NCBI GenBank assembly: GCA_025351005.1 | Contig: JANXWS010000070.1 | Coordinates: 1-62,541 of the forward strand | DNA: 62,541 bases | Direction: 5' to 3' | From: Pseudomonadota bacterium | GTDB taxonomy: Bacteria > Pseudomonadota > Gammaproteobacteria > Steroidobacterales > Steroidobacteraceae | Part shown: positions 1 through 62,541 of the stretch, in pieces | Layout: each line of letters starts with the position of its first letter | How positions within the stretch are numbered: the stretch's first letter is position 1 | Notes under the pieces: generated by a model | The model's database searches: none | What the model was told of the DNA's origin: nothing | The model's input: only the letters and a program-made list of their open reading frames with translations | Position numbers and translations under genes: made by a program

Positions 1-546
1 CGGGGGACGGCCGTCGCACGGCCGTCTCGCCGGGGGGGGCGGTCCCGGCGGACCGCGGTCAGGCGATCCGGCGGGCCACGTGGCGGTGGCGGAACAGTAC
101 GAGCGGTCCCCCGGTCCCAATCCCTTGGCGCGTCATGAGGGCGCCGGCATCGGGGCAGTCAGGCTCCGGAGACGCTCGCCCGGCAGACGATCCGGAGGGG
201 AGTGCGGCGCCCCCGTCGTTCGCGACCGTCGACATTGACGAGCGTCGAGACACCGGCCAGTGGCATCGTACGGGGACGCTTGTCCCGTGCATCCAGCGGG
301 CCCGTCGTTCCCTGCGCGGAACCGCTCCGGGTGCGAGCACAAGTGTCTGTCCTGCCGACCGGACCCCGAGAATCTCCAGCGCGTCCGATCCATCATCCTG
401 CAGCCGTGGCTGCGCGCTGCAACCGGCGATGAGCGGGCGAAGCCAGCCGATCCTTGCGACGGCGATGCAATTGGCGCTAATCTGAAAAAAGCCGGGCTTC
501 AAGCCGGAAGCCCGCTCATGCGGAGATCCAGTTCAGGGAGTCACTC
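1..546. other. Non-coding left edge
   Basis: I see no credible gene in this stretch; the open frames are arginine- and serine-rich out-of-frame translations typical of GC-rich DNA. It holds a 9-bp perfect hairpin at 6-26 (GACGGCCGT, loop CGC, ACGGCCGTC) without a T-tract, which could end a transcript entering from the left. It also holds a leftward terminator at 485-514, described separately. Confidence 0.5.
485..514 (-). terminator. Intrinsic terminator reading leftward
   Basis: Read on the minus strand, an 8-bp GC-rich stem (CGGGCTTC at 493-500 pairing with GAAGCCCG at 507-514, 6-nt loop) is followed by GC and then six T residues (the A-run at 485-490). This is a canonical rho-independent terminator for leftward transcription. 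It is odd because the DNA to its right is the start of a rightward gene; it may stop antisense transcription. Confidence 0.55.
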
Positions 547-2829
547 ATGATTCGCAGACTGCGCATCTTCTCTCTCCTCGCAGCCATTTGCGCGTTCGCG
601 GCCGTCACACCAAGTGCGTCCCAGGCGCAGTCGGTATTGACGCACCATGTGCGGGACGCAGTGGTGTCCGGAACGGCGCAGCCCGTCGGTGCGCTCCGCT
701 CCGACCAGGCCATGACGCTGGACCTTGTCCTGCCGCTGCGCAACCCGGCGGGCCTGGATCGATTCCTCAGAGACGTCTACAGTCCAAACAGCCCTGATTA
801 CCGACGCTATCTAAGCGTGTCGGATTTCACCGCGAGATTTGGACCGACGCAGCAGGACTACGACGCGGTCGTTCGTTTTGCCGAAACCAATGGGCTCGTC
901 GTCACCGGCGGCACTCGCGATGGCATGGACGTGCAGGTCCAGGGCCCGGCGTCCGCGGTCGAGGCCGCTTTCCACGTGACGATGCGGACCTATCGGCATC
1001 CGACCGAGAACCGAACGTTTTATTCCCCGGACCAGGAGCCGACGCACGGACTGCCGTTCAACCTGTGGCACGTTTCCGGGATGGACAACTATTCGGTTCC
1101 ACGCCCGCTGCTTGTGAACAGGAACGACTTCGCGAGGGCTAACCATATCTCGCCATCCGCGCTGGTGGCCCACGCCACCACCGGCTCTGGCCCTGCCAGT
1201 TCATTCCTGGGCAGCGACATGCGGGCCGCCTACTATGGCGGCGGATCCCTGACCGGGGCCGGCCAGAATCTCGGACTGCTGGAATATCTCGGTACCGATC
1301 TCGCCGACTTGAATACCTATTACGCAAACACCGGTCAGGCCATTCACGTCCCGATTACCCTCCTTTCGACGGACGGGACGAGCACCAGCTGCGTCTATCC
1401 GGCCTGCGACGATACCGAGCAGACGCTTGACATGACGCAGGCGTTGGGCATGGCCCCGAACCTGGCGAGTCTGGTGGTGTACGTCGGCTCTTCGGATACC
1501 GCGATCATCAGCGCTATGACGACGCACAACCCGCTGCCCGCCACGATCGGCTGTTCCTGGGGCTGGACGCCGGTCGATCCAAGCACGCTCGATCCCTACT
1601 TCATGAAGATGGCGGCGCAAGGACAGAACTTCTTTGCTGCGTCGGGCGACAGTTCCACCTGGTCGCAGAGCGTCGTCGCATGGCCGGCGGACGACGCGTA
1701 CGTCGTGTCGGTCGGCGGCACGGATCTGGTCACGAGCGGCGCGGCGGGCCCCTGGCAGTCGGAGACCGCGTGGGTGGACAGCGGCGGTGGAATATCGCCG
1801 GACGGCATCGCAATTCCCGCCTGGCAGCGGCTTGCGGGCGTCATCAACTCAAGCAATCGGGGATCGACGAGCGTACGTAACGGGCCGGACGTCGCGGCGA
1901 ACGCAAACTTCACTTTCTATGTCTGTGCCGACCAGTCTGGATGCACAGCCAACCTGTACGGGGGCACGAGCTTTGCCGCTCCAATGTGGGCCGCTTATAT
2001 CGCGCTGGTCAACCAGCAGCTCGCCAGCAACGGCAAGGCGCCCATTGGCTTCCTCAACCCGACGATTTACGCGCAGAACGTGACGTCGAGCTACGCGACG
2101 AACTTCCACGACATCACCAGCGGTTCTTCGGGCAGTTACTCCGCAGTCCCCGGTTACGATCTGGTGACTGGCTGGGGCAGTCCGAATTCCGGACTCATAG
2201 CAGCTCTCGTCGGGCCGCAGACTGCGGGCTTCAGCATGTCGGCATCACCGGCGATGATTGGCATGGGCCAGGGCGCGTCGGCAAACTCGACGGTGACGGT
2301 TTCTTCGCTGAACGGCTATAACAGCCCGGTGGCGCTCACCGTAGCGGGCTGCCCGGGAAATACGACCTGCACCCTGAACCCGACGTCTGTGACGCCGCCG
2401 GCGAACGGGACGGCGACCTCGGTGCTGACCATCGCGACGACCTCTTCGTCACCCGCCGGTAGCTATACCCTGACTATCTCGGGCAATGCCGGTGTGCAAA
2501 CGACCACGGTGTCCCTGACCATCTCGGCTGCCGCGGGCGACTTCAGCATTTCCGCTCCAGCCACGATCTCCGTCAGCCGCGGCTCCCGCTCGACAGCCAC
2601 GATCTCGCTGGCGGCCATCGGAGCGGGCAGTGGCGTTACCCTGAGTACGACGGGTCTGCCGTCGAGAGTGACGGCGACGTACTCGCCGAATCCGGCGCCG
2701 GCGAGCGGGTCCTCGAGGATGACGATCACCGCATCGCGAAGGGCGACGGCCGGGACGTTCACGGTCACGATTAAGGGCAACAACGGCATTTACAGCCACG
2801 CGACGACGACCAGCGTGACGGTCCATTAG
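547..2829 (+). CDS. Secreted sedolisin-family (S53) serine-carboxyl protease
   Basis: This is a 760-residue secreted endopeptidase of the sedolisin/pseudomonalisin/kumamolisin group, enzymes that usually work at acid pH. A signal peptide covers residues 1-27 (cut after SQA). A pro-kumamolisin activation domain lies at about 35-190. The catalytic domain at about 215-555 shows the expected Glu and Asp (E291 and D295 in TEQTLDM), the oxyanion Asp (D368 in SGDSS) and the nucleophile S475 in GGTSFAAPMWA. The calcium site is seen in HDITSG and GYDLVTGWGSP (about 521-546). Residues 560-760 are two Ser/Thr-rich Ig-like repeats, a tail added to the usual fold and likely a surface or substrate anchor. 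A Shine-Dalgarno-like AGGGAG stands upstream of the ATG. The family call is secure; the natural substrate is unknown. Confidence 0.93.
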   Translation: MIRRLRIFSLLAAICAFAAVTPSASQAQSVLTHHVRDAVVSGTAQPVGALRSDQAMTLDLVLPLRNPAGLDRFLRDVYSPNSPDYRRYLSVSDFTARFGPTQQDYDAVVRFAETNGLVVTGGTRDGMDVQVQGPASAVEAAFHVTMRTYRHPTENRTFYSPDQEPTHGLPFNLWHVSGMDNYSVPRPLLVNRNDFARANHISPSALVAHATTGSGPASSFLGSDMRAAYYGGGSLTGAGQNLGLLEYLGTDLADLNTYYANTGQAIHVPITLLSTDGTSTSCVYPACDDTEQTLDMTQALGMAPNLASLVVYVGSSDTAIISAMTTHNPLPATIGCSWGWTPVDPSTLDPYFMKMAAQGQNFFAASGDSSTWSQSVVAWPADDAYVVSVGGTDLVTSGAAGPWQSETAWVDSGGGISPDGIAIPAWQRLAGVINSSNRGSTSVRNGPDVAANANFTFYVCADQSGCTANLYGGTSFAAPMWAAYIALVNQQLASNGKAPIGFLNPTIYAQNVTSSYATNFHDITSGSSGSYSAVPGYDLVTGWGSPNSGLIAALVGPQTAGFSMSASPAMIGMGQGASANSTVTVSSLNGYNSPVALTVAGCPGNTTCTLNPTSVTPPANGTATSVLTIATTSSSPAGSYTLTISGNAGVQTTTVSLTISAAAGDFSISAPATISVSRGSRSTATISLAAIGAGSGVTLSTTGLPSRVTATYSPNPAPASGSSRMTITASRRATAGTFTVTIKGNNGIYSHATTTSVTVH

Positions 2830-2912
2830 ACGCGGGATCATGGAGCGACGCCGGCGCGGGCGCGGCAACCGGCGCGATTGGGCGCTCGATGGTCTGCCGC
2901 AAAGTCGCGGGA

Positions 2913-2934
2913 CCGCAGGGCGGCATGCCTGCGG
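2913..2934 (+). terminator. Hairpin after the sedolisin gene
   Basis: CCGCAGG and CCTGCGG form a 7-bp stem with an 8-nt loop 84 bases after the protease stop codon. No T-tract follows, so it is only a candidate 3' end or transcript-stabilising structure. Confidence 0.3.
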
Positions 2935-3029
2935 CCGGGCGTGAACGTGCCGACTAACGCCTAGCCAGTTTCCGCGGCACGGTGCCCGTTCCCCCGGCTC
3001 GCCGGGTTGCCGTTCTCGCCCGGAACCGG

Positions 3030-4028
3030 TCAAGGACCCGGCGAGCGACGCTGGGTAATGGCCTCGGCAATCGTCAGGACGCCCGCACTCGTCGCCGCGG
3101 CGTCGCCGCCCCCTTCAAGACCGAGGCGCTGCCAGAGTGCGGCAAGGCTCGGGTCGACGGGGTGCTGTCTCCAGGCGGCGTAGAGATCGCTGAGAACCGT
3201 CGTTCCGGTGGCGGCATCGCCGTTGGCAATGATCTTCTCGATCGGCCATGCGGCGGTCATCCCGCCGCTCGCTCGCGCGACGGCGCGAAGGGCCTCCTGC
3301 AGGCCAAGCCTATTGTTGCTGCGCTCGTGTATCTCGGTATCCGCGACCAGGCAAAAGAGCGCGCCGCCCCAGTAGGTGCGCGCCCACGTATGGGTCTGAT
3401 CAAGACCCTCGTCGCCCGCCGCCGGCAGCCCCTTCGGCATGGCGCTGCGGTATTCGCTCCAGAGTTCTGCCGCCGTCATGTTGCCTGCCTGGACCCGCGC
3501 GACACCCTCCACATAGGTTGCGATGCCCTCCGACAGCCAGCTGTGACGCGGCCGCACGCCGGGCAGCGCCAGGTGAACCATCTCGTGCACGAGAACCCAG
3601 TCGTGAAGCAAGGTCGGGTTCGTGACATCGCGCCCGAGCCCAACGCGGATCAATAGTCCGCTTTCATCCTCCGCGTGTCCGCCCCGCACCGCGTCGCCGT
3701 CAACGCGCTGCAGGTACACGGAGAGCTTGGCGGCCGGAAAAAAGCCGTAGTAGCCGCGAACTATTTCAGCCGAGCGCTCGACCCAGGCCAGGATCGGGTC
3801 GCGTCCGATCATGTACTCGGTCGGGTCCATGTACACGCGGATGCTGGATGCGCCGACGGACACCGTGGCGGCCGGGAGTTCCACTGGCGGCTCGGCGGCG
3901 GCGATCGATGGCGCGATCGGCGAAAATGCGCAGGCCAGCGCGGCCAGCAGCCAGCCATGCGCGACGCCGTGCCCAATCGGGCCATGGCGGCGATTCGCGG
4001 CGCGGCTTGTCAGTTCTGAGTCGGTCAC
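3030..4028 (-). CDS. Secreted gluzincin-like metallopeptidase
   Basis: The frame encodes a putative zinc peptidase of the peptidase-MA/gluzincin fold. From the GTG at 4028 it has 332 residues with a hydrophobic export segment at about 22-42. The zinc motif is HEMVH (H148, E149, H152), followed 15 residues later by the third ligand E167 in WLSEGIATY, in the usual peptidase-MA arrangement. The frame is open to an ATG at 4292, but those 88 extra codons are arginine-rich and look like non-coding read-through, so I prefer GTG 4028. No strong ribosome site decides the start. The substrate is unknown; the end is convergent with the sedolisin gene, another exported protease. Confidence 0.7.
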   Translation of the reverse strand: MTDSELTSRAANRRHGPIGHGVAHGWLLAALACAFSPIAPSIAAAEPPVELPAATVSVGASSIRVYMDPTEYMIGRDPILAWVERSAEIVRGYYGFFPAAKLSVYLQRVDGDAVRGGHAEDESGLLIRVGLGRDVTNPTLLHDWVLVHEMVHLALPGVRPRHSWLSEGIATYVEGVARVQAGNMTAAELWSEYRSAMPKGLPAAGDEGLDQTHTWARTYWGGALFCLVADTEIHERSNNRLGLQEALRAVARASGGMTAAWPIEKIIANGDAATGTTVLSDLYAAWRQHPVDPSLAALWQRLGLEGGGDAAATSAGVLTIAEAITQRRSPGP

Positions 4029-4301
4029 GACATCTGCGGTTGCGACGGTCCGATCGCGCTCGTCCAGAGGCTTCGCGTCGCTGGTGGCACGGCCTGCGAG
4101 GGCAGAAATCGCTTGCGCCGCGAGATCGCCCGGACTCGCGACCCCGCAGGTGGCGGTGGCAGCTGGCAAGGATCGAAACGTGCGGACCCCGCTGCGGCGA
4201 TGGCGGCGGTGGCCATCGGGCGGCGTTGGACCTGCCCCGAATTCGGCAAGGGCCGCCCGCGAGTACGCCATGCCGTCGTCCCGGGGCCGCATGCGTCCAC
4301 G

Positions 4302-5867
4302 TCAGCGCGCGGCGAGCAGCGGCGGCAAGCGTACATTCGGCCAATTGGTTGCCGATTCGTAAGCGTAGGCCAACCGAAGGCAGTCGAGCTCACGACGATT
4401 GGGTCCGATGATCTGGATGCCGATCGGCAGTCCCCGGTCTCCGAAGCCGGCTGGCGCCGCCAACGCAGGACACCCGGACATCGTAATCAGGAGCGTGGCC
4501 TTCATCCATTCGTGGTAGGTCGTCATCCTCCGCCCAGCGATCTCCTGCGGCCAGTGGAGCCCAACATCAAACGGAAAGACCTGTGCGGTCGGCAGGATGA
4601 AGTAGTCGTAGCGCTCGAAGAATCGACGCACGGCGTGATACCACTCGGTGCGCACGACCGAGGCGGCCGTAATGTCGTAGGCCGACTGCCTGAGGCCGGT
4701 CTCCACCTCGAAGACGGCCTCGGGCTTCAGCAGCGCACGATGGGCCGGGTCGTTGTAATAGCCCAACAGTGGCGCGCCGAGCTGCCAGCCGCGGAGCCGC
4801 ACCACCGCCTGCCAGACGGCATCGAGGTCGTACTCGGGTGTCGCCTCCTCGACCACACAGCCGATCGATTCGAAAATCTGCACCGCTGCCCGGCAGACAT
4901 CGAGCACTCCGGGCTCGCAGGGTGTGTGGCCTCGCAAGTCACCGCCCCAGGCTATCCGCTTGCCCTTCAGGTCGCTGTCCAGCCGTCGCTGAAAGGTCGA
5001 CCCGTCCTCGTCGAGCGCGAGCGGCGTGCGAGCGTCAAATCCCGCCTGCACGGAGAGGAGCATTGCAAGATCGGTGACCGTTCGCGCCATGGGGCCCGTC
5101 ACGCCCATCGACGGCAGCCAGGCATCTCGCGCATCATTCGGAACGCGGCCTATGCTCGCCCGAAAACCAAAGACATTGTTCCACCCGGCCGGGTTGCGGA
5201 GGCTGCCGCCGTAGTCCGAGCCGTCGGCGACGGGCAGCATGCGAAGTGCGAGCGCGACGGCCGCACCCCCGCTGCTGCCGCCTGCCGAGCGCGATTGGTC
5301 GTATGCGTTGCGCGTCGCGCCGAAGACCTGATTGTAGGTATGGGACCCGAGGCCAAATTCCGGCGTGTTTGTCTTGCCAATGAAGATCGCGCCTGCCTTT
5401 CGCAGTCGCGCCACCATCAGCCCGTCGGCCGAGGGCACGAAGTCCTTCAGGATCGGGGACCCCATCGTGGTCCGGATGCCCTTGACCGGCTGCAGATCCT
5501 TCACTGCATGCGGAAAGCCGTGCAGCGGCCCCATCGATTCGCCGCGTGCGAGCTGGCGATCACGTTCGTGCGCCTGGGCCAGCAGGTCGCCGCGCTCCTC
5601 GCGCACCACGATCGCGTTCACCACGGGATCAATCCTGTCGATATGGTCGAGGTAGGCGGTCATGACCTCGACGCACGATGCCCGACGGCTGTGAATGGCA
5701 GCCGCCAGAGTCGTCGCATCCATCATGACGAGGTCGTTCGTGCGAGTCGCGATCGGCGTTTTCGCCGGGACTCCGTACGCCGCCGCACCGACCGAGGCGC
5801 CCGCCGCCAACGACAGAACTGTGCGGCGACTGACGCCGGCGATCGATTCATCCTTCAGGTCAGCCAT
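4302..5867 (-). CDS. Exported amidase-signature hydrolase
   Basis: This 521-residue enzyme belongs to the amidase signature family (relatives of GatA, fatty-acid amide hydrolase and aryl amidases), which cleaves C-N amide bonds. The Ser-cisSer-Lys triad is visible: K123 in HAVKDLQPVKG, S198 in SAGGSSGG and S222 in DYGGSLRNPA. A twin-arginine signal, SRRTVLSLAAG (about 13-23), followed by an Ala-rich stretch, suggests Tat export to the periplasm, which argues against a role as GatA. The ATG at 5867 has a strong GGAGG five bases upstream; the frame stays open far beyond it without plausible coding. The amide substrate cannot be told from sequence. Confidence 0.88.
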   Translation of the reverse strand: MADLKDESIAGVSRRTVLSLAAGASVGAAAYGVPAKTPIATRTNDLVMMDATTLAAAIHSRRASCVEVMTAYLDHIDRIDPVVNAIVVREERGDLLAQAHERDRQLARGESMGPLHGFPHAVKDLQPVKGIRTTMGSPILKDFVPSADGLMVARLRKAGAIFIGKTNTPEFGLGSHTYNQVFGATRNAYDQSRSAGGSSGGAAVALALRMLPVADGSDYGGSLRNPAGWNNVFGFRASIGRVPNDARDAWLPSMGVTGPMARTVTDLAMLLSVQAGFDARTPLALDEDGSTFQRRLDSDLKGKRIAWGGDLRGHTPCEPGVLDVCRAAVQIFESIGCVVEEATPEYDLDAVWQAVVRLRGWQLGAPLLGYYNDPAHRALLKPEAVFEVETGLRQSAYDITAASVVRTEWYHAVRRFFERYDYFILPTAQVFPFDVGLHWPQEIAGRRMTTYHEWMKATLLITMSGCPALAAPAGFGDRGLPIGIQIIGPNRRELDCLRLAYAYESATNWPNVRLPPLLAAR

Positions 5868-6232
5868 GCGGCCTCCATCGTCCTCGGCGGATCCTACACG
5901 CGCGCCACTCCCGAATCCCAAGGAGGATCCGGAATGGCCCAGCGATTGTCGGCGAACGGCGGAAGTGGTAGCCGCGCGGGACCTGGCCCGACGATCGGCC
6001 GCCCGAGTCTTTCGCAGCGTCCGCTGGCTGTCTTGGCCTACGGACTGTTTTCGCGACATGGCCGAGCATCGGACGACCGAGCCGACTCGGCCGGATCCGG
6101 GATCCGTCCTGGAACAAGCCGGACGGCCATGGAAGCTCCGCTCGCGCGCTCTGCGGCTGTCCGGAGTCCGCCCGCCGCTGCCCCGGAGGATTCCGGGAAC
6201 GCGTACCGGTCCCGTACGGCCTCCCGTATCGC

Positions 6233-6742
6233 TCACATCGCGAGTTGGGTCGTTGACAGTACCTGCTTGAGCACGATGAACGAGCGGATCTGCCGCACGC
6301 CGGGCAGGTGCAGCAGCTGCTCGGCGTGCAGGCGGTTGAAACTGTCCCCGTCACGAGTGCGCACCAGCATGAAGTAGTCGAACTCTCCGGTGACGACATG
6401 GCACTCCATGCATCCGGAAACCTTCGCCGCCGACCTTTCGAACGCCGCGAACGACTCCGGCGTCGACCGGTCAAGCACTACTCCGATCATCACGAGCATC
6501 CCCGTGTCGAGTGCCTGAGGATTCAGAAGCGCGACGATCGCTCTGATGACGCCCGCCCTTTTGAGCCGTTCGACGCGTCGCAGGCACGCCGGCGCACTAA
6601 GGTTCACTTTGGCTGCGAGCGCGACGTTCGACATCGAGGCGTCGCGTTGCAGCATGCGAAGGATCATCTTGTCGGTGCGATCGAGCGCCTTGGCCGGTGA
6701 TTCGGGTGGCGCGGCGGTACGGCGGTGTTTAGTTGCAATCAT
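6233..6742 (-). CDS. acdR: Lrp/AsnC-family regulator, probable AcdR
   Basis: A 169-residue transcription factor with an N-terminal AsnC-type winged helix-turn-helix (about 20-80, LDRTDKMILRMLQRDA then SMSNVALAAKVNLSAP) and a C-terminal RAM/Lrp ligand-binding domain (about 90-160). It is transcribed divergently from the ACC deaminase gene. That is the arrangement described for acdR/acdS in ACC-degrading proteobacteria, where AcdR activates acdS when ACC is present. The acdR name is an inference from context plus family; the Lrp family call is from sequence. The intergenic region is AT-rich and likely carries both promoters and the operator. Confidence 0.85.
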   Translation of the reverse strand: MIATKHRRTAAPPESPAKALDRTDKMILRMLQRDASMSNVALAAKVNLSAPACLRRVERLKRAGVIRAIVALLNPQALDTGMLVMIGVVLDRSTPESFAAFERSAAKVSGCMECHVVTGEFDYFMLVRTRDGDSFNRLHAEQLLHLPGVRQIRSFIVLKQVLSTTQLAM

Positions 6743-6945
6743 GTGTCATTTCAAGAAATAAAACGTTAGTTAAATAGGATATATAGAAGATAGAGTGCAC
6801 GGAAAGCGCCAACGTAGCAACCATGTGTTGTACGCCTTTCGGTAGGATTTGGCCCATGAGCGGAATGCGGGCGCCGGCTTCCGGCATTCGTGCGAGTTCA
6901 TCCGCTTCGATATAGGAACCAGGCCTTTCCCGAGGACGCATTGCC
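6743..6945. promoter_or_regulatory. acdR-acdS divergent control region
   Basis: This 203-base gap separates two divergent genes. The part nearest acdR (about 6750-6800) is strikingly AT-rich for this DNA, with TTAGTTAAATAGGATATATAG. It must hold both promoters and, by analogy with known acdS systems, an Lrp-type operator. I could not fix a convincing -35/-10 pair by eye. A GAGGA ribosome site lies at about 6932-6936 before acdS. Confidence 0.5.
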
Positions 6946-7962
6946 ATGAATCTGGAACGATTTCCGCGGCACGCGCTGACGTTCGGCCCTACGCCCATTC
7001 AGCCGCTGAGGCGGCTCAGCGCGCATCTCGGCGGCAAGGTCGAGCTTTACGCCAAGCGCGAGGACTGCAACAGTGGCTTGGCCTTCGGTGGCAACAAGAT
7101 CCGCAAGCTCGAGTACCTCGTTCCGGAGGCGCTGGCGCAAGGCTGCGACACGCTGGTTTCCATTGGCGGAATCCAGTCGAACCAGACACGCCAGGTCGCT
7201 GCGGTCGCGGCCTACCTCGGGATGAAGTGCGTGCTGGTGCAGGAGAACTGGGTCGACTACCCCGATGCCGTCTACGACCGTGTCGGCAACATCGAGATGT
7301 CGCGCATCCTGGGCGCGGACGTGCGCCTGGATACCTCCGGCTTCGACATCGGCATTCGACCCAGCTGGGAGCAGGCCCTGCAGGATGTCCGTGCGGCCGG
7401 TGGCAGGCCGTATCCAATTCCCGCTGGCTGCTCCGAGCATCCGCTCGGTGGCCTCGGCTTCGTCGCCTTCGCCGAAGAAGTCCGCTCACAGGAGGTCGGG
7501 CTTGGGTTCACGTTCGACTTCATCGTCGTGTGTTCGGTCACCGGCAGCACCCAGGCGGGGATGGTCGTCGGCTTTGCGGGCGACGGCCGGTCGGATCGGG
7601 TGATCGGCATCGATGCTTCCGCCAAGCCGGATGCGACCAAGGCGCAGATCCTGCGAGTCGCGCGGCACACGGCCGGGCTGGTCGAGCTGGGTCGCGAGAT
7701 CACCGACCGCGACGTCGTGCTCGACACGCGCTTCGGCGGCCCCGCCTACGGCCTGCCGAACGAGGGCACATTGGAGGCGATTCGCCTGTGCGCGCGCCAG
7801 GAAGGCATGCTCACCGACCCGGTCTACGAAGGAAAATCCATGCATGGAATGATCGAGATGGTACGCAGGGGCGAGTTTCCGCCGGGTTCGAGGGTCTTAT
7901 ATGCCCATCTGGGCGGCGTGCCTGCGCTGAACGCCTACAGCTTCCTCTTTCGCAATGGCTGA
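6946..7962 (+). CDS. acdS: 1-aminocyclopropane-1-carboxylate deaminase
   Basis: A PLP enzyme that opens the cyclopropane ring of ACC, the plant ethylene precursor, giving 2-oxobutyrate and ammonia. The 338 residues match the family's standard length. Key residues sit at the same numbers as in the Pseudomonas enzyme: K51 (GGNKIRK) for PLP, S78 (IQSNQ), Y268, Y294 and E295. E295 together with L322 separates true ACC deaminases from the related D-cysteine desulfhydrases, and both are present here. The divergent Lrp-type gene acdR supports the assignment. The product is cytoplasmic; it lets soil bacteria use plant ACC as nitrogen and lower plant ethylene. Confidence 0.96.
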
Positions 7963-8165
7963 CGGATCCGACCCCGGCGCGTCCCGGTAGCGCGGCGACG
8001 TCGGCTGCGGCGTCAATACTGGATGATGGAACCCGCCCGCTGTATCGACGGCTGAGTCATCAAGCCGGCATCGAGCGCGTCCTTCCGGTAACGTCCTGAC
8101 GGGCGTGAACGCGCGGCTGGCGATGGCATAAAATGGTCTCCGATGGGTCCAGCGGGAGGGCGGCC

Positions 8166-9404
8166 GTGCGTGCGATTCACCTCGTCTGCGTCGTGCTCGC
8201 TGCGTCGGGCCCTGTCTCGTCGGCGCCGGCCGACAGCACTGCAGCCGCGGGCATGCTGCCGGCCGGTCCGGGCCGTACCGTGGTCGAGGCGCGGTGCCTT
8301 GGCTGCCACGACGCGACTCGCCTCGGAAGTCCCGGCCGGACCCGTACCGGGTGGACCAACGTACTCAACCAGATGATGAACATCGGGGTCGTGCTCGAGC
8401 CCTCCGAGGTGCGGGCGGCAACGGATTATCTCGCGGCTCATTACCCCGAACAGGCACGGACGGCGGCGCGGATCGTGCCGGGAGAGGTGCAGCTGACGTT
8501 CGCGGAGTGGGCCGTTGCGACCAAGGACGCCTTTCCGCACGACCCGCTCGCGACCCGGGACGGAGCCATCTGGTACGCGGGGCAGCGCCGGAGCCTGCTC
8601 GGACGGATCGACCCAAAGACCGGCTCGATCACCGAATTTGCGACGCGGGTTCCCGACTCCGGGCCGCACGGGCTCACCGCAGACGTCGCCGGCAACATCT
8701 GGTTCACGGCAAACTACGCGGGCTACATCGGCAGACTTGATCCCAAGACCGGATCGTTCACCGAATACAAATTGCCGGATACGCGAGCTCGGGACCCGCA
8801 CACGCCGGTCTTCGACCAGAAAGGTGTCCTGTGGTTCACCGTGCAAGGGGCCAACCGGATCGGGCGGCTGAGACCGGCCAGCGGCGAGGTGCGGCTGGTT
8901 GCGGTTCCGACGTCGCGGGCGTTGCCGTACGGAATTGTCGTCTCGTCGGCAGGGGTGCCGTTTTTCGCGGAGTTCGGCACCCACCAGATCGCGAGCATCG
9001 ATCCTGACACGATGGTGATACGCGAGTACGCGCTGCCGAATCCGGATTCGAGGCCGCGGCGAATTGCCATGACCAGCGATGACAGGATCTGGTATTCCGA
9101 CTACGCGCGCGGCTTTCTCGGCTCCTTTGACCCGATTTCCGGGGCGGCACGCGAATGGGCGTCACCGGGCGGCCCGAAGTCCCAACCCTATGGGATCACG
9201 GTGCTGAATGACATCATCTGGTACAGCGAATCGAATGTGGAGCCGAACACGCTGGTGCGTTTCGATCCGCGGTCGGAAAAATTCCAGGTGTGGCCGATTC
9301 CGTCGGGAGGCGGAGTCGTGCGCAATATGATGCCGACGGCCGACGGCGGCCTGGTGCTGGCGGAGAGCGGAGCCGGAAAGATCGCCCTGGTCACGATCAA
9401 ATAA
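8166..9404 (+). CDS. Periplasmic cytochrome c / streptogramin-lyase-like beta-propeller fusion
   Basis: A signal peptide leads into a short c-type heme domain (CLGCH, a single CxxCH) and then a propeller of repeated units such as GxIGRLDPKTGSFTEY, with IWFTAN and IWYSES strands, resembling virginiamycin B lyase (Vgb)/NHL-type propellers. The heme motif implies export and heme attachment in the periplasm. Met residues in NQMMNIG could supply the axial ligand. The GTG at 8166 is preferred: GGGAGGG lies five bases upstream, and it puts the basic n-region directly before the hydrophobic segment; an ATG at 8133 lacks this. The product is 412 residues. The joined domains suggest a redox enzyme or sensor, not antibiotic lyase activity; function unproven. 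Confidence 0.8.
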   Translation: MRAIHLVCVVLAASGPVSSAPADSTAAAGMLPAGPGRTVVEARCLGCHDATRLGSPGRTRTGWTNVLNQMMNIGVVLEPSEVRAATDYLAAHYPEQARTAARIVPGEVQLTFAEWAVATKDAFPHDPLATRDGAIWYAGQRRSLLGRIDPKTGSITEFATRVPDSGPHGLTADVAGNIWFTANYAGYIGRLDPKTGSFTEYKLPDTRARDPHTPVFDQKGVLWFTVQGANRIGRLRPASGEVRLVAVPTSRALPYGIVVSSAGVPFFAEFGTHQIASIDPDTMVIREYALPNPDSRPRRIAMTSDDRIWYSDYARGFLGSFDPISGAAREWASPGGPKSQPYGITVLNDIIWYSESNVEPNTLVRFDPRSEKFQVWPIPSGGGVVRNMMPTADGGLVLAESGAGKIALVTIK

Positions 9405-9707
9405 AGCGGCGCGCGCCCGGCTGCCGACGAGACAGCCCAACAATGTCCCGGCGCAGCATCGATCAGGCCGCGTCCAGCGAAGAGTGCATGCGCCTGCGTT
9501 GACCGGACGGCTGGAACGGTCCAACCACGCCGCGAGACACGCTGAACGTCCGGCCGCGAGCCGCTGCCGCAATTCGGATAAGCTTGAGCGCGCAGTCGTT
9601 GCGGCGGCGCGTCTCCGGATCTTGACCCCGGACCCGGTCAACCGGAGCAGCACATCGCCGGATCAAGCCCGTGCCGATGACCAATAAATTTGAAGAGGGG
9701 ACAGGTC
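9405..9707. other. Intergenic, nothing recognised
   Basis: About 300 bases between the cytochrome-propeller gene and aqpZ. I see no gene, strong hairpin or clear promoter apart from the ribosome site of aqpZ (AGAGGGG at 9694-9700). Confidence 0.4.
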
Positions 9708-10400
9708 GTGAGCAAGAAACTGGCGGCGGAATTCCTCGGGACATTCTGGTTGGTGTTCGGCGGCTGCGGCAGCGCGGTGCTGGCGGCGGCGTTCCCACAC
9801 GTCGGGATCGGCCTCCTCGGCGTCGCGCTCGCCTTCGGCTTGACGGTCGTCACGATGGCATATGCCGTCGGGCACATCTCCGGCGGGCACTTCAACCCGG
9901 CGGTGACGCTCGGTCTGGTTGCGGCCGGCCGAACGACGGTCAACGAGGCGATCGGCTACGTCATCGTGCAGGTGGTCGGCGCGATCGCGGCGGCAGCCGT
10001 GCTCGCCTACATCGCGTCGGGCAAGCCGGGATTTGACCTGGTTGCGAGCGGGTTTGCAGCGAACGGTTTCGGCGACCATTCGCCGGGGGGCTATTCCCTG
10101 GGTGCCGCGCTGGTCGCGGAGTTCGTGATGACGTTCTTTTTTCTGCTCGTGATCCTGGGCGCCACGAGTCCGCGTGCACCCGCGGGATTCGCGCCGCTCG
10201 CGATCGGCCTCGCGCTCACACTGATCCACCTGGTCACCATTCCGGTGACGAATACCTCGGTGAATCCGGCGCGGAGCACTGGGCCGGCGATCTTCGTCGG
10301 CGGCTGGGCGCTTTCCCAGCTGTGGCTGTTCTGGGTCGCGCCAATCGCAGGCGCCGCCGTGGCCGGCTGGTTACATCGGACACTGCTCGAGCACGACTGA
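9708..10400 (+). CDS. aqpZ: Aquaporin Z, water channel
   Basis: An inner-membrane MIP-family channel of 230 residues, practically the length of E. coli AqpZ (231). Both pore-lining NPA boxes are present, in [11 protein letters not shown] and [13 protein letters not shown], and six hydrophobic spans plus the two half-helices can be followed. The arrangement and length fit the water-selective AqpZ branch rather than the longer glycerol facilitators. The GTG at 9708 is chosen because AGAGGGG sits seven bases upstream; an ATG at 9690 lies before that site. The gene stands alone. Confidence 0.94.
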
Positions 10401-10521
10401 CCGCGAGCCCGGCGCGACGGCCGGATGGCCCGACCGTCGTTCTCGGGGGAGCGAAGAGAGATCCGACTCGCTCGTGGACGGCTGCCGATTCGCATCGGCT
10501 TTCCGGAGCGGCGTCCAACGG

Positions 10522-11064
10522 TCAGCCAGCATTCCGCGCGAATTCGAGCAGTCTGCTGACGGTACGCCAGTTGCGAGCTGTCGCCGCCACGCCGATCAAG
10601 CGCTCAGCGCGGGCCGCCAGCTTTGACTCCTGGAATCCGTCCGGTGTGTGCAGGTAGAAGACGTTCCCCCGCAGCTCGAAGGCTTCCCGGCCGCGTCTCA
10701 ACCGGCTGAGCGACGCGACGTCCGGCGTAGGTGGCGAGGTGGCGAGGAAAAAGAGGTGCAGTGCCGTGGGGGAGGCCTCGGCCTCGGGGAACGGATTGCC
10801 CGCGGCCGCGCGGACCAGGTCCTGATGGCTCAATACGATCACCTGCGGTCGAAAGCCGTGGTGGTCGAGGACCAGCTGCGAGATGCGGCGGGCCAGCGTG
10901 TTGGGCGTACGCCTCGAGCATTGAAATACAACGTTTCCGCTCTGAATGTAGGTTCGGACGTTGCGCAGCCCTTCGCGTGTGAGGAGCGCAGCCAGAGCGT
11001 TCATCGGCAACACCCGGTGGCCGACCACATTAATCCCGCGCAGAAGTGCGATCCAGGTCGCCAT
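10522..11064 (-). CDS. DUF1697 family protein
   Basis: A 180-residue cytoplasmic protein with the DUF1697 hallmarks: the N-terminal ATWIALLRGINVVG, followed by RTYIQSGNVVF and a C-terminal ARNWRTVSRLLEFA. The family is widespread, small and of unknown function. The frame is convergent with aqpZ and has no obvious operon partner. Confidence 0.85.
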   Translation of the reverse strand: MATWIALLRGINVVGHRVLPMNALAALLTREGLRNVRTYIQSGNVVFQCSRRTPNTLARRISQLVLDHHGFRPQVIVLSHQDLVRAAAGNPFPEAEASPTALHLFFLATSPPTPDVASLSRLRRGREAFELRGNVFYLHTPDGFQESKLAARAERLIGVAATARNWRTVSRLLEFARNAG

Positions 11065-11286
11065 GCGGCGAACCTATCACCCCGGAATTCATCAGCTCAA
11101 CAGCTGCGGATTCCAGCCTGGCGCGCGGCGCGGAGCGTGTAGCGCCCGTCACCCTGCCAGCGCCCGGCCGCGGTCGAGGCGGGGGGCCAGGTCGCGGTGG
11201 ACTGCGGTTCGGCGAGGCCGGGTCGGCTCGTGCGGCTCGTCGCGCGGCGAGGCGTAAGATAGGCCCCCACTGGCTACTGCGAGGAC

Positions 11287-11670
11287 ATGATCGTGATCTA
11301 CTTCCTTGCCCTGATTCCGGCGACGGTGCTGACGCTCGCCGGCTACTTCGCGCTTTTCCTCTCCAACCGCTCTGAAGGCGGTTTTCGGGCATTCGGAAAG
11401 TACCTCGGTTTCTGGGCCTTCACGCTGGCCGGGCTGCTCATGCTGGGTGCGATCTTCGCAGCGGCTCATGCTGGCGGCCGCTGCGGGATGATGCATGGGT
11501 GGGCGAGGCACGACCTGATGCACGGTCCTGGACCGGCCGGGCCAACATTCGGCGGCGCGTGCGTCTGCGAGCCGCGCGATGGCATGCAACCCGGTGAGCC
11601 CGCCCACGGTGCTCCGGGCGCACCGCAAAGTAGCAATTCGCCGAATCCGGTTACGCCTCCAACCCACTAA
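11287..11670 (+). CDS. Small membrane protein, unknown
   Basis: I do not recognise this 127-residue protein. It has two hydrophobic segments (about 1-25 and 41-62) and then a Gly/Pro/His/Cys-rich tail with [10 protein letters not shown] and GGACVCEP, the kind of sequence that might bind metal. A GAGGA lies just upstream, unusually close to the ATG; a GTG two codons in would be better spaced. Coding is supported by the sensible membrane profile and the isolated position between two real genes. Confidence 0.55.
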
Positions 11671-11969
11671 CGTCCGTTAGACGCCACGGGCCGAGGAGGC
11701 TGGGTGCCGACGGCGGAGCCGCCGGTGCCGCGCGGCCCGGACCGGGCCGCTCAACGCCCGCGGCCGGGGCGGGCTCGCGCGGCGCTGAATTCGCAGCCCC
11801 TGATCTGCTGACCGCCGGCGGGTGTGCAGTCTGCGTTCGGTGCCGACGTGTCATCCCCGGGTACGGTGGAGGCGCACGGTCCGCGGTCGTACGCCGGTCA
11901 GGGGCATCAGCGCGACGTGATCAACGCTTCCCCAGACACGCGACTACAGCGTACGGAGCCAGGACGCAG

Positions 11970-12935
11970 ATGGTAGACACGACCCTTTTCGACCCGGCCT
12001 TGTTCAGTGACGAGTCGATCTCGGCGGAGACCGCTACGTTGAATGCCAGGCTGGTCGGGCTGCTGACCGGGGCGCCGGAATGGTGGATCGTCGGCGCGCC
12101 GGCGTTCCGCGCGGCGCGACGCCGTGGCGAGGGGCCATTTCCGGCGCCGATCATGTCACCAAGGGCCCGGACGATGACGATCAGGGCGAAGGACGGACAC
12201 GAGATCCTGCTACGCGTCATCGCCCCCGCCAGTCCGCGCGGGATTCACCTGCATCTGCACGGCGGCGGCTGGGTGCTCGGTGGCGCCGACCTGCAGGATC
12301 CGACTCTCGAACGCATCGCCGACAACACGGGCCAGGCGGTCGTCAGCGTCGAATACCGGCTGGCGCCAGAGTATCCCTATCCGGCGGCTCCCGACGATTG
12401 CGAGGCTGCCGCGGTGTGGCTGCTCCAGAACGGGCGGAGGGAATTCGGTGTCGACGCCATGACGATCGGCGGAGAATCAGCCGGCGGGCATCTGGCGGCC
12501 GTCACGATCCTGCGCATGCGCGACCGCCACGGCTACGCCGGATGGCGTGGCGCCAATTTCGCGTATGGCGCGTTCGACCTGAGTTTGACACCGAGCCAGC
12601 GGCAGTTCGGGAACACGCGCCTGATACTGCGAACGATCGACGCCCACCAGTTTTCAAACGCTTTTCTGCCGGCGATCGCGGACCGGCGCGTCCCGGACAT
12701 TTCACCGCTGTACGCCGATCTCCACGAGCTGTGTCCGGCGTTGTTCACGGTCGGGACCAGGGATGCGCTGCTGGACGATACCCTATTCATGCACGCGCGC
12801 TGGGTAGCCGCCGGCAATCCGGCGGAACTCGCGATCTACCCGGGGGGCGCGCACGGCTTCACGCTGTTCCCGCACGACCTCGCAGCCGCGGCAACGGCGA
12901 GGATCGACGCTTTCCTCGCCCGCGTCCTCGACTGA
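11970..12935 (+). CDS. Alpha/beta-hydrolase fold-3 esterase (HSL family)
   Basis: A 321-residue carboxylesterase/lipase of the hormone-sensitive-lipase (bacterial family IV) type. The oxyanion-hole motif HGGG is at 97-100 and the nucleophile S170 lies in GGESAGG. The other triad members are likely D265 (GTRDALLDD) and H295 (GGAHGF). There is no signal peptide, so it is cytoplasmic. It probably hydrolyses short-chain acyl esters; the natural substrate is unknown. The gene has no close co-directional partner. Confidence 0.92.
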
Positions 12936-13020
12936 CGGCGCGGTGAATGGGGTCTTTGCCTGGGGTTAGGCCGCGGCGGGCGCCCCTGCACCGCACGCCA
13001 GCGGCCGCCGTACGAGTCCC

Positions 13021-14340
13021 TTATCGCGAGTCGGCGTCTATATCCTTGCCCGTGTAGTCGCTCATCATGCTCGTCGCGACTAGGGTCACGACGCTGCAGG
13101 CAGCGATGTAAATCGCGATCGCGTACGCCGAGTGGTATTTGGCAAACAGCCACGCGGCGATGAACGGCGCCGGACCACCGGCGATCACCGACGCAAGCTG
13201 GTAGCCAAGCGACGCACCGCTGTAGCGAAGGTGGCCCTTGAACGACTCCGCGATCAAGGCGGCCTGTGGCCCGTACAGCATGTCGTGCGGCACGAGTGAC
13301 AGGACGATCGCAACGAAGATCAGCGTCGCACTGCCGGTTCCTAGCAGGCCGAAATAGACGAAGCCGAATATGCCGGTCGTCACGCCCCCCAGCATGTACA
13401 TCCTCTTGCGGCCGATGCGATCGGAGATGTGCCCGAACAACGGAATCGAGATGAACGACAGGCACGAGGCGGTCAGCACCGCGACCAACAGGAAGTCGCG
13501 CGACATCTTCAGAGTGCCGACGCCGTAGGTGTAGACGAATGCCGTGAAGATATAGAACGGCGCCTGTTCCGCCATGCGGGCAAAGGCGCTGAGCGCGACC
13601 TGTTTCGAGTGGCGCCGGAAGACCTCCAAGATCGGCGTCGGATGGATCTTCCGTGCGGCGACAAGCTTGGTGAAGACCGGAGTCTCGAGGATCCCGAGGC
13701 GGATGTAGAGGCCGACTGCGACCAGAATCAGGCTGAGGAGGAACGGCATCCGCCAGCCCCAGACCAGAAATTGGTCGCCCGACAGGCGGCTGAACACGAG
13801 CACGGCCAGGTTGGCCAGGAACAGGCCGCACGGCACGCCGAACTGCGGCCAGGACGCCAGGAAGCCCCGCGACTTGTTCGATCGCGCCCATTCCATGGAC
13901 ATCAACACTGAGCCGCCCCATTCGCCGCCGACGCCGACGCCCTGGACGAAACGCAGTACCGTCAGGATGATCGCGCCCCAGACCCCGATCTGGTCATAGG
14001 TGGGAACCAGCGCGACCAGAAAGGTGGCGATGCCCATCAGCAGCAGCGTCGCGATCAGCGTTGACTTGCGGCCGATGCGGTCGCCGAAGTGGCCGAAGAT
14101 CGCGGCGCCGACCGGCCGCGCCACGAACCCGACGGCGTAGATCGTGAAGGCTTCGAGCGTGCCGACCAGCGGATCGGACTTGGGGAAGAACAGCTTGGCG
14201 AACACCAGTCCCGTGACCACGCTGTAGAGAAAGAAGTCGTACCACTCTATGGCGGTGCCGACGGTGGCGGCGATGACCGCGCGCCTGAGTTGAGTGCGGT
14301 GCTCTGCGTCGGAAAGGTTGGCGACGTCAATCGCGGCCAT
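13021..14340 (-). CDS. MFS metabolite:H+ symporter (MHS family)
   Basis: A 12-span inner-membrane secondary transporter of 439 residues. It shows the MFS motif GHFGDRIGRK between helices 2 and 3 and the MHS-family signature RFVQGVGVGGEWGGS in helix 4. Characterised members carry proline/betaine, shikimate, citrate or 2-oxoglutarate with protons; which applies here is not visible. The ATG at 14340 is preferred over one at 14391 because a purine-rich AGGGGG precedes it and the hydrophilic N-terminus then has normal length. Confidence 0.9.
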   Translation of the reverse strand: MAAIDVANLSDAEHRTQLRRAVIAATVGTAIEWYDFFLYSVVTGLVFAKLFFPKSDPLVGTLEAFTIYAVGFVARPVGAAIFGHFGDRIGRKSTLIATLLLMGIATFLVALVPTYDQIGVWGAIILTVLRFVQGVGVGGEWGGSVLMSMEWARSNKSRGFLASWPQFGVPCGLFLANLAVLVFSRLSGDQFLVWGWRMPFLLSLILVAVGLYIRLGILETPVFTKLVAARKIHPTPILEVFRRHSKQVALSAFARMAEQAPFYIFTAFVYTYGVGTLKMSRDFLLVAVLTASCLSFISIPLFGHISDRIGRKRMYMLGGVTTGIFGFVYFGLLGTGSATLIFVAIVLSLVPHDMLYGPQAALIAESFKGHLRYSGASLGYQLASVIAGGPAPFIAAWLFAKYHSAYAIAIYIAACSVVTLVATSMMSDYTGKDIDADSR

Positions 14341-15185
14341 ACGTGTTGCCCCCTGTGTGCCCCGCTCTGTCGGCGGTTGCATGCGTCCCATACACGGGCC
14401 ACGGTCGCTCCGTCATACGTCGTTGTCGACCCGGCAGCATTGGAATCACTCCAGCAGCTGCCGTAGGTATCGGCCACGGGTCCGACGGAATCGCTCGGAA
14501 ACCGACCGCTCGTGACCGATGCCCTGACGAGGCGCACGCCCATTTCGGGACTAAAACTCGTACGGGACAGTCTAGCAGTGTGTGCGAGCCCGGACGCAAC
14601 GCGCTGGCCCGCTGATTCGGTAGTCGGCCGGCCGGCGACGCACGCGGTCAGGCGGCCGGACGCGTGGCTACGCGGCGCGCGCCCGGCCAGCCTGCCCGCA
14701 GTTGCCTTTGGCCCAGCCACTCGACGGTACGTCACTGTATCTCCATGGATTTCCCTGCACTAACGGGGGACCGTGCCTGGACCGGTTCGGTGGCGATCAT
14801 TTCATCCGATCCGGCCAGCCGCACCCGTGTCCTGGCTGGGCCTTAATTGACCCGTCCCCGATACGATGACGGCTGCTGGCGCCGCCCCGCCGTCGGTGGT
14901 CGCTACGCCCGGCGCTGGCAGCAATCCCGACGGCGGGCAACCGCGGCCGAACGCGCCGGGATTTACCCCTCCGCTCGACCGCCACGCCGCGCCGTTCGTG
15001 GGCACGGCCGCCAGCAGCAACCCGGCCCTCGGATAGGCACGACGCGAGCGTTCAAGTGGCGAGGCCCCCAGGCGTCCCGCGATAAGCCTCTACGATGGCC
15101 CCGATTCCCGAATCGTGGTTGCGCGCCGGCCGATATTGATGCCCGGGAGCGGACGTCTCAAAGGGCATCCTCTGGCCTGTACGGA
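14341..15185. other. Long intergenic region, nothing convincing
   Basis: About 845 bases between the start of the MHS transporter gene and the end of a GNAT gene. All open frames here look like non-coding translations and none has a supported start. The part next to 14340 should hold the transporter promoter. I found no repeat, RNA gene or mobile-element trace. Confidence 0.4.
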
Positions 15186-15863
15186 TCAGGTCCGCGAGAT
15201 GACTCGAACGACGGTCTCCCGGAAATCGCGGAAACCCATCCGTTCGTAGAGACCGTGCGCGCCGGTATTGGCGCTCATCACGTGCAGAAACGGTGTTTCG
15301 CCGCGGTCGAGCTCGCGCGCGATCACCTTGTTCATCAGCCGGCGTGCGAGCCCGCGACCCTGGACGTCGGGATGCGTGCAGACGCCGCTGATTTCGCGAA
15401 GAGTGCCGGCGTGCGAGCGTTCACCGGCCATGGCCACGAGGCGGTCACCTTCGAAGTATCCGAAATATTCGCCGAGCTCGGTCGTCCTTGGACCAAACGG
15501 GCCCGGCCGAGTCAACGCGGCCAGCTCGAGTGCGCGCAATGCGTGCTGCGGACCGAGCTTGACCGCATCAGGCGCCCCGTCGGAAACCGCGTCGCCGCCG
15601 TCGCGGACCATGCAATACATCGTGGACTCGAGTTCGATGCGCCAGCCAGCGGGTGCCGGGCCGGACCAGCCGCCGCAGTAAAGTTGCTCTTCCGGCTCGC
15701 AGAACGGTGCAAGCGCATCAAAATCAGGCCGCTCGGCATCCGCAAAGCCGACGATGGGCGAGAAGCTCGCAGCGTAGCGCCGCGCATCATTCGCGCCGAC
15801 TGCGTACCGGGCGTGGGGGCCGACGAGGGCGTGCCAGAAGATGTTGTCGAGAAGTTGCATCAT
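15186..15863 (-). CDS. GNAT N-acetyltransferase
   Basis: The C-terminal half (about 140-225) is a GNAT fold: a beta strand ending in REISGVCTHPDVQGRG, with the acetyl-CoA loop QGRGLARRLM, and the closing strand GLYERMGFRDF. The N-terminal half is less typical and contains YCGGWSGPAP. Starting at the adjacent ATG pair near 15860-15863, with GGCGGA upstream, gives about 225 residues; the frame is open further but without coding character. Substrate unknown. A second, different GNAT gene lies just upstream on the same strand. Confidence 0.82.
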   Translation of the reverse strand: MMQLLDNIFWHALVGPHARYAVGANDARRYAASFSPIVGFADAERPDFDALAPFCEPEEQLYCGGWSGPAPAGWRIELESTMYCMVRDGGDAVSDGAPDAVKLGPQHALRALELAALTRPGPFGPRTTELGEYFGYFEGDRLVAMAGERSHAGTLREISGVCTHPDVQGRGLARRLMNKVIARELDRGETPFLHVMSANTGAHGLYERMGFRDFRETVVRVISRT

Positions 15864-16085
15864 CGTTCCGCCGGCGACGACGCCGGGGACAGGGGCGGGA
15901 CCGGTCCGCGGCCGGACACCATGCCACTTCATTGCAGGCCCGTCACGAACGGCGGGCCGCCGCTGAACTCCGGTCGCGGACGACAGGCGTCGGTGCGCTC
16001 GCCGAGCCGTGATCCGTTCGTGGCAGATCGCTCACGAGGGCAGGGCGCGTCGCGTCAGGCGCTTCCAGACTGGCCAACCGGCGGA

Positions 16086-16649
16086 TCAGACGGGAGTTGA
16101 CGCGTCCGGCACACGCTTTGTCATCGGTACGAAGTCGATCGTCAGGCCATCTCCAAGCGGCCACCGGATCGCGTCGCCCGCGGCATAGCCCCGCGATGCG
16201 TACAGCCGGACGCCCGCGAGCGTCGCCATCAGCTCGAATCTGGAGAATCCGCACGCAACTGCGTCCCGCTCACAGCGGTCGAGTATGGCCGTGGCGATGC
16301 CGCGGCGTTCGAACAGCGGGTGGATGAAGAAGGCACGAATTTTCGCGGCGTCGTGGCGCGGGTCCAATTCCGTCGCGTCACGGTCGGAACGCGCATCGGA
16401 GCCGAAGAGCGTGCGACGCCGGCCCCAGCCGCCGCAGCCGACCAGTTGCCCATCATGCTCGACGACAAAGTACGTGCCATCGCGGATCAGCTGCGTGTCG
16501 ACACCGAATGCGCCGCGTAATGCGCCTTCGATCTGCGCGACGTTGTAGTCGTTGGCGCCCAGCACGCGTGCCGAGACCGCGATCAGGGCTTCGAGAGCGC
16601 TCTGATCCTGCAGCGTCGCAGGGCGAAGGATGTCACCGGGAGGAAGCAT
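16086..16649 (-). CDS. GNAT N-acetyltransferase
   Basis: A 187-residue single-domain GNAT enzyme. The acetyl-CoA-binding signature is AKIRAFFIHPLFERRGIATA (about 105-125), followed by LYASRGY near the C-terminus. The substrate-side loops give no hint of the acceptor amine. It lies about 220 bases upstream of the other GNAT gene on the same strand; the two share only the fold and may or may not be cotranscribed. Confidence 0.85.
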   Translation of the reverse strand: MLPPGDILRPATLQDQSALEALIAVSARVLGANDYNVAQIEGALRGAFGVDTQLIRDGTYFVVEHDGQLVGCGGWGRRRTLFGSDARSDRDATELDPRHDAAKIRAFFIHPLFERRGIATAILDRCERDAVACGFSRFELMATLAGVRLYASRGYAAGDAIRWPLGDGLTIDFVPMTKRVPDASTPV

Positions 16650-17231
16650 CTGCCGCTGGAATCATCGGTCGGTCATCACGCTGGCATCGGTCATGGTGAG
16701 TGTGGAGCCATCGCACCACTCGGCTCCAGCGAAGGGGGCAGGCGGATGGGGTAGGGGGCGCGAAACAGGCGGCGAGATTCGCACCAGGTCCGTCGCCGGG
16801 TCACCGCGAGAGTCATTCGCGACGTCATCGCCTGACGGGACCGGCCGCCGGTCGGACCGGACTCGCGGCTCGGCTCGTTGCAAATAACTGACGGCACTTC
16901 TACAATGATGCCGCCCATAACAAAAGACTGTTGCTAATTTGCAACGGCGAGGGACGAGGGAGCGATTCACTACTGCGCTCGCAGGAGCTGACGCCCGTCT
17001 CGGGCGCCCTGCCGACCGGTCCGCAACGACTTGGGGAGTTCGAAGACCGTTGATTAATGAAACGTTTACAGGGCCGCTCGCTCCTTGTCGAGCCCCGGGC
17101 CTGGTCCGGCTGGCGACTCTTCAAGCCCATGCGGGTAGCCCCGATTGCCGACTCCGCATCGGCCAGCGCCGCGATATTTCGTCGACTTACAGCCTCAGTC
17201 AGATCCTCGATTGTCATCCCGGAGACCCTGC
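16650..17231 (+). promoter_or_regulatory. Upstream region and long leader of the TonB receptor gene
   Basis: No gene is supported here. A good sigma-70-type promoter is at 16878-16906. Downstream, GTTGC and GCAAC flank TAATTT near 16933, a small inverted repeat that would sit in the 5' leader. A GGAG ribosome site stands just before 17232. If the promoter is the one used, the leader is about 320 nt, long enough to hold regulatory structure. I looked for a cobalamin-riboswitch B12 box and did not find one. Confidence 0.5.
16878..16906 (+). promoter_or_regulatory. Sigma-70-like promoter
   Basis: TTGCAA, a 17-base spacer, then TACAAT: four of six -35 and five of six -10 consensus bases at ideal spacing. 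It points toward the TonB-dependent receptor gene and lies in one of the few AT-leaning stretches of the region. Confidence 0.6.
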
Positions 17232-19838
17232 ATGAAACCTCTCTTCCTGCTCGGGACCGCATCGGTCCTGATACTGGCCATGAACGTGGCCGATGCCCAA
17301 CAGCAATCACCGGGACCGGCCGCGAGCAACGCGGTGGCCTCGAACGAAGTCGGCGAGATCATAGTCACCGGTACGCGGCGCACGGACCGCACGGTTGCCG
17401 AGTCGTCCGCGCCTATCGACGTGCTGAGCGGCGCCGATCTTGCGAGCGCCCCCACCGGCAACATGCTGGACACCCTGTCCAACATGGTGCCGTCCTTCAT
17501 CGTCGGGCAGAACTCGATTTCCGACGCCTCGAGCTTCGTCCGCTCCCCGTCCCTGCGCGGCCTGCCGGGCGACGAAATGCTGGTGATGCTGAACGGCAAG
17601 CGGATGAACCGTTCGGCGCTGGTGCAGGTCTACCAGGGCGGTGAGACCGAACTGGCGTTTGGCGCGCAGGGCCCGGACCTCGCCTCGATCCCGTCGATCG
17701 CGGTCAAGTCGCTCGAAATCCTTCGCGACGGCGCCTCGGCTCAGTACGGTTCGGATGCCATCGCCGGCGTCCTCAACTACCAGTTCAAGACGAGTTCGTC
17801 GGGTGCGCAAATTGAAGCTCGCTACGGCGAGTACTTCCCGAAGGGCTACTCGCGCGACGGCGGCGACGGCCAGGTGGCCTTGAATTTCGGCCTGCCGCTC
17901 GGCGGCCAGGGCTTCGTCAACGTCAGCGCGGAGCTCGCGAAGAACGGGCAGACGATCCGCAATCCCACGCGGCCGTCGGCGCTCGCGTTCGCCGCGACCT
18001 ATCCGAGCCTCGTGTCTTCGCTGCCCAACTGGCCGGGTCCGGTGCAGCAGTGGGGGACGCCGCCATCGAAGAGCATCAAGACGTTCGTCAATGCCGGAAT
18101 CAAGCTCGACAACGGCGATCAGCTCTACTTCTTCGGCAACTTCGCCAACATCGAGGCAAACGAGAGCTTTAATTATCGTTTGCCCAAGGACGTCATGCTG
18201 GCAGGGCAGGCGTTCACGCATCACCCTGCGTTCAGCAACATTTACCTCGACCCGTGCACGGCCGCTTATACCGGCTGCCCGGCCGGCGGCTGGATCCAGG
18301 ACAGCAATACGTTCAATTTCAGCTCGGTCTATCCGGCGGGCTTCACGCCGCGCTTCCTGGGCACGACCCAGCAGTTCTTCGGCGCGGTGGGCTACAAGGG
18401 CACGACCAGCTGGGGCATGACGTACGACCTCTCCGGCACGACGGCGCAGAACTCCCTGGCCGTCGGCCTCGTCGATACGCTCAACCCGTCGCTCGGACCC
18501 CTGTCGCCGACCAGCTTCTACGACGGCAAGTTCGTGCAGCGCGAGACCAACTTCAACTTTGACGTGGCCTACCCGTGGGCCGCCGGGTTGGCGAACCCGG
18601 TCTCCGTCGCCGCGGGACTCGAATGGCGCAACGAGAACTACCAGCAGCTGCTCGGCGATGGGCCGTCCTATGCGGCGGGCCCGTATGCCTCCCAGCAGCT
18701 GTACACCTGCAATCCGGTAACACTCGTCTGCGCCGCGAGCGGCTCGGCCTCGCAGACGACGGCGTCGAACGGCTACGGCGGTATCAGCGCCCCGGTTGAC
18801 GCCTCGCAGGCGAGCTACGCCGCTTACGTGGATGTCGAGGCCGACGTGACCAAGAGCCTGACGCTCGGGGTCGCCGGCCGCTTCGAGAACTACGCGTCCT
18901 TCGGCTCGACGACCCTCGGCAAGTTCCAGGCGCGCTTCAAGGCGACGGACTGGCTGGCGCTCCGCGGCACGGTCAGCACCGGCTTCCACGCGCCGACGCC
19001 GGGCCAGTCGAACGTCGAGACCCTGAGCACCACGTTCACCCCGGGCACCACGACCCAGGTGCAGATCGGCACCTACCCGGTGACCAGCTCGATCGCGAAG
19101 TACTATGGCGCGGTGGCGCTGAAGCCCGAGGAGTCCACCAACATCAGCGCGGGCCTCGTGCTGACGCCGATGGCGGACATGCTGCTGACGCTGGACGGGT
19201 ACCAGATCAACGTTCGCAACCGGATCGGCATCTCCCAGACATTCAACGTGACGCAGGCGGACATCAACAAGCTGCCCGCGCTCGCGTACGTCGGGGCCGG
19301 CGGGACCGTGCAGTACTTCACCAACGGATTCAACACCAAGACGCAGGGCGTTGACCTCGTGACCAGCTACGTCTTCCACGTCGGCGCCGATGGCCGCCTC
19401 GAGACGACCCTGGCCTACAACTACAACAAGACCACGGTTCCAAAGCGAGATCCGACCGTGATCTCCGACTCGCGTGTCACCGACATCGAGCACTACGCCC
19501 CGAACGACCGCGTCAACCTGAACCTGAACTACACGACGGGCAAGTTCCGGGCCGCGGTGCACGAGAACTACTACGGGACGTACCGGGACGAGAACGACTA
19601 TCCCGGCCAGCATTTCTCCGCCAAGTTCACGACGGACCTCGACCTGTCGTACACGGTGTGGAACAACGTCACGGCGACGGTCGGTGGCCGTAACATCTTC
19701 AACGCCATGCCGGATGTCGTGCACCACACCAACGTGCTGACCGGCGGCCTCGGCGATGGCGAGCGTTACCCGCGCACCGGCGGCCCGTTCGGGTACAACG
19801 GCGCGTTCTGGTACGTGAAGGTCGGCGCGACGTTCTGA
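17232..19838 (+). CDS. TonB-dependent outer-membrane receptor
   Basis: A 868-residue outer-membrane active transporter. A signal peptide covers about residues 1-23 (cleavage near ADAQQ). EIIVTGTRR looks like a TonB-box/plug start, and the plug domain runs to about 200 with LRDGASAQYGSDAIAGVLNY, a hallmark of the family. The rest is a 22-strand barrel ending in the aromatic C-terminus GATF. Cysteine-containing extracellular loops (DPCTAAYTGC and YTCNPVTLVC) may be disulfide-bonded. The ATG at 17232, preceded by GGAG, puts the signal peptide at the N-terminus; the frame is open upstream. The ligand is unknown and no siderophore or vitamin genes are adjacent. Confidence 0.94.
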   Translation: MKPLFLLGTASVLILAMNVADAQQQSPGPAASNAVASNEVGEIIVTGTRRTDRTVAESSAPIDVLSGADLASAPTGNMLDTLSNMVPSFIVGQNSISDASSFVRSPSLRGLPGDEMLVMLNGKRMNRSALVQVYQGGETELAFGAQGPDLASIPSIAVKSLEILRDGASAQYGSDAIAGVLNYQFKTSSSGAQIEARYGEYFPKGYSRDGGDGQVALNFGLPLGGQGFVNVSAELAKNGQTIRNPTRPSALAFAATYPSLVSSLPNWPGPVQQWGTPPSKSIKTFVNAGIKLDNGDQLYFFGNFANIEANESFNYRLPKDVMLAGQAFTHHPAFSNIYLDPCTAAYTGCPAGGWIQDSNTFNFSSVYPAGFTPRFLGTTQQFFGAVGYKGTTSWGMTYDLSGTTAQNSLAVGLVDTLNPSLGPLSPTSFYDGKFVQRETNFNFDVAYPWAAGLANPVSVAAGLEWRNENYQQLLGDGPSYAAGPYASQQLYTCNPVTLVCAASGSASQTTASNGYGGISAPVDASQASYAAYVDVEADVTKSLTLGVAGRFENYASFGSTTLGKFQARFKATDWLALRGTVSTGFHAPTPGQSNVETLSTTFTPGTTTQVQIGTYPVTSSIAKYYGAVALKPEESTNISAGLVLTPMADMLLTLDGYQINVRNRIGISQTFNVTQADINKLPALAYVGAGGTVQYFTNGFNTKTQGVDLVTSYVFHVGADGRLETTLAYNYNKTTVPKRDPTVISDSRVTDIEHYAPNDRVNLNLNYTTGKFRAAVHENYYGTYRDENDYPGQHFSAKFTTDLDLSYTVWNNVTATVGGRNIFNAMPDVVHHTNVLTGGLGDGERYPRTGGPFGYNGAFWYVKVGATF

Positions 19839-20370
19839 AGGCACGCAGGGCAGCCGTTCGCGCAATGGCGTGGCGGCGAACAGACGACAGCGGCTCCCGC
19901 CGCAGGCGCCAGGCGTCTGCGGCGGGACATCTCGCGGAGTGGACTCTCCTCCGGTCTGCTCGCTCCGGGCCAACTGTGCCCGGTTGGCATAACAACAGGT
20001 CCGTGCGCCGCGATACGAGCGGCTTGGTCGATCTCGGCGTTGGGCTGCGCGACGCGATCGCGACTCCAATCTATCGCTCGCCCGGAGAGGTCCTGCGCGG
20101 CCGTCAGTGACGAGTCCCCGGTCGAGTGATCGGGCGACTTACACCGCGCCCAGTCCTCCTGCGCGGGACTTCATGGGGGCGGGGTCGCGACCGACCGGCA
20201 GCATATCGCTCGGCGGCGGCCCCGTTGCGTTGCATCAGTGCGCGCTGCGGCCATACTGGCTGCGCGGGTTGAATCTTCGTGCCTCGGGACTCAAGATTGC
20301 GCCCGGCCGGGTCCCGTCGAGACGCGCCTCGCGATCCGGTCCCCTGTCATCAATTTCGCGAGGAAACACC
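19839..20370. other. Intergenic with terminator-like hairpin
   Basis: About 530 bases after the receptor gene. Apart from the strong hairpin at 19895-19927 and the ribosome site of the next gene, I see no gene, promoter match or repeat. Confidence 0.4.
19895..19927 (+). terminator. Strong hairpin after the receptor gene
   Basis: TCCCGCCGCAG (19895-19905) and CTGCGGCGGGA (19917-19927) make an 11-bp perfect stem with an 11-nt loop, 57 bases after the receptor stop codon. No T-tract follows, so it may protect the 3' end or cooperate with Rho. Confidence 0.45.
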
Positions 20371-20649
20371 ATGAAAAATCTGGTCGCCGCCGGGTCCGTC
20401 GCCATCGCATTGCTCGCGGGAAGCGTCGCCATGGCACAGAAGCCGGTCGATAACGTCAGCGGCAAGCGTCATCCCAACATGGCCGCGGCGCAGCACCTGT
20501 CGCAGAAAGCATGGGAGAAGATTGTGGCTGCTCAGTCCGCGAACGAGTGGGACATGAACGGCCATGCTGCCAAGGCCAAGGAGCTGCTGGACCAGGTCAA
20601 CCAGGAACTCAAGCTCGCGGCCCAATCAGCGAACAAGAACGGCAAGTAG
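20371..20649 (+). CDS. Small secreted protein, unknown
   Basis: A 92-residue exported protein: the first 22 residues (MKNLVAAGSVAIALLAGSVAMA) are a clear signal peptide, cut before QKPVD. The mature 70 residues are hydrophilic and probably helical, rich in Ala, Lys, Asn and Gln (HLSQKAWEKIVAAQSANEW, HAAKAKELLDQVNQELKLAA), with no cysteine or transmembrane segment. The frame is open upstream, but AGGA seven bases before this ATG and the signal peptide fix the start. It is probably a periplasmic helical protein; I know no function. Confidence 0.75.
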   Translation: MKNLVAAGSVAIALLAGSVAMAQKPVDNVSGKRHPNMAAAQHLSQKAWEKIVAAQSANEWDMNGHAAKAKELLDQVNQELKLAAQSANKNGK

Positions 20650-21068
20650 CAAGGGTCGGCCGCGGGCATTCGGCGCGTTTGCCGCGCGAAGTCCCGGAGC
20701 CGCCTGCAGTCGACTGCGGGAAGGCCTCGGGGCCCGGCCGGACCGCCGAGTGCCCGCCGACTGGCCCTACGTCGGCAGTCCCGGGACAACCCGTCGGCGG
20801 CCTTCGACCGGCGGTTCCGGGCTCGTGACGGCAAGGGGCTAGACCGGCCGGGAACCGCCGCCGGCCAGACCGGCGCGGCCACAAACCGTCATCCAGCTCA
20901 CAGTTCCGGCAAAAACCTCGCCCCTGCCTGACCCGAACGAGTCCCGTCCCGAGGATCTGTGTGATCGACGCACGTGTCGGCTGCCGCCGCGCCATACGCT
21001 CCGAGGGCGGGTCGATTCGACTCCATGAAGCGCGGCGGCCCTGGGCCGGCCAACGAGGATCGTCTTCG
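20650..21068. other. Intergenic with an inverted repeat
   Basis: About 420 bases between the small secreted protein and the diguanylate cyclase. It holds CGGCGGTTCC (20809-20818) and its exact complement GGAACCGCCG (20851-20860), a 10-bp inverted repeat with a 32-nt loop. I see nothing else. Confidence 0.4.
20809..20860. repeat. 10-bp inverted repeat
   Basis: CGGCGGTTCC and GGAACCGCCG are separated by 32 bases. It could be the 3' end of the small secreted-protein transcript or a cruciform/operator; nothing in the sequence decides. Confidence 0.4.
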
Positions 21069-22646
21069 ATGGGAGATGTCAGGCCACACGTCGTTCGAAG
21101 CGCCGGCAGCGGGGAAGCCGAGGCGCATGCCTATGAACTCACGCAGGTGCTGGCGCAGATCGGCGAGGCGGTGATCGTCAAGGATCTCGATGCGGTCGTC
21201 ACGTTCTGGAACCGCGAAGCGGTCTCGTTGTACGGGTTCTCGGCACAGGAGGCGATCGGCCGTCCGCTTCGCGAACTGCATGCGGCCGATCTCTCGGAGG
21301 CGGACTACGCCCGCGTCCTGGCGCGTGTAAGAGCCGGCAAGCCGACATCCTCTGCCGCCGACCGACGCCGGCGAAACGGCGAGACGATCCGCGTCGCACT
21401 GAACACCGCGCCGTTGCTGGACATACACGGCCAGCTGGTCGGCGAGATCACGATTGCGCGCGACGTCACTGCGCTTAGACGGACCGAGGAGGCGTTGCGT
21501 GCCGCGCACGCAAAGCTGCAGGCCCGCTTGGCGGCCATTCGCGACGCCAATGACAAGCTGACCGACGAGATCGCCGCGCGACAGAAAGCGGACGCCGCAA
21601 TGCGCCGCAACAACCAGGAGCTTGCCGGGACGGTCCGGCAGCTCGAGGCGTTCCATCGCGACGGCGAGATGCTGTCGCGCATGGCCGAGCTGCTGCAATC
21701 CTGCACGCAACGCGACGAGGCGTACGCCATCGTTCGAGAAACCGGCGCGCGGCTTTTTCCGGACTCATCCGGGTCTCTCTTTATCTACCGCGAGTCGCGC
21801 GACGTGCTCGAACAGGCTACCAGCTGGGGCAACGGGCCAGCAGCCGACGCCACGCTGGGTCCGGAGGAGTGCTGGGCGCTACGGCTCGGCAGCCCGCATT
21901 TCGTGGCCGCGCATGGAACCATCCGCTGCCGTCATGCGCACGCAGACACGGCGAGCTACGTCTGCCTGCCCGTGCAGGGACAGGGGCAGGTCCTGGGCTT
22001 GCTGTATGTGGCGGTCGACGTGGATCCGAGCAGCATGCGCCCGGCGCGGGACACGGAGCAGCGCCTGCGTGCCTTGACGGACAGGGTCGGGCCGGCGCTC
22101 GCCAATCTCAAGTTGCGGGACGCGCTGCGCGAGCTGGCGCTCCGCGACGGCCTGACCGGCCTGTACAACCGGCGCTACCTCGAGGATGCCCTCAGCCGCG
22201 AGCTGCATCGCGCCGAGCGCGGTCACTCGCCTGTGTCGGTCGTGATGATCGACATCGATCACTTCAAGTCGTTCAACGACAAGTTCGGGCACGACGCCGG
22301 CGACTTCGTTCTCAGCGCGATTGCGCGCACGATCAGCAAGAGCATCCGTCCGTCCGATATCGCCTGCCGCTACGGCGGCGAGGAGCTCGCGCTCGTGCTG
22401 CCGGATGCGAGTCTCGACATCGCCGTGGAACGCGCAAACCACATGCGGCTCGTAATTCAGGAAACGAACCTTACCCACCTGGGGCAGACGATGCCGGCGC
22501 CGACCGCGTCATTCGGGATCGCGGTCTACCCCGCGAACGGCACCAAGCCCGCGGATCTGCTCAAGGCGGCCGACCAGGCGCTTTACCGCGCCAAGAAGGA
22601 AGGCCGCGACCGCGTTTGCGTCGCAGCGGAGACGCTGCCGACCTGA
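21069..22646 (+). CDS. PAS-GAF-GGDEF diguanylate cyclase
   Basis: A soluble sensor enzyme of 525 residues that should make cyclic di-GMP from two GTP. An N-terminal PAS domain (about 18-140, AVIVKDLDAVVTFWNREA) leads through a coiled coil (about 140-195) to a GAF-like domain (about 200-345) and then the GGDEF domain (about 355-520). The active-site motif is GGEEL at 436-440. The product-inhibition I-site RPSD is at 427-430, exactly five residues before it, so feedback inhibition is expected. DIDHFKSFND is the metal/GTP region. No transmembrane segment is seen. The ATG at 21069 has GAGGA upstream. The PAS and GAF signals sensed are unknown. Confidence 0.93.
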   Translation: MGDVRPHVVRSAGSGEAEAHAYELTQVLAQIGEAVIVKDLDAVVTFWNREAVSLYGFSAQEAIGRPLRELHAADLSEADYARVLARVRAGKPTSSAADRRRRNGETIRVALNTAPLLDIHGQLVGEITIARDVTALRRTEEALRAAHAKLQARLAAIRDANDKLTDEIAARQKADAAMRRNNQELAGTVRQLEAFHRDGEMLSRMAELLQSCTQRDEAYAIVRETGARLFPDSSGSLFIYRESRDVLEQATSWGNGPAADATLGPEECWALRLGSPHFVAAHGTIRCRHAHADTASYVCLPVQGQGQVLGLLYVAVDVDPSSMRPARDTEQRLRALTDRVGPALANLKLRDALRELALRDGLTGLYNRRYLEDALSRELHRAERGHSPVSVVMIDIDHFKSFNDKFGHDAGDFVLSAIARTISKSIRPSDIACRYGGEELALVLPDASLDIAVERANHMRLVIQETNLTHLGQTMPAPTASFGIAVYPANGTKPADLLKAADQALYRAKKEGRDRVCVAAETLPT

Positions 22647-22753
22647 CGACCGGCCGCTGCGCGCCGTCGTCAAATCTTCGGCGGCGGTGTAGGGTATCGG
22701 TCTCCGGCCGGCGGTCGGCGAGTCCTCGGTGGCATGGATATCCGGAGCAACGC

Positions 22754-23260
22754 ATGGGCATGACGCCGTCGGCTGCTCGGCCAGGTCTGGCGCTAGTCGC
22801 GCTCGTGGTCGGCGCGTGCTCGAGCGCAGGCATCGTGCAGCTGTCCGCGGACACCTACCGGCTGTCGCGGGTCGACGGAGGGGGCGTCTACGCCGACGCG
22901 GCGGCCATGAAGGCGTCCGTGATCCATGACGCCAACGCGTTCGCGGAGAGCAGGGGCAAGGTGGCCGTCCCGATCGCGACGCATGAGGAATCCCTGCGGG
23001 GACACCTGTCGACCATCGCATACGAGTTCCGTCTGGTAACGCCGGGCGAGCCCGCGCCGAAGTCGGCAGAAACGGCTCGGCCGCCGCAACCCGCGACGGG
23101 CGAGAAAATGGATAACGCCGACGTCCGGCCGGCCGACCCGACCGTTGCGAAGCCCGACTTCTACACGGACCTGATCAGGCTCGACGACCTCCGCAAGCGA
23201 GGCATCCTGACCGAGGACGAGTTTCAGACGCTGAAGGCGAAGATCCTCGCCGGGAAGTAA
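22754..23260 (+). CDS. Lipoprotein with C-terminal SHOCT domain
   Basis: A 168-residue predicted lipoprotein with a lipid-attachment cysteine at C22 (LVVGAC). The middle resembles small periplasmic lipoproteins with a short beta-rich domain (GIVQLSADTYRLSRVDGGG). The last 30 residues, DLIRLDDLRKRGILTEDEF and on to the end, are a SHOCT motif, a short helical pair found at the ends of many bacterial proteins. GGAG before the ATG supports the start. It lies 107 bases after the diguanylate cyclase on the same strand and might be cotranscribed. Confidence 0.78.
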   Translation: MGMTPSAARPGLALVALVVGACSSAGIVQLSADTYRLSRVDGGGVYADAAAMKASVIHDANAFAESRGKVAVPIATHEESLRGHLSTIAYEFRLVTPGEPAPKSAETARPPQPATGEKMDNADVRPADPTVAKPDFYTDLIRLDDLRKRGILTEDEFQTLKAKILAGK

Positions 23261-23495
23261 CGCCGCGCAGCGGTCCCGCGCGTGCCGGGCTGCCCGGCAA
23301 CCCGCGAGAATCGGCCCCGACGGCCGCGAGCGCCAGCGCGGCGTAGGGCCGCCGACGCTACGCGCCTTTGGCGGCGCAGCCGGCGCATCCCTTTCCGCGG
23401 CCCTTGTCTGCCGGACTGGCGCGCCGGGAGCGACGGAGTCGCAGCGTTGGCAACGGGCGCCGGCGATCGCGGACTGCCCCCGGGGCGGGGAGTGC

Positions 23496-23636
23496 CTATT
23501 TGTCGTGCTTTTCGAGGAAAGAAATGAGTCGGCCGATGCTTGCGTAGAGCGCGTAGAGGACGCCGCCGATGATCACCGTGACGATGAGGAAAACCACGAC
23601 GAACGGGCCGAGGTCGACTCTGAATGCGTCCAGCAT
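23496..23636 (-). CDS. Small single-span membrane protein
   Basis: A 46-residue frame, MLDAFRVDLGPFVVVF at the start, with one strong membrane span (about 10-30) and a charged C-terminus SFLEKHDK. It is the only part of a longer open frame with protein-like composition; upstream codons are arginine- and serine-rich. The ribosome site is weak. It may be a genuine small membrane protein; function unknown. Confidence 0.42.
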   Translation of the reverse strand: MLDAFRVDLGPFVVVFLIVTVIIGGVLYALYASIGRLISFLEKHDK

Positions 23637-24015
23637 GTTGCGCCCGACGGTGTCCTGGCTGCGCTGACTTACTCGTGTGACGCCGGTTCGGCGGAAGCCG
23701 GTTGCGCCGAGGGCGGCTCCGATGATCCGCTTCGGCCCCTGCCACGTCGAGAGGACGCCGTCCGCTCCGGCGACCGCCGAATCACGATCCGGCAGCGACG
23801 TTCGGTCAGTCGCGCGCCCGGACGAGGCTCGATGTACGACGCGGCCGCAGGGCCCGTGATTCGTGGTCGGATACCAACGCTGTCGCGACCGGCGTGACCA
23901 TCGCAGGCGCGCCTTCGGCGCCGGGGAGGCTGACGCTGGCTGCGTCGCCGGGTTCACGCATTTCCGGCGTATAGTCTGATGCACCAATAGGGCGCGACGG
24001 TCGGCGGCATTCCGA
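23637..24015. other. Divergent intergenic region
   Basis: About 380 bases between the small membrane-protein frame and the BON lipoprotein gene. TATAGT at about 23971, some 45 bases before the BON start, could be a -10 box, though I see no matching -35. Nothing else is supported. Confidence 0.35.
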
Positions 24016-24339
24016 GTGACCAGGAACGCACAACTCTACGCATTCGCCTGCGCCGTGCTCCTCTCGAGCGCCATTCCCGGATGCGCGGTCTACCGCAAAT
24101 GCGGTTCCGCCGGCTGTCCCGGCGATGCCGAAGTCACGACGGCGGTGCGTGACCTGCTCGGTCAGTACCCTACGCTCGCTTCAGGCTCGGTCGACGTCCA
24201 TACCTGGGACCACGTCGTGTACCTGTACGGGCTGGTCAATACGGACATGGAGCGGCAACTCGCGGAATCGGTCGCCGGTCGGGCGAGCGGCGCGACCGGC
24301 GTCGTGAATCTTCTCGGCGTGAACAACGGGAGCAAGTAG
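24016..24339 (+). CDS. BON-domain lipoprotein
   Basis: A 107-residue protein starting at GTG. A hydrophobic leader ends in IPGC (C23), a plausible lipobox, and residues about 38-105 form one BON domain (DAEVTTAVRDLLGQYPTL, VYLYGLVNTDMERQLAES, GVVNLLGVN). BON domains bind membranes or polymers and are common in osmotic-stress and outer-membrane proteins such as OsmY. A 7-bp hairpin (24341-24347 with 24359-24365) directly after the stop may end the transcript. Confidence 0.82.
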   Translation: MTRNAQLYAFACAVLLSSAIPGCAVYRKCGSAGCPGDAEVTTAVRDLLGQYPTLASGSVDVHTWDHVVYLYGLVNTDMERQLAESVAGRASGATGVVNLLGVNNGSK

Positions 24340-24467
24340 GGGCGCGCACGTGCCTGCGGCGCGCCGACCGTCGCCCCGGCCCATGCGGCCGTCACGCGCG
24401 TACCGGTGCCGGGCACCGCGTCTTCGCGCGCGCTCCCCGGACCGCTCGCGGACGACGCTACGGCCGG

Positions 24468-24887
24468 CTAGGTCCGCGCCGGCGCGTCGCGGTACAGCCA
24501 GGCGACGATCGTTCCCAGTATCACCATCAGGGCGCCGTCGAAAATGATCTGCTTGATCGCCATCTCCGGGGGCACGGGCTGCACGACGAAGTAGATCATG
24601 TAGGTCGGCACGATCGTCAGCAGCGCGATCGCAATGCCAAAACGCACGCCCTGCGCCAGCCAGGGCTTCGGTTCGACGCCGCGCGCGTAAATCCACGCGA
24701 ATGCGCCGGCCAGGATCACATGGGCCAGAATCATCAGCGGGAAATACTTCTGCGCGTCCGATTCCGCCCGGAACAGGTTGGGCAATTGCGCGTAATCCGG
24801 ATGCAGCAGCACGCCATGGACGACGTAGCTGCCCACGAACCAGGCGAAGAAAATCACGACCCAGGCGATCACCAGTTTCTTGTTCAT
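24468..24887 (-). CDS. Four-span inner-membrane protein, unknown
   Basis: A 139-residue integral membrane protein with about four hydrophobic spans (1-25, 47-68, 80-102, 112-134) and a short loop after the first span, VLLHPDYAQLPNLFR. The ATG at 24887 is preceded by GAGGGGAG, an excellent ribosome site. I recognise it only as a conserved hypothetical membrane protein type; there is no catalytic motif and no neighbour suggesting a role. Confidence 0.8.
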   Translation of the reverse strand: MNKKLVIAWVVIFFAWFVGSYVVHGVLLHPDYAQLPNLFRAESDAQKYFPLMILAHVILAGAFAWIYARGVEPKPWLAQGVRFGIAIALLTIVPTYMIYFVVQPVPPEMAIKQIIFDGALMVILGTIVAWLYRDAPART

Positions 24888-25238
24888 GCTCCCCTCGTTT
24901 TTCTTGACCGGCCGGCGAACGGCCCGGCGGCTACGGGTCACAGAATACGCTGGTGGCGTTATCGAACAACCCTCCACGGCCTCGTCTCAGCCGCGCGGGT
25001 CGGCCGTGTGCATCCGTATTAAGTCCATATATAAGTTATTATAAACAATTAGTTAGAATGTGTTTATGAGGTATGTTATAGAATGCGGATCTCGGTCCGT
25101 GGGCCGTGCCTGGTCTTGCCCGTCCGGTCGCGCCGCGGTCGGGCGTCGAGTCCGCGCTCTCGCCCGAGTGAGCGGCTACGGTTCCGCCCGAACGGCGCCC
25201 AGGTCCCGGTTATCCTGTGAGCGACGGCGTCGTGCCTG
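24888..25238. other. Intergenic with AT-rich island
   Basis: About 350 bases. The segment 25018-25083 is very AT-rich in otherwise GC-rich DNA and includes TATATAAGTTATTATAAACA. It could be a promoter region for the methyltransferase gene or an imported scrap. No gene is seen. Confidence 0.45.
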
Positions 25239-25970
25239 TTGCCTGCCGGTACTGCCCACGCTATGCCTCCCAAGCTGAGTTACGACACGCTGGAACGGCT
25301 CCGCATTCCGCGCCCCGTCGACCGTCTTGCCTACATCGCCGACTGTTGCCGCGGCCGGACGGTGCTCGATGTCGGCTGTTTCGACGAGACCGCGCTCCTG
25401 AAGCGTGACACCGAGCACTGGCTGCACGGTCGTATCGCCTCGGTGGCGCGGCGAGTCGTTGGCGTCGACAGTTCGAGCGGAATTCCCCCGGAAGGACTGG
25501 CGAGCGCGGCGAACGCTGTGATCCATCGCGGCGATGGCGTCGACATCGACCCCGTCCTGCTGCAGAGCGAGGATTTTGATGTGATCGTCGCCGGCGAGTT
25601 CGTCGAGCACATCGAGACGCCCGAACGGTTCTTTCGCAATATGCGGTCGGCCTTCCCGGGCCGCGCGCTGGTCGTATCGACGCCGAACGGAACGTGCTTC
25701 GCGAATGTCCTGTTGGCTCTGATCCGGCGCGAGGCGCAGCACCCGGACCATCTGCACGTGTTCACCTTCAAGATTCTGAACACGCTGTGCCTGCGCGCTG
25801 GGTTCGCGGACTGGCAGATCGTTCCGTACCGCTTCTATGCGACCGAGATGATCCTGGGCTCAAGTGGCGCGAAGCGCTGGCTGGTGCTTGCCGTTGAGCG
25901 CTGCATCCGGCTGGTCGAATGGTTGTTCCCACTGCTCAGCTTCGGCTACGTGGTACGCGCACGACTGTGA
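25239..25970 (+). CDS. SAM-dependent methyltransferase (class I)
   Basis: A 243-residue (or 235 from the second ATG at 25263) class I methyltransferase. Motif I is TVLDVGCFDE (about 42-51), the acidic loop after strand 2 is VVGVDSSSG, and motif IV is DVIVAGEFVEHIE with TPERFF following, as in methyltransferase-11/23 enzymes. The C-terminus from about 205 is hydrophobic (LVLAVERCIRLVEWLFPLLS) and may dock on a membrane. The composition resembles methyltransferases of surface-glycan or quinone biosynthesis, but no substrate can be assigned. Confidence 0.82.
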   Translation: MPAGTAHAMPPKLSYDTLERLRIPRPVDRLAYIADCCRGRTVLDVGCFDETALLKRDTEHWLHGRIASVARRVVGVDSSSGIPPEGLASAANAVIHRGDGVDIDPVLLQSEDFDVIVAGEFVEHIETPERFFRNMRSAFPGRALVVSTPNGTCFANVLLALIRREAQHPDHLHVFTFKILNTLCLRAGFADWQIVPYRFYATEMILGSSGAKRWLVLAVERCIRLVEWLFPLLSFGYVVRARL

Positions 25971-26292
25971 TGCATCGGCGTAGCATGCCGACCGGGATCG
26001 GCGGCGCCTGCGACATTCGGGGCAGCCGCGGCCGGCAGCGTGCGTGCTGCGACAGCGGCACGGAGTCCGGAACGGGCCCGCGCGCCGGAAGCGGCGGCGA
26101 GCCGCCCGGGTGGCCGGCGGAACGCCCGCGTCGTGGGCGGCCAGCATGACCCACCATTCCGCGCCTACGCTCTGCAATGAGAATTCGCGCCGGGGGTCGG
26201 GTCCGGATGCCGCCGTCCGCCGTGCCGCGGTCCTGACCGGCGGCCCTGCCTGCGCGGGCTGGCGCAGGCAGGGCGCGCGTCAGTGGTCGAAC
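25971..26292. other. Convergent intergenic region
   Basis: The gap between two convergent genes; it holds the 13-bp terminator hairpin at 26243-26274 and nothing else I can identify. Confidence 0.5.
26243..26274 (-). terminator. 13-bp perfect hairpin between convergent genes
   Basis: GCCCTGCCTGCGC (26243-26255) pairs exactly with GCGCAGGCAGGGC (26262-26274) around a 6-nt loop, 19 bases after the stop codon of the minus-strand gene. No T-tract flanks it on either strand. It probably blocks read-through in both directions. Confidence 0.55.
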
Positions 26293-28433
26293 CTACTCCA
26301 GTGACGACACCAGATCGCTCGCAGCATCGATCAGCCGGTCGACCTCGTCCTCGTCGATCGGGTGGTAGTCGAATGCTGCGCCTTCGAGAATGGCGATCAT
26401 CCGCCCCACGATCGCATTTCGCCGCGCCGTGATGTCGACGATCCGCGCGTCGACCGCGGCGAATGTCGCATCGTCGCCCGCAAGGCCTGCAGTCGACAAC
26501 CGCAGCGTCCTCCGTCCCAGATCCCCGACCGGGGCGTTAATCGCCTTGTAGGCGTCAGCCAGCCGCGACAGCGCCCGCTCGTGGCCGACGATGCGGTGCG
26601 GCACGGCGCGCTCGCCGAAGAACTCGAAGAGCACGCGGCCATCGTGCACGTAGTCGTCACGGAGGCCGGCGAGCGCGAGCAGCGTCGGCCTGATGTCCGT
26701 GTGGTCGGTGAACACCTCGTCGCTGACTCCGACATGGCGTACGCCAGGCCCGACCAGGCCCGCCCAGGTCCTGGTGATCTGTTCCTGGAAGTCACCGTGG
26801 TTCCAGCTGAACCCCGGCTGCTCATTCGAGCAATTCGCGAGCGGAGAGCAAGTCGCCGGCGTCGACCCCGCAGTCAGGAAGAAGTCGTCGTCCGCGAAGT
26901 AGGCGAGCGTCGGGGTCCGGGCCGGATCCTGCGTGACCATGCGCAGCAGCGCCATCTCGGCTCGGCCGGCCATGCGTTGCATCAGACGGACGGTTCGATC
27001 CTTGACCGGGTCGTAGGCGACAAGCCGCGCGAGATTGCGCTCCACGCCCCGCGTCGCTGGATCCGTCGCGGCGGGATTGCCGCGCACGTAGACGGTGGGT
27101 GCATCTTCGCTGTGAACGGACAGCGGCGTCGTGTCGTTGAGTTCCGTGAGCAGCAGGGCGCGCAGGTCGGCAGCGACTTCTCCGAGGTTCGTCGTCGTGC
27201 ACAGGACCGAGCTATCGTCGCAGCCTGCCGGAAGGCGCACGTACGTGCACGGCGTCGTCACCCCGTCGCAGCCCGCCGGCGCCCCCGCCTTGCCGGCGAA
27301 GTGGTCGTTCTCGTCGGATGCGAAGACGAAGAGTGTGTTCTGCTTCGTGATCCCGGCCGCCCGGAGCCTCGCGAAGAACTTCCCGAACGCCGCGTTGTAG
27401 GCTGAGAGCTGCTGCACGTAGCCGGCCTCGCCAGGCCCGTAGCTGCCGGAGCCGGTGAAGTGATTGTCGTGCGCGTCGCTGATGTAGGCGTATACGACCG
27501 GCACCCCGCCCTCGAGGAATGTAGCGACGTAGCCCAGAGTCTGGCTTGCGGACGGACTGAAGCCCGGAAAACCCGGATTGCCGTGCGAGTCGGCGATCGG
27601 CCTGCCGTCGAGGTCGAGAACGACCGGCTGGCCGCCCGTGATTCGCGGAGCGGTGTTGACGTTGCCGTACAAGGCCGTGAAGCCCGTATAGTCGCGCGGC
27701 TCGTCCGGCAGCAGGTCCGGGCGTCCGGCGCCGCCGCAGACCGCGCTGTCCTGCGCGCAATGCACGGCAATTCCCTCGAAGTCCGCGACCGCCTTGGCGG
27801 GATTGGCCTTTGCCTCGGCTGCTTCCGGCGACGTCGGCCCGAACACGTTGGCGATGTCGCTCGCAATGTTCTCGAACTCGATGTTCGCGGTCGAGAAAGC
27901 CCCGACGTCGCAGCCCGCGCGCGTGAAGGGCGTCCACGGCGCCGGGTGGACCTTGTCACGCTTGTCGATCATCTGCGGCTGCCCATCGGGCGCGCTGTCG
28001 GTCCAGTACGCGAACGAGCTGGAGAAGCCGATGGACCCGTCTTTCCGGAAGTAGCCGTACGAGTTCGCGACCGGCTGGCCGTGCTTGTCGCCGTAGACGC
28101 CGGTCAGCGTCGTGATGATGTCATCGGCCGTGTGCGAGATGAGCGGCGTATGGTGGTTGGTCAGCAGCGCGCCGTGATCGACGAGGAAGCCGAGCAGGTT
28201 CGGCATCTGTTCCAGGTCCGACGGGACCTTCGGGTTGTCCCGCCGAAAGTGAACGTTGTCGAACTGGATGTGGACGACATGCTTGACCCTGGATCCGAGC
28301 CGGCACGACTCCTTCGCGGCCTGGCGGCGGTGTCCGGAGCGGCGTCCTCGGCGAATGTCGGTAGGGCCAGCAACAGCGACGCGGCGACAGCCAGTGACGC
28401 GGCACCGACGTGCCATCGTGTTGAATCTCGCAT
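26293..28433 (-). pseudogene. Alkaline-phosphatase-fold hydrolase with frameshifted N-terminus
   Basis: The main frame (26293 to about 28330) encodes about 680 residues of an exported enzyme with the alkaline-phosphatase/sulfatase fold. Likely metal and nucleophile motifs in order are HIQFDNVHF, SHTADDIITTLTG (candidate Thr nucleophile), SDAHDNHF, ASDENDHF, NHGDFQEQI and FTDHTDIRPTLLALAG. Its natural N-terminus is in another frame: a strong ribosome site (AAGGGGAA) and ATG at 28433 open a good signal peptide (MRDSTRWHVGAASLAVAASL, ending LPTFAEDAA). That frame runs into non-coding sequence at about 28290-28340, where the main frame (SRVKHVVHIQFDN) takes over. One indel there breaks the gene, either a real mutation or a sequencing error. 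Substrate unknown; a phosphodiesterase-type activity is possible. Confidence 0.78.
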
Positions 28434-28797
28434 GTCAGTTTCCCCTTGATATTATGTGTGGTTGTGCGCACGGCGAACGCGCGGTCGTTCGTACTGCCAC
28501 CGCCATGACCCTAGTCGCGGGAAGCTACACAACCGAGTACGCCGCGTTGCAACGAGGTTGCAGGTGCGGGCCGGCGGCGACCGGACCCCGCGGTGAGGCG
28601 CGCGGCGCGGTGGGCAGCGGCCGTCACGACGTAGGTGTCCGGCGTCTTGCGCGAGCGCACACGTGGGCTGCACCGGTGCCGTCAACGGCTTGGGTCAAGG
28701 CGGCCGAGTTGCAGCGGACCGAGGCGCGACTAGCCGCGCTCGCGCGGCCCGGGCTGAGCCGGTATCACGGGTATGCAGCCCGGAACCGGCGGCACGG
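28434..28797. other. Intergenic, nothing recognised
   Basis: About 365 bases upstream of the phosphatase-fold gene and downstream of the acyltransferase gene. It should contain the phosphatase promoter; no clear box, hairpin or gene is visible. Confidence 0.35.
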
Positions 28798-29397
28798 TCA
28801 AGAGCGCAGCCGGATGTCGCCTGCGTTTTCAGGCCGGCGGCCGCGCTTGCCGGCGTAGAACTCGCGGATGCGTGCGAAGTCCTGCGCAGGATCTCCGCTC
28901 AGGCGCAGGTACGTGTCGATGCCGACCGTGCGCGTCGCGTAGTCGATGTAGCCCAGCCCCAGCGGCAGGCCGCCGGCGACCGCGATCCGGTAGAAGCCTG
29001 ACTTCCAGTGGTCGGTGCGCGAGCGTGTGCCTTCCGGAGCGACGGCGAGCCACATCTGGTCGCTGCGGGCGAACTCCGCGAGCAGCGCGTCGACGAACCC
29101 CGACGGCTCGCGGCGGTTGATCGGGATGCCGCCGAGCTGCAGCAGCCACCGGCGCAGCGGCCAGCGGAACAGACTGTCCTTCCCCATCCAGCGCAGCGGC
29201 AGGCCGACGCCGATCTTGTAGAGCATGGCGACGATGAAGTCCCAGTTGGACGTGTGCGGGTAGACGACGATGACTCCCTTGGGCGCCGGTGGCGTCACGA
29301 GGACGCTTCGCCAGCCAACCGACCGCAGCAATAGCGAGGCGGCCCGCTGTGTCAGTGACGGGCGGAGGCGGGGTGTTCCGCTCCAGCGCATGTCCAT
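28798..29397 (-). CDS. PlsC-like 1-acyl-glycerol-phosphate acyltransferase family
   Basis: An acyltransferase of the LPLAT/PlsC superfamily, about 200 residues. The catalytic H-x4-D box is HTSNWD near residue 48, and the glycerol-phosphate-binding box is PEGTRS near 120, with LGGIPINRRE between them as expected. Enzymes like this add a fatty acyl chain to a lysophospholipid or related lipid at the inner membrane. The start is uncertain: ATGs at 29397 and 29391 both begin just before the conserved part, and the frame is open upstream to 29601 with arginine-rich filler. Confidence 0.82.
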   Translation of the reverse strand: MDMRWSGTPRLRPSLTQRAASLLLRSVGWRSVLVTPPAPKGVIVVYPHTSNWDFIVAMLYKIGVGLPLRWMGKDSLFRWPLRRWLLQLGGIPINRREPSGFVDALLAEFARSDQMWLAVAPEGTRSRTDHWKSGFYRIAVAGGLPLGLGYIDYATRTVGIDTYLRLSGDPAQDFARIREFYAGKRGRRPENAGDIRLRS

Positions 29398-29651
29398 GAC
29401 CGATCTTGGCACGGCCGGAGCGGCCGTGGCCGCCTCACGGCTAACCGTTCGCGGAGCCGAAGGTCGTCGGCGGCCGCTTGGCCCGCTTGGCCGCCCTCGC
29501 CGAACTCGACGACGGAACATCATTCGACTATTGTTCCGGCCTCGCGAGACCATACGACGCGCGACGCCTGGCGCCCTTGCCACCGGGTTGACGATGGCCA
29601 CACCAACGTCGAGCCCGCGGCGGAAAACAGATCTAACCTCGAGGGGGAATC

Positions 29652-30290
29652 ATGCGGTCACTCATCCTGGTCAGCGTTCTGACGCTCGGCCTCGTATCGA
29701 CGACGACGGCGGCAGACGCCCGCGGCGTGCGCATGTTCGTGCGCCACGACGTGGCGGAATACGCTGCCTGGCGCAAGGGCTACGACAGCGTCGCCGCGAT
29801 GCAGCGCAACGGCGGGGTAACCGCCCAGGCCGTGTACCAGTCCACGGACAACCCGAACGACGTAACGGTGACCCACGATTTCAAGTCGCTCGAGAAGGCG
29901 AAGGCATTTGCCGGCTCGGCGGATCTGAAGGCGGCGATGCAGAGGGCAGGCGTCAAGGGCGCCCCGCGGATCTGGTTTGCGACGCCGACCGCGGGAAGCT
30001 CCGGGACGCCCGGGCATGTGCGGATGTTCGTGCACCACGAGGTAGCCGACTACGCTGCCTGGCGCAAGGTCTACGATGGCCGCGGCGCCAGTTTGCGCAG
30101 GGGTGGCGTGACCTCGCAGGCCGTCTACCAGTCGGCCGATGACCCGAACGACGTCACGGTGACGCACGACTTCAAGACCGTCGAGAAGGCGAAGGAGTTT
30201 GCCGCGTCCGCCGAGCTCAAGACGGCGATGCAAAATGCGGGCGTCAAGGGCGCGCCGCAGATCTGGTTCACGACCCGGGCGGCGAAGTAA
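29652..30290 (+). CDS. Secreted protein with two tandem ABM-like domains
   Basis: A 212-residue exported protein. A signal peptide (1-21) is followed by two near-identical units: residues 27-110 (RMFVRHDVAEYAAWRK to APRIWF) and 124-207 (RMFVHHEVADYAAWRK to APQIWF), offset by exactly 97 residues. Each looks like a small dimeric alpha/beta-barrel domain of the antibiotic-biosynthesis-monooxygenase type; two in one chain would form the barrel pair intramolecularly. The DNA copies are still very similar at 291-base offset (a 19-base identical run begins at 29760 and 30051), so the duplication is recent or kept uniform. GAGGGGGA before the ATG is the ribosome site. Ligand or activity unknown. Confidence 0.82.
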   Translation: MRSLILVSVLTLGLVSTTTAADARGVRMFVRHDVAEYAAWRKGYDSVAAMQRNGGVTAQAVYQSTDNPNDVTVTHDFKSLEKAKAFAGSADLKAAMQRAGVKGAPRIWFATPTAGSSGTPGHVRMFVHHEVADYAAWRKVYDGRGASLRRGGVTSQAVYQSADDPNDVTVTHDFKTVEKAKEFAASAELKTAMQNAGVKGAPQIWFTTRAAK

Positions 30291-30561
30291 AACCCGCTCT
30301 CGAGCTCGCGACCGCGCCGGCGCCGCCGCGCTCGCCGGCCGGGAGCCGTCATCGCCGGAGACGGGACCGCCGATGCGCGGTCGTATTGCTGCGCCGCGGT
30401 ACGGCATTCCGCGCGCAACCGACGAGCCTCTTGACTGCGATGCCCGGCAGGCGTTTCTTAGCGGACGCCAGCCGCAGCCCGGCGGCCGGGCCGCCCGCGC
30501 GTCCACCGTTCGCCGGCGCGACCTGGGGACAACAGTCTACGAACCGTTAGGGGGATCACTC

Positions 30562-31146
30562 ATGCAGAGCAAATTCATCGCGGCCACGATCATCGGCCTT
30601 GCCGCAGTCGCGACGGTGTCCAGTGCGGGCGCGGACAAGGCGGCGCCTGCGGCGGCGGCAAAGCCCGCCGATTCCGACGCCGCCCTGATCAAGAGCGCGA
30701 TGAGTGCCGCGCCTGCGGCCGTCGGCAAGCATGCGACGCTCATCGCGATGGAGGCCGGCGGCCAGATGCGCACGCTGCGCAAGGGCACGAATGGCTTCAC
30801 CTGCATGCCCGATAACCCGGCGACGCCGGGCCCGGACCCGATGTGCATGGACGCGGCGGCATCGGATTGGGTGCACGCGTGGATGACGCACAAACCGCCG
30901 CCGGCGGGCAAGGTCGGTCTCATGTACATGCTGGCCGGCGGCACCGACGCGAGCAACACCGATCCGTACGCTGAGAAGCCCTCCACGGAAAATCACTGGA
31001 TCAACACCGGTCCGCACGTGATGATCGTCGGTGCCGACGCGAGCTTCTACGACGCCTACCCGAAGAGCGCCGATCCGGACACGAAGTCACCGTACGTGAT
31101 GTGGGCGGGAACGCCGTACCAGCACCTGATGGTGCCGATCAGGTAA
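30562..31146 (+). CDS. Secreted protein, unknown
   Basis: A 194-residue exported protein with a signal peptide at 1-23 (MQSKFIAATIIGLAAVATVS). An Ala/Lys/Pro-rich linker leads to a compact domain containing GGQMRTLRKGTNGFTCMP, GPDPMCMDAA, HWINTGPHVMIVG and a conserved-looking end, SPYVMWAGTPYQHLMVPI. Two cysteines may pair. AGGGGG precedes the ATG; the open frame upstream of it looks non-coding. I recognise it only as a conserved secreted hypothetical. It follows the tandem-domain secreted protein by 271 bases. Confidence 0.72.
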   Translation: MQSKFIAATIIGLAAVATVSSAGADKAAPAAAAKPADSDAALIKSAMSAAPAAVGKHATLIAMEAGGQMRTLRKGTNGFTCMPDNPATPGPDPMCMDAAASDWVHAWMTHKPPPAGKVGLMYMLAGGTDASNTDPYAEKPSTENHWINTGPHVMIVGADASFYDAYPKSADPDTKSPYVMWAGTPYQHLMVPIR

Positions 31147-31243
31147 GCGCACTGACCGCGGTCGACCGGCGCTGCGACGCCGGCGACCGCGGGCACAAGC
31201 GCCAGCGTCCGGCGCCGGCGAGGCGGAGTACCGGCCGCCGGGG

Positions 31244-31588
31244 CTATGCAGTACGACGCTCGACCGCGACGCGGACGGTCAGGTTGTGACTGCCGCCGCC
31301 GAGGATGATGCCGCGCAGCGGAGAAACGTCGCCGAAGTCGCGCCCCCACGCGATCGCGACGTGATCAGTGCCGACGTGCGCGTCATTGGTCGGATCCAGC
31401 TCGCTCCAGCCGAACGGCGGACTGTAGACGGCGACCCACGCGTGCGAGGCCCCGCCGCCGACGAGTCCAGGGACAGTCGTCCGCGAGTCTCAAGCGTCGC
31501 CCGTCGCAGCAACGGTCGTGGCGGCGGCCGCCGTGACCGGTGCGTCATGGCTCCGCAGGTAACCGCTGACGTAGCGGGCAGCGAGCCC
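31244..31588 (-). pseudogene. C-terminal remnant of a transglutaminase-like protease
   Basis: Read leftward, this single frame gives GLAARYVSGYL, then an in-frame TGA (31490-31492), then ASHAWVAVYSPPFGWSELDP, TNDAHVGTD, AWGRDFGDVSPLRGI, GGGSHNLTV and a stop. These are the His and Asp regions and C-terminus of the bacterial transglutaminase-like family usually encoded next to alpha-E and ATP-grasp genes. The N-terminal half with the catalytic cysteine is missing: at about 31588 the sequence changes abruptly into the alpha-E gene on the opposite strand. A truncated, stop-interrupted relic. Confidence 0.75.
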
Positions 31589-32308
31589 GCGCGCGCGCTG
31601 CGCGACATGCTGCCGGCGGAGGCGTGGGAGCTGCTGAACCAGTTCTACCTCGAGCTCGCCGAGGAGCTGTCGCGGGGCCTCAGCAAGCGCGCCCGGTTCC
31701 CGGTGCTGAAGCGCATCGTGCAGGCCTCGCAGACGCTGACCGGCGGTCTCGAGGGGACGTTGAACCGCAACGACGCCTACACGTTCCTGGTGCTCGGCCG
31801 CAACGTCGAGCGCGCCGACATGACCAGCCGGATCGTCGACGTGCATTCCGCCCAGCTGCTGCCCGCCGAGACGCCCGAACTGCGGCCGTTCGACTCGATT
31901 CAGTGGATGAGCGTGCTCACGTCGTTGTCCGGCTACCAGATGTATCGCATGGGCCGGCGCACTCGTGTCAGCCGCATCGACGTGCTCGAGTTCCTGCTGC
32001 GCGACGTGGAGTTCCCGCGGGCCTGCCTGTTCTGTCTGAAGCAGGTCGCCGCAGTACTGCGCACGCTGCCGCGCAGCGCCGGCGTGCTCGACACCACCGC
32101 GGGCGCCTGCCACTTCCTGGACGAGGCCGCGCTCGACCAGGCCGGGGTGCACGCGCTGGTCGACCAGTTGCAGCTGCACATCATCGCTGTACACGACGGC
32201 ATTGCGAGCACCTACTTCCCGGTGCAGGCGGCCGCCGCCGTTGACAGCGTTCCGACGCAGAACAGCGAGCAGCGGCAGACGATGCCGCTGCTCGCCGTAC
32301 CCGGCTGA
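31586..32308 (+). pseudogene. N-terminally truncated alpha-E (DUF403) domain gene
   Basis: About 240 residues of an alpha-E domain protein, helical and conserved: ARALRDMLPAEAWELLNQFY, GTLNRNDAYTFLVLGRNVER, FDSIQWMSVLTSLSGYQMYR and LLRDVEFPRACLFCL. Full alpha-E proteins have roughly 310 residues or are fused to a circularly permuted ATP-grasp; here the first quarter is absent. The frame stays open leftward to 31286, but that part is antisense to the transglutaminase relic and is not alpha-E sequence. An ATG at 31607 could still start a truncated product. In intact loci the alpha-E and transglutaminase genes run in the same direction; here they are head to head. Confidence 0.75.
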
Positions 32309-32374
32309 GGGCGCGCGGGCGCAGCCCAGCCGGTGCCGGGGGCGGAAGCCGCCCCCCGTCACCCGCCGCGGCGG

Positions 32375-32821
32375 CTACTTCAGAATCAGCTCGCGGATGA
32401 TCTGGTCGCCCAGGATCTCGCGGATTGAGTCGCGTTCGCCGGACTGCTGGTCCATCTTCTGCGGGCTCGCGCCCCACAGCTTCTTGTCGATCGCGGACAT
32501 CTTCTCGTCGATCGTGTCGAACGTGGCGAAGTTCGGGTAGGTCGTGACCAGGTACAGGTCCGGGTCATGCGGTGAGCGTGGCGTCGCCGAAAACACCGCA
32601 TAGCTCACGACGATGCCGGCCTTCTTGGCTTCCTCCATTTCGACCTTGAAGTGCGTGCCGAGCCAGGTCAGGTACTCGAAATACTTGCCCGGTTTGGTGC
32701 GGACCGAGGTCACGTCGGTCACCGGGCCGTCCTTGTACGGCAGATCGTCGGCCAGCACGGCGCCGGAACCCAGGCACAAGGCAGCCGCCGCGAGGCAGCG
32801 CACGAGCCAGTTGGAAGTCAT
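32375..32821 (-). CDS. Secreted dimeric alpha/beta-barrel-like protein
   Basis: A 148-residue exported protein. The signal peptide is MTSNWLVRCLAAAALCLG to about residue 24 (AVLADD). The mature part, VTDVTSVRTKPGKYFEYL to PDLYLVTTYPNFATFD, resembles NIPSNAP/ABM-type ferredoxin-like folds, with an acidic-basic helix at the end. AAGGGGA before the ATG at 32821 supports that start over the longer open frame. Role unknown. It is the second secreted ABM-like protein in this part of the window, without close sequence similarity to the tandem one. Confidence 0.72.
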   Translation of the reverse strand: MTSNWLVRCLAAAALCLGSGAVLADDLPYKDGPVTDVTSVRTKPGKYFEYLTWLGTHFKVEMEEAKKAGIVVSYAVFSATPRSPHDPDLYLVTTYPNFATFDTIDEKMSAIDKKLWGASPQKMDQQSGERDSIREILGDQIIRELILK

Positions 32822-33068
32822 GGCAATCCCCTTTCTTTCGTTGATGGAGTGTGAGTGCCGCGGCGTCGCCGCCGCCGGCGGAGTCAGTGTAGCCGATGCC
32901 GGCCGGTCGCGGCAGCCGCCTGCGTGTTGCGTACGATCAGCACATGGTGCGACGTCGCGCATCTGGCCGTTTGCGCTGGCCCGGAGCCGGGCGTAACGTG
33001 ACGGCGCGCCCGGGTGTGCGGGCGCGCCGGGCGGATGCGCGTATAAACCGCCGCCTCCAGGAGGACGA

Positions 33069-33284
33069 GTGGACGATTACATGACGGCGGACGACTGGGG
33101 CGCGCTCGTGCGGCTGAACGACCGTGCCAAACGCGGACTCGCGGCCGCCGCGGTCTCGGCGAGCCAGGCCGAGAAGCTCGTGCGGCGCGGCTACCTCGAA
33201 CCGGCCGCCAAGGGCACCAGCTACGTCGTCTCGCCGGCCGGCCGGCTGGCGATCAGCAACTGGGAACGGAGCCGGCGCACCTAA
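33069..33284 (+). CDS. Small winged-helix-like protein
   Basis: A 71-residue cytoplasmic protein starting at GTG with AGGAGG four bases upstream. The sequence (LVRLNDRAKRGLAAAAVSAS, AEKLVRRGYLEPAAKGTSYV, VSPAGRLAISNWE) resembles a small winged helix: recognition helix, wing and final strand. It could bind DNA. I do not recognise a named family. Confidence 0.6.
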   Translation: MDDYMTADDWGALVRLNDRAKRGLAAAAVSASQAEKLVRRGYLEPAAKGTSYVVSPAGRLAISNWERSRRT

Positions 33285-33317
33285 AGGGGCCCGGTCGCCA
33301 GCGGCGGCCGGTGCGCG

Positions 33318-33902
<585 letters not shown>

Positions 33903-34062
33903 CTCCTCTCCTGTGGCGCGTTAGGCGGCTGCGTGCCGCCGTCCCCGTCTCCGACAGAGTGCCACGCCGCGCAACGGCCGTGCAGAGGCGACGCGGGCTG
34001 TATAGTGCTGGCTTCACGTCGAGCCGCCCGACGGCGCGTCGATGTCCGAATGGGGTGACCCG

Positions 34063-37000
34063 ATGACTCCTCGCACGCCGTTCGCGTGCCTCGCCGCGTT
34101 GGGCGCGGCCCTCCTTGCATGGGTCCCGCCGGGCGCACGCGGGGCGCCGACCGGCGCGGAACCGCTGCCGGCGGTCGAGTGGCGCCTGGCCGGGCCGTTC
34201 CGTGGCGGCTGGAGCACGATGGCCGTCGGTGTGCCCGGACTTCCGGATACATATTATGCGGGCACCGCCGGCGGCGGAGTCTGGAAGACCACGGACTCAG
34301 GCCGCAGCTGGCGGCCCGTCGGCGACGGGGCGCCGATCACGGCGGTCGGCGCGCTCGCGGTCGCGCCATCCGATCCGGGCGTCGTCTACGTCGGCACCGG
34401 GCAGGCCGACCCGCGCTACGACATCGGCGGCGGCAGCGGCGTCTACCGCTCGCGCGATGGCGGTGCCAGCTGGGAGTCGGCGGGGCTGCTGGACAGCCGT
34501 CACATCGGCGCGCTGCTCGTCGACCGACGCGACGCGAACCTGGTCCTGGTCGCCGCGCTTGGCCACGTGTTCGGGCCCGGCGGCGAGCGCGGCGTCTACC
34601 GCAGTACCGACGGCGGCGGCAGCTGGACCCGCACGCTCTACGTGGACGAGCAGACCGGTGCCGTCGACCTCGCCGTCGACCCCGTCGACCCGGACGTCGT
34701 ATACGCCTCGACCTGGACCGCGCGCGTCTGGCCGTGGCTCAGCTACTTCACGCCGATCGAAGGGCCGGGCAGTGCGATCTTCCGCTCCCAGGACGGTGGC
34801 CGCAGCTGGCAGCGACTAGGCGGCGCGGGCTGGCCCGGCGGCGACCTGGGTCGCATCGGGGTCGCGGTCACGCGCGCTGCGGGCGCGACCAGGATCTACG
34901 CCACGGTTGCCAGCGAGCACGACGGCGGGCTGTACCGTTCCGACGACGCCGGCGGACACTGGATGCGCGTCCACGACGCCGGCTGGGCAACCACCTGGTA
35001 CGTCGGCCGGCTGACGGTATCGCCGGTCGATCCCGACGACGTGTTCCTGCCTGGCCAGTCGATTCACGAGTCGAAGGACGGCGGCCGCAGCTTCACGATC
35101 GTGCGCGGCGCGCCCGGCGGCGACGACTATCATTTCCTGTGGATCAACCCGCGCGACCCGGCGCGGCGTGTCGCGTCGAGCGATCAGGGCGTGATCGTCA
35201 CCGTCAACGGCGGCCAGAGCTGGAGCGACTGGTACAATCAGCCCACCGGCCAGTTCTACCACCTCGCGACCGACCGGCGCTTTCCGTACCGGATCTACTC
35301 CGGCCAGCAGGACTCGGGCTCGGCTCGCGTCGCGAGCCGCAGCAACGACGGCGCGATCGGCGAACGCGACTGGCGGCCGGTCGGCGCCGAGGAGCGCGAC
35401 TTCGACCTGCCCGACCCGGAGGACCCGTCGATCGTGTTCGGCAGCGGACTCGGTGGACGGATCACGCGCTGGGACGAGCGCACCGGCGAGCGCGCGAACG
35501 TCTCGCCGTGGCCGCTGACGAGCTACGGCAAGCGGCCGACGGACTTTCGCTATCACTACAACTGGTTCACGCCGCTCGCGTTCTCCGCGAAGCCGCCGTT
35601 TGCGCTCTATGCGGGCGCGCAGGTCCTGTTCCGCTCGCTCGACCGCGGCGCGCACTGGGAGGCGGCGAGCCCCGACCTCAGCGGTCGGGCCGCGGGCGAG
35701 CGCGATTGCAGCGGCAGCCCGGATCCGGCGCGCGCGCTCGCGTGCGGATTCGGCGTCATCAACGCGATCGCCCCGTCGCCCCGCGACGGCGCCGAGATCT
35801 GGGTCGGGACCGACGACGGGCTAGTCTGGCTGACGCGCGACGGCGCGCGGAACTGGGCGCGGGTCACGCCGCCGGGCCTCCCGCCGTGGGCCAAGGTCAG
35901 CAGCATCGACCTGCCAAGCGGCAGCCCGGGCACCGCCTACGTCGCGGTCGACAACCACCGCCAGGACGACGTGCGGCCGTACGTCTACCGGACCGCGGAT
36001 TACGGCGCCAGCTGGACGGCGATCGGCGGCGCGCTGCCCGCAGGGCACTTCGTCAGCGTCGTGCGCGCCGATCCGCTGCGGGCCGGGCTCCTGTACGCCG
36101 GCACCGAGCTTGGCGTCCAGATCTCCTTTGACGACGGCGAGCACTGGGAGGCGCTGAACGCGAACCTGCCGCCGGTGTGGGTCCACGACCTCCTCGTCCA
36201 CGACGGCGACCTGATCGCCGCGACCAATGGCCGTGCCATCTGGGTGCTCGACGACGTGGGCCCGCTCCGCCAGCGCGCGCTGGCGGCGACCGGCGCGGCG
36301 CGTCTCTACGCGCCGTCGCCGGCCTACCGGCTGCGCGCCAATACCTACCAGGACATGCCGCCGGAGCCCGAGTCGCCGCTCGGCCGCAACCCGCCCACCG
36401 GCGCGATCATCGACTACCTGCTGCCGGACGCCGCGCGCGGGCCGGTCGAGATCGAGGTGCACGACGCCGCCGGAAGACTGGTGCGACGCTTCGCGAGCGA
36501 CGCGCCGGACGAGGACCTGCAGGTCGCGGCGTACTTCACCTCCGACTGGCTGCAGCGCCCGGCGCGGCCGTCGGCGGCCGCGGGTCCGCACCGCTTCGTG
36601 TGGGACCTGCGTTATGCGCGACCGCGCGCGATCCGTTACGAGTACAGCATCTCGGCCTCGTACGCCGAGGGGGCGCCGCTGGTCCCGGGTGGGCCGCTGG
36701 CGTTGCCGGGCGAGTACCGCGTGACGCTGGTCGTCGACGGCCGGCGCCTCGATGCGCCGCTCACGATACTCGCCGACCCACGCCTCGATGTGACGCCGGA
36801 CGCGCTCGCCGCGGGCGTCCGGTTCTCGCGCACGCTCGCGCAGACGCTCGCCCGCGCGGCGCGCGGCTACGACGAGATCAGCGCGGTACGGGCCGCGCTT
36901 GCCGCGCAGCGCAAGGCGGGCGCGGCGCCCGGCGCTACGCTCGCGGCGCGGCTTGCCGCGCTCGATGCAATGCTGGCCGCGCTCGTGACCGGCGACCGCG

Positions 37001-37278
37001 AAGCGGATCCGAACCTGGCGGCCGCCGGAGACGTGCTCGCGCATCTCGCGGGCGACGTCGACAACGCCGATCGAGCACCGACGGCGGCGCAGCGCGAGGT
37101 GGCGACGCGGAGCGCGGGGCGCGTGGACATCGCGCTCGACCGCTGGCAGAAAGTGAAGTCGGGTGAGCTCGCCGCGGTGAACCGCCTGCTGGTGGCGGCG
37201 CGCCGTGCGCCGCTGCGCGTGCCGCCGGCAGCCGAACTGCGGCGGGCGCCGCCGCCGGACGACGACGACCGGCCGTGA
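34063..37278 (+). CDS. Large secreted BNR/Asp-box beta-propeller protein
   Basis: A 1071-residue exported protein (signal peptide about 1-28, MTPRTPFACLAALGAALLAW). At least ten Asp-box (BNR) motifs appear between about 60 and 720, for example TTDSGRSW, SRDGGASW, STDGGGSW, SQDGGRSW, SKDGGRSF, SLDRGAHW and TADYGASW, as in the sortilin/VPS10-like and exo-sialidase-like propellers. The last 350 residues hold an Ig-like segment (VEIEVHDAAGRLVRR) and an alanine-rich helical end. Such proteins are often annotated as glycosyl hydrolase, but no catalytic residues are evident here. The ATG at 34063 is preferred over 34042 because a GGGTGA site and the signal peptide follow from it. Confidence 0.85.
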   Translation: MTPRTPFACLAALGAALLAWVPPGARGAPTGAEPLPAVEWRLAGPFRGGWSTMAVGVPGLPDTYYAGTAGGGVWKTTDSGRSWRPVGDGAPITAVGALAVAPSDPGVVYVGTGQADPRYDIGGGSGVYRSRDGGASWESAGLLDSRHIGALLVDRRDANLVLVAALGHVFGPGGERGVYRSTDGGGSWTRTLYVDEQTGAVDLAVDPVDPDVVYASTWTARVWPWLSYFTPIEGPGSAIFRSQDGGRSWQRLGGAGWPGGDLGRIGVAVTRAAGATRIYATVASEHDGGLYRSDDAGGHWMRVHDAGWATTWYVGRLTVSPVDPDDVFLPGQSIHESKDGGRSFTIVRGAPGGDDYHFLWINPRDPARRVASSDQGVIVTVNGGQSWSDWYNQPTGQFYHLATDRRFPYRIYSGQQDSGSARVASRSNDGAIGERDWRPVGAEERDFDLPDPEDPSIVFGSGLGGRITRWDERTGERANVSPWPLTSYGKRPTDFRYHYNWFTPLAFSAKPPFALYAGAQVLFRSLDRGAHWEAASPDLSGRAAGERDCSGSPDPARALACGFGVINAIAPSPRDGAEIWVGTDDGLVWLTRDGARNWARVTPPGLPPWAKVSSIDLPSGSPGTAYVAVDNHRQDDVRPYVYRTADYGASWTAIGGALPAGHFVSVVRADPLRAGLLYAGTELGVQISFDDGEHWEALNANLPPVWVHDLLVHDGDLIAATNGRAIWVLDDVGPLRQRALAATGAARLYAPSPAYRLRANTYQDMPPEPESPLGRNPPTGAIIDYLLPDAARGPVEIEVHDAAGRLVRRFASDAPDEDLQVAAYFTSDWLQRPARPSAAAGPHRFVWDLRYARPRAIRYEYSISASYAEGAPLVPGGPLALPGEYRVTLVVDGRRLDAPLTILADPRLDVTPDALAAGVRFSRTLAQTLARAARGYDEISAVRAALAAQRKAGAAPGATLAARLAALDAMLAALVTGDREADPNLAAAGDVLAHLAGDVDNADRAPTAAQREVATRSAGRVDIALDRWQKVKSGELAAVNRLLVAARRAPLRVPPAAELRRAPPPDDDDRP

Positions 37279-37294
37279 GCCGCCGTTCCCGGGC

Positions 37295-38374
37295 TCAGCG
37301 GTAGCGCGCCATCAAGCTCGCAAGCTTGGCGGCACCCGGCGACAGCCGCTCGAAGGGCAGGCGGTTGAGCGGCGTCGCTGAGGTGCGGTTGGCGGCGTGC
37401 AGGTCGCCGCCGGCCGCCGGGTCGGCGTGCAGGAGGCCCGTGACGTACTGGCCTTCCTTGAGCTTCGCGGCGATATAGGCGTAAGCGGCGGCGCGGTCTG
37501 ACGTGTCGAAGCCCGGGTCGAGCTTCTTCAGGTGGACGTGGCTGCCGTCGTGCAGCGGCACGACGACTTCCTCGCCCTCGCGGTAGTCGACCGAGATCGA
37601 CTCGGCCGGCGCGATGAAATCCGCCGCCGCGCCGCTGTGGAAGTCGGCCTCCACGGCCGGGTGGTAGTGCTCGCGCGTGAAGGCGTAGCTCTTGGTCGAG
37701 CCCTCGTGATCGTTGAACGTGACGCACGGCGACAGCACGTCGATCAGGGCGAAGCCGGGATGGCTGAGGCCGGCGCGGATCAGCGGCACCAGCTGCGGCT
37801 TGTCACCGGAGAAGCCGCGCGCGACGAAGCCGGCGCCGAGCGACAGCGCGAGCAGCGCCGGGTCGACCGGCGGCTGGGTGTTGGCGTCGCCCTTCTTCGA
37901 TTTCGTGCCGACGTCGGCCGACGCGGAGAACTGGCCCTTGGTGAGGCCGTAGACGCCGTTGTTCTCGATCAGGTAGAGCATGTTCAGGTTGCGGCGCATC
38001 GCGTGGGCGAGCTGGCCGAGGCCGATCGACAGCGAGTCGCCGTCGCCGGAGACGCCGATGTAGGTGAGTTCGCGGTTGGCCGCGTTGGCGCCGGTCGCGA
38101 CGGACGCCATGCGGCCGTGCACGCCGTTGAAGCCGTGCGCCTCGCCGACGAAGTAGGCGGTCGTCTTCGACGAGCAGCCGATGCCGGACAGCTTGACGAG
38201 CCGGTGCGGCTCGAGCGACAGCCCCCAGCAGGCCTCGACGATCGCGGCCGTGATCGAATCGTGGCCGCAGCCGGCACACAGCGTCGACATGCCGCCTTCG
38301 TAGTCCCGGCGGGTAAGCCCGAGCGAATTGCGCGGGAGCGAAGGATGGGCGACCTTGGGCTTGGGCGTCGACAT
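37295..38374 (-). CDS. korB: 2-oxoacid:acceptor oxidoreductase, beta subunit
   Basis: The thiamine-diphosphate subunit (359 residues) of a 2-oxoacid:ferredoxin oxidoreductase, which decarboxylates a 2-oxoacid (2-oxoglutarate by best analogy) to an acyl-CoA and passes electrons to iron-sulfur carriers. The ThDP motif starts at GDGDSLSIGLG (111-120) and continues to IENNGVYGLT. C33, C36 (CAGCGH), C67 and C217 (LSPCVTF) match the cysteine pattern that binds the 4Fe-4S cluster in KorB-type subunits. It lies 10 bases after korA as the last gene of the operon. Pyruvate or another substrate cannot be ruled out. Confidence 0.92.
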   Translation of the reverse strand: MSTPKPKVAHPSLPRNSLGLTRRDYEGGMSTLCAGCGHDSITAAIVEACWGLSLEPHRLVKLSGIGCSSKTTAYFVGEAHGFNGVHGRMASVATGANAANRELTYIGVSGDGDSLSIGLGQLAHAMRRNLNMLYLIENNGVYGLTKGQFSASADVGTKSKKGDANTQPPVDPALLALSLGAGFVARGFSGDKPQLVPLIRAGLSHPGFALIDVLSPCVTFNDHEGSTKSYAFTREHYHPAVEADFHSGAAADFIAPAESISVDYREGEEVVVPLHDGSHVHLKKLDPGFDTSDRAAAYAYIAAKLKEGQYVTGLLHADPAAGGDLHAANRTSATPLNRLPFERLSPGAAKLASLMARYR

Positions 38375-38384
38375 CGGGTCTCTC

Positions 38385-40223
38385 CTAGCCGGCGGCCGCG
38401 GCGCGGCGGTCGCTGCCGCCGAGCGCCGCGAGCACGGCGTCGGTGACGAATCCGGCGGTCATCGGCATGCCGTCATAGTGCAGGATCGAGGTGATCTTGG
38501 CCTTCTCGACGGCGGTTTCAAGCACCAGCAGTGCGCGCAGCTGGGCGTCGCGGTTCTGCTCCACGACCAGCAGCTTCGAGTGCGACGCCAGGAACGCCTC
38601 GACCTCGGCGCCGAACGGGAAGGCGCGCACGCGCAGATAATCGAGCGCGACCCCGCAGCGCTCGAGCTGGCCGAGCGCCTCGCGGATCGGGCTGTCGCAG
38701 CTGCCGACGCTGACGACGCCGATGGGGCGCGTGCCGGGGCCCTCGACGACGGCGCGCGGCACCAGCGCCGCCGCGGTCGCGAATTTCCGTTTCAGCCGGT
38801 CGACGACCTGCTGGTACTCGGCCGAGTCCTCGGTATAGAGCCCGTACTGGTTGTGGCCGGAGCCGCGCGTGAAGTAGGCGCCCTTCGGACCGACGCCCGG
38901 CAGGGTCCGGTAGGGGATGCCGTCGCCGTCGCGGTCGGCGTAGCGCTGGAACTTGGTGAGCTTCTCTACCTGTTCCGCCGACAGCACCTTGCCGCGGTCG
39001 GGGCGGTAGCTGTCGTCCCACTCCAGCTCCCTGATCATCCAGTCGTTCATTCCGATGTCGAGATCGGAGAGCACGAACACCGGGGTCTGCAGCCGCTCGG
39101 CGAGGTCAAATGCGGCGACCGCTAGGTGGAAGCACTCGTCGGGATTGGCGGGGAACAGCAGCACGTGGCGGGTATCGCCGTGCGAGGCGTAGGCGCAGAG
39201 CAGGATGTCGCACTGCTGGGTGCGCGTCGGCATGCCGGTCGACGGCCCGACGCGCTGTACGTCGAAGATCACGGCCGGCACCTCGGCGTAATAGGCGAGG
39301 CCGACGAATTCGTTCATCAGCGAGATACCGGGACCGCTGGTCGGCGTGAATGCACGCGCGCCGTTCCACGACGCCCCGACCACCATGCCGATCGCGGCCA
39401 GCTCGTCCTCGGCCTGCAGCACGATGAAGTTGTGATCGCCGGTCTCGGCGTCGACCCGGTAGCGCTCGCAGAAGCCCCGGTACGCGTCCATCAGCGACGT
39501 CGACGGCGTGATCGGGTACCAGGCGCCGACCGTCGCGCCGGCGTACACACAGCCGAGGCCGGCGGCGGTATTGCCGTCGATCAGTACGTGACCCTGGTTG
39601 TGGTCGAGGCGCGTGATCCGCAACGGCAGCGGACACGGCAGGTGTTCCCTGGCGTATTGGTAGCCGAGGTCGATCGCCTTCATGTTGGCGTCGACGAGCT
39701 TGGGGCGCTTGCTGTACTGCTCGGTAACGAGCGTGCGGATGACCTCGACGTCGATGTCGATCAGCGCCGCGAGCGCGCCGACGTAGCAGATGTTCTTCAT
39801 CAGGATGCGGTTGCGGACGCCGTCGAAATTTTCGTTGCAGAGCTTGGCGAACGGTACCCCGAGCACCGTGATGTCCTGCCGCTCCAGCACGGCGCTGCGC
39901 GGCCACGTCGAGTCGTAGAGCACGTAGCCGCCGGGGCTGACCTCCTTGACGTCCTGGGCGTAGGTCTCGATGTTGATTGCGAGCATCAGGTCGACCCGGC
40001 CGGAGCGCGCCAGGTGGCCATCCTTCGAGACTCGGATCTCGTACCAGGTGGGCAGGCCCTGGATGTTGGACGGGAAGTAGTTCTTGCCCATCACCGGCAC
40101 GCCCATCCGGAAGATGGCTTTCATGACCAGCGCGTTCGCCGACGCCGAGCCCGTGCCGTTGACGTTGGCGAATTTGATCGTGAAGTCGTTCAGGCGCTCT
40201 TGCGGGTGGCTTGCTTTTGGCAT
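38385..40223 (-). CDS. korA: 2-oxoacid:acceptor oxidoreductase, fused gamma-alpha subunit
   Basis: A 612-residue subunit. The N-terminal about 190 residues are the gamma domain (IKFANVNGTGSASANALVMK). The alpha part follows, with the 2-oxoacid-binding loop YPITPSTSL, the region FTPTSGPGISLMNEF and the C-terminal domain ending near 610. Gamma-alpha fusion is normal for oxoglutarate-type enzymes. The ATG at 40223 lies inside the upstream gene, overlapping its end by 34 bases, which suggests translational coupling. Together with the upstream flavoprotein and korB it should form one complex linking oxoacid oxidation to NAD(P)H or ferredoxin. Confidence 0.92.
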   Translation of the reverse strand: MPKASHPQERLNDFTIKFANVNGTGSASANALVMKAIFRMGVPVMGKNYFPSNIQGLPTWYEIRVSKDGHLARSGRVDLMLAINIETYAQDVKEVSPGGYVLYDSTWPRSAVLERQDITVLGVPFAKLCNENFDGVRNRILMKNICYVGALAALIDIDVEVIRTLVTEQYSKRPKLVDANMKAIDLGYQYAREHLPCPLPLRITRLDHNQGHVLIDGNTAAGLGCVYAGATVGAWYPITPSTSLMDAYRGFCERYRVDAETGDHNFIVLQAEDELAAIGMVVGASWNGARAFTPTSGPGISLMNEFVGLAYYAEVPAVIFDVQRVGPSTGMPTRTQQCDILLCAYASHGDTRHVLLFPANPDECFHLAVAAFDLAERLQTPVFVLSDLDIGMNDWMIRELEWDDSYRPDRGKVLSAEQVEKLTKFQRYADRDGDGIPYRTLPGVGPKGAYFTRGSGHNQYGLYTEDSAEYQQVVDRLKRKFATAAALVPRAVVEGPGTRPIGVVSVGSCDSPIREALGQLERCGVALDYLRVRAFPFGAEVEAFLASHSKLLVVEQNRDAQLRALLVLETAVEKAKITSILHYDGMPMTAGFVTDAVLAALGGSDRRAAAAG

Positions 40224-42001
40224 GGCGTCTCGTCGCTGGTGGCATGCGGAATACTGACCGTCGACTTCTGCATGTCCCACGCTGCCGTCGGGCAGCGCTC
40301 GGCGCACAGGCCGCAGTGCACGCAGAGGTCCTCGTCCTTGACCATCACGCGGCCGGTCTGTTTCAGCGCTGCGGACACGTACAGCGGGCTCGTCAGGTCG
40401 CGGCGCGGCGCCTTGAGGCGGCCGCTGATCTCGGCTTCGGTGCCGTTCGCCGTCATCGTCAGGCAGTCGACCGGGCAGATGTCGATGCAGGCGTCGCACT
40501 CGATGCAGAGCGGCGCCGTGAACACGGTCTGGATGTCGCAGTTCAGGCAGCGTTGCACCTCGAGCGCGGTCTGCTCCGGGTTGAAGCCGAGCTCGACCTC
40601 GATCTTGAGCTTCTTGAACCGCTCGGCCAGGGCGACGTGCGGCACGAGGCGGCGCTCGACCGGATTGTAGTCATTCTTGTAGGACCACTCGCGGATGCCC
40701 ATCTTGCGGCTCGCGAGCGTGACGCCGCGCGCCGGGCGTTCGGTGACCGGCAGGCCCTGGCAATGGCGGTGGATCGAGATCGCCGCCTGATGGCCGTGCT
40801 CGACCGCCCAGATGATGTTCTTCGGGCCGAAGGCCGCGTCGCCGCCGAAGAAGACTCCGGCGCGCGTCGACTGGAACGTCACCGGATCGACCTTCGGCAC
40901 GTGCCAGCGGTCGAACTCGACGCCGAGGTCGCGCTCGATCCAGGGGAAGGCATTCTCCTGGCCGATCGCCAGGATCACGTCGTCGCAGGGGATCAGGCGC
41001 TCGCCGACCGTGCGCTCGGCGACGATGCGGCCGTCGGCGAGGTCGTACTCGAGCACCTTGAAGAGCATGCCGGTGACCTTGCCGTCTGCCGTCACGATCG
41101 CCTGCGGCGAGTGGTTGACGAGAATCTCGACGCCCTCGCTTTCCGCATCCTCGAGCTCCCATTCGGAGGCCTTGAAGAACTCCCGCGACTTGCGCGCCAT
41201 CACCTTGACGTTCTGCGCGCCGAGTCGCAGCGAGGAGCGGCAGCAGTCCATCGCCGTGTTGCCGACGCCGATGATCAGGACGCGCGCGCCGATCGACTGC
41301 ACGTGGCCGAAGGCGACGGCATGCAGCCAGTCGATTCCCAGGTGCACCCGGTTCGACTCGTTGCGGCCGGGTACGTCGAGTTCCTTGCCCTTCGGCGCGC
41401 CGGAGCCGACGAACACGGCGTCATAGGCACCGCCGCCGAGCAGTGCCTTCAAGCTCTTGACCGGGGCATTGAGCTTGAGCTCGGCACCCATGCCGATGAT
41501 CTGGCCGATCTCGTCGTCGAGCACGTCGGCGGGCAGCCGGAACGCGGGGATGTTGGTGCGCATCAGCCCGCCGGTCAGCCCGTACTGCTCGTAGACCGTG
41601 ACCGCGTACCCGAGCGGCACCAGGTCGTTGGCGACGGTCAGCGACGCCGGACCGGCGCCGATGCAGGCGATGCGCTTGCCGTTGCGCTGCGCAGGCGCCT
41701 TCGGCAGCAGGCCAGCGATGTCGTCGCGGTGATCCGCAGCGACGCGCTTCAGGCGACAGATCGCGACCGGCTTTTCCTCGACCCGGCCGCGGCGGCAGGC
41801 GGGCTCGCACGGCCGGTCGCAGACGCGGCCGAGGATGCCCGGGAATACGTTCGACTCTCGGTTGACCATGTAGGCATCGGTGAACCGGCCTTGCGCGATC
41901 AGTCGGATGTACTCGGGAACGTCGGTGTGCGCGGGGCACGCCCACTGGCAGTCCACGACGCGGTGATAGTAGTCGGGCTCGCCCGTATCAGTCGGTTCCA
42001 T
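40190..42001 (-). CDS. FAD/NAD(P)-dependent oxidoreductase with 4Fe-4S clusters (GltD-like)
   Basis: A 603-residue electron-transfer protein. The N-terminal helical 4Fe-4S domain, as in the glutamate-synthase small subunit, has C18, C22 (CQWACPAHTDVPEYI) and C61, C65, C69. The FAD fold follows with GAGPAS (115-120), then the NAD(P) fold with GVGNTAMDC (245-253). The C-terminus is a two-cluster ferredoxin: CIECDACIDICPVDC (499-513) and CVHCGLCAERCP (560-571). It is first in the operon before korA and korB and very probably shuttles electrons between the oxoacid oxidoreductase and NAD(P)H. This would let the complex run without a free ferredoxin pool. The physiological direction is not visible. 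Confidence 0.9.
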   Translation of the reverse strand: MEPTDTGEPDYYHRVVDCQWACPAHTDVPEYIRLIAQGRFTDAYMVNRESNVFPGILGRVCDRPCEPACRRGRVEEKPVAICRLKRVAADHRDDIAGLLPKAPAQRNGKRIACIGAGPASLTVANDLVPLGYAVTVYEQYGLTGGLMRTNIPAFRLPADVLDDEIGQIIGMGAELKLNAPVKSLKALLGGGAYDAVFVGSGAPKGKELDVPGRNESNRVHLGIDWLHAVAFGHVQSIGARVLIIGVGNTAMDCCRSSLRLGAQNVKVMARKSREFFKASEWELEDAESEGVEILVNHSPQAIVTADGKVTGMLFKVLEYDLADGRIVAERTVGERLIPCDDVILAIGQENAFPWIERDLGVEFDRWHVPKVDPVTFQSTRAGVFFGGDAAFGPKNIIWAVEHGHQAAISIHRHCQGLPVTERPARGVTLASRKMGIREWSYKNDYNPVERRLVPHVALAERFKKLKIEVELGFNPEQTALEVQRCLNCDIQTVFTAPLCIECDACIDICPVDCLTMTANGTEAEISGRLKAPRRDLTSPLYVSAALKQTGRVMVKDEDLCVHCGLCAERCPTAAWDMQKSTVSIPHATSDETPCQKQATRKSA

Positions 42002-42039
42002 CGTTCCTCATGGCATTCAGAGCCTTACATCAGGCGCGC

Positions 42040-42045
42040 AGTATA
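42040..42045 (-). promoter_or_regulatory. -10 box of the oxoacid oxidoreductase operon
   Basis: TATACT on the minus strand, 39 bases upstream of the ATG at 42001; no convincing -35 box. The same hexamer precedes the peptidase gene and the rimP leader nearby. Confidence 0.4.
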
Positions 42046-42348
42046 GACCGGCCGCCGTTCGGTCCTGCCCTGCGCTAGGTCGCAGAACGACGACGCCCGC
42101 GGGCGAGCCCGCTCACGGACGTTCGGCAGTGTCGTCGATCGACCGTCCCCGCTTGAATGGGACGAACACGGAGCACTCGCGCGGATCCGCGGCGAGCGCC
42201 CGGTCCGTCCGGCCCGGGGCGCCGCGGCATCCTGTCACTCGCAACGGACGCGGGGCGAACGGCTCGCGCCTATACTCTCGCGCCGGCCTGCCACCGTTCG
42301 GCACGCCACGGTAGAGGTTCGCGAGGACTGGTCTCGGGGGGGGCGACG
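42046..42348. promoter_or_regulatory. Divergent promoter region
   Basis: Region between the minus-strand oxoacid oxidoreductase operon and the plus-strand peptidase gene. TATACT at 42271-42276 is a likely -10 box for the peptidase, giving a leader of about 65 nt that ends in a G-rich ribosome site just before 42349. Nothing else is evident. Confidence 0.4.
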
Positions 42349-44016
42349 ATGCGACTCAAGCAATTGATTTACTTGCTTATACCTCTCTCAACGTCGGTCG
42401 TCGCGGCCCCGCCCGCGCCGGCTCCAGACCCGCTGCTCGCGAGTGCCGCGCGCTTTGCGCCGGTCGAGATCCGCGCCGACGTCGCCCGGCTGCCCGACCG
42501 CGAGCGCCAGTCGCTCGCCAAGATGATCGCCGCGGCGCGGATACTCGACTCGCTGTTCCTCCGCCAGGTTTCTCCCGAGAACGGTGCACGACTGCTCGCG
42601 CTCGCCGCCGATCACACGGCGGCGGGCTGGGCGCGCCTCGATTACTTCCTGATCAACAAGGGACCCTGGTCGCGCCTCGACCGCGACGCGCCTTTCCTGG
42701 CGGGCGTCGGCGCCAAGCCGCCGCAGGCGGGGTTCTATCCGGCGGACGCGACCCGTGCCGAGGTCGACGCCTGGTTCCGCACGCTCGACCCCCCGGCACG
42801 CGAGCAGGCGACCGGCTTCTTCACGACCATCCGGCGCGACCAGAAGGGCGCGCTCGTAGCGGTTCCCTACAGCCTCGAGTACCAGGGCGAGCTGACCGTC
42901 GCCGCGCGCTACCTGCGCGAGGCGGCCTCGCTGACGGCACAGCCGACGCTGCGCACCTACCTCGAGCAGCGGGCCGACGCATTCCGGTCCGACGACTATT
43001 ACGCCAGCGACATGGCCTGGATGGATCTCGACGCGACGATCGAGCCGACGATCGGCCCGTACGAGACCTACGAGGACGGCTGGTTCAACTACAAGGCGGC
43101 GTTCGAGGCGATCATCGGCGTCGTCGATGCTGCCGAGACCGCGAAGCTCACCCACTTCAGCGCCGAGCTGCAGTACCTCGAGGACCACCTGCCGATCGAG
43201 CCGCGCCTCAGGCGCGCCAAGCTAGGTGGCTATTCGCCGATCCGGCTGATCAACGTCATCTATGCGTCCGGCGACGCCGCCCAGGGTGTCTCGCTCGCGG
43301 CCTTCAACCTGCCGAACGACGAGCGCGTGGTCACGGCCAAGGGCTCGAAGCGCGTGCTGATGAGGAATTTCCAGCAGGCGAAGTTCGACAAAGTGCTCGT
43401 GCCGATCGCGGCGATCGTGCTCGAGCCGCACGACGGCGCGCTGGTGCGCTTCGATTCGTTCTTCACGCACATGCTGATGCACGAGCTGATGCACGGCCTC
43501 GGTCCGCAGACGATCAGCGTCGCGGGTCGCAGCAGCACTGTGCGCCAGGAGCTCAAAGAGGTATCGGGGGAGCTCGAGGAGGCGAAGGCCGACATCTCCG
43601 GCCTCTGGGCGCTGCAGCAACTGGTCGACAAGGGCGTACTGTCGAAGGCCGACGAGCACAGCTACTACGTGACGTTTCTCGCCTCGATTTTCCGGACACT
43701 GCGTTTCGGTCTCAGCGACGCCCACGCGCGCGGCATGACGCTGCAGCTCAACTACCTGCTGGACGCAGGCGCGGTGAAGCTCGGCAGCGACGGCCGCTGC
43801 AGCGTCGACTTCGCCCAGGTGCGCGCGGCGGTCGAAGGCCTGACGCGCGAGATCATGACCATCCAGGCCGCCGGCGACTATCCTAAGGCGCGCGACTGGC
43901 TCGCAAGGATGCGTCCGATTCGCCCGGCGATGCAGCGCCTGATCGAACAGCTGGGAAGCGTGCCGGTCGATATCCGGCCGCAGTTCGTGACCGCCGCCAC
44001 GATCGCGCCCCGATGA
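42349..44016 (+). CDS. Secreted M49-like (dipeptidyl-peptidase III type) zinc peptidase
   Basis: A 555-residue exported protein with a signal peptide at about 1-20 (ending SVVAAPP). The zinc site is H378-E379-H382 (HELMHGLGPQ), with the third ligand and acid pair in GELEEAKAD (408-415), the arrangement of peptidase family M49. IEPTIGPYETYEDGWFNYKA (231-250) is another strongly family-like stretch. M49 enzymes with a standard site have HExxGH; here the motif is a plain HExxH, so it belongs to the variant bacterial group. The start at 42349 follows a run of G; the frame is open upstream without coding character. Confidence 0.84.
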   Translation: MRLKQLIYLLIPLSTSVVAAPPAPAPDPLLASAARFAPVEIRADVARLPDRERQSLAKMIAAARILDSLFLRQVSPENGARLLALAADHTAAGWARLDYFLINKGPWSRLDRDAPFLAGVGAKPPQAGFYPADATRAEVDAWFRTLDPPAREQATGFFTTIRRDQKGALVAVPYSLEYQGELTVAARYLREAASLTAQPTLRTYLEQRADAFRSDDYYASDMAWMDLDATIEPTIGPYETYEDGWFNYKAAFEAIIGVVDAAETAKLTHFSAELQYLEDHLPIEPRLRRAKLGGYSPIRLINVIYASGDAAQGVSLAAFNLPNDERVVTAKGSKRVLMRNFQQAKFDKVLVPIAAIVLEPHDGALVRFDSFFTHMLMHELMHGLGPQTISVAGRSSTVRQELKEVSGELEEAKADISGLWALQQLVDKGVLSKADEHSYYVTFLASIFRTLRFGLSDAHARGMTLQLNYLLDAGAVKLGSDGRCSVDFAQVRAAVEGLTREIMTIQAAGDYPKARDWLARMRPIRPAMQRLIEQLGSVPVDIRPQFVTAATIAPR

Positions 44017-44047
44017 GCGGGCGCTTTCCCCTCGGCGGCGTCTGACG

Positions 44048-44053
44048 TATACT
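44048..44053 (+). promoter_or_regulatory. -10 box of the rimP-nusA operon
   Basis: TATACT with TTTCCC 17 bases upstream (44025-44030), a weak -35. Transcription from it would begin near 44060, just before the leader hairpin. Confidence 0.45.
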
Positions 44054-44105
44054 CAGCGGTCAGTAGGACCAGCTCTGGCGGAGTGGTCCGTGAGTGCGTG
44101 ACGAG

Positions 44106-44124
44106 GCCCCCGTGGGGGCTTTTT
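44106..44124 (+). terminator. Leader terminator T1
   Basis: GCCCCC (44106-44111) and GGGGGC (44114-44119) close a tight hairpin followed immediately by TTTTT (44120-44124). Canonical rho-independent terminator about 60 nt into the leader. Confidence 0.75.
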
Positions 44125-44163
44125 CGTTTGGGTCGCGGGCCGGCGGGCGCGCGGACCCCGTGT

Positions 44164-44198
44164 ATGGGCCGATGGCCCATTTTTTTGGCCCATTTTTT
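44164..44198 (+). terminator. Leader terminator T2 with duplicated 3' arm
   Basis: ATGGGCC (44164-44170), loop GAT, GGCCCAT (44174-44180), followed by a T-run to 44186. Then GGCCCATTTTTT occurs again at 44187-44198. The single 5' arm TGGGCC can pair with either GGCCCA copy, each backed by its own T-tract, giving two mutually exclusive terminators 44 bases before rimP. Confidence 0.75.
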
Positions 44199-44242
44199 GG
44201 GTCGGGTGGATCGCCGGGGAGGGTCCCGGGCCGGGGCGGGCG

Positions 44243-44722
44243 ATGCGCGAGGCGCTGATACGGCTGCTGGAGCCCGAGGTGGCGGCGCAGGGCTGCGAGC
44301 TGGTCGAGCTCGAGTACCACGCGCAGCGCGGCGGCGGCCTGCTGAGGCTTTATATCGACCGTCCCGAGGCGACCGGCCCCCACGGCGGCGTTTCTGTCGA
44401 CGACTGCGAGACGGTGAGCCGGAGGGTCAGCGCGGCGCTCGACCTCGCCGACCCGATCAGGGGCGAGTACACGCTCGAGGTGTCCTCGCCGGGTTTCGAC
44501 CGGCCGCTGCGGACGCGGGCGCACTACGAGCGCTACACCGGCAGCCGGGTGCGGGTCGAAAGCCTCTCGCCCCGCGACGGCCGGCGGCGCTGGACCGGGC
44601 GCCTGGTGGCGGTCGCCGACGCGGGCCTGCGGCTCGAGGTCGACGGCCAGATCGTGGAATTGGGACTGAACGAGATCAAAACGGTGCGACTGGCGCCGGA
44701 CTACGGCACGCGGCGGGAGTGA
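44243..44722 (+). CDS. rimP: Ribosome maturation factor RimP
   Basis: A 159-residue protein needed for 30S subunit maturation. The N-terminal domain (about 1-85) shows MREALIRLLEPEVAAQGCEL, VSVDDCETVSRRV and YTLEVSSPGFDRPL, all RimP signatures; the C-terminal SH3-like domain ends with LNEIKTVRLAPDY. It is the first gene of the classic rimP-nusA-infB-rbfA-truB operon; six bases separate it from nusA. The leader upstream carries tandem terminators. Confidence 0.96.
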   Translation: MREALIRLLEPEVAAQGCELVELEYHAQRGGGLLRLYIDRPEATGPHGGVSVDDCETVSRRVSAALDLADPIRGEYTLEVSSPGFDRPLRTRAHYERYTGSRVRVESLSPRDGRRRWTGRLVAVADAGLRLEVDGQIVELGLNEIKTVRLAPDYGTRRE

Positions 44723-44728
44723 CGAGCA

Positions 44729-46246
44729 ATGGCCAGGACTACGCTTAAGGAAATCGTGGACGCCGTCGAGAGCGTCGCCAACGAGAAGGGCATCGACAAG
44801 GCGATCATCTTCGATGCGCTCGAGGCTGCGCTCGCCTCCGCGACCCGCAAGCGCCACGGCGAGGACATGGACGTTCGCGTAGCGATCAACCAGAAGAGCG
44901 GCGACTACGAGGTATTTCGCCGCTGGAAGGTATTCGCCGACGACTCGCGCGAGCTCGAGTTCCCCGAGCGCGAGCTGCGGCTCGAGGACGCGCTCGATGT
45001 CAGCCCGGATGCCGTGGTCGCCGGGTTCGTCGAGGTGCCCCTCGAGGGTGAATCCTTCGGCCGCATCGACGCGCAGACCGCCAAACAGGTCATCGTGCAG
45101 AAGGTCCGCGAGGCCGAGCGCGCGCAGGTGGTCGAGGCCTACAAGGACCGCGTCGGCACGCTGGTCAGCGGCATCGTCAAGCGCGTCGACCGCAACGGCG
45201 TGTTCGTCGACCTCGGCCAGAACGCCGAGGGCTTCGTGCCGCGCGAGAACCTGATCCCGCGCGAGCCGATCCGCACACAGGACCGCATCAAGGCCTACCT
45301 GCGCGAGGTGCGCTCGGAGCCGCGCGGACCCCAGCTGTTCCTGTCGCGCACCGCGCCTGAGTTCCTGATCGAGCTGTTCAAGCTCGAGGTGCCCGAAGTC
45401 GGGCAGGGACTCATCCTGATCCTCGGCGCCGCCCGCGACGCTGGCATCCGCGCCAAGATCGCGGTCAAGAGCCTCGATCCGCGCATCGATCCGGTCGGCG
45501 CCTGCGTCGGCATGCGCGGCAGCCGCGTGCAGGCGGTCTCGAACGAGATTGCCGGCGAGCGCGTCGACATCATCCCGTTCGAGGACAACCCGGCGCAGTT
45601 CGTCATCAACGCGATGCAGCCCGCCGAGGTCACGTCGATCGTGGTCGACGAGGACCAGCACAGCATGGACATCGCGGTTGCCGAGGAGAAGCTGTCGCAG
45701 GCCATCGGCCGCGGCGGCCAGAACATCCGGCTCGCGTCCGAGCTGACCAGCTGGAAGCTCAACATCATGAGCGAGCAGCAGGCCGACGAGAAGAGCGAGG
45801 CCGAAACGGTGCAGCTGCGTGAAATGTTCAAGAAGGCGCTCGATGTCGACGAGGACGTTGCCACGATCCTGGTGCAGGAGGGCTTCTCGACCATCGAGGA
45901 GATCGCTTACGTACCGACCAAGGAGCTGCTGGCGGTGGAGGAGTTCGACGACAACATGGTCCGCGAGCTGCGCAACCGGGCGCGCGACGTGCTGCTGACG
46001 CAGGCGATCGCCACCGAGGAGACCGCCGAGGGCGGTGCGCCGGCTGAGGACCTGCTGTCGCTCGATGGCATGGACGAGGCGCTCGCCAGGCGGCTCGCCG
46101 CGCGCGGCATCCGCACCCGCGAGGAGCTCGCCGAGCAGTCGATCGAGGATCTCGAGGGCATCGACGAGCTGGACGACGCCCGCGCCGGCCAGCTGATCAT
46201 GGCGGCCCGCGCGCACTGGTTCATCGACGGCGCCGCGACATCTTGA
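44729..46246 (+). CDS. nusA: Transcription termination/antitermination factor NusA
   Basis: A 505-residue RNA-polymerase-binding factor that promotes pausing and hairpin-dependent termination and takes part in antitermination. Domains in order: N-terminal RNAP-binding domain (1-130), S1 (about 135-200, [20 protein letters not shown]), KH1 and KH2 (about 205-345, [20 protein letters not shown] and [16 protein letters not shown]), then two helix-hairpin-helix acidic repeats (about 370-500). The two C-terminal repeats are typical of proteobacterial NusA such as the 495-residue E. coli protein. It is the natural candidate to act on the terminators in its own operon leader. Confidence 0.98.
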
Positions 46247-46258
46247 GGAGCCTGCCGC

Positions 46259-48742
46259 ATGTCTGACGTCACGGTTTCCCAGTTCGCGGACGCTCTCAAG
46301 GTCCCGGTCGACAAGCTGATGAAGCAGCTCGACGAGGCCGGCATCCGCGTCTCCGGTGCCGACGACCGCATCAGCGACGAGGCGAAGAGCGAGCTGCTCT
46401 CGCACCTGCGCCGCGCCCACGGACGCCCGAGCGAGGAGGTCGCGACGTCCGGCCCGCGCAAGATCACGCTCAAGCGCAAGACGCAGAGCGAGATCAAGGT
46501 CAGCGCCTCGCTGGGACGCGCTCGCACCGTCAGCGTCGAGGTGCGCACCAAGCGCACCTACATCAACCGCGGCGTGCTCGAGGAGCAGGCGCGCCATGCG
46601 CAGGAGGAGATCGACCGCCTGAAGGAGGTCGAGGACGCTGCGCGCCGTGCCGTCGAGGAAGAGCAGCGGCGCAAGGCGGACGAGGAGGCGCGCCGCACCG
46701 AGGACGAGAAGCGGCGCCGGTCCGAGGAGGACGCGCGCCGCGTCGCCGACGAGGACTTGCGTCGCCAGGCCGAACAGCGGGCGCGCGAGGAGGCCGACCG
46801 CTCGCGTAAAACGGCCGACAAGCCGGCCCGCATCGAGGTCGATGCCCGCGAGACCAAGAGCTACCACCGCCCGGAGCTGCACGTCTCGACGGACATGACG
46901 TCGCGCTACAAGAAGAAAAAGCCGCTGCGCGGCCGGCGCGGTGTCAGCGCGCCCGCCGACGGCCGGCATGCCTTCGAGATGCCGACGCAGCCGGTGAAAC
47001 GCGAGGTCTCGATCCCGGAGACGATCACGGTCGCCGAGCTCGCGCAGAAGATGGCTGTCAAGGGCAGCGAGCTGATCAAAACGCTGATGAACATGGGTGT
47101 CATGGCGACGATCAACCAGCCGCTCGACCAGGACACCGCGGTGCTGGTCGTCGAGGAGCTCGGCCACACCGCCAAGACCACGCGCGCCGACGCGCTCGAG
47201 GAAGGGCTGCAGACCGCCGCCGCCGGTAGCGAGGCCGCGCCGCGACCGCCCGTGGTCACGATCATGGGGCACGTCGACCACGGCAAGACGTCGCTGCTCG
47301 ACTTCATCCGCCGCGCCAAGGTGGCGGCTGGCGAGGCCGGTGGCATCACCCAGCACATCGGTGCCTATCACGTGACGACGCCGCGCGGCATCATCACGTT
47401 CATCGACACGCCGGGCCATGCGGCGTTCACCTCGATGCGCGCGCGCGGCGCGCAGGTCACCGACATCGTGGTGCTGGTCGTTGCCGCCGACGACGGCGTC
47501 ATGCCGCAGACCATCGAGGCGATCCAGCACGCGCGTGCCGCCGAGGTGCCGATCCTCGTTGCGCTCAACAAGATCGACAAGCCCGAGGCGGAACCGGACC
47601 GGGTCAAGGCCGAGCTGGTGCAGCAGGGCGTGATCCCGGAGGACTACGGCGGCGACACGATCTTCGTCCCCGTCTCGGCGCGCACCGGCGCCGGCGTCGA
47701 CCAGCTGCTCGAGGCGCTGCTGCTGCAGGCCGAGGTGCTGGAACTGACGGCGGTCGGCGACGGGCCGGCGGCCGGCGTCGTGCTCGAGTCGAGCATCGAG
47801 AAAGGCCGCGGCGCGGTCGCGACGGTGCTGGTCAAGAGCGGCACGCTCAAGTCCGGTGACCCGATCCTCGCCGGCCAGGAGTTCGGGCGGGTGCGGGCGA
47901 TGTTCGACGAGAACGGCGGCGCCGTCGAAAGCGCCGGTCCGTCGATCCCGGTGCAGGTGCTCGGCCTGTCGAACCCGCCGAACGCGGGTGACGAGTTCCT
48001 GGTGATCGAGAGCGAGCGCAAGGCGCGCGAGGTCGCGCTCTACCGGCAGGGAAAGTACCGCGACGTGAAGCTCGCGACCCGCACCACCAAGATCGAGGAC
48101 GTGTTCTCGCAGATGGAGGAGGGTCGCGTCCAGATCGTGCCGGTCGTCATCAAGGCCGACGTACAGGGCTCCGCCGAGGCGCTCAGGGAGTCGCTCACCA
48201 GGCTCTCGACCGGCGAGGTCGCGGTCAAGGTGGTCGGCTCCGGCGTCGGCGGCATCACCGAGTCCGACGTGATGCTCGCGGTTGCCTCCAAGGCACGCAT
48301 CGTCGCCTTCAACGTGCGCGCCGATGGCGCAGCCCGCGCGGCGCTCAAGGACAACGGCGTCGACATCCGCTACTACAGCATCATCTACGAGGCGATCGAC
48401 GACGTGCGCGACGCGCTGTCCGGCATGCTGGCGCCGGAGGTGCGCGACCAGATCGTCGGCCTCGCCCAGGTGCGCGAGGTGTTCCACTCGAGCAAGTTCG
48501 GCCAGGTCGCCGGCTGCCTGGTCGCCGAAGGCTACGTGCGGCGCAACAACCCGATCCGCGTGCTGCGCGACAATGTCGTGATCTTCGAAGGGGCGCTCGA
48601 GTCGCTGCGCCGCTTCAAGGATGACGTCAATGAGGTCCGCGCCGGTACCGAGTGCGGCATCGCGGTCAAGGACTACAACGACGTCCGCGCCGGCGACCAG
48701 ATCGAGTGTTTCGAGCGCGTCGTCGTGACGCGTACGCTGTGA
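46259..48742 (+). CDS. infB: Translation initiation factor IF-2
   Basis: An 827-residue GTPase that brings initiator tRNA to the 30S subunit and drives subunit joining. The N-terminal IF2_N domain (1-50, [18 protein letters not shown]) is followed by a long charged Glu/Arg-rich linker (about 95-205), a second IF2_N module near 250-290, and the G domain with GHVDHGKT (337-344), DTPGHAAFT and NKID. Domains II-IV end in RTL. It lies 12 bases after nusA and one base before rbfA, so the genes are surely cotranscribed. Length is within the normal range. Confidence 0.98.
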
Positions 48743-48743
48743 C

Positions 48744-49157
48744 GTGGCGCGGGACTTTCAGCGCAGCCGGCGCGTCGAGGAGCAGATCCAGCGGCTGCTG
48801 GCCGAGCTCGTGCGCCGCGAGGTCAAGGACCCGCGAGTAGGTTCCGTGACGATCACCGCGGTCGAGGTCAGCCGCGATCTCAGCCACGCGAAGGTGTATT
48901 TCCTGCCGTTCGACGCCCGGCGTTCGGTCGCCGAGGTCGGCGCCGCGCTCGCCTCGGCTGCGGGCTTCCTGCGCGTGCACCTGAAGAAGCAACTGCAGAT
49001 GCGGCACGTGCCGGAACTTCACTTTGTGGCCGACGAGACGATCGACCGGGCGGCGCGCCTGTCGGCGCTGATCAATGAAGCCGTCGCCGGAGACGCCGCG
49101 CGAGCGCCCGCCGCGGCCGCGATGAACGACGGCGGCGAGGACGAGCCCGCGCCATGA
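48744..49157 (+). CDS. rbfA: Ribosome-binding factor A
   Basis: A 137-residue KH-fold protein for late 30S maturation and cold adaptation. RbfA signatures are [24 protein letters not shown] (here [18 protein letters not shown]), [20 protein letters not shown] and [19 protein letters not shown]. It starts at GTG, one base after the infB stop. The C-terminal 25 residues are an Ala/Glu-rich tail. It overlaps truB by four bases (ATGA), indicating translational coupling. Confidence 0.97.
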
Positions 49158-50089
49158 CCGTCGCTGCCGCCCGCCCGCGGCCCGCGTGGCGCCGGGTGGA
49201 CGGCATCCTGCTGCTCGACAAGCCGGTCGGACTGAGCTCCAACCAGGCCCTGCAGCGCGCCCGCCGGCTGTACCGCGCCGCCAAGGGTGGCCACACCGGC
49301 AGCCTCGACCCACTGGCGAGCGGCGTGCTGCCGCTGTGCTTCGGCGAGGCGACCAAGGTCGCGGCCGGGATGCTGGACGCCGACAAGAGCTATCGGGCGA
49401 CGCTGGCGCTCGGCGCGCGTACCGCGAGCGGCGACCGCGACGGCGAGGTCGTCGAGCGCCGGCAGGTGCCGCCGCTCGAGGCCGGCGCGGTCGAGCGCGT
49501 GCTCGACCGATTCCACGGCGAGCAGACGCAGGTGCCGCCGATGCATTCGGCGCTGAAGCATGGCGGCGAGGCCCTGTACAGGCTTGCGCGGCGCGGCGTA
49601 GTCGTCGAGCGCGCGCCGCGGCCGATCCGGATCTGGTCGATCGAGCTCGTGGATCTCGGGGCGGACTGGTTGACGTTCGATGTCCGCTGCTCGAAGGGTA
49701 CCTACGTACGCACGCTCGGCGAGGACATCGCGATCGCGCTCGGCACCGTCGGCCATCTCTCCGCACTGCGGCGCACGGCAGTCGGCGGCGCGCTCGCCGG
49801 ACATCCCGCCCACACGTTCGAAGCGCTCGCGGCGCGGTCGGGCGACGAGCCGGCGCTCGATGCGCTGCTGCTGCCGGTCGACGCTGCGCTCGCCGGCCTG
49901 CCGGCGCTGACGCTCGATGCGCCCGGCGTAGGGGCCTTGCTGCACGGGCGGCCGGTCGCGGCCGCGGTCGCGGCGGGCGCCGCCGTGCGCCTGTACGCGG
50001 CCGATGGCCGCTTCCTCGGGCTCGGCGAGGGCGATGCGAGCGGCGAGCACGTGCGCCCGACGCGCCTGCTGCGCAGCGACGGGAATTAG
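49154..50089 (+). CDS. truB: tRNA pseudouridine-55 synthase
   Basis: A 311-residue enzyme making pseudouridine at position 55 of the tRNA T-loop. The catalytic aspartate is D52 in [20 protein letters not shown]. The N-terminal [15 protein letters not shown] and [22 protein letters not shown] sequence (here [18 protein letters not shown]) are also diagnostic. The C-terminus is a PUA-like RNA-binding domain. The usual gammaproteobacterial followers rpsO and pnp are not next to it. Confidence 0.97.
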
Positions 50090-50110
50090 GCGATTCGGAT
50101 CATGTCCTTA

Positions 50111-50131
50111 CGGCCCGCGCGGCGCGGGCCG
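50111..50131 (+). terminator. Hairpin after truB
   Basis: CGGCCCGCG (50111-50119) and CGCGGGCCG (50123-50131) form a 9-bp stem with a CGG loop 21 bases after the truB stop, followed by CTTTA. Likely 3' end of the nusA-infB operon, though the T-tract is poor. Confidence 0.55.
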
Positions 50132-50199
50132 CTTTACGAGTCCGGATCGAACCGCTACGCTTCGCCGCGCATTTTTTTCATTTAGAACAAGGCCCTGCG

Positions 50200-51561
50200 A
50201 TGCGCATTACGATCTTCGGCTCGGGCTACGTCGGGCTCGTGACCGGCGCCTGTCTCGCCGATGCCGGCAACCAGGTCGTCTGCGTGGACGTCGATCCGGC
50301 CAAGATCGCGCGCCTCAACGAGGGCGAGGTGCCGATTCACGAGCCGGGGCTCGACGAGGTCATCGAGCGAAACCGCCAGAAGGGCCGGCTGCGCTTCACG
50401 ACCGATGCCGCGGAGGGCGTGGCGCACGGCCTGTTCCAGATGATCGCCGTCGGCACCCCGCCCGACGAGGACGGCTCGGCCGACCTGCAGTACGTACTCA
50501 CGGTCGCCCGCACGATCGGCCTGCACATGAGCGACTACAAGGTGGTCGTGACGAAGTCGACGGTGCCGGTCGGCACCTCCGACAAGGTGCGTCTGGCGCT
50601 CGAGGACTCGCTCGCCACGCGTGGCGTCGCGCTGGAATTCGACTTCGTCTCGAATCCGGAATTCCTCAAGGAGGGCGCTGCGATCAGCGACTTCATGCGC
50701 CCGGACCGCGTCATCGTCGGCACCGACAATCCACGGGTCACCGAGCTGATGCGCGCGCTGTACGAGCCGTTCACGCGCAATCACGACCGCCTGATCGTCA
50801 TGGACATCCACTCGGCGGAGCTCACCAAGTACGCCGCAAACGCGATGCTGGCGACCAAGATATCGTTCATGAACGAGATCGCGAACCTGGCCGAGCGCGT
50901 CGGCGCCGACGTCGAGAAGGTGCGCATCGGCATTGGCTCCGATCCTCGCATCGGCTACAGCTTCATTTACCCGGGCGTCGGCTACGGCGGCTCGTGCTTC
51001 CCGAAGGACGTGCGGGCGCTCGAGCGCTCGGCGCGGGCGGTCGGCTATGAGTCGCAGGTGCTCGCGGCGGTCGAGGCCGTCAATGTCCGGCAGAAGCGCG
51101 TGCTGTTCGACAAGATCGTGGCGCACTTCGGCGGCGCGCTGGCGGGGCGCACGTTCGCGGTCTGGGGGCTGGCCTTCAAGCCGAACACGGACGACATGCG
51201 CGAGGCGCCGAGCCGCGTGCTGCTCGAGGCCCTGTGGGCCGCGGGCGCCGCGGTGCGCGCCTACGACCCGGTCGCGATGGAGGAGGCGCGCCGGATCTAC
51301 GGGCCGCACGCGGCGCTCGTGCTCTGCGAGAGCGCGGATGCGGCGATCCAGGGCGCCGACGCGCTCGCAATCGTCACCGAGTGGCGCGAGTTCCGCAGCC
51401 CGGATTTCGATGCGATGCGCGCGGCGCTGACGGCGCCGGTCGTCTTCGACGGCCGCAACCTCTACGATCCGCAGCTGATGAAGCGCTTCGGTTTCACGTA
51501 CTACGGCATCGGTCGCGGCGCGGCGCTGCCGGCTGCCCGCGCCGCTGCGCCGCCGAGGTAG
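50200..51561 (+). CDS. ugd: UDP-glucose 6-dehydrogenase
   Basis: A 453-residue cytoplasmic enzyme that oxidises UDP-glucose twice to UDP-glucuronate using NAD+. The Rossmann start is [16 protein letters not shown]. Substrate and catalytic residues are E154 and K157 in [10 protein letters not shown]220 region [10 protein letters not shown], and the nucleophile C266 in [10 protein letters not shown]. The C-terminal domain holds [17 protein letters not shown]. The ATG at 50200 fits the conserved N-terminus; the frame is open much further upstream as an antisense-like shadow of truB. Seven bases separate it from manC, so it heads a nucleotide-sugar cluster. Confidence 0.97.
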
Positions 51562-51568
51562 GTCGCCG

Positions 51569-52993
51569 ATGCTCGTTCCCGTCATCCTCTCGGGCGGCGC
51601 CGGCACGCGCCTCTGGCCGCTGTCGCGCGAGCTCTGCCCGAAGCAGTTCCTGCCGCTGGTCGGCAGCGAGACGATGCTGCAGGAGACGGTGCGCCGGGTG
51701 GCCGGGCTCGGCGCCGGCCAACCGATCGTCGTCTGCAACGAGCAGCACCGGTTCACGGTTGCCGAGCAGCTGCGGCTGATCGACGCGCCAGCGCGCGCCA
51801 TCGTGCTCGAGCCCGTCGCCCGCAATACGGCGCCCGCGGTCGCAGTTGCGGCGCTCGCGGCGCTGCAGGGCGACGCGGCGGGCGCGGAGCCGTTGCTGCT
51901 GGTGCTGCCGGCCGATCACCTGCTGAAGGACGTCGGCGCCTTTCAGGCGGCGGTTCGCGCCGGCCTCGACGCGGCACGCGAGGGCAAGCTCGTGACGTTC
52001 GGCGTCGTGCCCACCAAGCCCGAGACCGGCTACGGCTACATCCGGCGGGCGGCGGGGACGGGGCCTGCGTACCGGATTGCCGAGTTCGTCGAAAAGCCGG
52101 ATGCGGCGCGCGCGGCGCGCTGCGTCGCCTCGCCCGACTACCTGTGGAACAGCGGCATGTTCCTGTTCGGCGCGCGCCGCTACCTGAAGGAACTCGCGCT
52201 GTTCGCGCCGACGATGGTCGCGGACTGCCAGGCGGCGCTCGCCGGCGCCAGCATCGACCTCGACTTCACGCGGCTTGCGGCGGCCGATTTTGCGCGCTGC
52301 CCGAGTGACTCGATCGACTACGCCGTGATGGAGAAGACCCGGGACGCGGTCGTCGTGCCGCTAGACGCCGGCTGGAGCGACGTGGGCTCGTGGGCCGCGC
52401 TGCACGACAACCTGCCGGCGGACGCCGACGGCAACGTGACGCACGGCGACGTCGTCGTCGAGGACACGGCGCGCTGCTACCTGTACTCGAGCCAGCGGCT
52501 GGTGGCGGCGGTCGGGCTGCGCGACCACGTCGTCGTCGAGACCAAGGACGCCGTGCTGGTGGTGCCGAAGGACCGGGTTCAGGACGTCAAGAATCTGGTC
52601 GCGCGGCTGCGGCGCCTCGGCCGCGGCGAGACGGCGCTGCATCGCGAAGTGGCCCGGCCGTGGGGCAGCTTCGACAGCGTCGACTCGGGCGAACGCTTTC
52701 AGGTCAAGCGCCTGACCGTCAAGCCGGGCGCGCAGCTGTCGCTGCAAATGCACCACCACCGTGCCGAGCACTGGATCGTCGTTTCCGGCACGGCGCGGGT
52801 TACGTGCGACGACCGTGTCTTCCTGCTGTCCGAGAACGAGTCGACCTTCATCCCGGTCGGCGCCAAACATCGCATCGAGAACCCGGGCAAGGTGCCGCTG
52901 CATGTCATCGAGGTGCAGTCGGGCTCGTATCTGGGCGAGGATGACATCGTCCGCTTCGAGGACAGCTACGGCCGGCAGGGCACCAGCACCTGA
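51569..52993 (+). CDS. manC: Mannose-1-phosphate guanylyltransferase / mannose-6-phosphate isomerase
   Basis: A bifunctional 474-residue enzyme (AlgA/CpsB/ManC type) producing GDP-mannose. The N-terminal nucleotidyltransferase (1-290) has LSGGAGTRLWPLSRELCPKQF-like sequence (GGAGTRLWPLSRE then PKQFLPLVG) and VEKPDAARA. The C-terminal cupin isomerase (about 350-474) has RPWGSFDSVDSGERFQVKRL, QMHHHRAEHWIVVSGTA and PVGAKHRIENPG. It follows ugd by seven bases and precedes manB, so the cluster makes UDP-glucuronate and GDP-mannose, precursors of capsule, alginate-like or other exopolysaccharide. Confidence 0.96.
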   Translation: MLVPVILSGGAGTRLWPLSRELCPKQFLPLVGSETMLQETVRRVAGLGAGQPIVVCNEQHRFTVAEQLRLIDAPARAIVLEPVARNTAPAVAVAALAALQGDAAGAEPLLLVLPADHLLKDVGAFQAAVRAGLDAAREGKLVTFGVVPTKPETGYGYIRRAAGTGPAYRIAEFVEKPDAARAARCVASPDYLWNSGMFLFGARRYLKELALFAPTMVADCQAALAGASIDLDFTRLAAADFARCPSDSIDYAVMEKTRDAVVVPLDAGWSDVGSWAALHDNLPADADGNVTHGDVVVEDTARCYLYSSQRLVAAVGLRDHVVVETKDAVLVVPKDRVQDVKNLVARLRRLGRGETALHREVARPWGSFDSVDSGERFQVKRLTVKPGAQLSLQMHHHRAEHWIVVSGTARVTCDDRVFLLSENESTFIPVGAKHRIENPGKVPLHVIEVQSGSYLGEDDIVRFEDSYGRQGTST

Positions 52994-53011
52994 GCGACCG
53001 CAGTAAGCGCT

Positions 53012-53033
53012 GCGGCCGGCTCGCGCCGGCCGC
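53012..53033 (+). repeat. Intercistronic hairpin manC-manB
   Basis: GCGGCCGGC, loop TCGC, GCCGGCCGC: a 9-bp perfect stem with a tetraloop in the 67-base gap between manC and manB. No T-tract. It may tune the manB level or stabilise the upstream mRNA. Confidence 0.5.
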
Positions 53034-53060
53034 GGCCCGACCGAGCAGAGGCCGTTTCGC

Positions 53061-54434
53061 ATGGACCCGATCACCGCCTTCAAAGCCTACGACCTTCGCG
53101 GCCGGATTCCGCACGAGCTGAACCCGGACATCGCCTATCGCGTCGCGCGTGGCTACGCCGAGTTCCTGAAGCCCAGGCGCGTCTGCGTCGGACGCGACAT
53201 AAGGTTGTCGAGCGCCGAGCTCGCCGCGAGCGTGAGCCGGGGCCTCGTCGACTCGGGCGTCGACGTGCAGGACATCGGCTTGTGCGGCACCGAAGGCGTC
53301 TATTTCGCGACCTCCGCGCTCGGGCTCGACGGCGGCATCATGGTCACGGCCAGCCACAACCCGCCGGACTACAACGGCCTGAAGTTCGTGCGCGAAGGCG
53401 CGCGGCCGATTTCGGGCGACACCGGGCTGCGCGACATTCGCCGGCTGGCCGAGGCCGGGGCGTTTGCAACGCCGCTGCGCGCCGGCCAGGTCACGCACGT
53501 CGACACCGGCCGGCGCTACATCGAGCACCTGCTGTCGTACGTCGACCACCGCACGCTGAAGCCGCTTACGATCGTCTGCAACGCGGGCAACGGCGGCGCC
53601 GGGCTGATCGTCGACCAGCTCGAGCCGCTGCTGCCGTTCCGCTTCGTCAAGCTATTGCACCGGCCGGACGGCACGTTTCCGAACGGCGTTCCCAACCCGA
53701 TGCTGGTGCAGAACCACGCGCCGGTCGCGGCCGCGGTCAGGCGCGAGCGCGCAGACTTAGGCATCGCCTGGGACGGCGACTACGACCGCTGCTTCTTCTT
53801 CGACGGTGGCGGCACCTTCATCGAGGGCTACTACGTCGTCGGGCTGCTCGCGTCGGTATTCCTTGGGCGCAACCCGGGCGCCCGCATCGTCCACGATCCG
53901 CGCCTCACCTGGAACACGCTCGACATCGTCGCGGCGCACGGTGGTACCGCAGTGCAGTGCAAGTCCGGGCACGCCTTCATCAAGGCGGCGATGCGCGAGG
54001 CCGACGCGGTCTACGGCGGCGAGATGAGCGCGCACCATTACTTCCGCGACTTCAGCTATTGCGACAGCGGCATGATCCCGTGGCTGGTGGTCGCCCAGGT
54101 GCTGTCGGACACGGGCCAGTCGCTGCAGGAACTCGTCGCGGAGCGAATGCGACTGTTCCCGGCGAGCGGCGAAATCAACCGCCGCGTCCCCGACGCGCCG
54201 GCGGCGATCGCGGCCGTGCAGGCGCGCTACCAGCCGCTCGCGCTGCGCGTCGACCAGACCGACGGGTTGTCGCTCGAGTTCGACCGCTGGCGGCTCAACC
54301 TGCGCTCGTCGAACACCGAGCCGCTGCTCCGCCTCAACGTCGAGAGCCGCGGCGACGCGGCTCTGATGGCAGCGAAGACCGAGGAGTTACTCGCGTTCCT
54401 CGGCACGATGGGCGCCGTCGCCGCGGACCACTGA
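53061..54434 (+). CDS. manB: Phosphomannomutase/phosphoglucomutase
   Basis: A 457-residue alpha-D-phosphohexomutase interconverting mannose-6-P and mannose-1-P, and probably the glucose pair too, as AlgC does. The phosphoserine is in MVTASHNPPDYNG (about residue 97), the metal site is DGDYDRCFFFD, the sugar loop is GGEMSAHHYF and the phosphate site is RSSNTEPLLRLN. AGAGG precedes the ATG. It supplies mannose-1-P to manC just upstream and glucose-1-P for the UDP-glucose used by ugd. The 3' end nearly meets uppP on the other strand (23-base gap). Confidence 0.95.
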   Translation: MDPITAFKAYDLRGRIPHELNPDIAYRVARGYAEFLKPRRVCVGRDIRLSSAELAASVSRGLVDSGVDVQDIGLCGTEGVYFATSALGLDGGIMVTASHNPPDYNGLKFVREGARPISGDTGLRDIRRLAEAGAFATPLRAGQVTHVDTGRRYIEHLLSYVDHRTLKPLTIVCNAGNGGAGLIVDQLEPLLPFRFVKLLHRPDGTFPNGVPNPMLVQNHAPVAAAVRRERADLGIAWDGDYDRCFFFDGGGTFIEGYYVVGLLASVFLGRNPGARIVHDPRLTWNTLDIVAAHGGTAVQCKSGHAFIKAAMREADAVYGGEMSAHHYFRDFSYCDSGMIPWLVVAQVLSDTGQSLQELVAERMRLFPASGEINRRVPDAPAAIAAVQARYQPLALRVDQTDGLSLEFDRWRLNLRSSNTEPLLRLNVESRGDAALMAAKTEELLAFLGTMGAVAADH

Positions 54435-54457
54435 CGGTCCCAAGCCGCCGGCCGCGG

Positions 54458-55252
54458 TCAGTAGGCGAGCAGCGCCAGGATTGCGAGGCCGGCGACTATC
54501 CGGTACCAAGCGAATGGCGCGAACCCGTGGCGGCTGACGAAGCCGACCAGGCCGCGAACGACCAGCAGCGCCGACAGGAACGCGACCGTGAAGCCGATCG
54601 CGATCAGCGGCCACGCGTCGAGCGATACCTCGTGCCGCGCCCGCCACAGGTCGAGTGCGGTCGCGCCGGCCATCGTCGGAATCGCGAGGAAGAACGAGAA
54701 CTCGGTGGCTGCCTCGCGCGTCACGCCGAGCAGCAGCGCACCGACGATCGTGGCGCCCGAGCGCGACGTGCCCGGAATCATCGCCAGGCACTGGCAGAAG
54801 CCGATTGCGAGGGCTTTCCAAGGGGGCATCGCCTCCGTGCTGTCGATCGTGGGCCGCGGCCGGAATCGCTCGGCGAGCAGGATCACGACGCCCCCGACGA
54901 TGAACGCCCATGCGACCACGTGCGATGAGAACAGCACGCGCTTGATGTAGTCGTGTGCGGCGAAGCCGATCACGACCGCGGGCATGAAGGCGAGCAGCAC
55001 GTTGACGGTAAAGCGCTGCGAGCTCGCCTCGCGGGTCAGCGTGACGGCGGTACGCCACAGCTTCGCACGGTAGAGCCAGCAGACCGCGAGGATCGCGCCC
55101 AGCTGGATCACGACGTCGAAGAGCGACGCGACCGGGCCCGTGAAGCCGAGGCGGTCGCCGATTACGATCAGGTGGCCGGTCGAGGAAATCGGGAGGAACT
55201 CGGTAATTCCCTCGACGAGGCCGAGCACCAGCGCGGTCAGCGTGTCAGTCAT
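54458..55252 (-). CDS. uppP: Undecaprenyl-diphosphatase UppP (BacA)
   Basis: An inner-membrane phosphatase of 264 residues that recycles the C55 lipid carrier used for peptidoglycan and surface polysaccharide; overexpression gives bacitracin resistance. The two signature regions are EGITEFLPISSTGHLIV near the N-terminus and PGTSRSGATIVGALLLG in the middle; about eight hydrophobic spans are visible. It lies 44 bases after the MFS gene on the same strand and could be the last gene of that transcript. Its closeness to ugd-manC-manB fits a shared role in polysaccharide export, though the strands differ. Confidence 0.95.
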   Translation of the reverse strand: MTDTLTALVLGLVEGITEFLPISSTGHLIVIGDRLGFTGPVASLFDVVIQLGAILAVCWLYRAKLWRTAVTLTREASSQRFTVNVLLAFMPAVVIGFAAHDYIKRVLFSSHVVAWAFIVGGVVILLAERFRPRPTIDSTEAMPPWKALAIGFCQCLAMIPGTSRSGATIVGALLLGVTREAATEFSFFLAIPTMAGATALDLWRARHEVSLDAWPLIAIGFTVAFLSALLVVRGLVGFVSRHGFAPFAWYRIVAGLAILALLAY

Positions 55253-55296
55253 GGTAGGCGATGTTGCTGCGCCTGGTCACGGCGCGGAGCGGCATC

Positions 55297-56631
55297 CTAC
55301 GGGGCGCGACGGGCCGGGGCAACCGCACGAGTCTCGACGATAAACGGTGTCAGCAGCACTGCGGCGATCGGCAGCACCGCGATCCAGGTAAGGGCGCGCA
55401 GCGCACCCGCGGTCGGATCGAGTTGCCGCGACGAGTAGGCGCCGACCAGGAACGGCCCGAACGCGGCGCCCAGACGGCCGACGTTGAACGCGAAGCCGGA
55501 CCCGAGACCGCGAATCTCCGGCGGGAACAGCTCCGGCAGGTAGTAGGCGAAGGCGCCGAACAGGCCGTAGATCGTCAGGCCGACGAGAAACGTGAGCCGC
55601 AGCGTGACCGGCGCCGGCCAGGCGGGCCCGAACGCGAGCAGCAGCGCGGCCGCGCCCGCCGAGTAGTAGATCGCGAACATGCCGCGGCGCCCGAAACGCG
55701 TCGCGAGCGGCACCGTCAACAGCGCGCCGACCAGGCCGCCGACGTTGAACCAGGTCGCGGCGGTCGCCTTCCACGACTCGGCCAGCGCGACGGCGGGTCC
55801 GCCGGAAAGGCCCCCGGCCGCGGCGGCGCGGCTGCCGAGACCTGCCGCGATCGTCGGCAGGAAAGCGTTGCAGCTCCACCAGGTGAAGAGGCCGAGCACC
55901 GCCATCGAGATCGCAGACAGTGTGGCGGGGCGGAGCGCGGGCCCGAACAGCTGCCGCAGCGACCCCCACAGGCCCGCCCTCCCGGCCGCCGGCGACGGCC
56001 GCGCTGCGTCGCTGCCGGAGGCGCGCAGCAGCAGCACCACGAGCGCCGGGAGAAGGCCGGTTGCCAGCACGTAGCGCCAGGACAGCGACGGCGCATCCGG
56101 CATCAGCCGGCCGGCCACCAGCCAGGTGACGAAGGTCGCGAGGAACAGGCCGAGCGGCGAGGCGGTCTGCAGGAAAGCGCCCGCGATCAGCCGGCGCGAC
56201 TCGGGTACGGTCTCCGCGATCAGCGTCGCGCCGGTCGCGAACTCGCCGCCGATTCCGAAGCTGGCGACGATCCGGCAGGCGATCAGCGCGCCTAGCGAAG
56301 GCGCGAACGCCGAGGCACCAGTGCCGAGCGCATACACGGTGATCGTCAGCATCAGTGCGCGCCGGCGCCCGATCCGGTCGGCGAGGTGACCGAACACTGC
56401 GCCGCCGATCGCCCAACCGACGAGCAGCAGGGCCGTCAGAATCCCGGTCCACTGCGCGGTCGCAGCGCGGGCGGCAGCCGAGCCGAGCGGCAGGCCGAGC
56501 AGCGTCGGGATGCAGTTCGGTGCGACGAAATTGAACAGCAGCGCGTCGAAGATATCGAAGCCCCATCCGAGCCAGGCGGCCGCGAGCAGGCGCCATTCGA
56601 GGCCGGTCAGCGCACGCCCGTTCAGCAGCAT
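55297..56631 (-). CDS. MFS transporter
   Basis: A 444-residue, 12-span major facilitator. It has AFGWGFDIFDALLFNFVAP-like helix 1 sequence (here GWGFDIFDALLFNF), GHLADRIGRRRALM between helices 2 and 3, and FGIGGEFATGATLIAE in helix 4, as in the aromatic-acid/sialate (AAHS/NanT-like) branch that imports organic acids with protons. Its ATG lies inside the upstream ybdD gene (10-base overlap), so it is translationally coupled to cstA-ybdD. This points to uptake of a substrate related to pyruvate or peptide use, but the substrate is not determinable. Confidence 0.88.
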   Translation of the reverse strand: MLLNGRALTGLEWRLLAAAWLGWGFDIFDALLFNFVAPNCIPTLLGLPLGSAAARAATAQWTGILTALLLVGWAIGGAVFGHLADRIGRRRALMLTITVYALGTGASAFAPSLGALIACRIVASFGIGGEFATGATLIAETVPESRRLIAGAFLQTASPLGLFLATFVTWLVAGRLMPDAPSLSWRYVLATGLLPALVVLLLRASGSDAARPSPAAGRAGLWGSLRQLFGPALRPATLSAISMAVLGLFTWWSCNAFLPTIAAGLGSRAAAAGGLSGGPAVALAESWKATAATWFNVGGLVGALLTVPLATRFGRRGMFAIYYSAGAAALLLAFGPAWPAPVTLRLTFLVGLTIYGLFGAFAYYLPELFPPEIRGLGSGFAFNVGRLGAAFGPFLVGAYSSRQLDPTAGALRALTWIAVLPIAAVLLTPFIVETRAVAPARRAP

Positions 56632-56825
56632 CGCCGCACGCCCTCCCAGCGCGCCGCGAGCTGCTCACGAAAGAACGCCGCTCGCGACAGCGGCGGCGCT
56701 TCCGGATGGTGCCGGCGTTGGTGAACGAGATACTGGTCGTACGCGTCGGTGCCGGCTGCGCCGCGCAGCACTTCGTGCAGTGCGCGCACCAGGCGTCGCG
56801 GCGCGGCTGCGGGGCGGTCAGGCAT
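56622..56825 (-). CDS. ybdD: YbdD/YjiX family small protein
   Basis: A 67-residue basic cytoplasmic protein of the YbdD/YjiX family (DUF466), almost always encoded directly after cstA or its paralogue btsT. Signature sequence: GTDAYDQYLVHQRRHHPEAP, then FFREQLAARWEG. It overlaps the 3' end of cstA by eight bases and the next MFS gene by ten. It is thought to assist the CstA-type pyruvate transporter; the mechanism is little known. Confidence 0.92.
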   Translation of the reverse strand: MPDRPAAAPRRLVRALHEVLRGAAGTDAYDQYLVHQRRHHPEAPPLSRAAFFREQLAARWEGVRRCC

Positions 56826-58872
56826 GGGCCGCCTCCGGCAGCGCCGAGCGCTGGTAGGGAGCCTCGGCCGATCGCGGCACGGGCGCGCCCTGCACGTGCC
56901 GCCAGCTGATGCGGAGCATGTCCATGATCACCGTCCACAACACCAGCAGGAACAACGCCGTCAGCACCGCATCGATGCGCTGGTTCAGGATCAGCTGGCC
57001 CGCGACCGCGGCCTTGTCCGGCGGCAGCGCGCCCTGCGCGAGCTTGCCGGCCAGGTCCCCGGCACCGGCCAGGAAGCCGATTTTCGGGTTGGCGCTGAAG
57101 AGCTTCTGCCACGCCGCGGTCGAGGTCACGACCGCGAGCCAGGCGAGCGGCAGCCCCGAGATCCACGCGCGGCGCGCCTGGCCGCTCTTGACCAGGATCG
57201 CGGTAACGACCGCGAGCGCGATCGCGGCCAGCATCTGGTTGGAGATGCCAAACAGCGGCCACAGCATGTTGATCCCGCCGTACGGATCGATGACGCCGAC
57301 GTACAGGAAGTATCCCCAGGCGGCGACCACGAGCGCGCTCGAGAGCACGACCGACGGATACCACGAGGTCCGCCCGAGCGGCGCCCAGAGGCCGGACAAC
57401 GCGTCCTGCAGCATGAAGCGGCCTACCCGGGTGCCGGCGTCGAGCGTCGTCAGGATGAACACGGCCTCGAACATGATCGCGAAGTGGTACCAGAGCGCCA
57501 GCAGGCGCGTGCCGAAGACGCCCGCGAGAATGTCGGCCATGCCGACCGCGAGCGAGGGCGCGCCTCCGGTGCGCGCGAACAGCGTTGCCTCGCCGACCTG
57601 GCGGGCGAGCGCCTGCATCTGCGCGGCCGTGACCGGAAAGCCCCATTGCGTCAGCGTCGCGACGGCGGCGTCCGGCGTGCCGCCGAGCAGCGCGAGCGGA
57701 CTGTTGATTGCGAAGTAGACGCCCGGGTCGAGCAGCGTTGCCGCAATCATCGCCATGACGGCGACGCCGGACTCCACCAGCATCGCGCCGTAGCCGACCA
57801 GGCGGATGTCGCGCTCGCTGCGCAGCAGCTTCGGCGTGGTGCCGCTCGAGATCAGTGCGTGAAAACCGGAGATCGCGCCGCAGGCGATCGTGATGAACAC
57901 GAACGGGAACAGCTTACCGGCGAACACCGGTCCGCTGCCGTCGACGAAGCGCGTCAGCGCCGGCATCCGGAGCTCCGGCCGCAGCACCAAGATCGCCACG
58001 GCGAGCAGCACGATCGTGCCGATCTTGAGAAACGTCGACAGGTAGTCGCGCGGCGCCAGCAGCAGCCACACTGGCAGGATCGCCGCGACGAAGCCGTAGC
58101 CCATCACGAACCATGCGAGTGTCCTGCCGTCGAGGTCGAACAGCGCGCGCAGCGCCGGCTGGTGGTCGATCCAGCCGCCGCCGACGACGGCGGCGAGCAG
58201 CAGCACGACGCCGATCGCGGTTGCTTCGGCGACGCGGGCCGGCCGCAGCGAGCGTAGATAGAGGCCGACGAGCAGTGCCACGGGGATCGTCGCGAACACG
58301 GTCGAGGCGGCCCAGGCGCTGTGCCTCATCGCATTGACGACGACGAGGCCCAGAACCGCGATCAGGATGATCATGATCGCAAGCGTACCGAACAGCGCCG
58401 CGAGGCCGCCGACCGGACCGAGCTCGTCGCGTGCCATCTGCCCGAGCGTCCGCCCGTCGCGGCGCGTGGAGGCGAACAGCACGACCATGTCCTGCACGCA
58501 GCCGCCGAGCACCGCACCGATCAGGATCCAGAGCGTGCCCGGCAGGTAACCGAACTGGGCCGCGAGTGTCGGCCCGATCAGCGGGCCCGGACCGGCGATG
58601 GCCGCGAAATGGTGGCCGAACACGATCCAGCGGGCGGTCGGCACGTAGTCGCGGCCGTTGTCGAGTCGCTCGGCAGGCGTCGCGCGGCTCGGGTCGCAGG
58701 CGAGCACCCGTGCCGCGATCCACGCGGCGTACCAGCGATAGCCGAGCGTGTAGATGCAGCCGGCCGCCGCGAGCAGCCACAGCGCATTAATCGACTCGCC
58801 GCGGTTGAGCGCGATGCCGGCGAGCGCGAACGCGCTGCCGGCGGCGAGCACCAGGCCCCACAGCCTCCGCAT
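56818..58872 (-). CDS. cstA: Carbon starvation protein CstA, pyruvate/peptide transporter
   Basis: A 684-residue inner-membrane transporter with about 16-18 spans, somewhat shorter than E. coli CstA (701). CstA signatures are RDYVPTARWIVFGHHFAAIA, GPGPLIGPTLAAQ, GCVQDMVVLFASTRRDGRTL and ALISSGTTPKLL. It takes up pyruvate and, in E. coli, peptides during carbon limitation. The ATG at 58872 has GGAGGGGAGG just upstream and gives the natural N-terminus; the open frame to 58914 has none. It is first of the closely packed cstA-ybdD-MFS(-uppP) set. Confidence 0.96.
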   Translation of the reverse strand: MRRLWGLVLAAGSAFALAGIALNRGESINALWLLAAAGCIYTLGYRWYAAWIAARVLACDPSRATPAERLDNGRDYVPTARWIVFGHHFAAIAGPGPLIGPTLAAQFGYLPGTLWILIGAVLGGCVQDMVVLFASTRRDGRTLGQMARDELGPVGGLAALFGTLAIMIILIAVLGLVVVNAMRHSAWAASTVFATIPVALLVGLYLRSLRPARVAEATAIGVVLLLAAVVGGGWIDHQPALRALFDLDGRTLAWFVMGYGFVAAILPVWLLLAPRDYLSTFLKIGTIVLLAVAILVLRPELRMPALTRFVDGSGPVFAGKLFPFVFITIACGAISGFHALISSGTTPKLLRSERDIRLVGYGAMLVESGVAVMAMIAATLLDPGVYFAINSPLALLGGTPDAAVATLTQWGFPVTAAQMQALARQVGEATLFARTGGAPSLAVGMADILAGVFGTRLLALWYHFAIMFEAVFILTTLDAGTRVGRFMLQDALSGLWAPLGRTSWYPSVVLSSALVVAAWGYFLYVGVIDPYGGINMLWPLFGISNQMLAAIALAVVTAILVKSGQARRAWISGLPLAWLAVVTSTAAWQKLFSANPKIGFLAGAGDLAGKLAQGALPPDKAAVAGQLILNQRIDAVLTALFLLVLWTVIMDMLRISWRHVQGAPVPRSAEAPYQRSALPEAAHA

Positions 58873-59166
58873 CGGCCTCCCCTCCGCGACGCGCCGGCGC
58901 CGCGCCGCCCCCACTATCGCACGCGCTGTCGCGGCGGTTCACGCCTGGATTGCCGGAGTCGCGGCCGGCGCCGCGGTCCTGCGGGGTCGGCGGTGGCCGC
59001 GGGTGCCGGGCGTGCCGCGCGGCGCTTGCCGGCAACGCCGCGGTTGAATTCATGTATTTATATGAATTCTAGATAAACACTATAACTATATGTTTATAAA
59101 TATATATTATTAGAGAATCTGGCGGCAAATCTGCCCGCGTGCCAGGCCCCGGCGCAGGCGATCCGG
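58873..59166 (-). promoter_or_regulatory. cstA upstream region with AT-rich island
   Basis: About 290 bases holding the cstA promoter. The segment 59044-59116 is extremely AT-rich and contains GAATTCAT (59046-59053) and ATGAATTC (59062-59069), an 8-bp perfect inverted repeat with an 8-base spacer, the form of a dimeric-regulator operator. I did not find a CRP-type TGTGA-N6-TCACA site. Confidence 0.5.
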
Positions 59167-60693
59167 CTACGGCGCCAGCGTGTTCTTCCAGAGCGTCACC
59201 GAGTTCTGCTGGTACTCGGTGTTGGAGACGATATCCATGTAGCCCGAGCCGTCGAAGTCGACGAGCTGCACGCCGACGACGCTGTTATCCGTCTGGTACA
59301 CATTGCCTACGGTCCATGCCGAGCCCGCCATGTGGGCCAGGTAGAGCCCGCCCGTGTGCTGCGAGGCCTCGTCCGTGCTCAGCGAGCCGACGGTGAACGC
59401 GACGTCGAGCGAGCCGTCGTGGTGCACGTCGCCTGCGTCCGCGTCGGTCATGACGTTCTCCCAGTTCGGGTCATTGAACTGGACAATCGGGTGCAGTTCC
59501 CACGATGCGCCGTGATTGATGTTGCGCAGCCAGACGACGCCCTGATAGACCGGCAGCACGATGTCGGGCGCGCCGTCTCCGTCCAGGTCGACGACCCGTC
59601 CGAAATGGGCGCCGTACGTCGCGACATCGGTGATCGGGTGACGAATCCAGTTGTCGGGCGTCACCTGCTCGTACCAGGCGACGATGCCGGTGCTGGCGTC
59701 CGACACCACGATGTCGACCTTGCCGTCATGGTTGATGTCCGCCGCCTGCAGCGTACGCGGGTCGACGAACGTGCCCGGCGTGATGTCGATCGGATGATAG
59801 ATCCACTCGCCGGTCGGCACGCCCGTGTTCTCGAGCCACACGATTCCGACGGCGGAGCCGGGGATGGTGGAGCCTGGCTGGTACCGCATCGCAACGATCA
59901 CGTTCGGTTTGCCGTCGCCGTTGACGTCGGCGACGGCGACGTTGACCGGGCCCGGCGTGCTGGAGCTGAGGACGCGCCGGGTCCAGGGCAGGCTGTGCGC
60001 GCCGGGGTTCATGTACGCGACCACGGCGCTGTGGAAGTTCGCCACGCCGACGATGTCCATGAGCCCGTCGGCGTTGATGTCGATCGGTACGTGGCGCTCG
60101 AACAGGACGACGTCCGGGTTCGGCGGAAACGGATTGAACTCAAAAGTCTCTTTATTGACGATGGTCTCGTGGTCGCCGTTGTTCCACATCAGGTGGCCGA
60201 TGGCGGCCGCGCTGGACCGCAGACGGGCGCGCCAGGAGGTGTACGAGTCGAAATAGCTGATGTCGGGCTTGCCGTCGCCATCGCAGTCGTGGACGCTGAA
60301 CCCGTACGAGTAGCTCAGGCCCTTCGCGATGTCGTAGCGAATGAACTCGACGTCGGAGTCGGCCATGCCGGCAAGCGTCGCCTGCGCGCCGGTGACCGTC
60401 GTGATGCTAGGGGCCGCACTTGCTCGTGCTTGCGCGCCGGTCATCGTCGGCGTCGGGGCGCAGCAGGGGATCGCCGGCGTCGCGACGGACACGATCGGCA
60501 CCCCGCCCGCCGCAACGGGGGTAGCGGGCGAGGCCGTTCCGTCCACGTTGCAGGCTGCGAGCACGAAGGCGAGCCCGAGGATCGCGCCCGAGCGCGCGAC
60601 AGGCGTCGGTGCGGGAATCGGGAGCGGGCCGCGAACTGTGAACGCCTCGCTAAACCTCCAGCGCCGGCGCGCGCCCGGGGCTTGCGCGCCCAC
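59167..60693 (-). CDS. FG-GAP/VCBS repeat lipoprotein
   Basis: A 508-residue surface or periplasmic lipoprotein starting at GTG. The lipid-attachment cysteine is C48 (AFVLAAC), after an unusually long N-region. Seven calcium-loop repeats follow: DCDGDGKPDI, DINADGLMDI, DVNGDGKPNV, DINHDGKVDI, DLDGDGAPDI, DVHHDGSLDV and DFDGSGYMDI, making a seven-bladed FG-GAP propeller that fills the protein. Such propellers bind ligands or polysaccharides and have no catalytic signature. No neighbouring gene suggests its partner. Confidence 0.85.
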   Translation of the reverse strand: MGAQAPGARRRWRFSEAFTVRGPLPIPAPTPVARSGAILGLAFVLAACNVDGTASPATPVAAGGVPIVSVATPAIPCCAPTPTMTGAQARASAAPSITTVTGAQATLAGMADSDVEFIRYDIAKGLSYSYGFSVHDCDGDGKPDISYFDSYTSWRARLRSSAAAIGHLMWNNGDHETIVNKETFEFNPFPPNPDVVLFERHVPIDINADGLMDIVGVANFHSAVVAYMNPGAHSLPWTRRVLSSSTPGPVNVAVADVNGDGKPNVIVAMRYQPGSTIPGSAVGIVWLENTGVPTGEWIYHPIDITPGTFVDPRTLQAADINHDGKVDIVVSDASTGIVAWYEQVTPDNWIRHPITDVATYGAHFGRVVDLDGDGAPDIVLPVYQGVVWLRNINHGASWELHPIVQFNDPNWENVMTDADAGDVHHDGSLDVAFTVGSLSTDEASQHTGGLYLAHMAGSAWTVGNVYQTDNSVVGVQLVDFDGSGYMDIVSNTEYQQNSVTLWKNTLAP

Positions 60694-61037
60694 TCGACAA
60701 CGTCCGACTTGCCCGGACGCTGACCTGCACGGCGGAGAGAACCGACGGGCTCAGCCGGCCGCAGAACGCGTCTCGCCGGCGCAAGGCATGGCTCGTGGCG
60801 TGTCGGGCGGCCGGATCCCGGCCGATCCCGTGGACACTCGGCTTCACCGGATCACTCTGGATGGCGGACAGTGCGGGCAGTACACAAGGCGCCGCGGTCG
60901 GAGCGCGTGCGGCCCTTCACGGAAATTGAGAATGGTTTACATATCTGAACGCGTCACGGACAAAGGGATAATGACGGTTATCCGAGATTATCGGGTACGA
61001 TATTGGAGACCGACCGCCATCCGCCTTCGCGTTCGGC
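60694..61037. promoter_or_regulatory. Upstream of the FG-GAP gene, with palindrome
   Basis: About 340 bases between the FG-GAP gene and the IS3 relic. GGATAA (60966-60971) and TTATCC (60978-60983) form a perfect 6-bp inverted repeat with a 6-base spacer in an AT-leaning stretch, a possible operator or IS-end feature. Nothing else is recognised. Confidence 0.35.
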
Positions 61038-61385
61038 TCAGAATTTTCTCGCGGCGATTTCCTTCAGGATGATTTTGTCGATGGTCAGCTCGGCCTCCAC
61101 CTTCTTGAGGCGCCGGTGCTCCGTTTCGGACTCCCGCATCCGCTGGGCTTGGTCGATCCGCAGGCCGCCGTGGGTCTTGCGCCACCGGAAGTACGTGTTG
61201 TCCGTCACCCCGAGCGCCTCGCAGGCCTCGCCGATTGTGTTGCCCTGCCCGGTCAGCACATCTGCCTCACGCGGCTTGCGTATGATCTCCTCGGCCGTAA
61301 GCCGTTGTTCTGCCGTGTTCCGCCATTTTAGGGAACATCAACCTGGACCGGGCATTCCGGGTCAGCTCCGTTAGACCCTTAAGTT
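60988..61385 (-). mobile_element. IS3-family insertion sequence remnant
   Basis: Contains nearly all of orfA (minus strand) and only the first few codons of orfB (LSRTRRRMAV, matching the LSPxRRRxAV start of OrfB) before unrelated sequence and a stop. The transposase catalytic part is missing, so the element is dead. The outer boundary is uncertain; the sequence near 61370-61400 (TGTCTACAGAAACTTAAG on the minus strand) could be a worn terminal repeat. Confidence 0.6.
61038..61330 (-). pseudogene. IS3-family transposase OrfA, start lost
   Basis: The frame reads RLTAEEIIRKPREADVLTGQ, EACEALGVTDNTYFRWRKTHGG, then a leucine-zipper-like SETEHRRLKKVEAELTIDK and ends KEIAARKF. It is the HTH-plus-coiled-coil OrfA of IS3 elements (TEEQIIxxLREAD... 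in active copies). Upstream of LTAEE the frame has no ATG before a stop, so the true start appears lost; a GTG at 61259 could start a shorter product. OrfB is truncated downstream, so no transposition is expected. Confidence 0.7.
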
Positions 61386-61443
61386 TCTGTAGACAGGGCC
61401 GTTCAGTCGTATAGTGAAGTCGTTGGTAACGGGAGACAATATC

Positions 61444-61689
61444 ATGGAGTTCATCTGGTTTATCTTGGTCGGCTTGGTGGCAGGGTGGTTGGCAGGCCAG
61501 CTCGTCAAGGGCGGGGGCTTTGGCGTCGTCGGCGACATCGTCGTCGGTGTAGTGGGTGCATTGCTTGGAGGCTTTCTGTTTCGCACCCTCGGTGTGTCGC
61601 TGGGCGGAGGTCTACTCGGTGCAATCGTCGTTGCAACTATTGGCGCAGTAGTGCTCATTTTTGTCTTGCGCCTCATCAAGAGAACATAG
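61444..61689 (+). CDS. GlsB/YeaQ/YmgE family membrane protein
   Basis: An 81-residue inner-membrane protein with three hydrophobic spans, typical of the transglycosylase-associated (GlsB/YeaQ/YmgE) stress family: MEFIWFILVGLVAGWLAGQL, GGFGVVGDIVVGVVGALLGG, then a Gly-rich third span. Members are small general-stress proteins whose biochemical role is unclear. The ATG at 61444 follows GGGAGA; an in-frame ATG at 61414 lies before that site. It sits between the IS3 and IS66 remnants. Confidence 0.88.
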   Translation: MEFIWFILVGLVAGWLAGQLVKGGGFGVVGDIVVGVVGALLGGFLFRTLGVSLGGGLLGAIVVATIGAVVLIFVLRLIKRT

Positions 61690-61852
61690 AGGGTCCAACC
61701 ACTCGCTCCACCGGTCGCAGGCTCGGACCTTGTGGCGAATGAAGTCAAAACATGTCCCGCGCGGAGAACTAACGATGACACAACCGAAACGTTAGTCGGC
61801 CTTCTTGGCGATGCTCTAGATGTCTTCGATCGTCGGCTGCGCATCCACGCCG

Positions 61853-61934
61853 AGCACAGCCCATCGAACGAACGACGCATGTCGATCGGCGCGGCGGCCA
61901 TGAAGATCCGCGTGTCCGGCGGCAGCGTCAGCAC
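61853..61934 (-). pseudogene. IS66 TnpB, 5' fragment
   Basis: MLTLPPDTRIFMAAAPIDMR and then RSFDGL are the conserved beginning of IS66 TnpB. After about 27 codons homology stops, and the open frame continues as unrelated sequence antisense to the YeaQ-type gene. The start codon overlaps the end of tnpA by seven bases, as in intact IS66 elements. Confidence 0.65.
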
Positions 61935-62317
61935 GACAGCCGCGACAACTCAGAGACCAGCGGCGGCAGCGCTCGCACCGACGGCAGCCGGATGTTCAGC
62001 GCGATCCCGTTCGGAAGTGTGGCGCCGACGGAAAACTCTGCGTCCCGGTTCGTGCGAGCATCGAGAGCCAGATCCCTCGGCGCCGCCGTGACCACGATCG
62101 GCACCAAGGTCGGCGCCAGCCTCGCCGGCTCACCGGCGGCCGCCCTGGCCCCCAGTCGACCCTTCCAGATGCTGAAGTACTTGGGGTCCAGTCCGCGTTC
62201 CCGGCAATAGTCCGATTGCCGGCCACCGCACGCCCGCCAGGCCGGCACATGTGCGGCCCACTTCCCTCGGGCCTCCTCCGATCGCTGCGCCCGGGTCGGT
62301 CCTCTCGTCTTGGTCAT
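61928..62317 (-). CDS. tnpA: IS66 accessory protein TnpA
   Basis: A 129-residue IS66 OrfA protein: WAAHVPAWRACGGRQSDYCR, ERGLDPKYFSIWKGRLGA (helix-turn-helix type), and a C-terminal beta-rich part, PNGIALNIRLPS. It appears complete, but without full TnpB and the TnpC transposase the element cannot move by itself. Confidence 0.8.
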   Translation of the reverse strand: MTKTRGPTRAQRSEEARGKWAAHVPAWRACGGRQSDYCRERGLDPKYFSIWKGRLGARAAAGEPARLAPTLVPIVVTAAPRDLALDARTNRDAEFSVGATLPNGIALNIRLPSVRALPPLVSELSRLSC

Positions 62318-62471
62318 CGCCTCGCTCCAGCTACCTTCGCTGGAGCCTATTCCATCAGCTCCCCGCTAGACTGCTAGAGCGCGGATTTGCGGACGCATAC
62401 CACCTTCGCGGACGAAGCACTCGGTTTGCGTGAACACGCCGTCGCGGCGTTCTGCACGCCGGTGCCGCGGC

Positions 62472-62541
62472 TCAGTGCGCGGTCTTGATGCGCGTCCAGG
62501 TGCGCGTGCGGATCCGTTCCGTCGCCGCGCTCACCTCGTCC
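62472..62541 (-). CDS. C-terminal end of an unknown protein (partial)
   Basis: The last 22 codons of a possible minus-strand gene that begins beyond the window: VSAATERIRTRTWTRIKTAH then TGA. The piece is short and no family is recognised, so the coding call rests on being open to the window edge and looking protein-like. Confidence 0.3.
   Translation of the reverse strand, partial: DEVSAATERIRTRTWTRIKTAH

Follow-up and report, generated by a model that had tools for sequence, protein, structure and literature searches.

What do intrinsic terminators do ahead of rimP when no tRNA gene stands in front of them? The terminators upstream of rimP often adjoin metY, and they could serve either of two purposes, ending the tRNA transcript or metering the operon. 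The locus studied here lies in a 62,541-nt stretch of DNA (the window), which is contig C39 of an assembly from an uncultured gammaproteobacterium of the Steroidobacteraceae, 2.71 Mb in size and 86% complete; in the NusA tree the window fell within a 29-row clade with Steroidobacter and Povalibacter (support, 100/96). Three genes follow one another on the plus strand: rimP (44243 to 44722; 159 aa, with the Pfam RimP_N and RimP C-terminal domains), nusA (44729 to 46246; 505 aa, an open reading frame with a relative in L032 that is 91% identical, placed by the NusA tree) and infB (46259 to 48742; 827 aa, an open reading frame named by translation and gene order alone). On the minus strand, a 1475-aa open frame (44060 to 48487) runs opposite rimP, nusA and the greater part of infB and is most likely a by-product of high G+C. 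ARAGORN found no tRNA gene in the leader, and the sole tRNA that it reported in the window was a tRNA-Leu (CAG) at 35648 to 35739.

The leader lies between the stop codon of an upstream peptidase gene (44016) and the rimP ATG (44243) and is compact, at about 180 nt, with all of its elements on the plus strand. Its first element is a -10 box, TATACT (44048 to 44053), which belongs to a TATAMT/TAGAAT pattern found at the same place in the leaders of all 15 genomes of the genus and would put the transcription start near 44060; no -35 consensus pairing with this box was found by a sigma-70 site search (0 sites). Next comes a 24-nt 5' hairpin, H1 (44066 to 44089), in which GGACCAGCTC and GAGTGGTCC enclose TGGCG, giving the loop UGGCG. 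The upstream intrinsic terminator, T1 (44103 to 44129), consists of GAGGCCCC(CGTG)GGGGCTTT followed by TTCGTTT, with a C-rich 5' arm, a G-rich 3' arm and the tail TTTTTCGTTT. A middle hairpin, GGGTC...GACCC (44130 to 44158), separates it from the downstream intrinsic terminator, T2 (44164 to 44186), which comprises ATGGGCC(GAT)GGCCCAT and a run of seven Ts (44180 to 44186) and lies 56 nt ahead of the rimP start codon. Both T1 and T2 were returned by a terminator search, and RNA ends would be expected near 44124 to 44129 and near 44186, with partial read-through of the two sites.

Directly after T2 its 3' arm, GGCCCA, is repeated together with another T tract, GGCCCATTTTTTGGGTC (44187 to 44203). 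All 15 genus leaders have the repeat, though its form differs among them, and it is absent from the sister genome G034. By pairing with the T2 5' arm it could form a back-up terminator; alternatively, it could fold on itself as GGCCCA-UUUUU-UGGGTC, for which energies of -2.3 to -12.6 kcal/mol were obtained over the 15 leaders, weak in several; the U-loop fold has a compensated stem in L015 (GGTCCA...TGGACC).

Taken by itself, the window sequence was weak evidence for any of this, because exactly two terminator-like sites, T1 and T2, were found in 2.2 kb where shuffled sequences gave an expectation of 1.0 +/- 0.8. The folding z score was weak both for the full leader (-1.57) and for its first 69 nt (-1.44), and the H1 segment had a weak mean z of -0.74 over the genus. 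Within the 2.7-Mb assembly, T1 is the only place with the motif GCCCC-N3..6-GGGGCTTTT. When 150 of 1080 first-look candidates from the genome were scored for a second copy of the leader, the one match with an E value of 10 or below was the leader itself.

The decisive evidence that the predicted elements are real came from sequence comparison among genomes. RimP was present in all 15 genus genomes, and every one of the 15 leaders kept the -10 box, H1, T1 and T2, similarly spaced and in unchanged order, so that the box, the 5' hairpin and the two tandem terminators facing rimP that the sequence-only reading had picked out were all borne out; the alignment of related leaders that it had proposed found the hairpins kept. 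Identity in the genus alignment peaked at these elements (0.85 for the -10 box and for T2, 0.87 for T1, 0.90 for the H1 loop with its inner stem, 0.96 for the T1 tail and 1.0 for the T2 tail), as against 0.60 to 0.62 in the outer H1 arms and 0.30 to 0.47 in the spacers. The core stem and tail of T1, the T tail of T2 and the UGGC of the H1 loop were invariant (15/15), and the middle hairpin folded in all 15 leaders at -14.8 to -22.1 kcal/mol despite 47% identity of the segment. Compensation was concentrated in H1: four of its nine pairs were changed on both sides (shuffles, 2.1; 43/500 as high), and the 12 both-side-changed cells counted over the whole structure were all in H1 (shuffles, 3.6; 0/500 as high). 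Most T1 and T2 core pairs did not vary at all within the genus, and they therefore neither favor nor oppose alternative folds. No conserved anti-terminator was found in the genus leaders, in the sense of a pairing with compensatory support that opposes T1 or T2. A common anti-terminator was considered in the consensus fold, where the GGGTC that follows T1 pairs with the second GGCCC, downstream of T2, and was set aside because this pairing is nearly invariant and so is no evidence for one.

The sequence-only reading had named a promoter downstream of 44200 among the observations that would count against it. As far as sequence can tell, there is none: no TANNNT hexamer was present between T2 and rimP in any of the 15 genus leaders, and rimP-nusA-infB transcripts therefore seem to need read-through of both terminators, in keeping with its statement that transcription must pass the two of them.

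The tandem terminator architecture is that of a known element, whereas the metY-less variant with H1 appears to be new. The gammaproteobacterial rimP-leader, with both stem motifs in tandem and NusA as the proposed controller, was described by Naville and Gautheret (2010; PMC2965389). The leader of the window likewise lies between a predicted promoter and rimP of rimP-nusA-infB; T2 corresponds to the published GGGc...gCCC stem with its U stretch, its distance of 56 nt from the start codon falling within the published 4 to 130 nt, and T1, in all 15 genus leaders, corresponds to the second, upstream tandem terminator of the gammaproteobacterial form, which has the inverse CCCg...cGGG stem. The sequence-only reading had mentioned leader-type control of rimP as proposed in other bacteria; the match to the published architecture shows in both stem motifs. 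The published description includes a potential anti-terminator, and no clear one was found here. H1, the hairpin between the terminators and the extra T2 3' arm, which brings its own T tract, are additions to the published form. This metY-less form with those three elements was not found in the open-licence literature searched.

The Rfam search that had been recommended, including its rimP family, gave no match. RF01770, which is listed in two catalogues (PMC5955585 and PMC5471319), had no hit in the window either at the gathering score or at E values up to 10, and no Rfam family was assigned to the leader, the three matches at E values up to 10 being at chance level and none of them RF01770. 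The same model exceeded its cut-off in none of 60 genomes, that of the window included (G056 fell below it at an E value of 5.9e-4), and did so in the E. coli control. A search of 20 additional loci, all but one of which were metY-less leaders, gave a sole Rfam match, the tRNA of the metY-bearing L128.

In E. coli the order is metY-t1-t2-rimP, and the operon is regulated by the NusA that it encodes, according to PMC6511841. The present leader shares with it the two terminators upstream of rimP and differs in having no metY between promoter and T1. Further features of the E. coli leader are a P2 promoter and RNase III sites on the 3' side of metY, whereas here no TANNNT hexamer follows T2. RNase III in E. 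coli is the subject of PMC5371410, and a 3'-end study reports that an E. coli rimP 5'UTR-ORF fusion was lower in a Rho mutant (PMC7815308). For the rimP leader of Streptococcus agalactiae (gbs0413), PMC4448216 describes a proposed NusA feedback at a terminator. There an intrinsic terminator close to the start site yields a short RNA, as is predicted for the present leader; termination in S. agalactiae is 31 nt from the start.

The distribution of metY was then considered at three levels, where metY means a tRNA-Met that ARAGORN placed in the stretch of up to 600 nt ahead of rimP. In the family, RimP was found in 144 of 160 genomes and 136 leaders were examined, the eight RimP-matching genomes left out being G018, G067, G100, G115, G129, G150, G156 and G158, where several matches were fragments. 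metY was absent from 129 of these 136 leaders and present in seven, namely, three of three examined in genus g17 and four of 11 in genus g4. None of the 15 genus leaders had any tRNA within 600 nt upstream of rimP (380 nt for one of them). T1 followed by T2 was detected in 97 of the 129 metY-less leaders, compared with 0/680 dinucleotide shuffles and 0/132 stretches taken at -600 to -300; the detector used did not show the ordered pair in the remaining 32, and at least one of the two terminators was present in all 129, a single one being seen in 56/680 shuffles. Among the seven metY-bearing family leaders, the ordered pair was found within 300 nt in one and both terminators within 420 nt in six, the two counts coming from different detectors (420 nt with stricter arms and 300 nt with looser arms; T2 of G014 was counted only by the latter). 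At the order level, 14 of the 22 genomes with RimP were examined, and metY was present in four of these 14 leaders.

In the named set, metY was present in 29 of 78 leaders, and mapping its presence onto the NusA tree took 14 changes, eight or more of them on well supported branches. The ordered pair was found in 27 of 49 metY-less and 14 of 28 metY-bearing leaders, and at least one terminator in 48 of 49 and 26 of 28, respectively; the similar frequency of the ordered pair with and without metY indicates that the terminators are independent of the tRNA. The tree offered eight independent pairs, too small a number to bear on an association of terminator loss with metY loss; the ordered pair changed in the same sense as metY in 1.7 of them and in the opposite sense in 0.1, and the average number of pairs without difference was 7.0 for T1, 5.8 for T2 and 6.1 for the ordered pair. 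The NusA tree alone cannot separate gain from loss. Since metY occupies this position in E. coli, Pseudomonas and other lineages, its repeated loss from rimP leaders is likely. The metY-less lineages that keep the terminators amount to a natural deletion experiment, one that favors metering of the operon.

Away from rimP, a near full-length match to tRNA-fMet (93 to 99% identical) was found in 12 of the 15 genus genomes, one of them about 29 kb from rimP on the same contig and strand (G010:C1:659640-659715). G003 and G007 had partial matches alone and G000 had none; no initiator tRNA was found in the window's own genome, whose assembly is 86% complete.

We consider the rimP-nusA-infB leader to be probably an attenuator, the metY-less form of the gammaproteobacterial rimP-leader. 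The tandem intrinsic terminators, which no promoter-like hexamer follows, point to transcription attenuation: part of the RNA polymerases would be halted at T1 or T2 and the remainder would continue into the operon, with NusA strengthening termination and thereby lowering its own supply. NusA, whose control of the operon is reported for E. coli, is the predicted controller of this leader. NusA-dependent termination is known from B. subtilis. The stop signals would likely let the cell throttle an essential operon. The sequence-only reading had offered a regulated attenuator, or else a short RNA of about 65 nt, with NusA as the candidate controller. The attenuator with NusA agrees with PMC2965389, PMC6511841 and PMC4448216; the reading had missed the upstream peptidase gene, the middle hairpin, the U-loop hairpin and the position of H1 in the place of metY. 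H1 may act as a 5' domain that shields the leader RNA at its 5' end or stabilizes the short RNA, or that binds a factor, where a tRNA sits elsewhere. Its loop is invariant on a changing stem, which fits a predicted factor-binding site, and the leader, with its small size of about 180 nt and a single invariant hairpin, lends itself to finding out which part NusA or another operon product recognizes.

T1 and T2 might instead be ordinary gene-end terminators. The statement that none of the hairpins follows a recognizable gene did not hold, as an open reading frame for an M49-type peptidase (42157 to 44016, plus strand; Pfam PF03571, E value of 3.7e-11) stops 86 nt before T1, a distance at which T1 could also end that gene, and rimP would then be expressed by weak read-through or from an unrecognized promoter. 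This is quite unlikely, given that the conserved -10 box lies between the peptidase stop codon and T1 at the same place in all 15 leaders, that no TANNNT hexamer follows T2 and that the M49-type gene is upstream in only six of the 15 genus loci. Of the other nine, L005 has just 380 nt of upstream sequence; others have an M61 peptidase, a short-chain dehydrogenase or no Pfam match there, with T1 and T2 unchanged, and the upstream gene was rejected as the cause of the terminators since its identity varies within the genus. Alternatively, H1 and T1 could form a free-standing gene for a trans-acting sRNA of about 65 nt, with rimP transcribed by read-through and selection keeping the RNA rather than attenuation. 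The conservation of H1 with compensatory changes would suit such a gene, and PMC5391140 names the rimP leader among ProQ-associated attenuator-derived sRNAs. An RNA of that size would leave unexplained why T2, its repeated arm and the middle hairpin are conserved past T1, and the UGGC hairpin is found in few leaders beyond the genus, as detailed below, so we regard this reading as unlikely; it is in any case compatible with attenuation, not exclusive of it.

The origin of H1 is a related matter. In the genus, the stretch from the -10 box to T1 is short (44 to 50 nt as cut) and mostly H1, and this position between -10 box and T1 is that of metY in relatives. H1 could be what is left of a decayed metY, namely its D arm with the D-loop sequence CUGGCAG, persisting through inertia or serving as a tRNA mimic. 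The shared place, the resemblance of the H1 loop to a D loop (GUCUGGCAGCUC) and the metY-like 3' end (CCGCTACCA) retained in the leaders of G045, L064 and G079, outside the genus, speak for such a descent. Local alignment to tRNA-fMet was nevertheless no better than for shuffles in all 15 genus leaders (lowest p, 0.11); p was below 0.05 in nine of 113 leaders overall and 0.22 in the sister genome G034. Descent from tRNA-fMet was not supported by these alignments, and we regard a metY remnant as very unlikely. A further scenario, which is speculative though conceivable, is that a tRNA-led attenuator was rebuilt: metY disappeared repeatedly while the terminators persisted, and this genus acquired a new sensor hairpin of 24 nt, with an invariant UGGC loop, that replaced the tRNA as the regulatory 5' domain, to be read by a factor made from the operon (NusA, RimP or IF2).

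A covariance model was built from the genus leader. It scored at least 146 bits in the 11 genus genomes drawn, scores that are high by construction because the model was built from the genus, and 83 of 296 order genomes matched at E values up to 0.01. The best match outside the genus, at 50 bits, was the sister-genus genome G034, which also has a UGGCA hairpin. Other genera had different sequences in the place of H1, some of them strongly folded (mean z score of -3.3 in g13 and -2.8 in g15) and some not (about 0 in g16). H1 was rejected as a family-wide element: a UGGC hairpin was detected in six of 102 other metY-less leaders (eight of the 102 from outside the family), one of the six being G034, against 2.5% of shuffles, with a detector that found 10 of 15 in the genus itself.

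Several metY-less leaders had features of their own in this position. L064 and L228 (G045) carry an exact initiator-tRNA 3' end (TGCCCCCGCTACCA) before T1, yet no tRNA was recognized in them. Two close Pseudomonas records, L106 and L108, have no metY, keep both terminators and have other sequence in the metY place. In Povalibacter uvarum DSM 26723 (L038), a cultured relative, the leader lacks tRNA-Met and contains a T2, and no H1 was seen in it. In genus g4, five metY-less leaders (L122, L143, L150, L154 and L161) share a conserved stretch ending in GGGCATATATAAGGTGTCCGGGTA shortly ahead of T1, and four genomes under the same genus code keep metY where this stretch is found.
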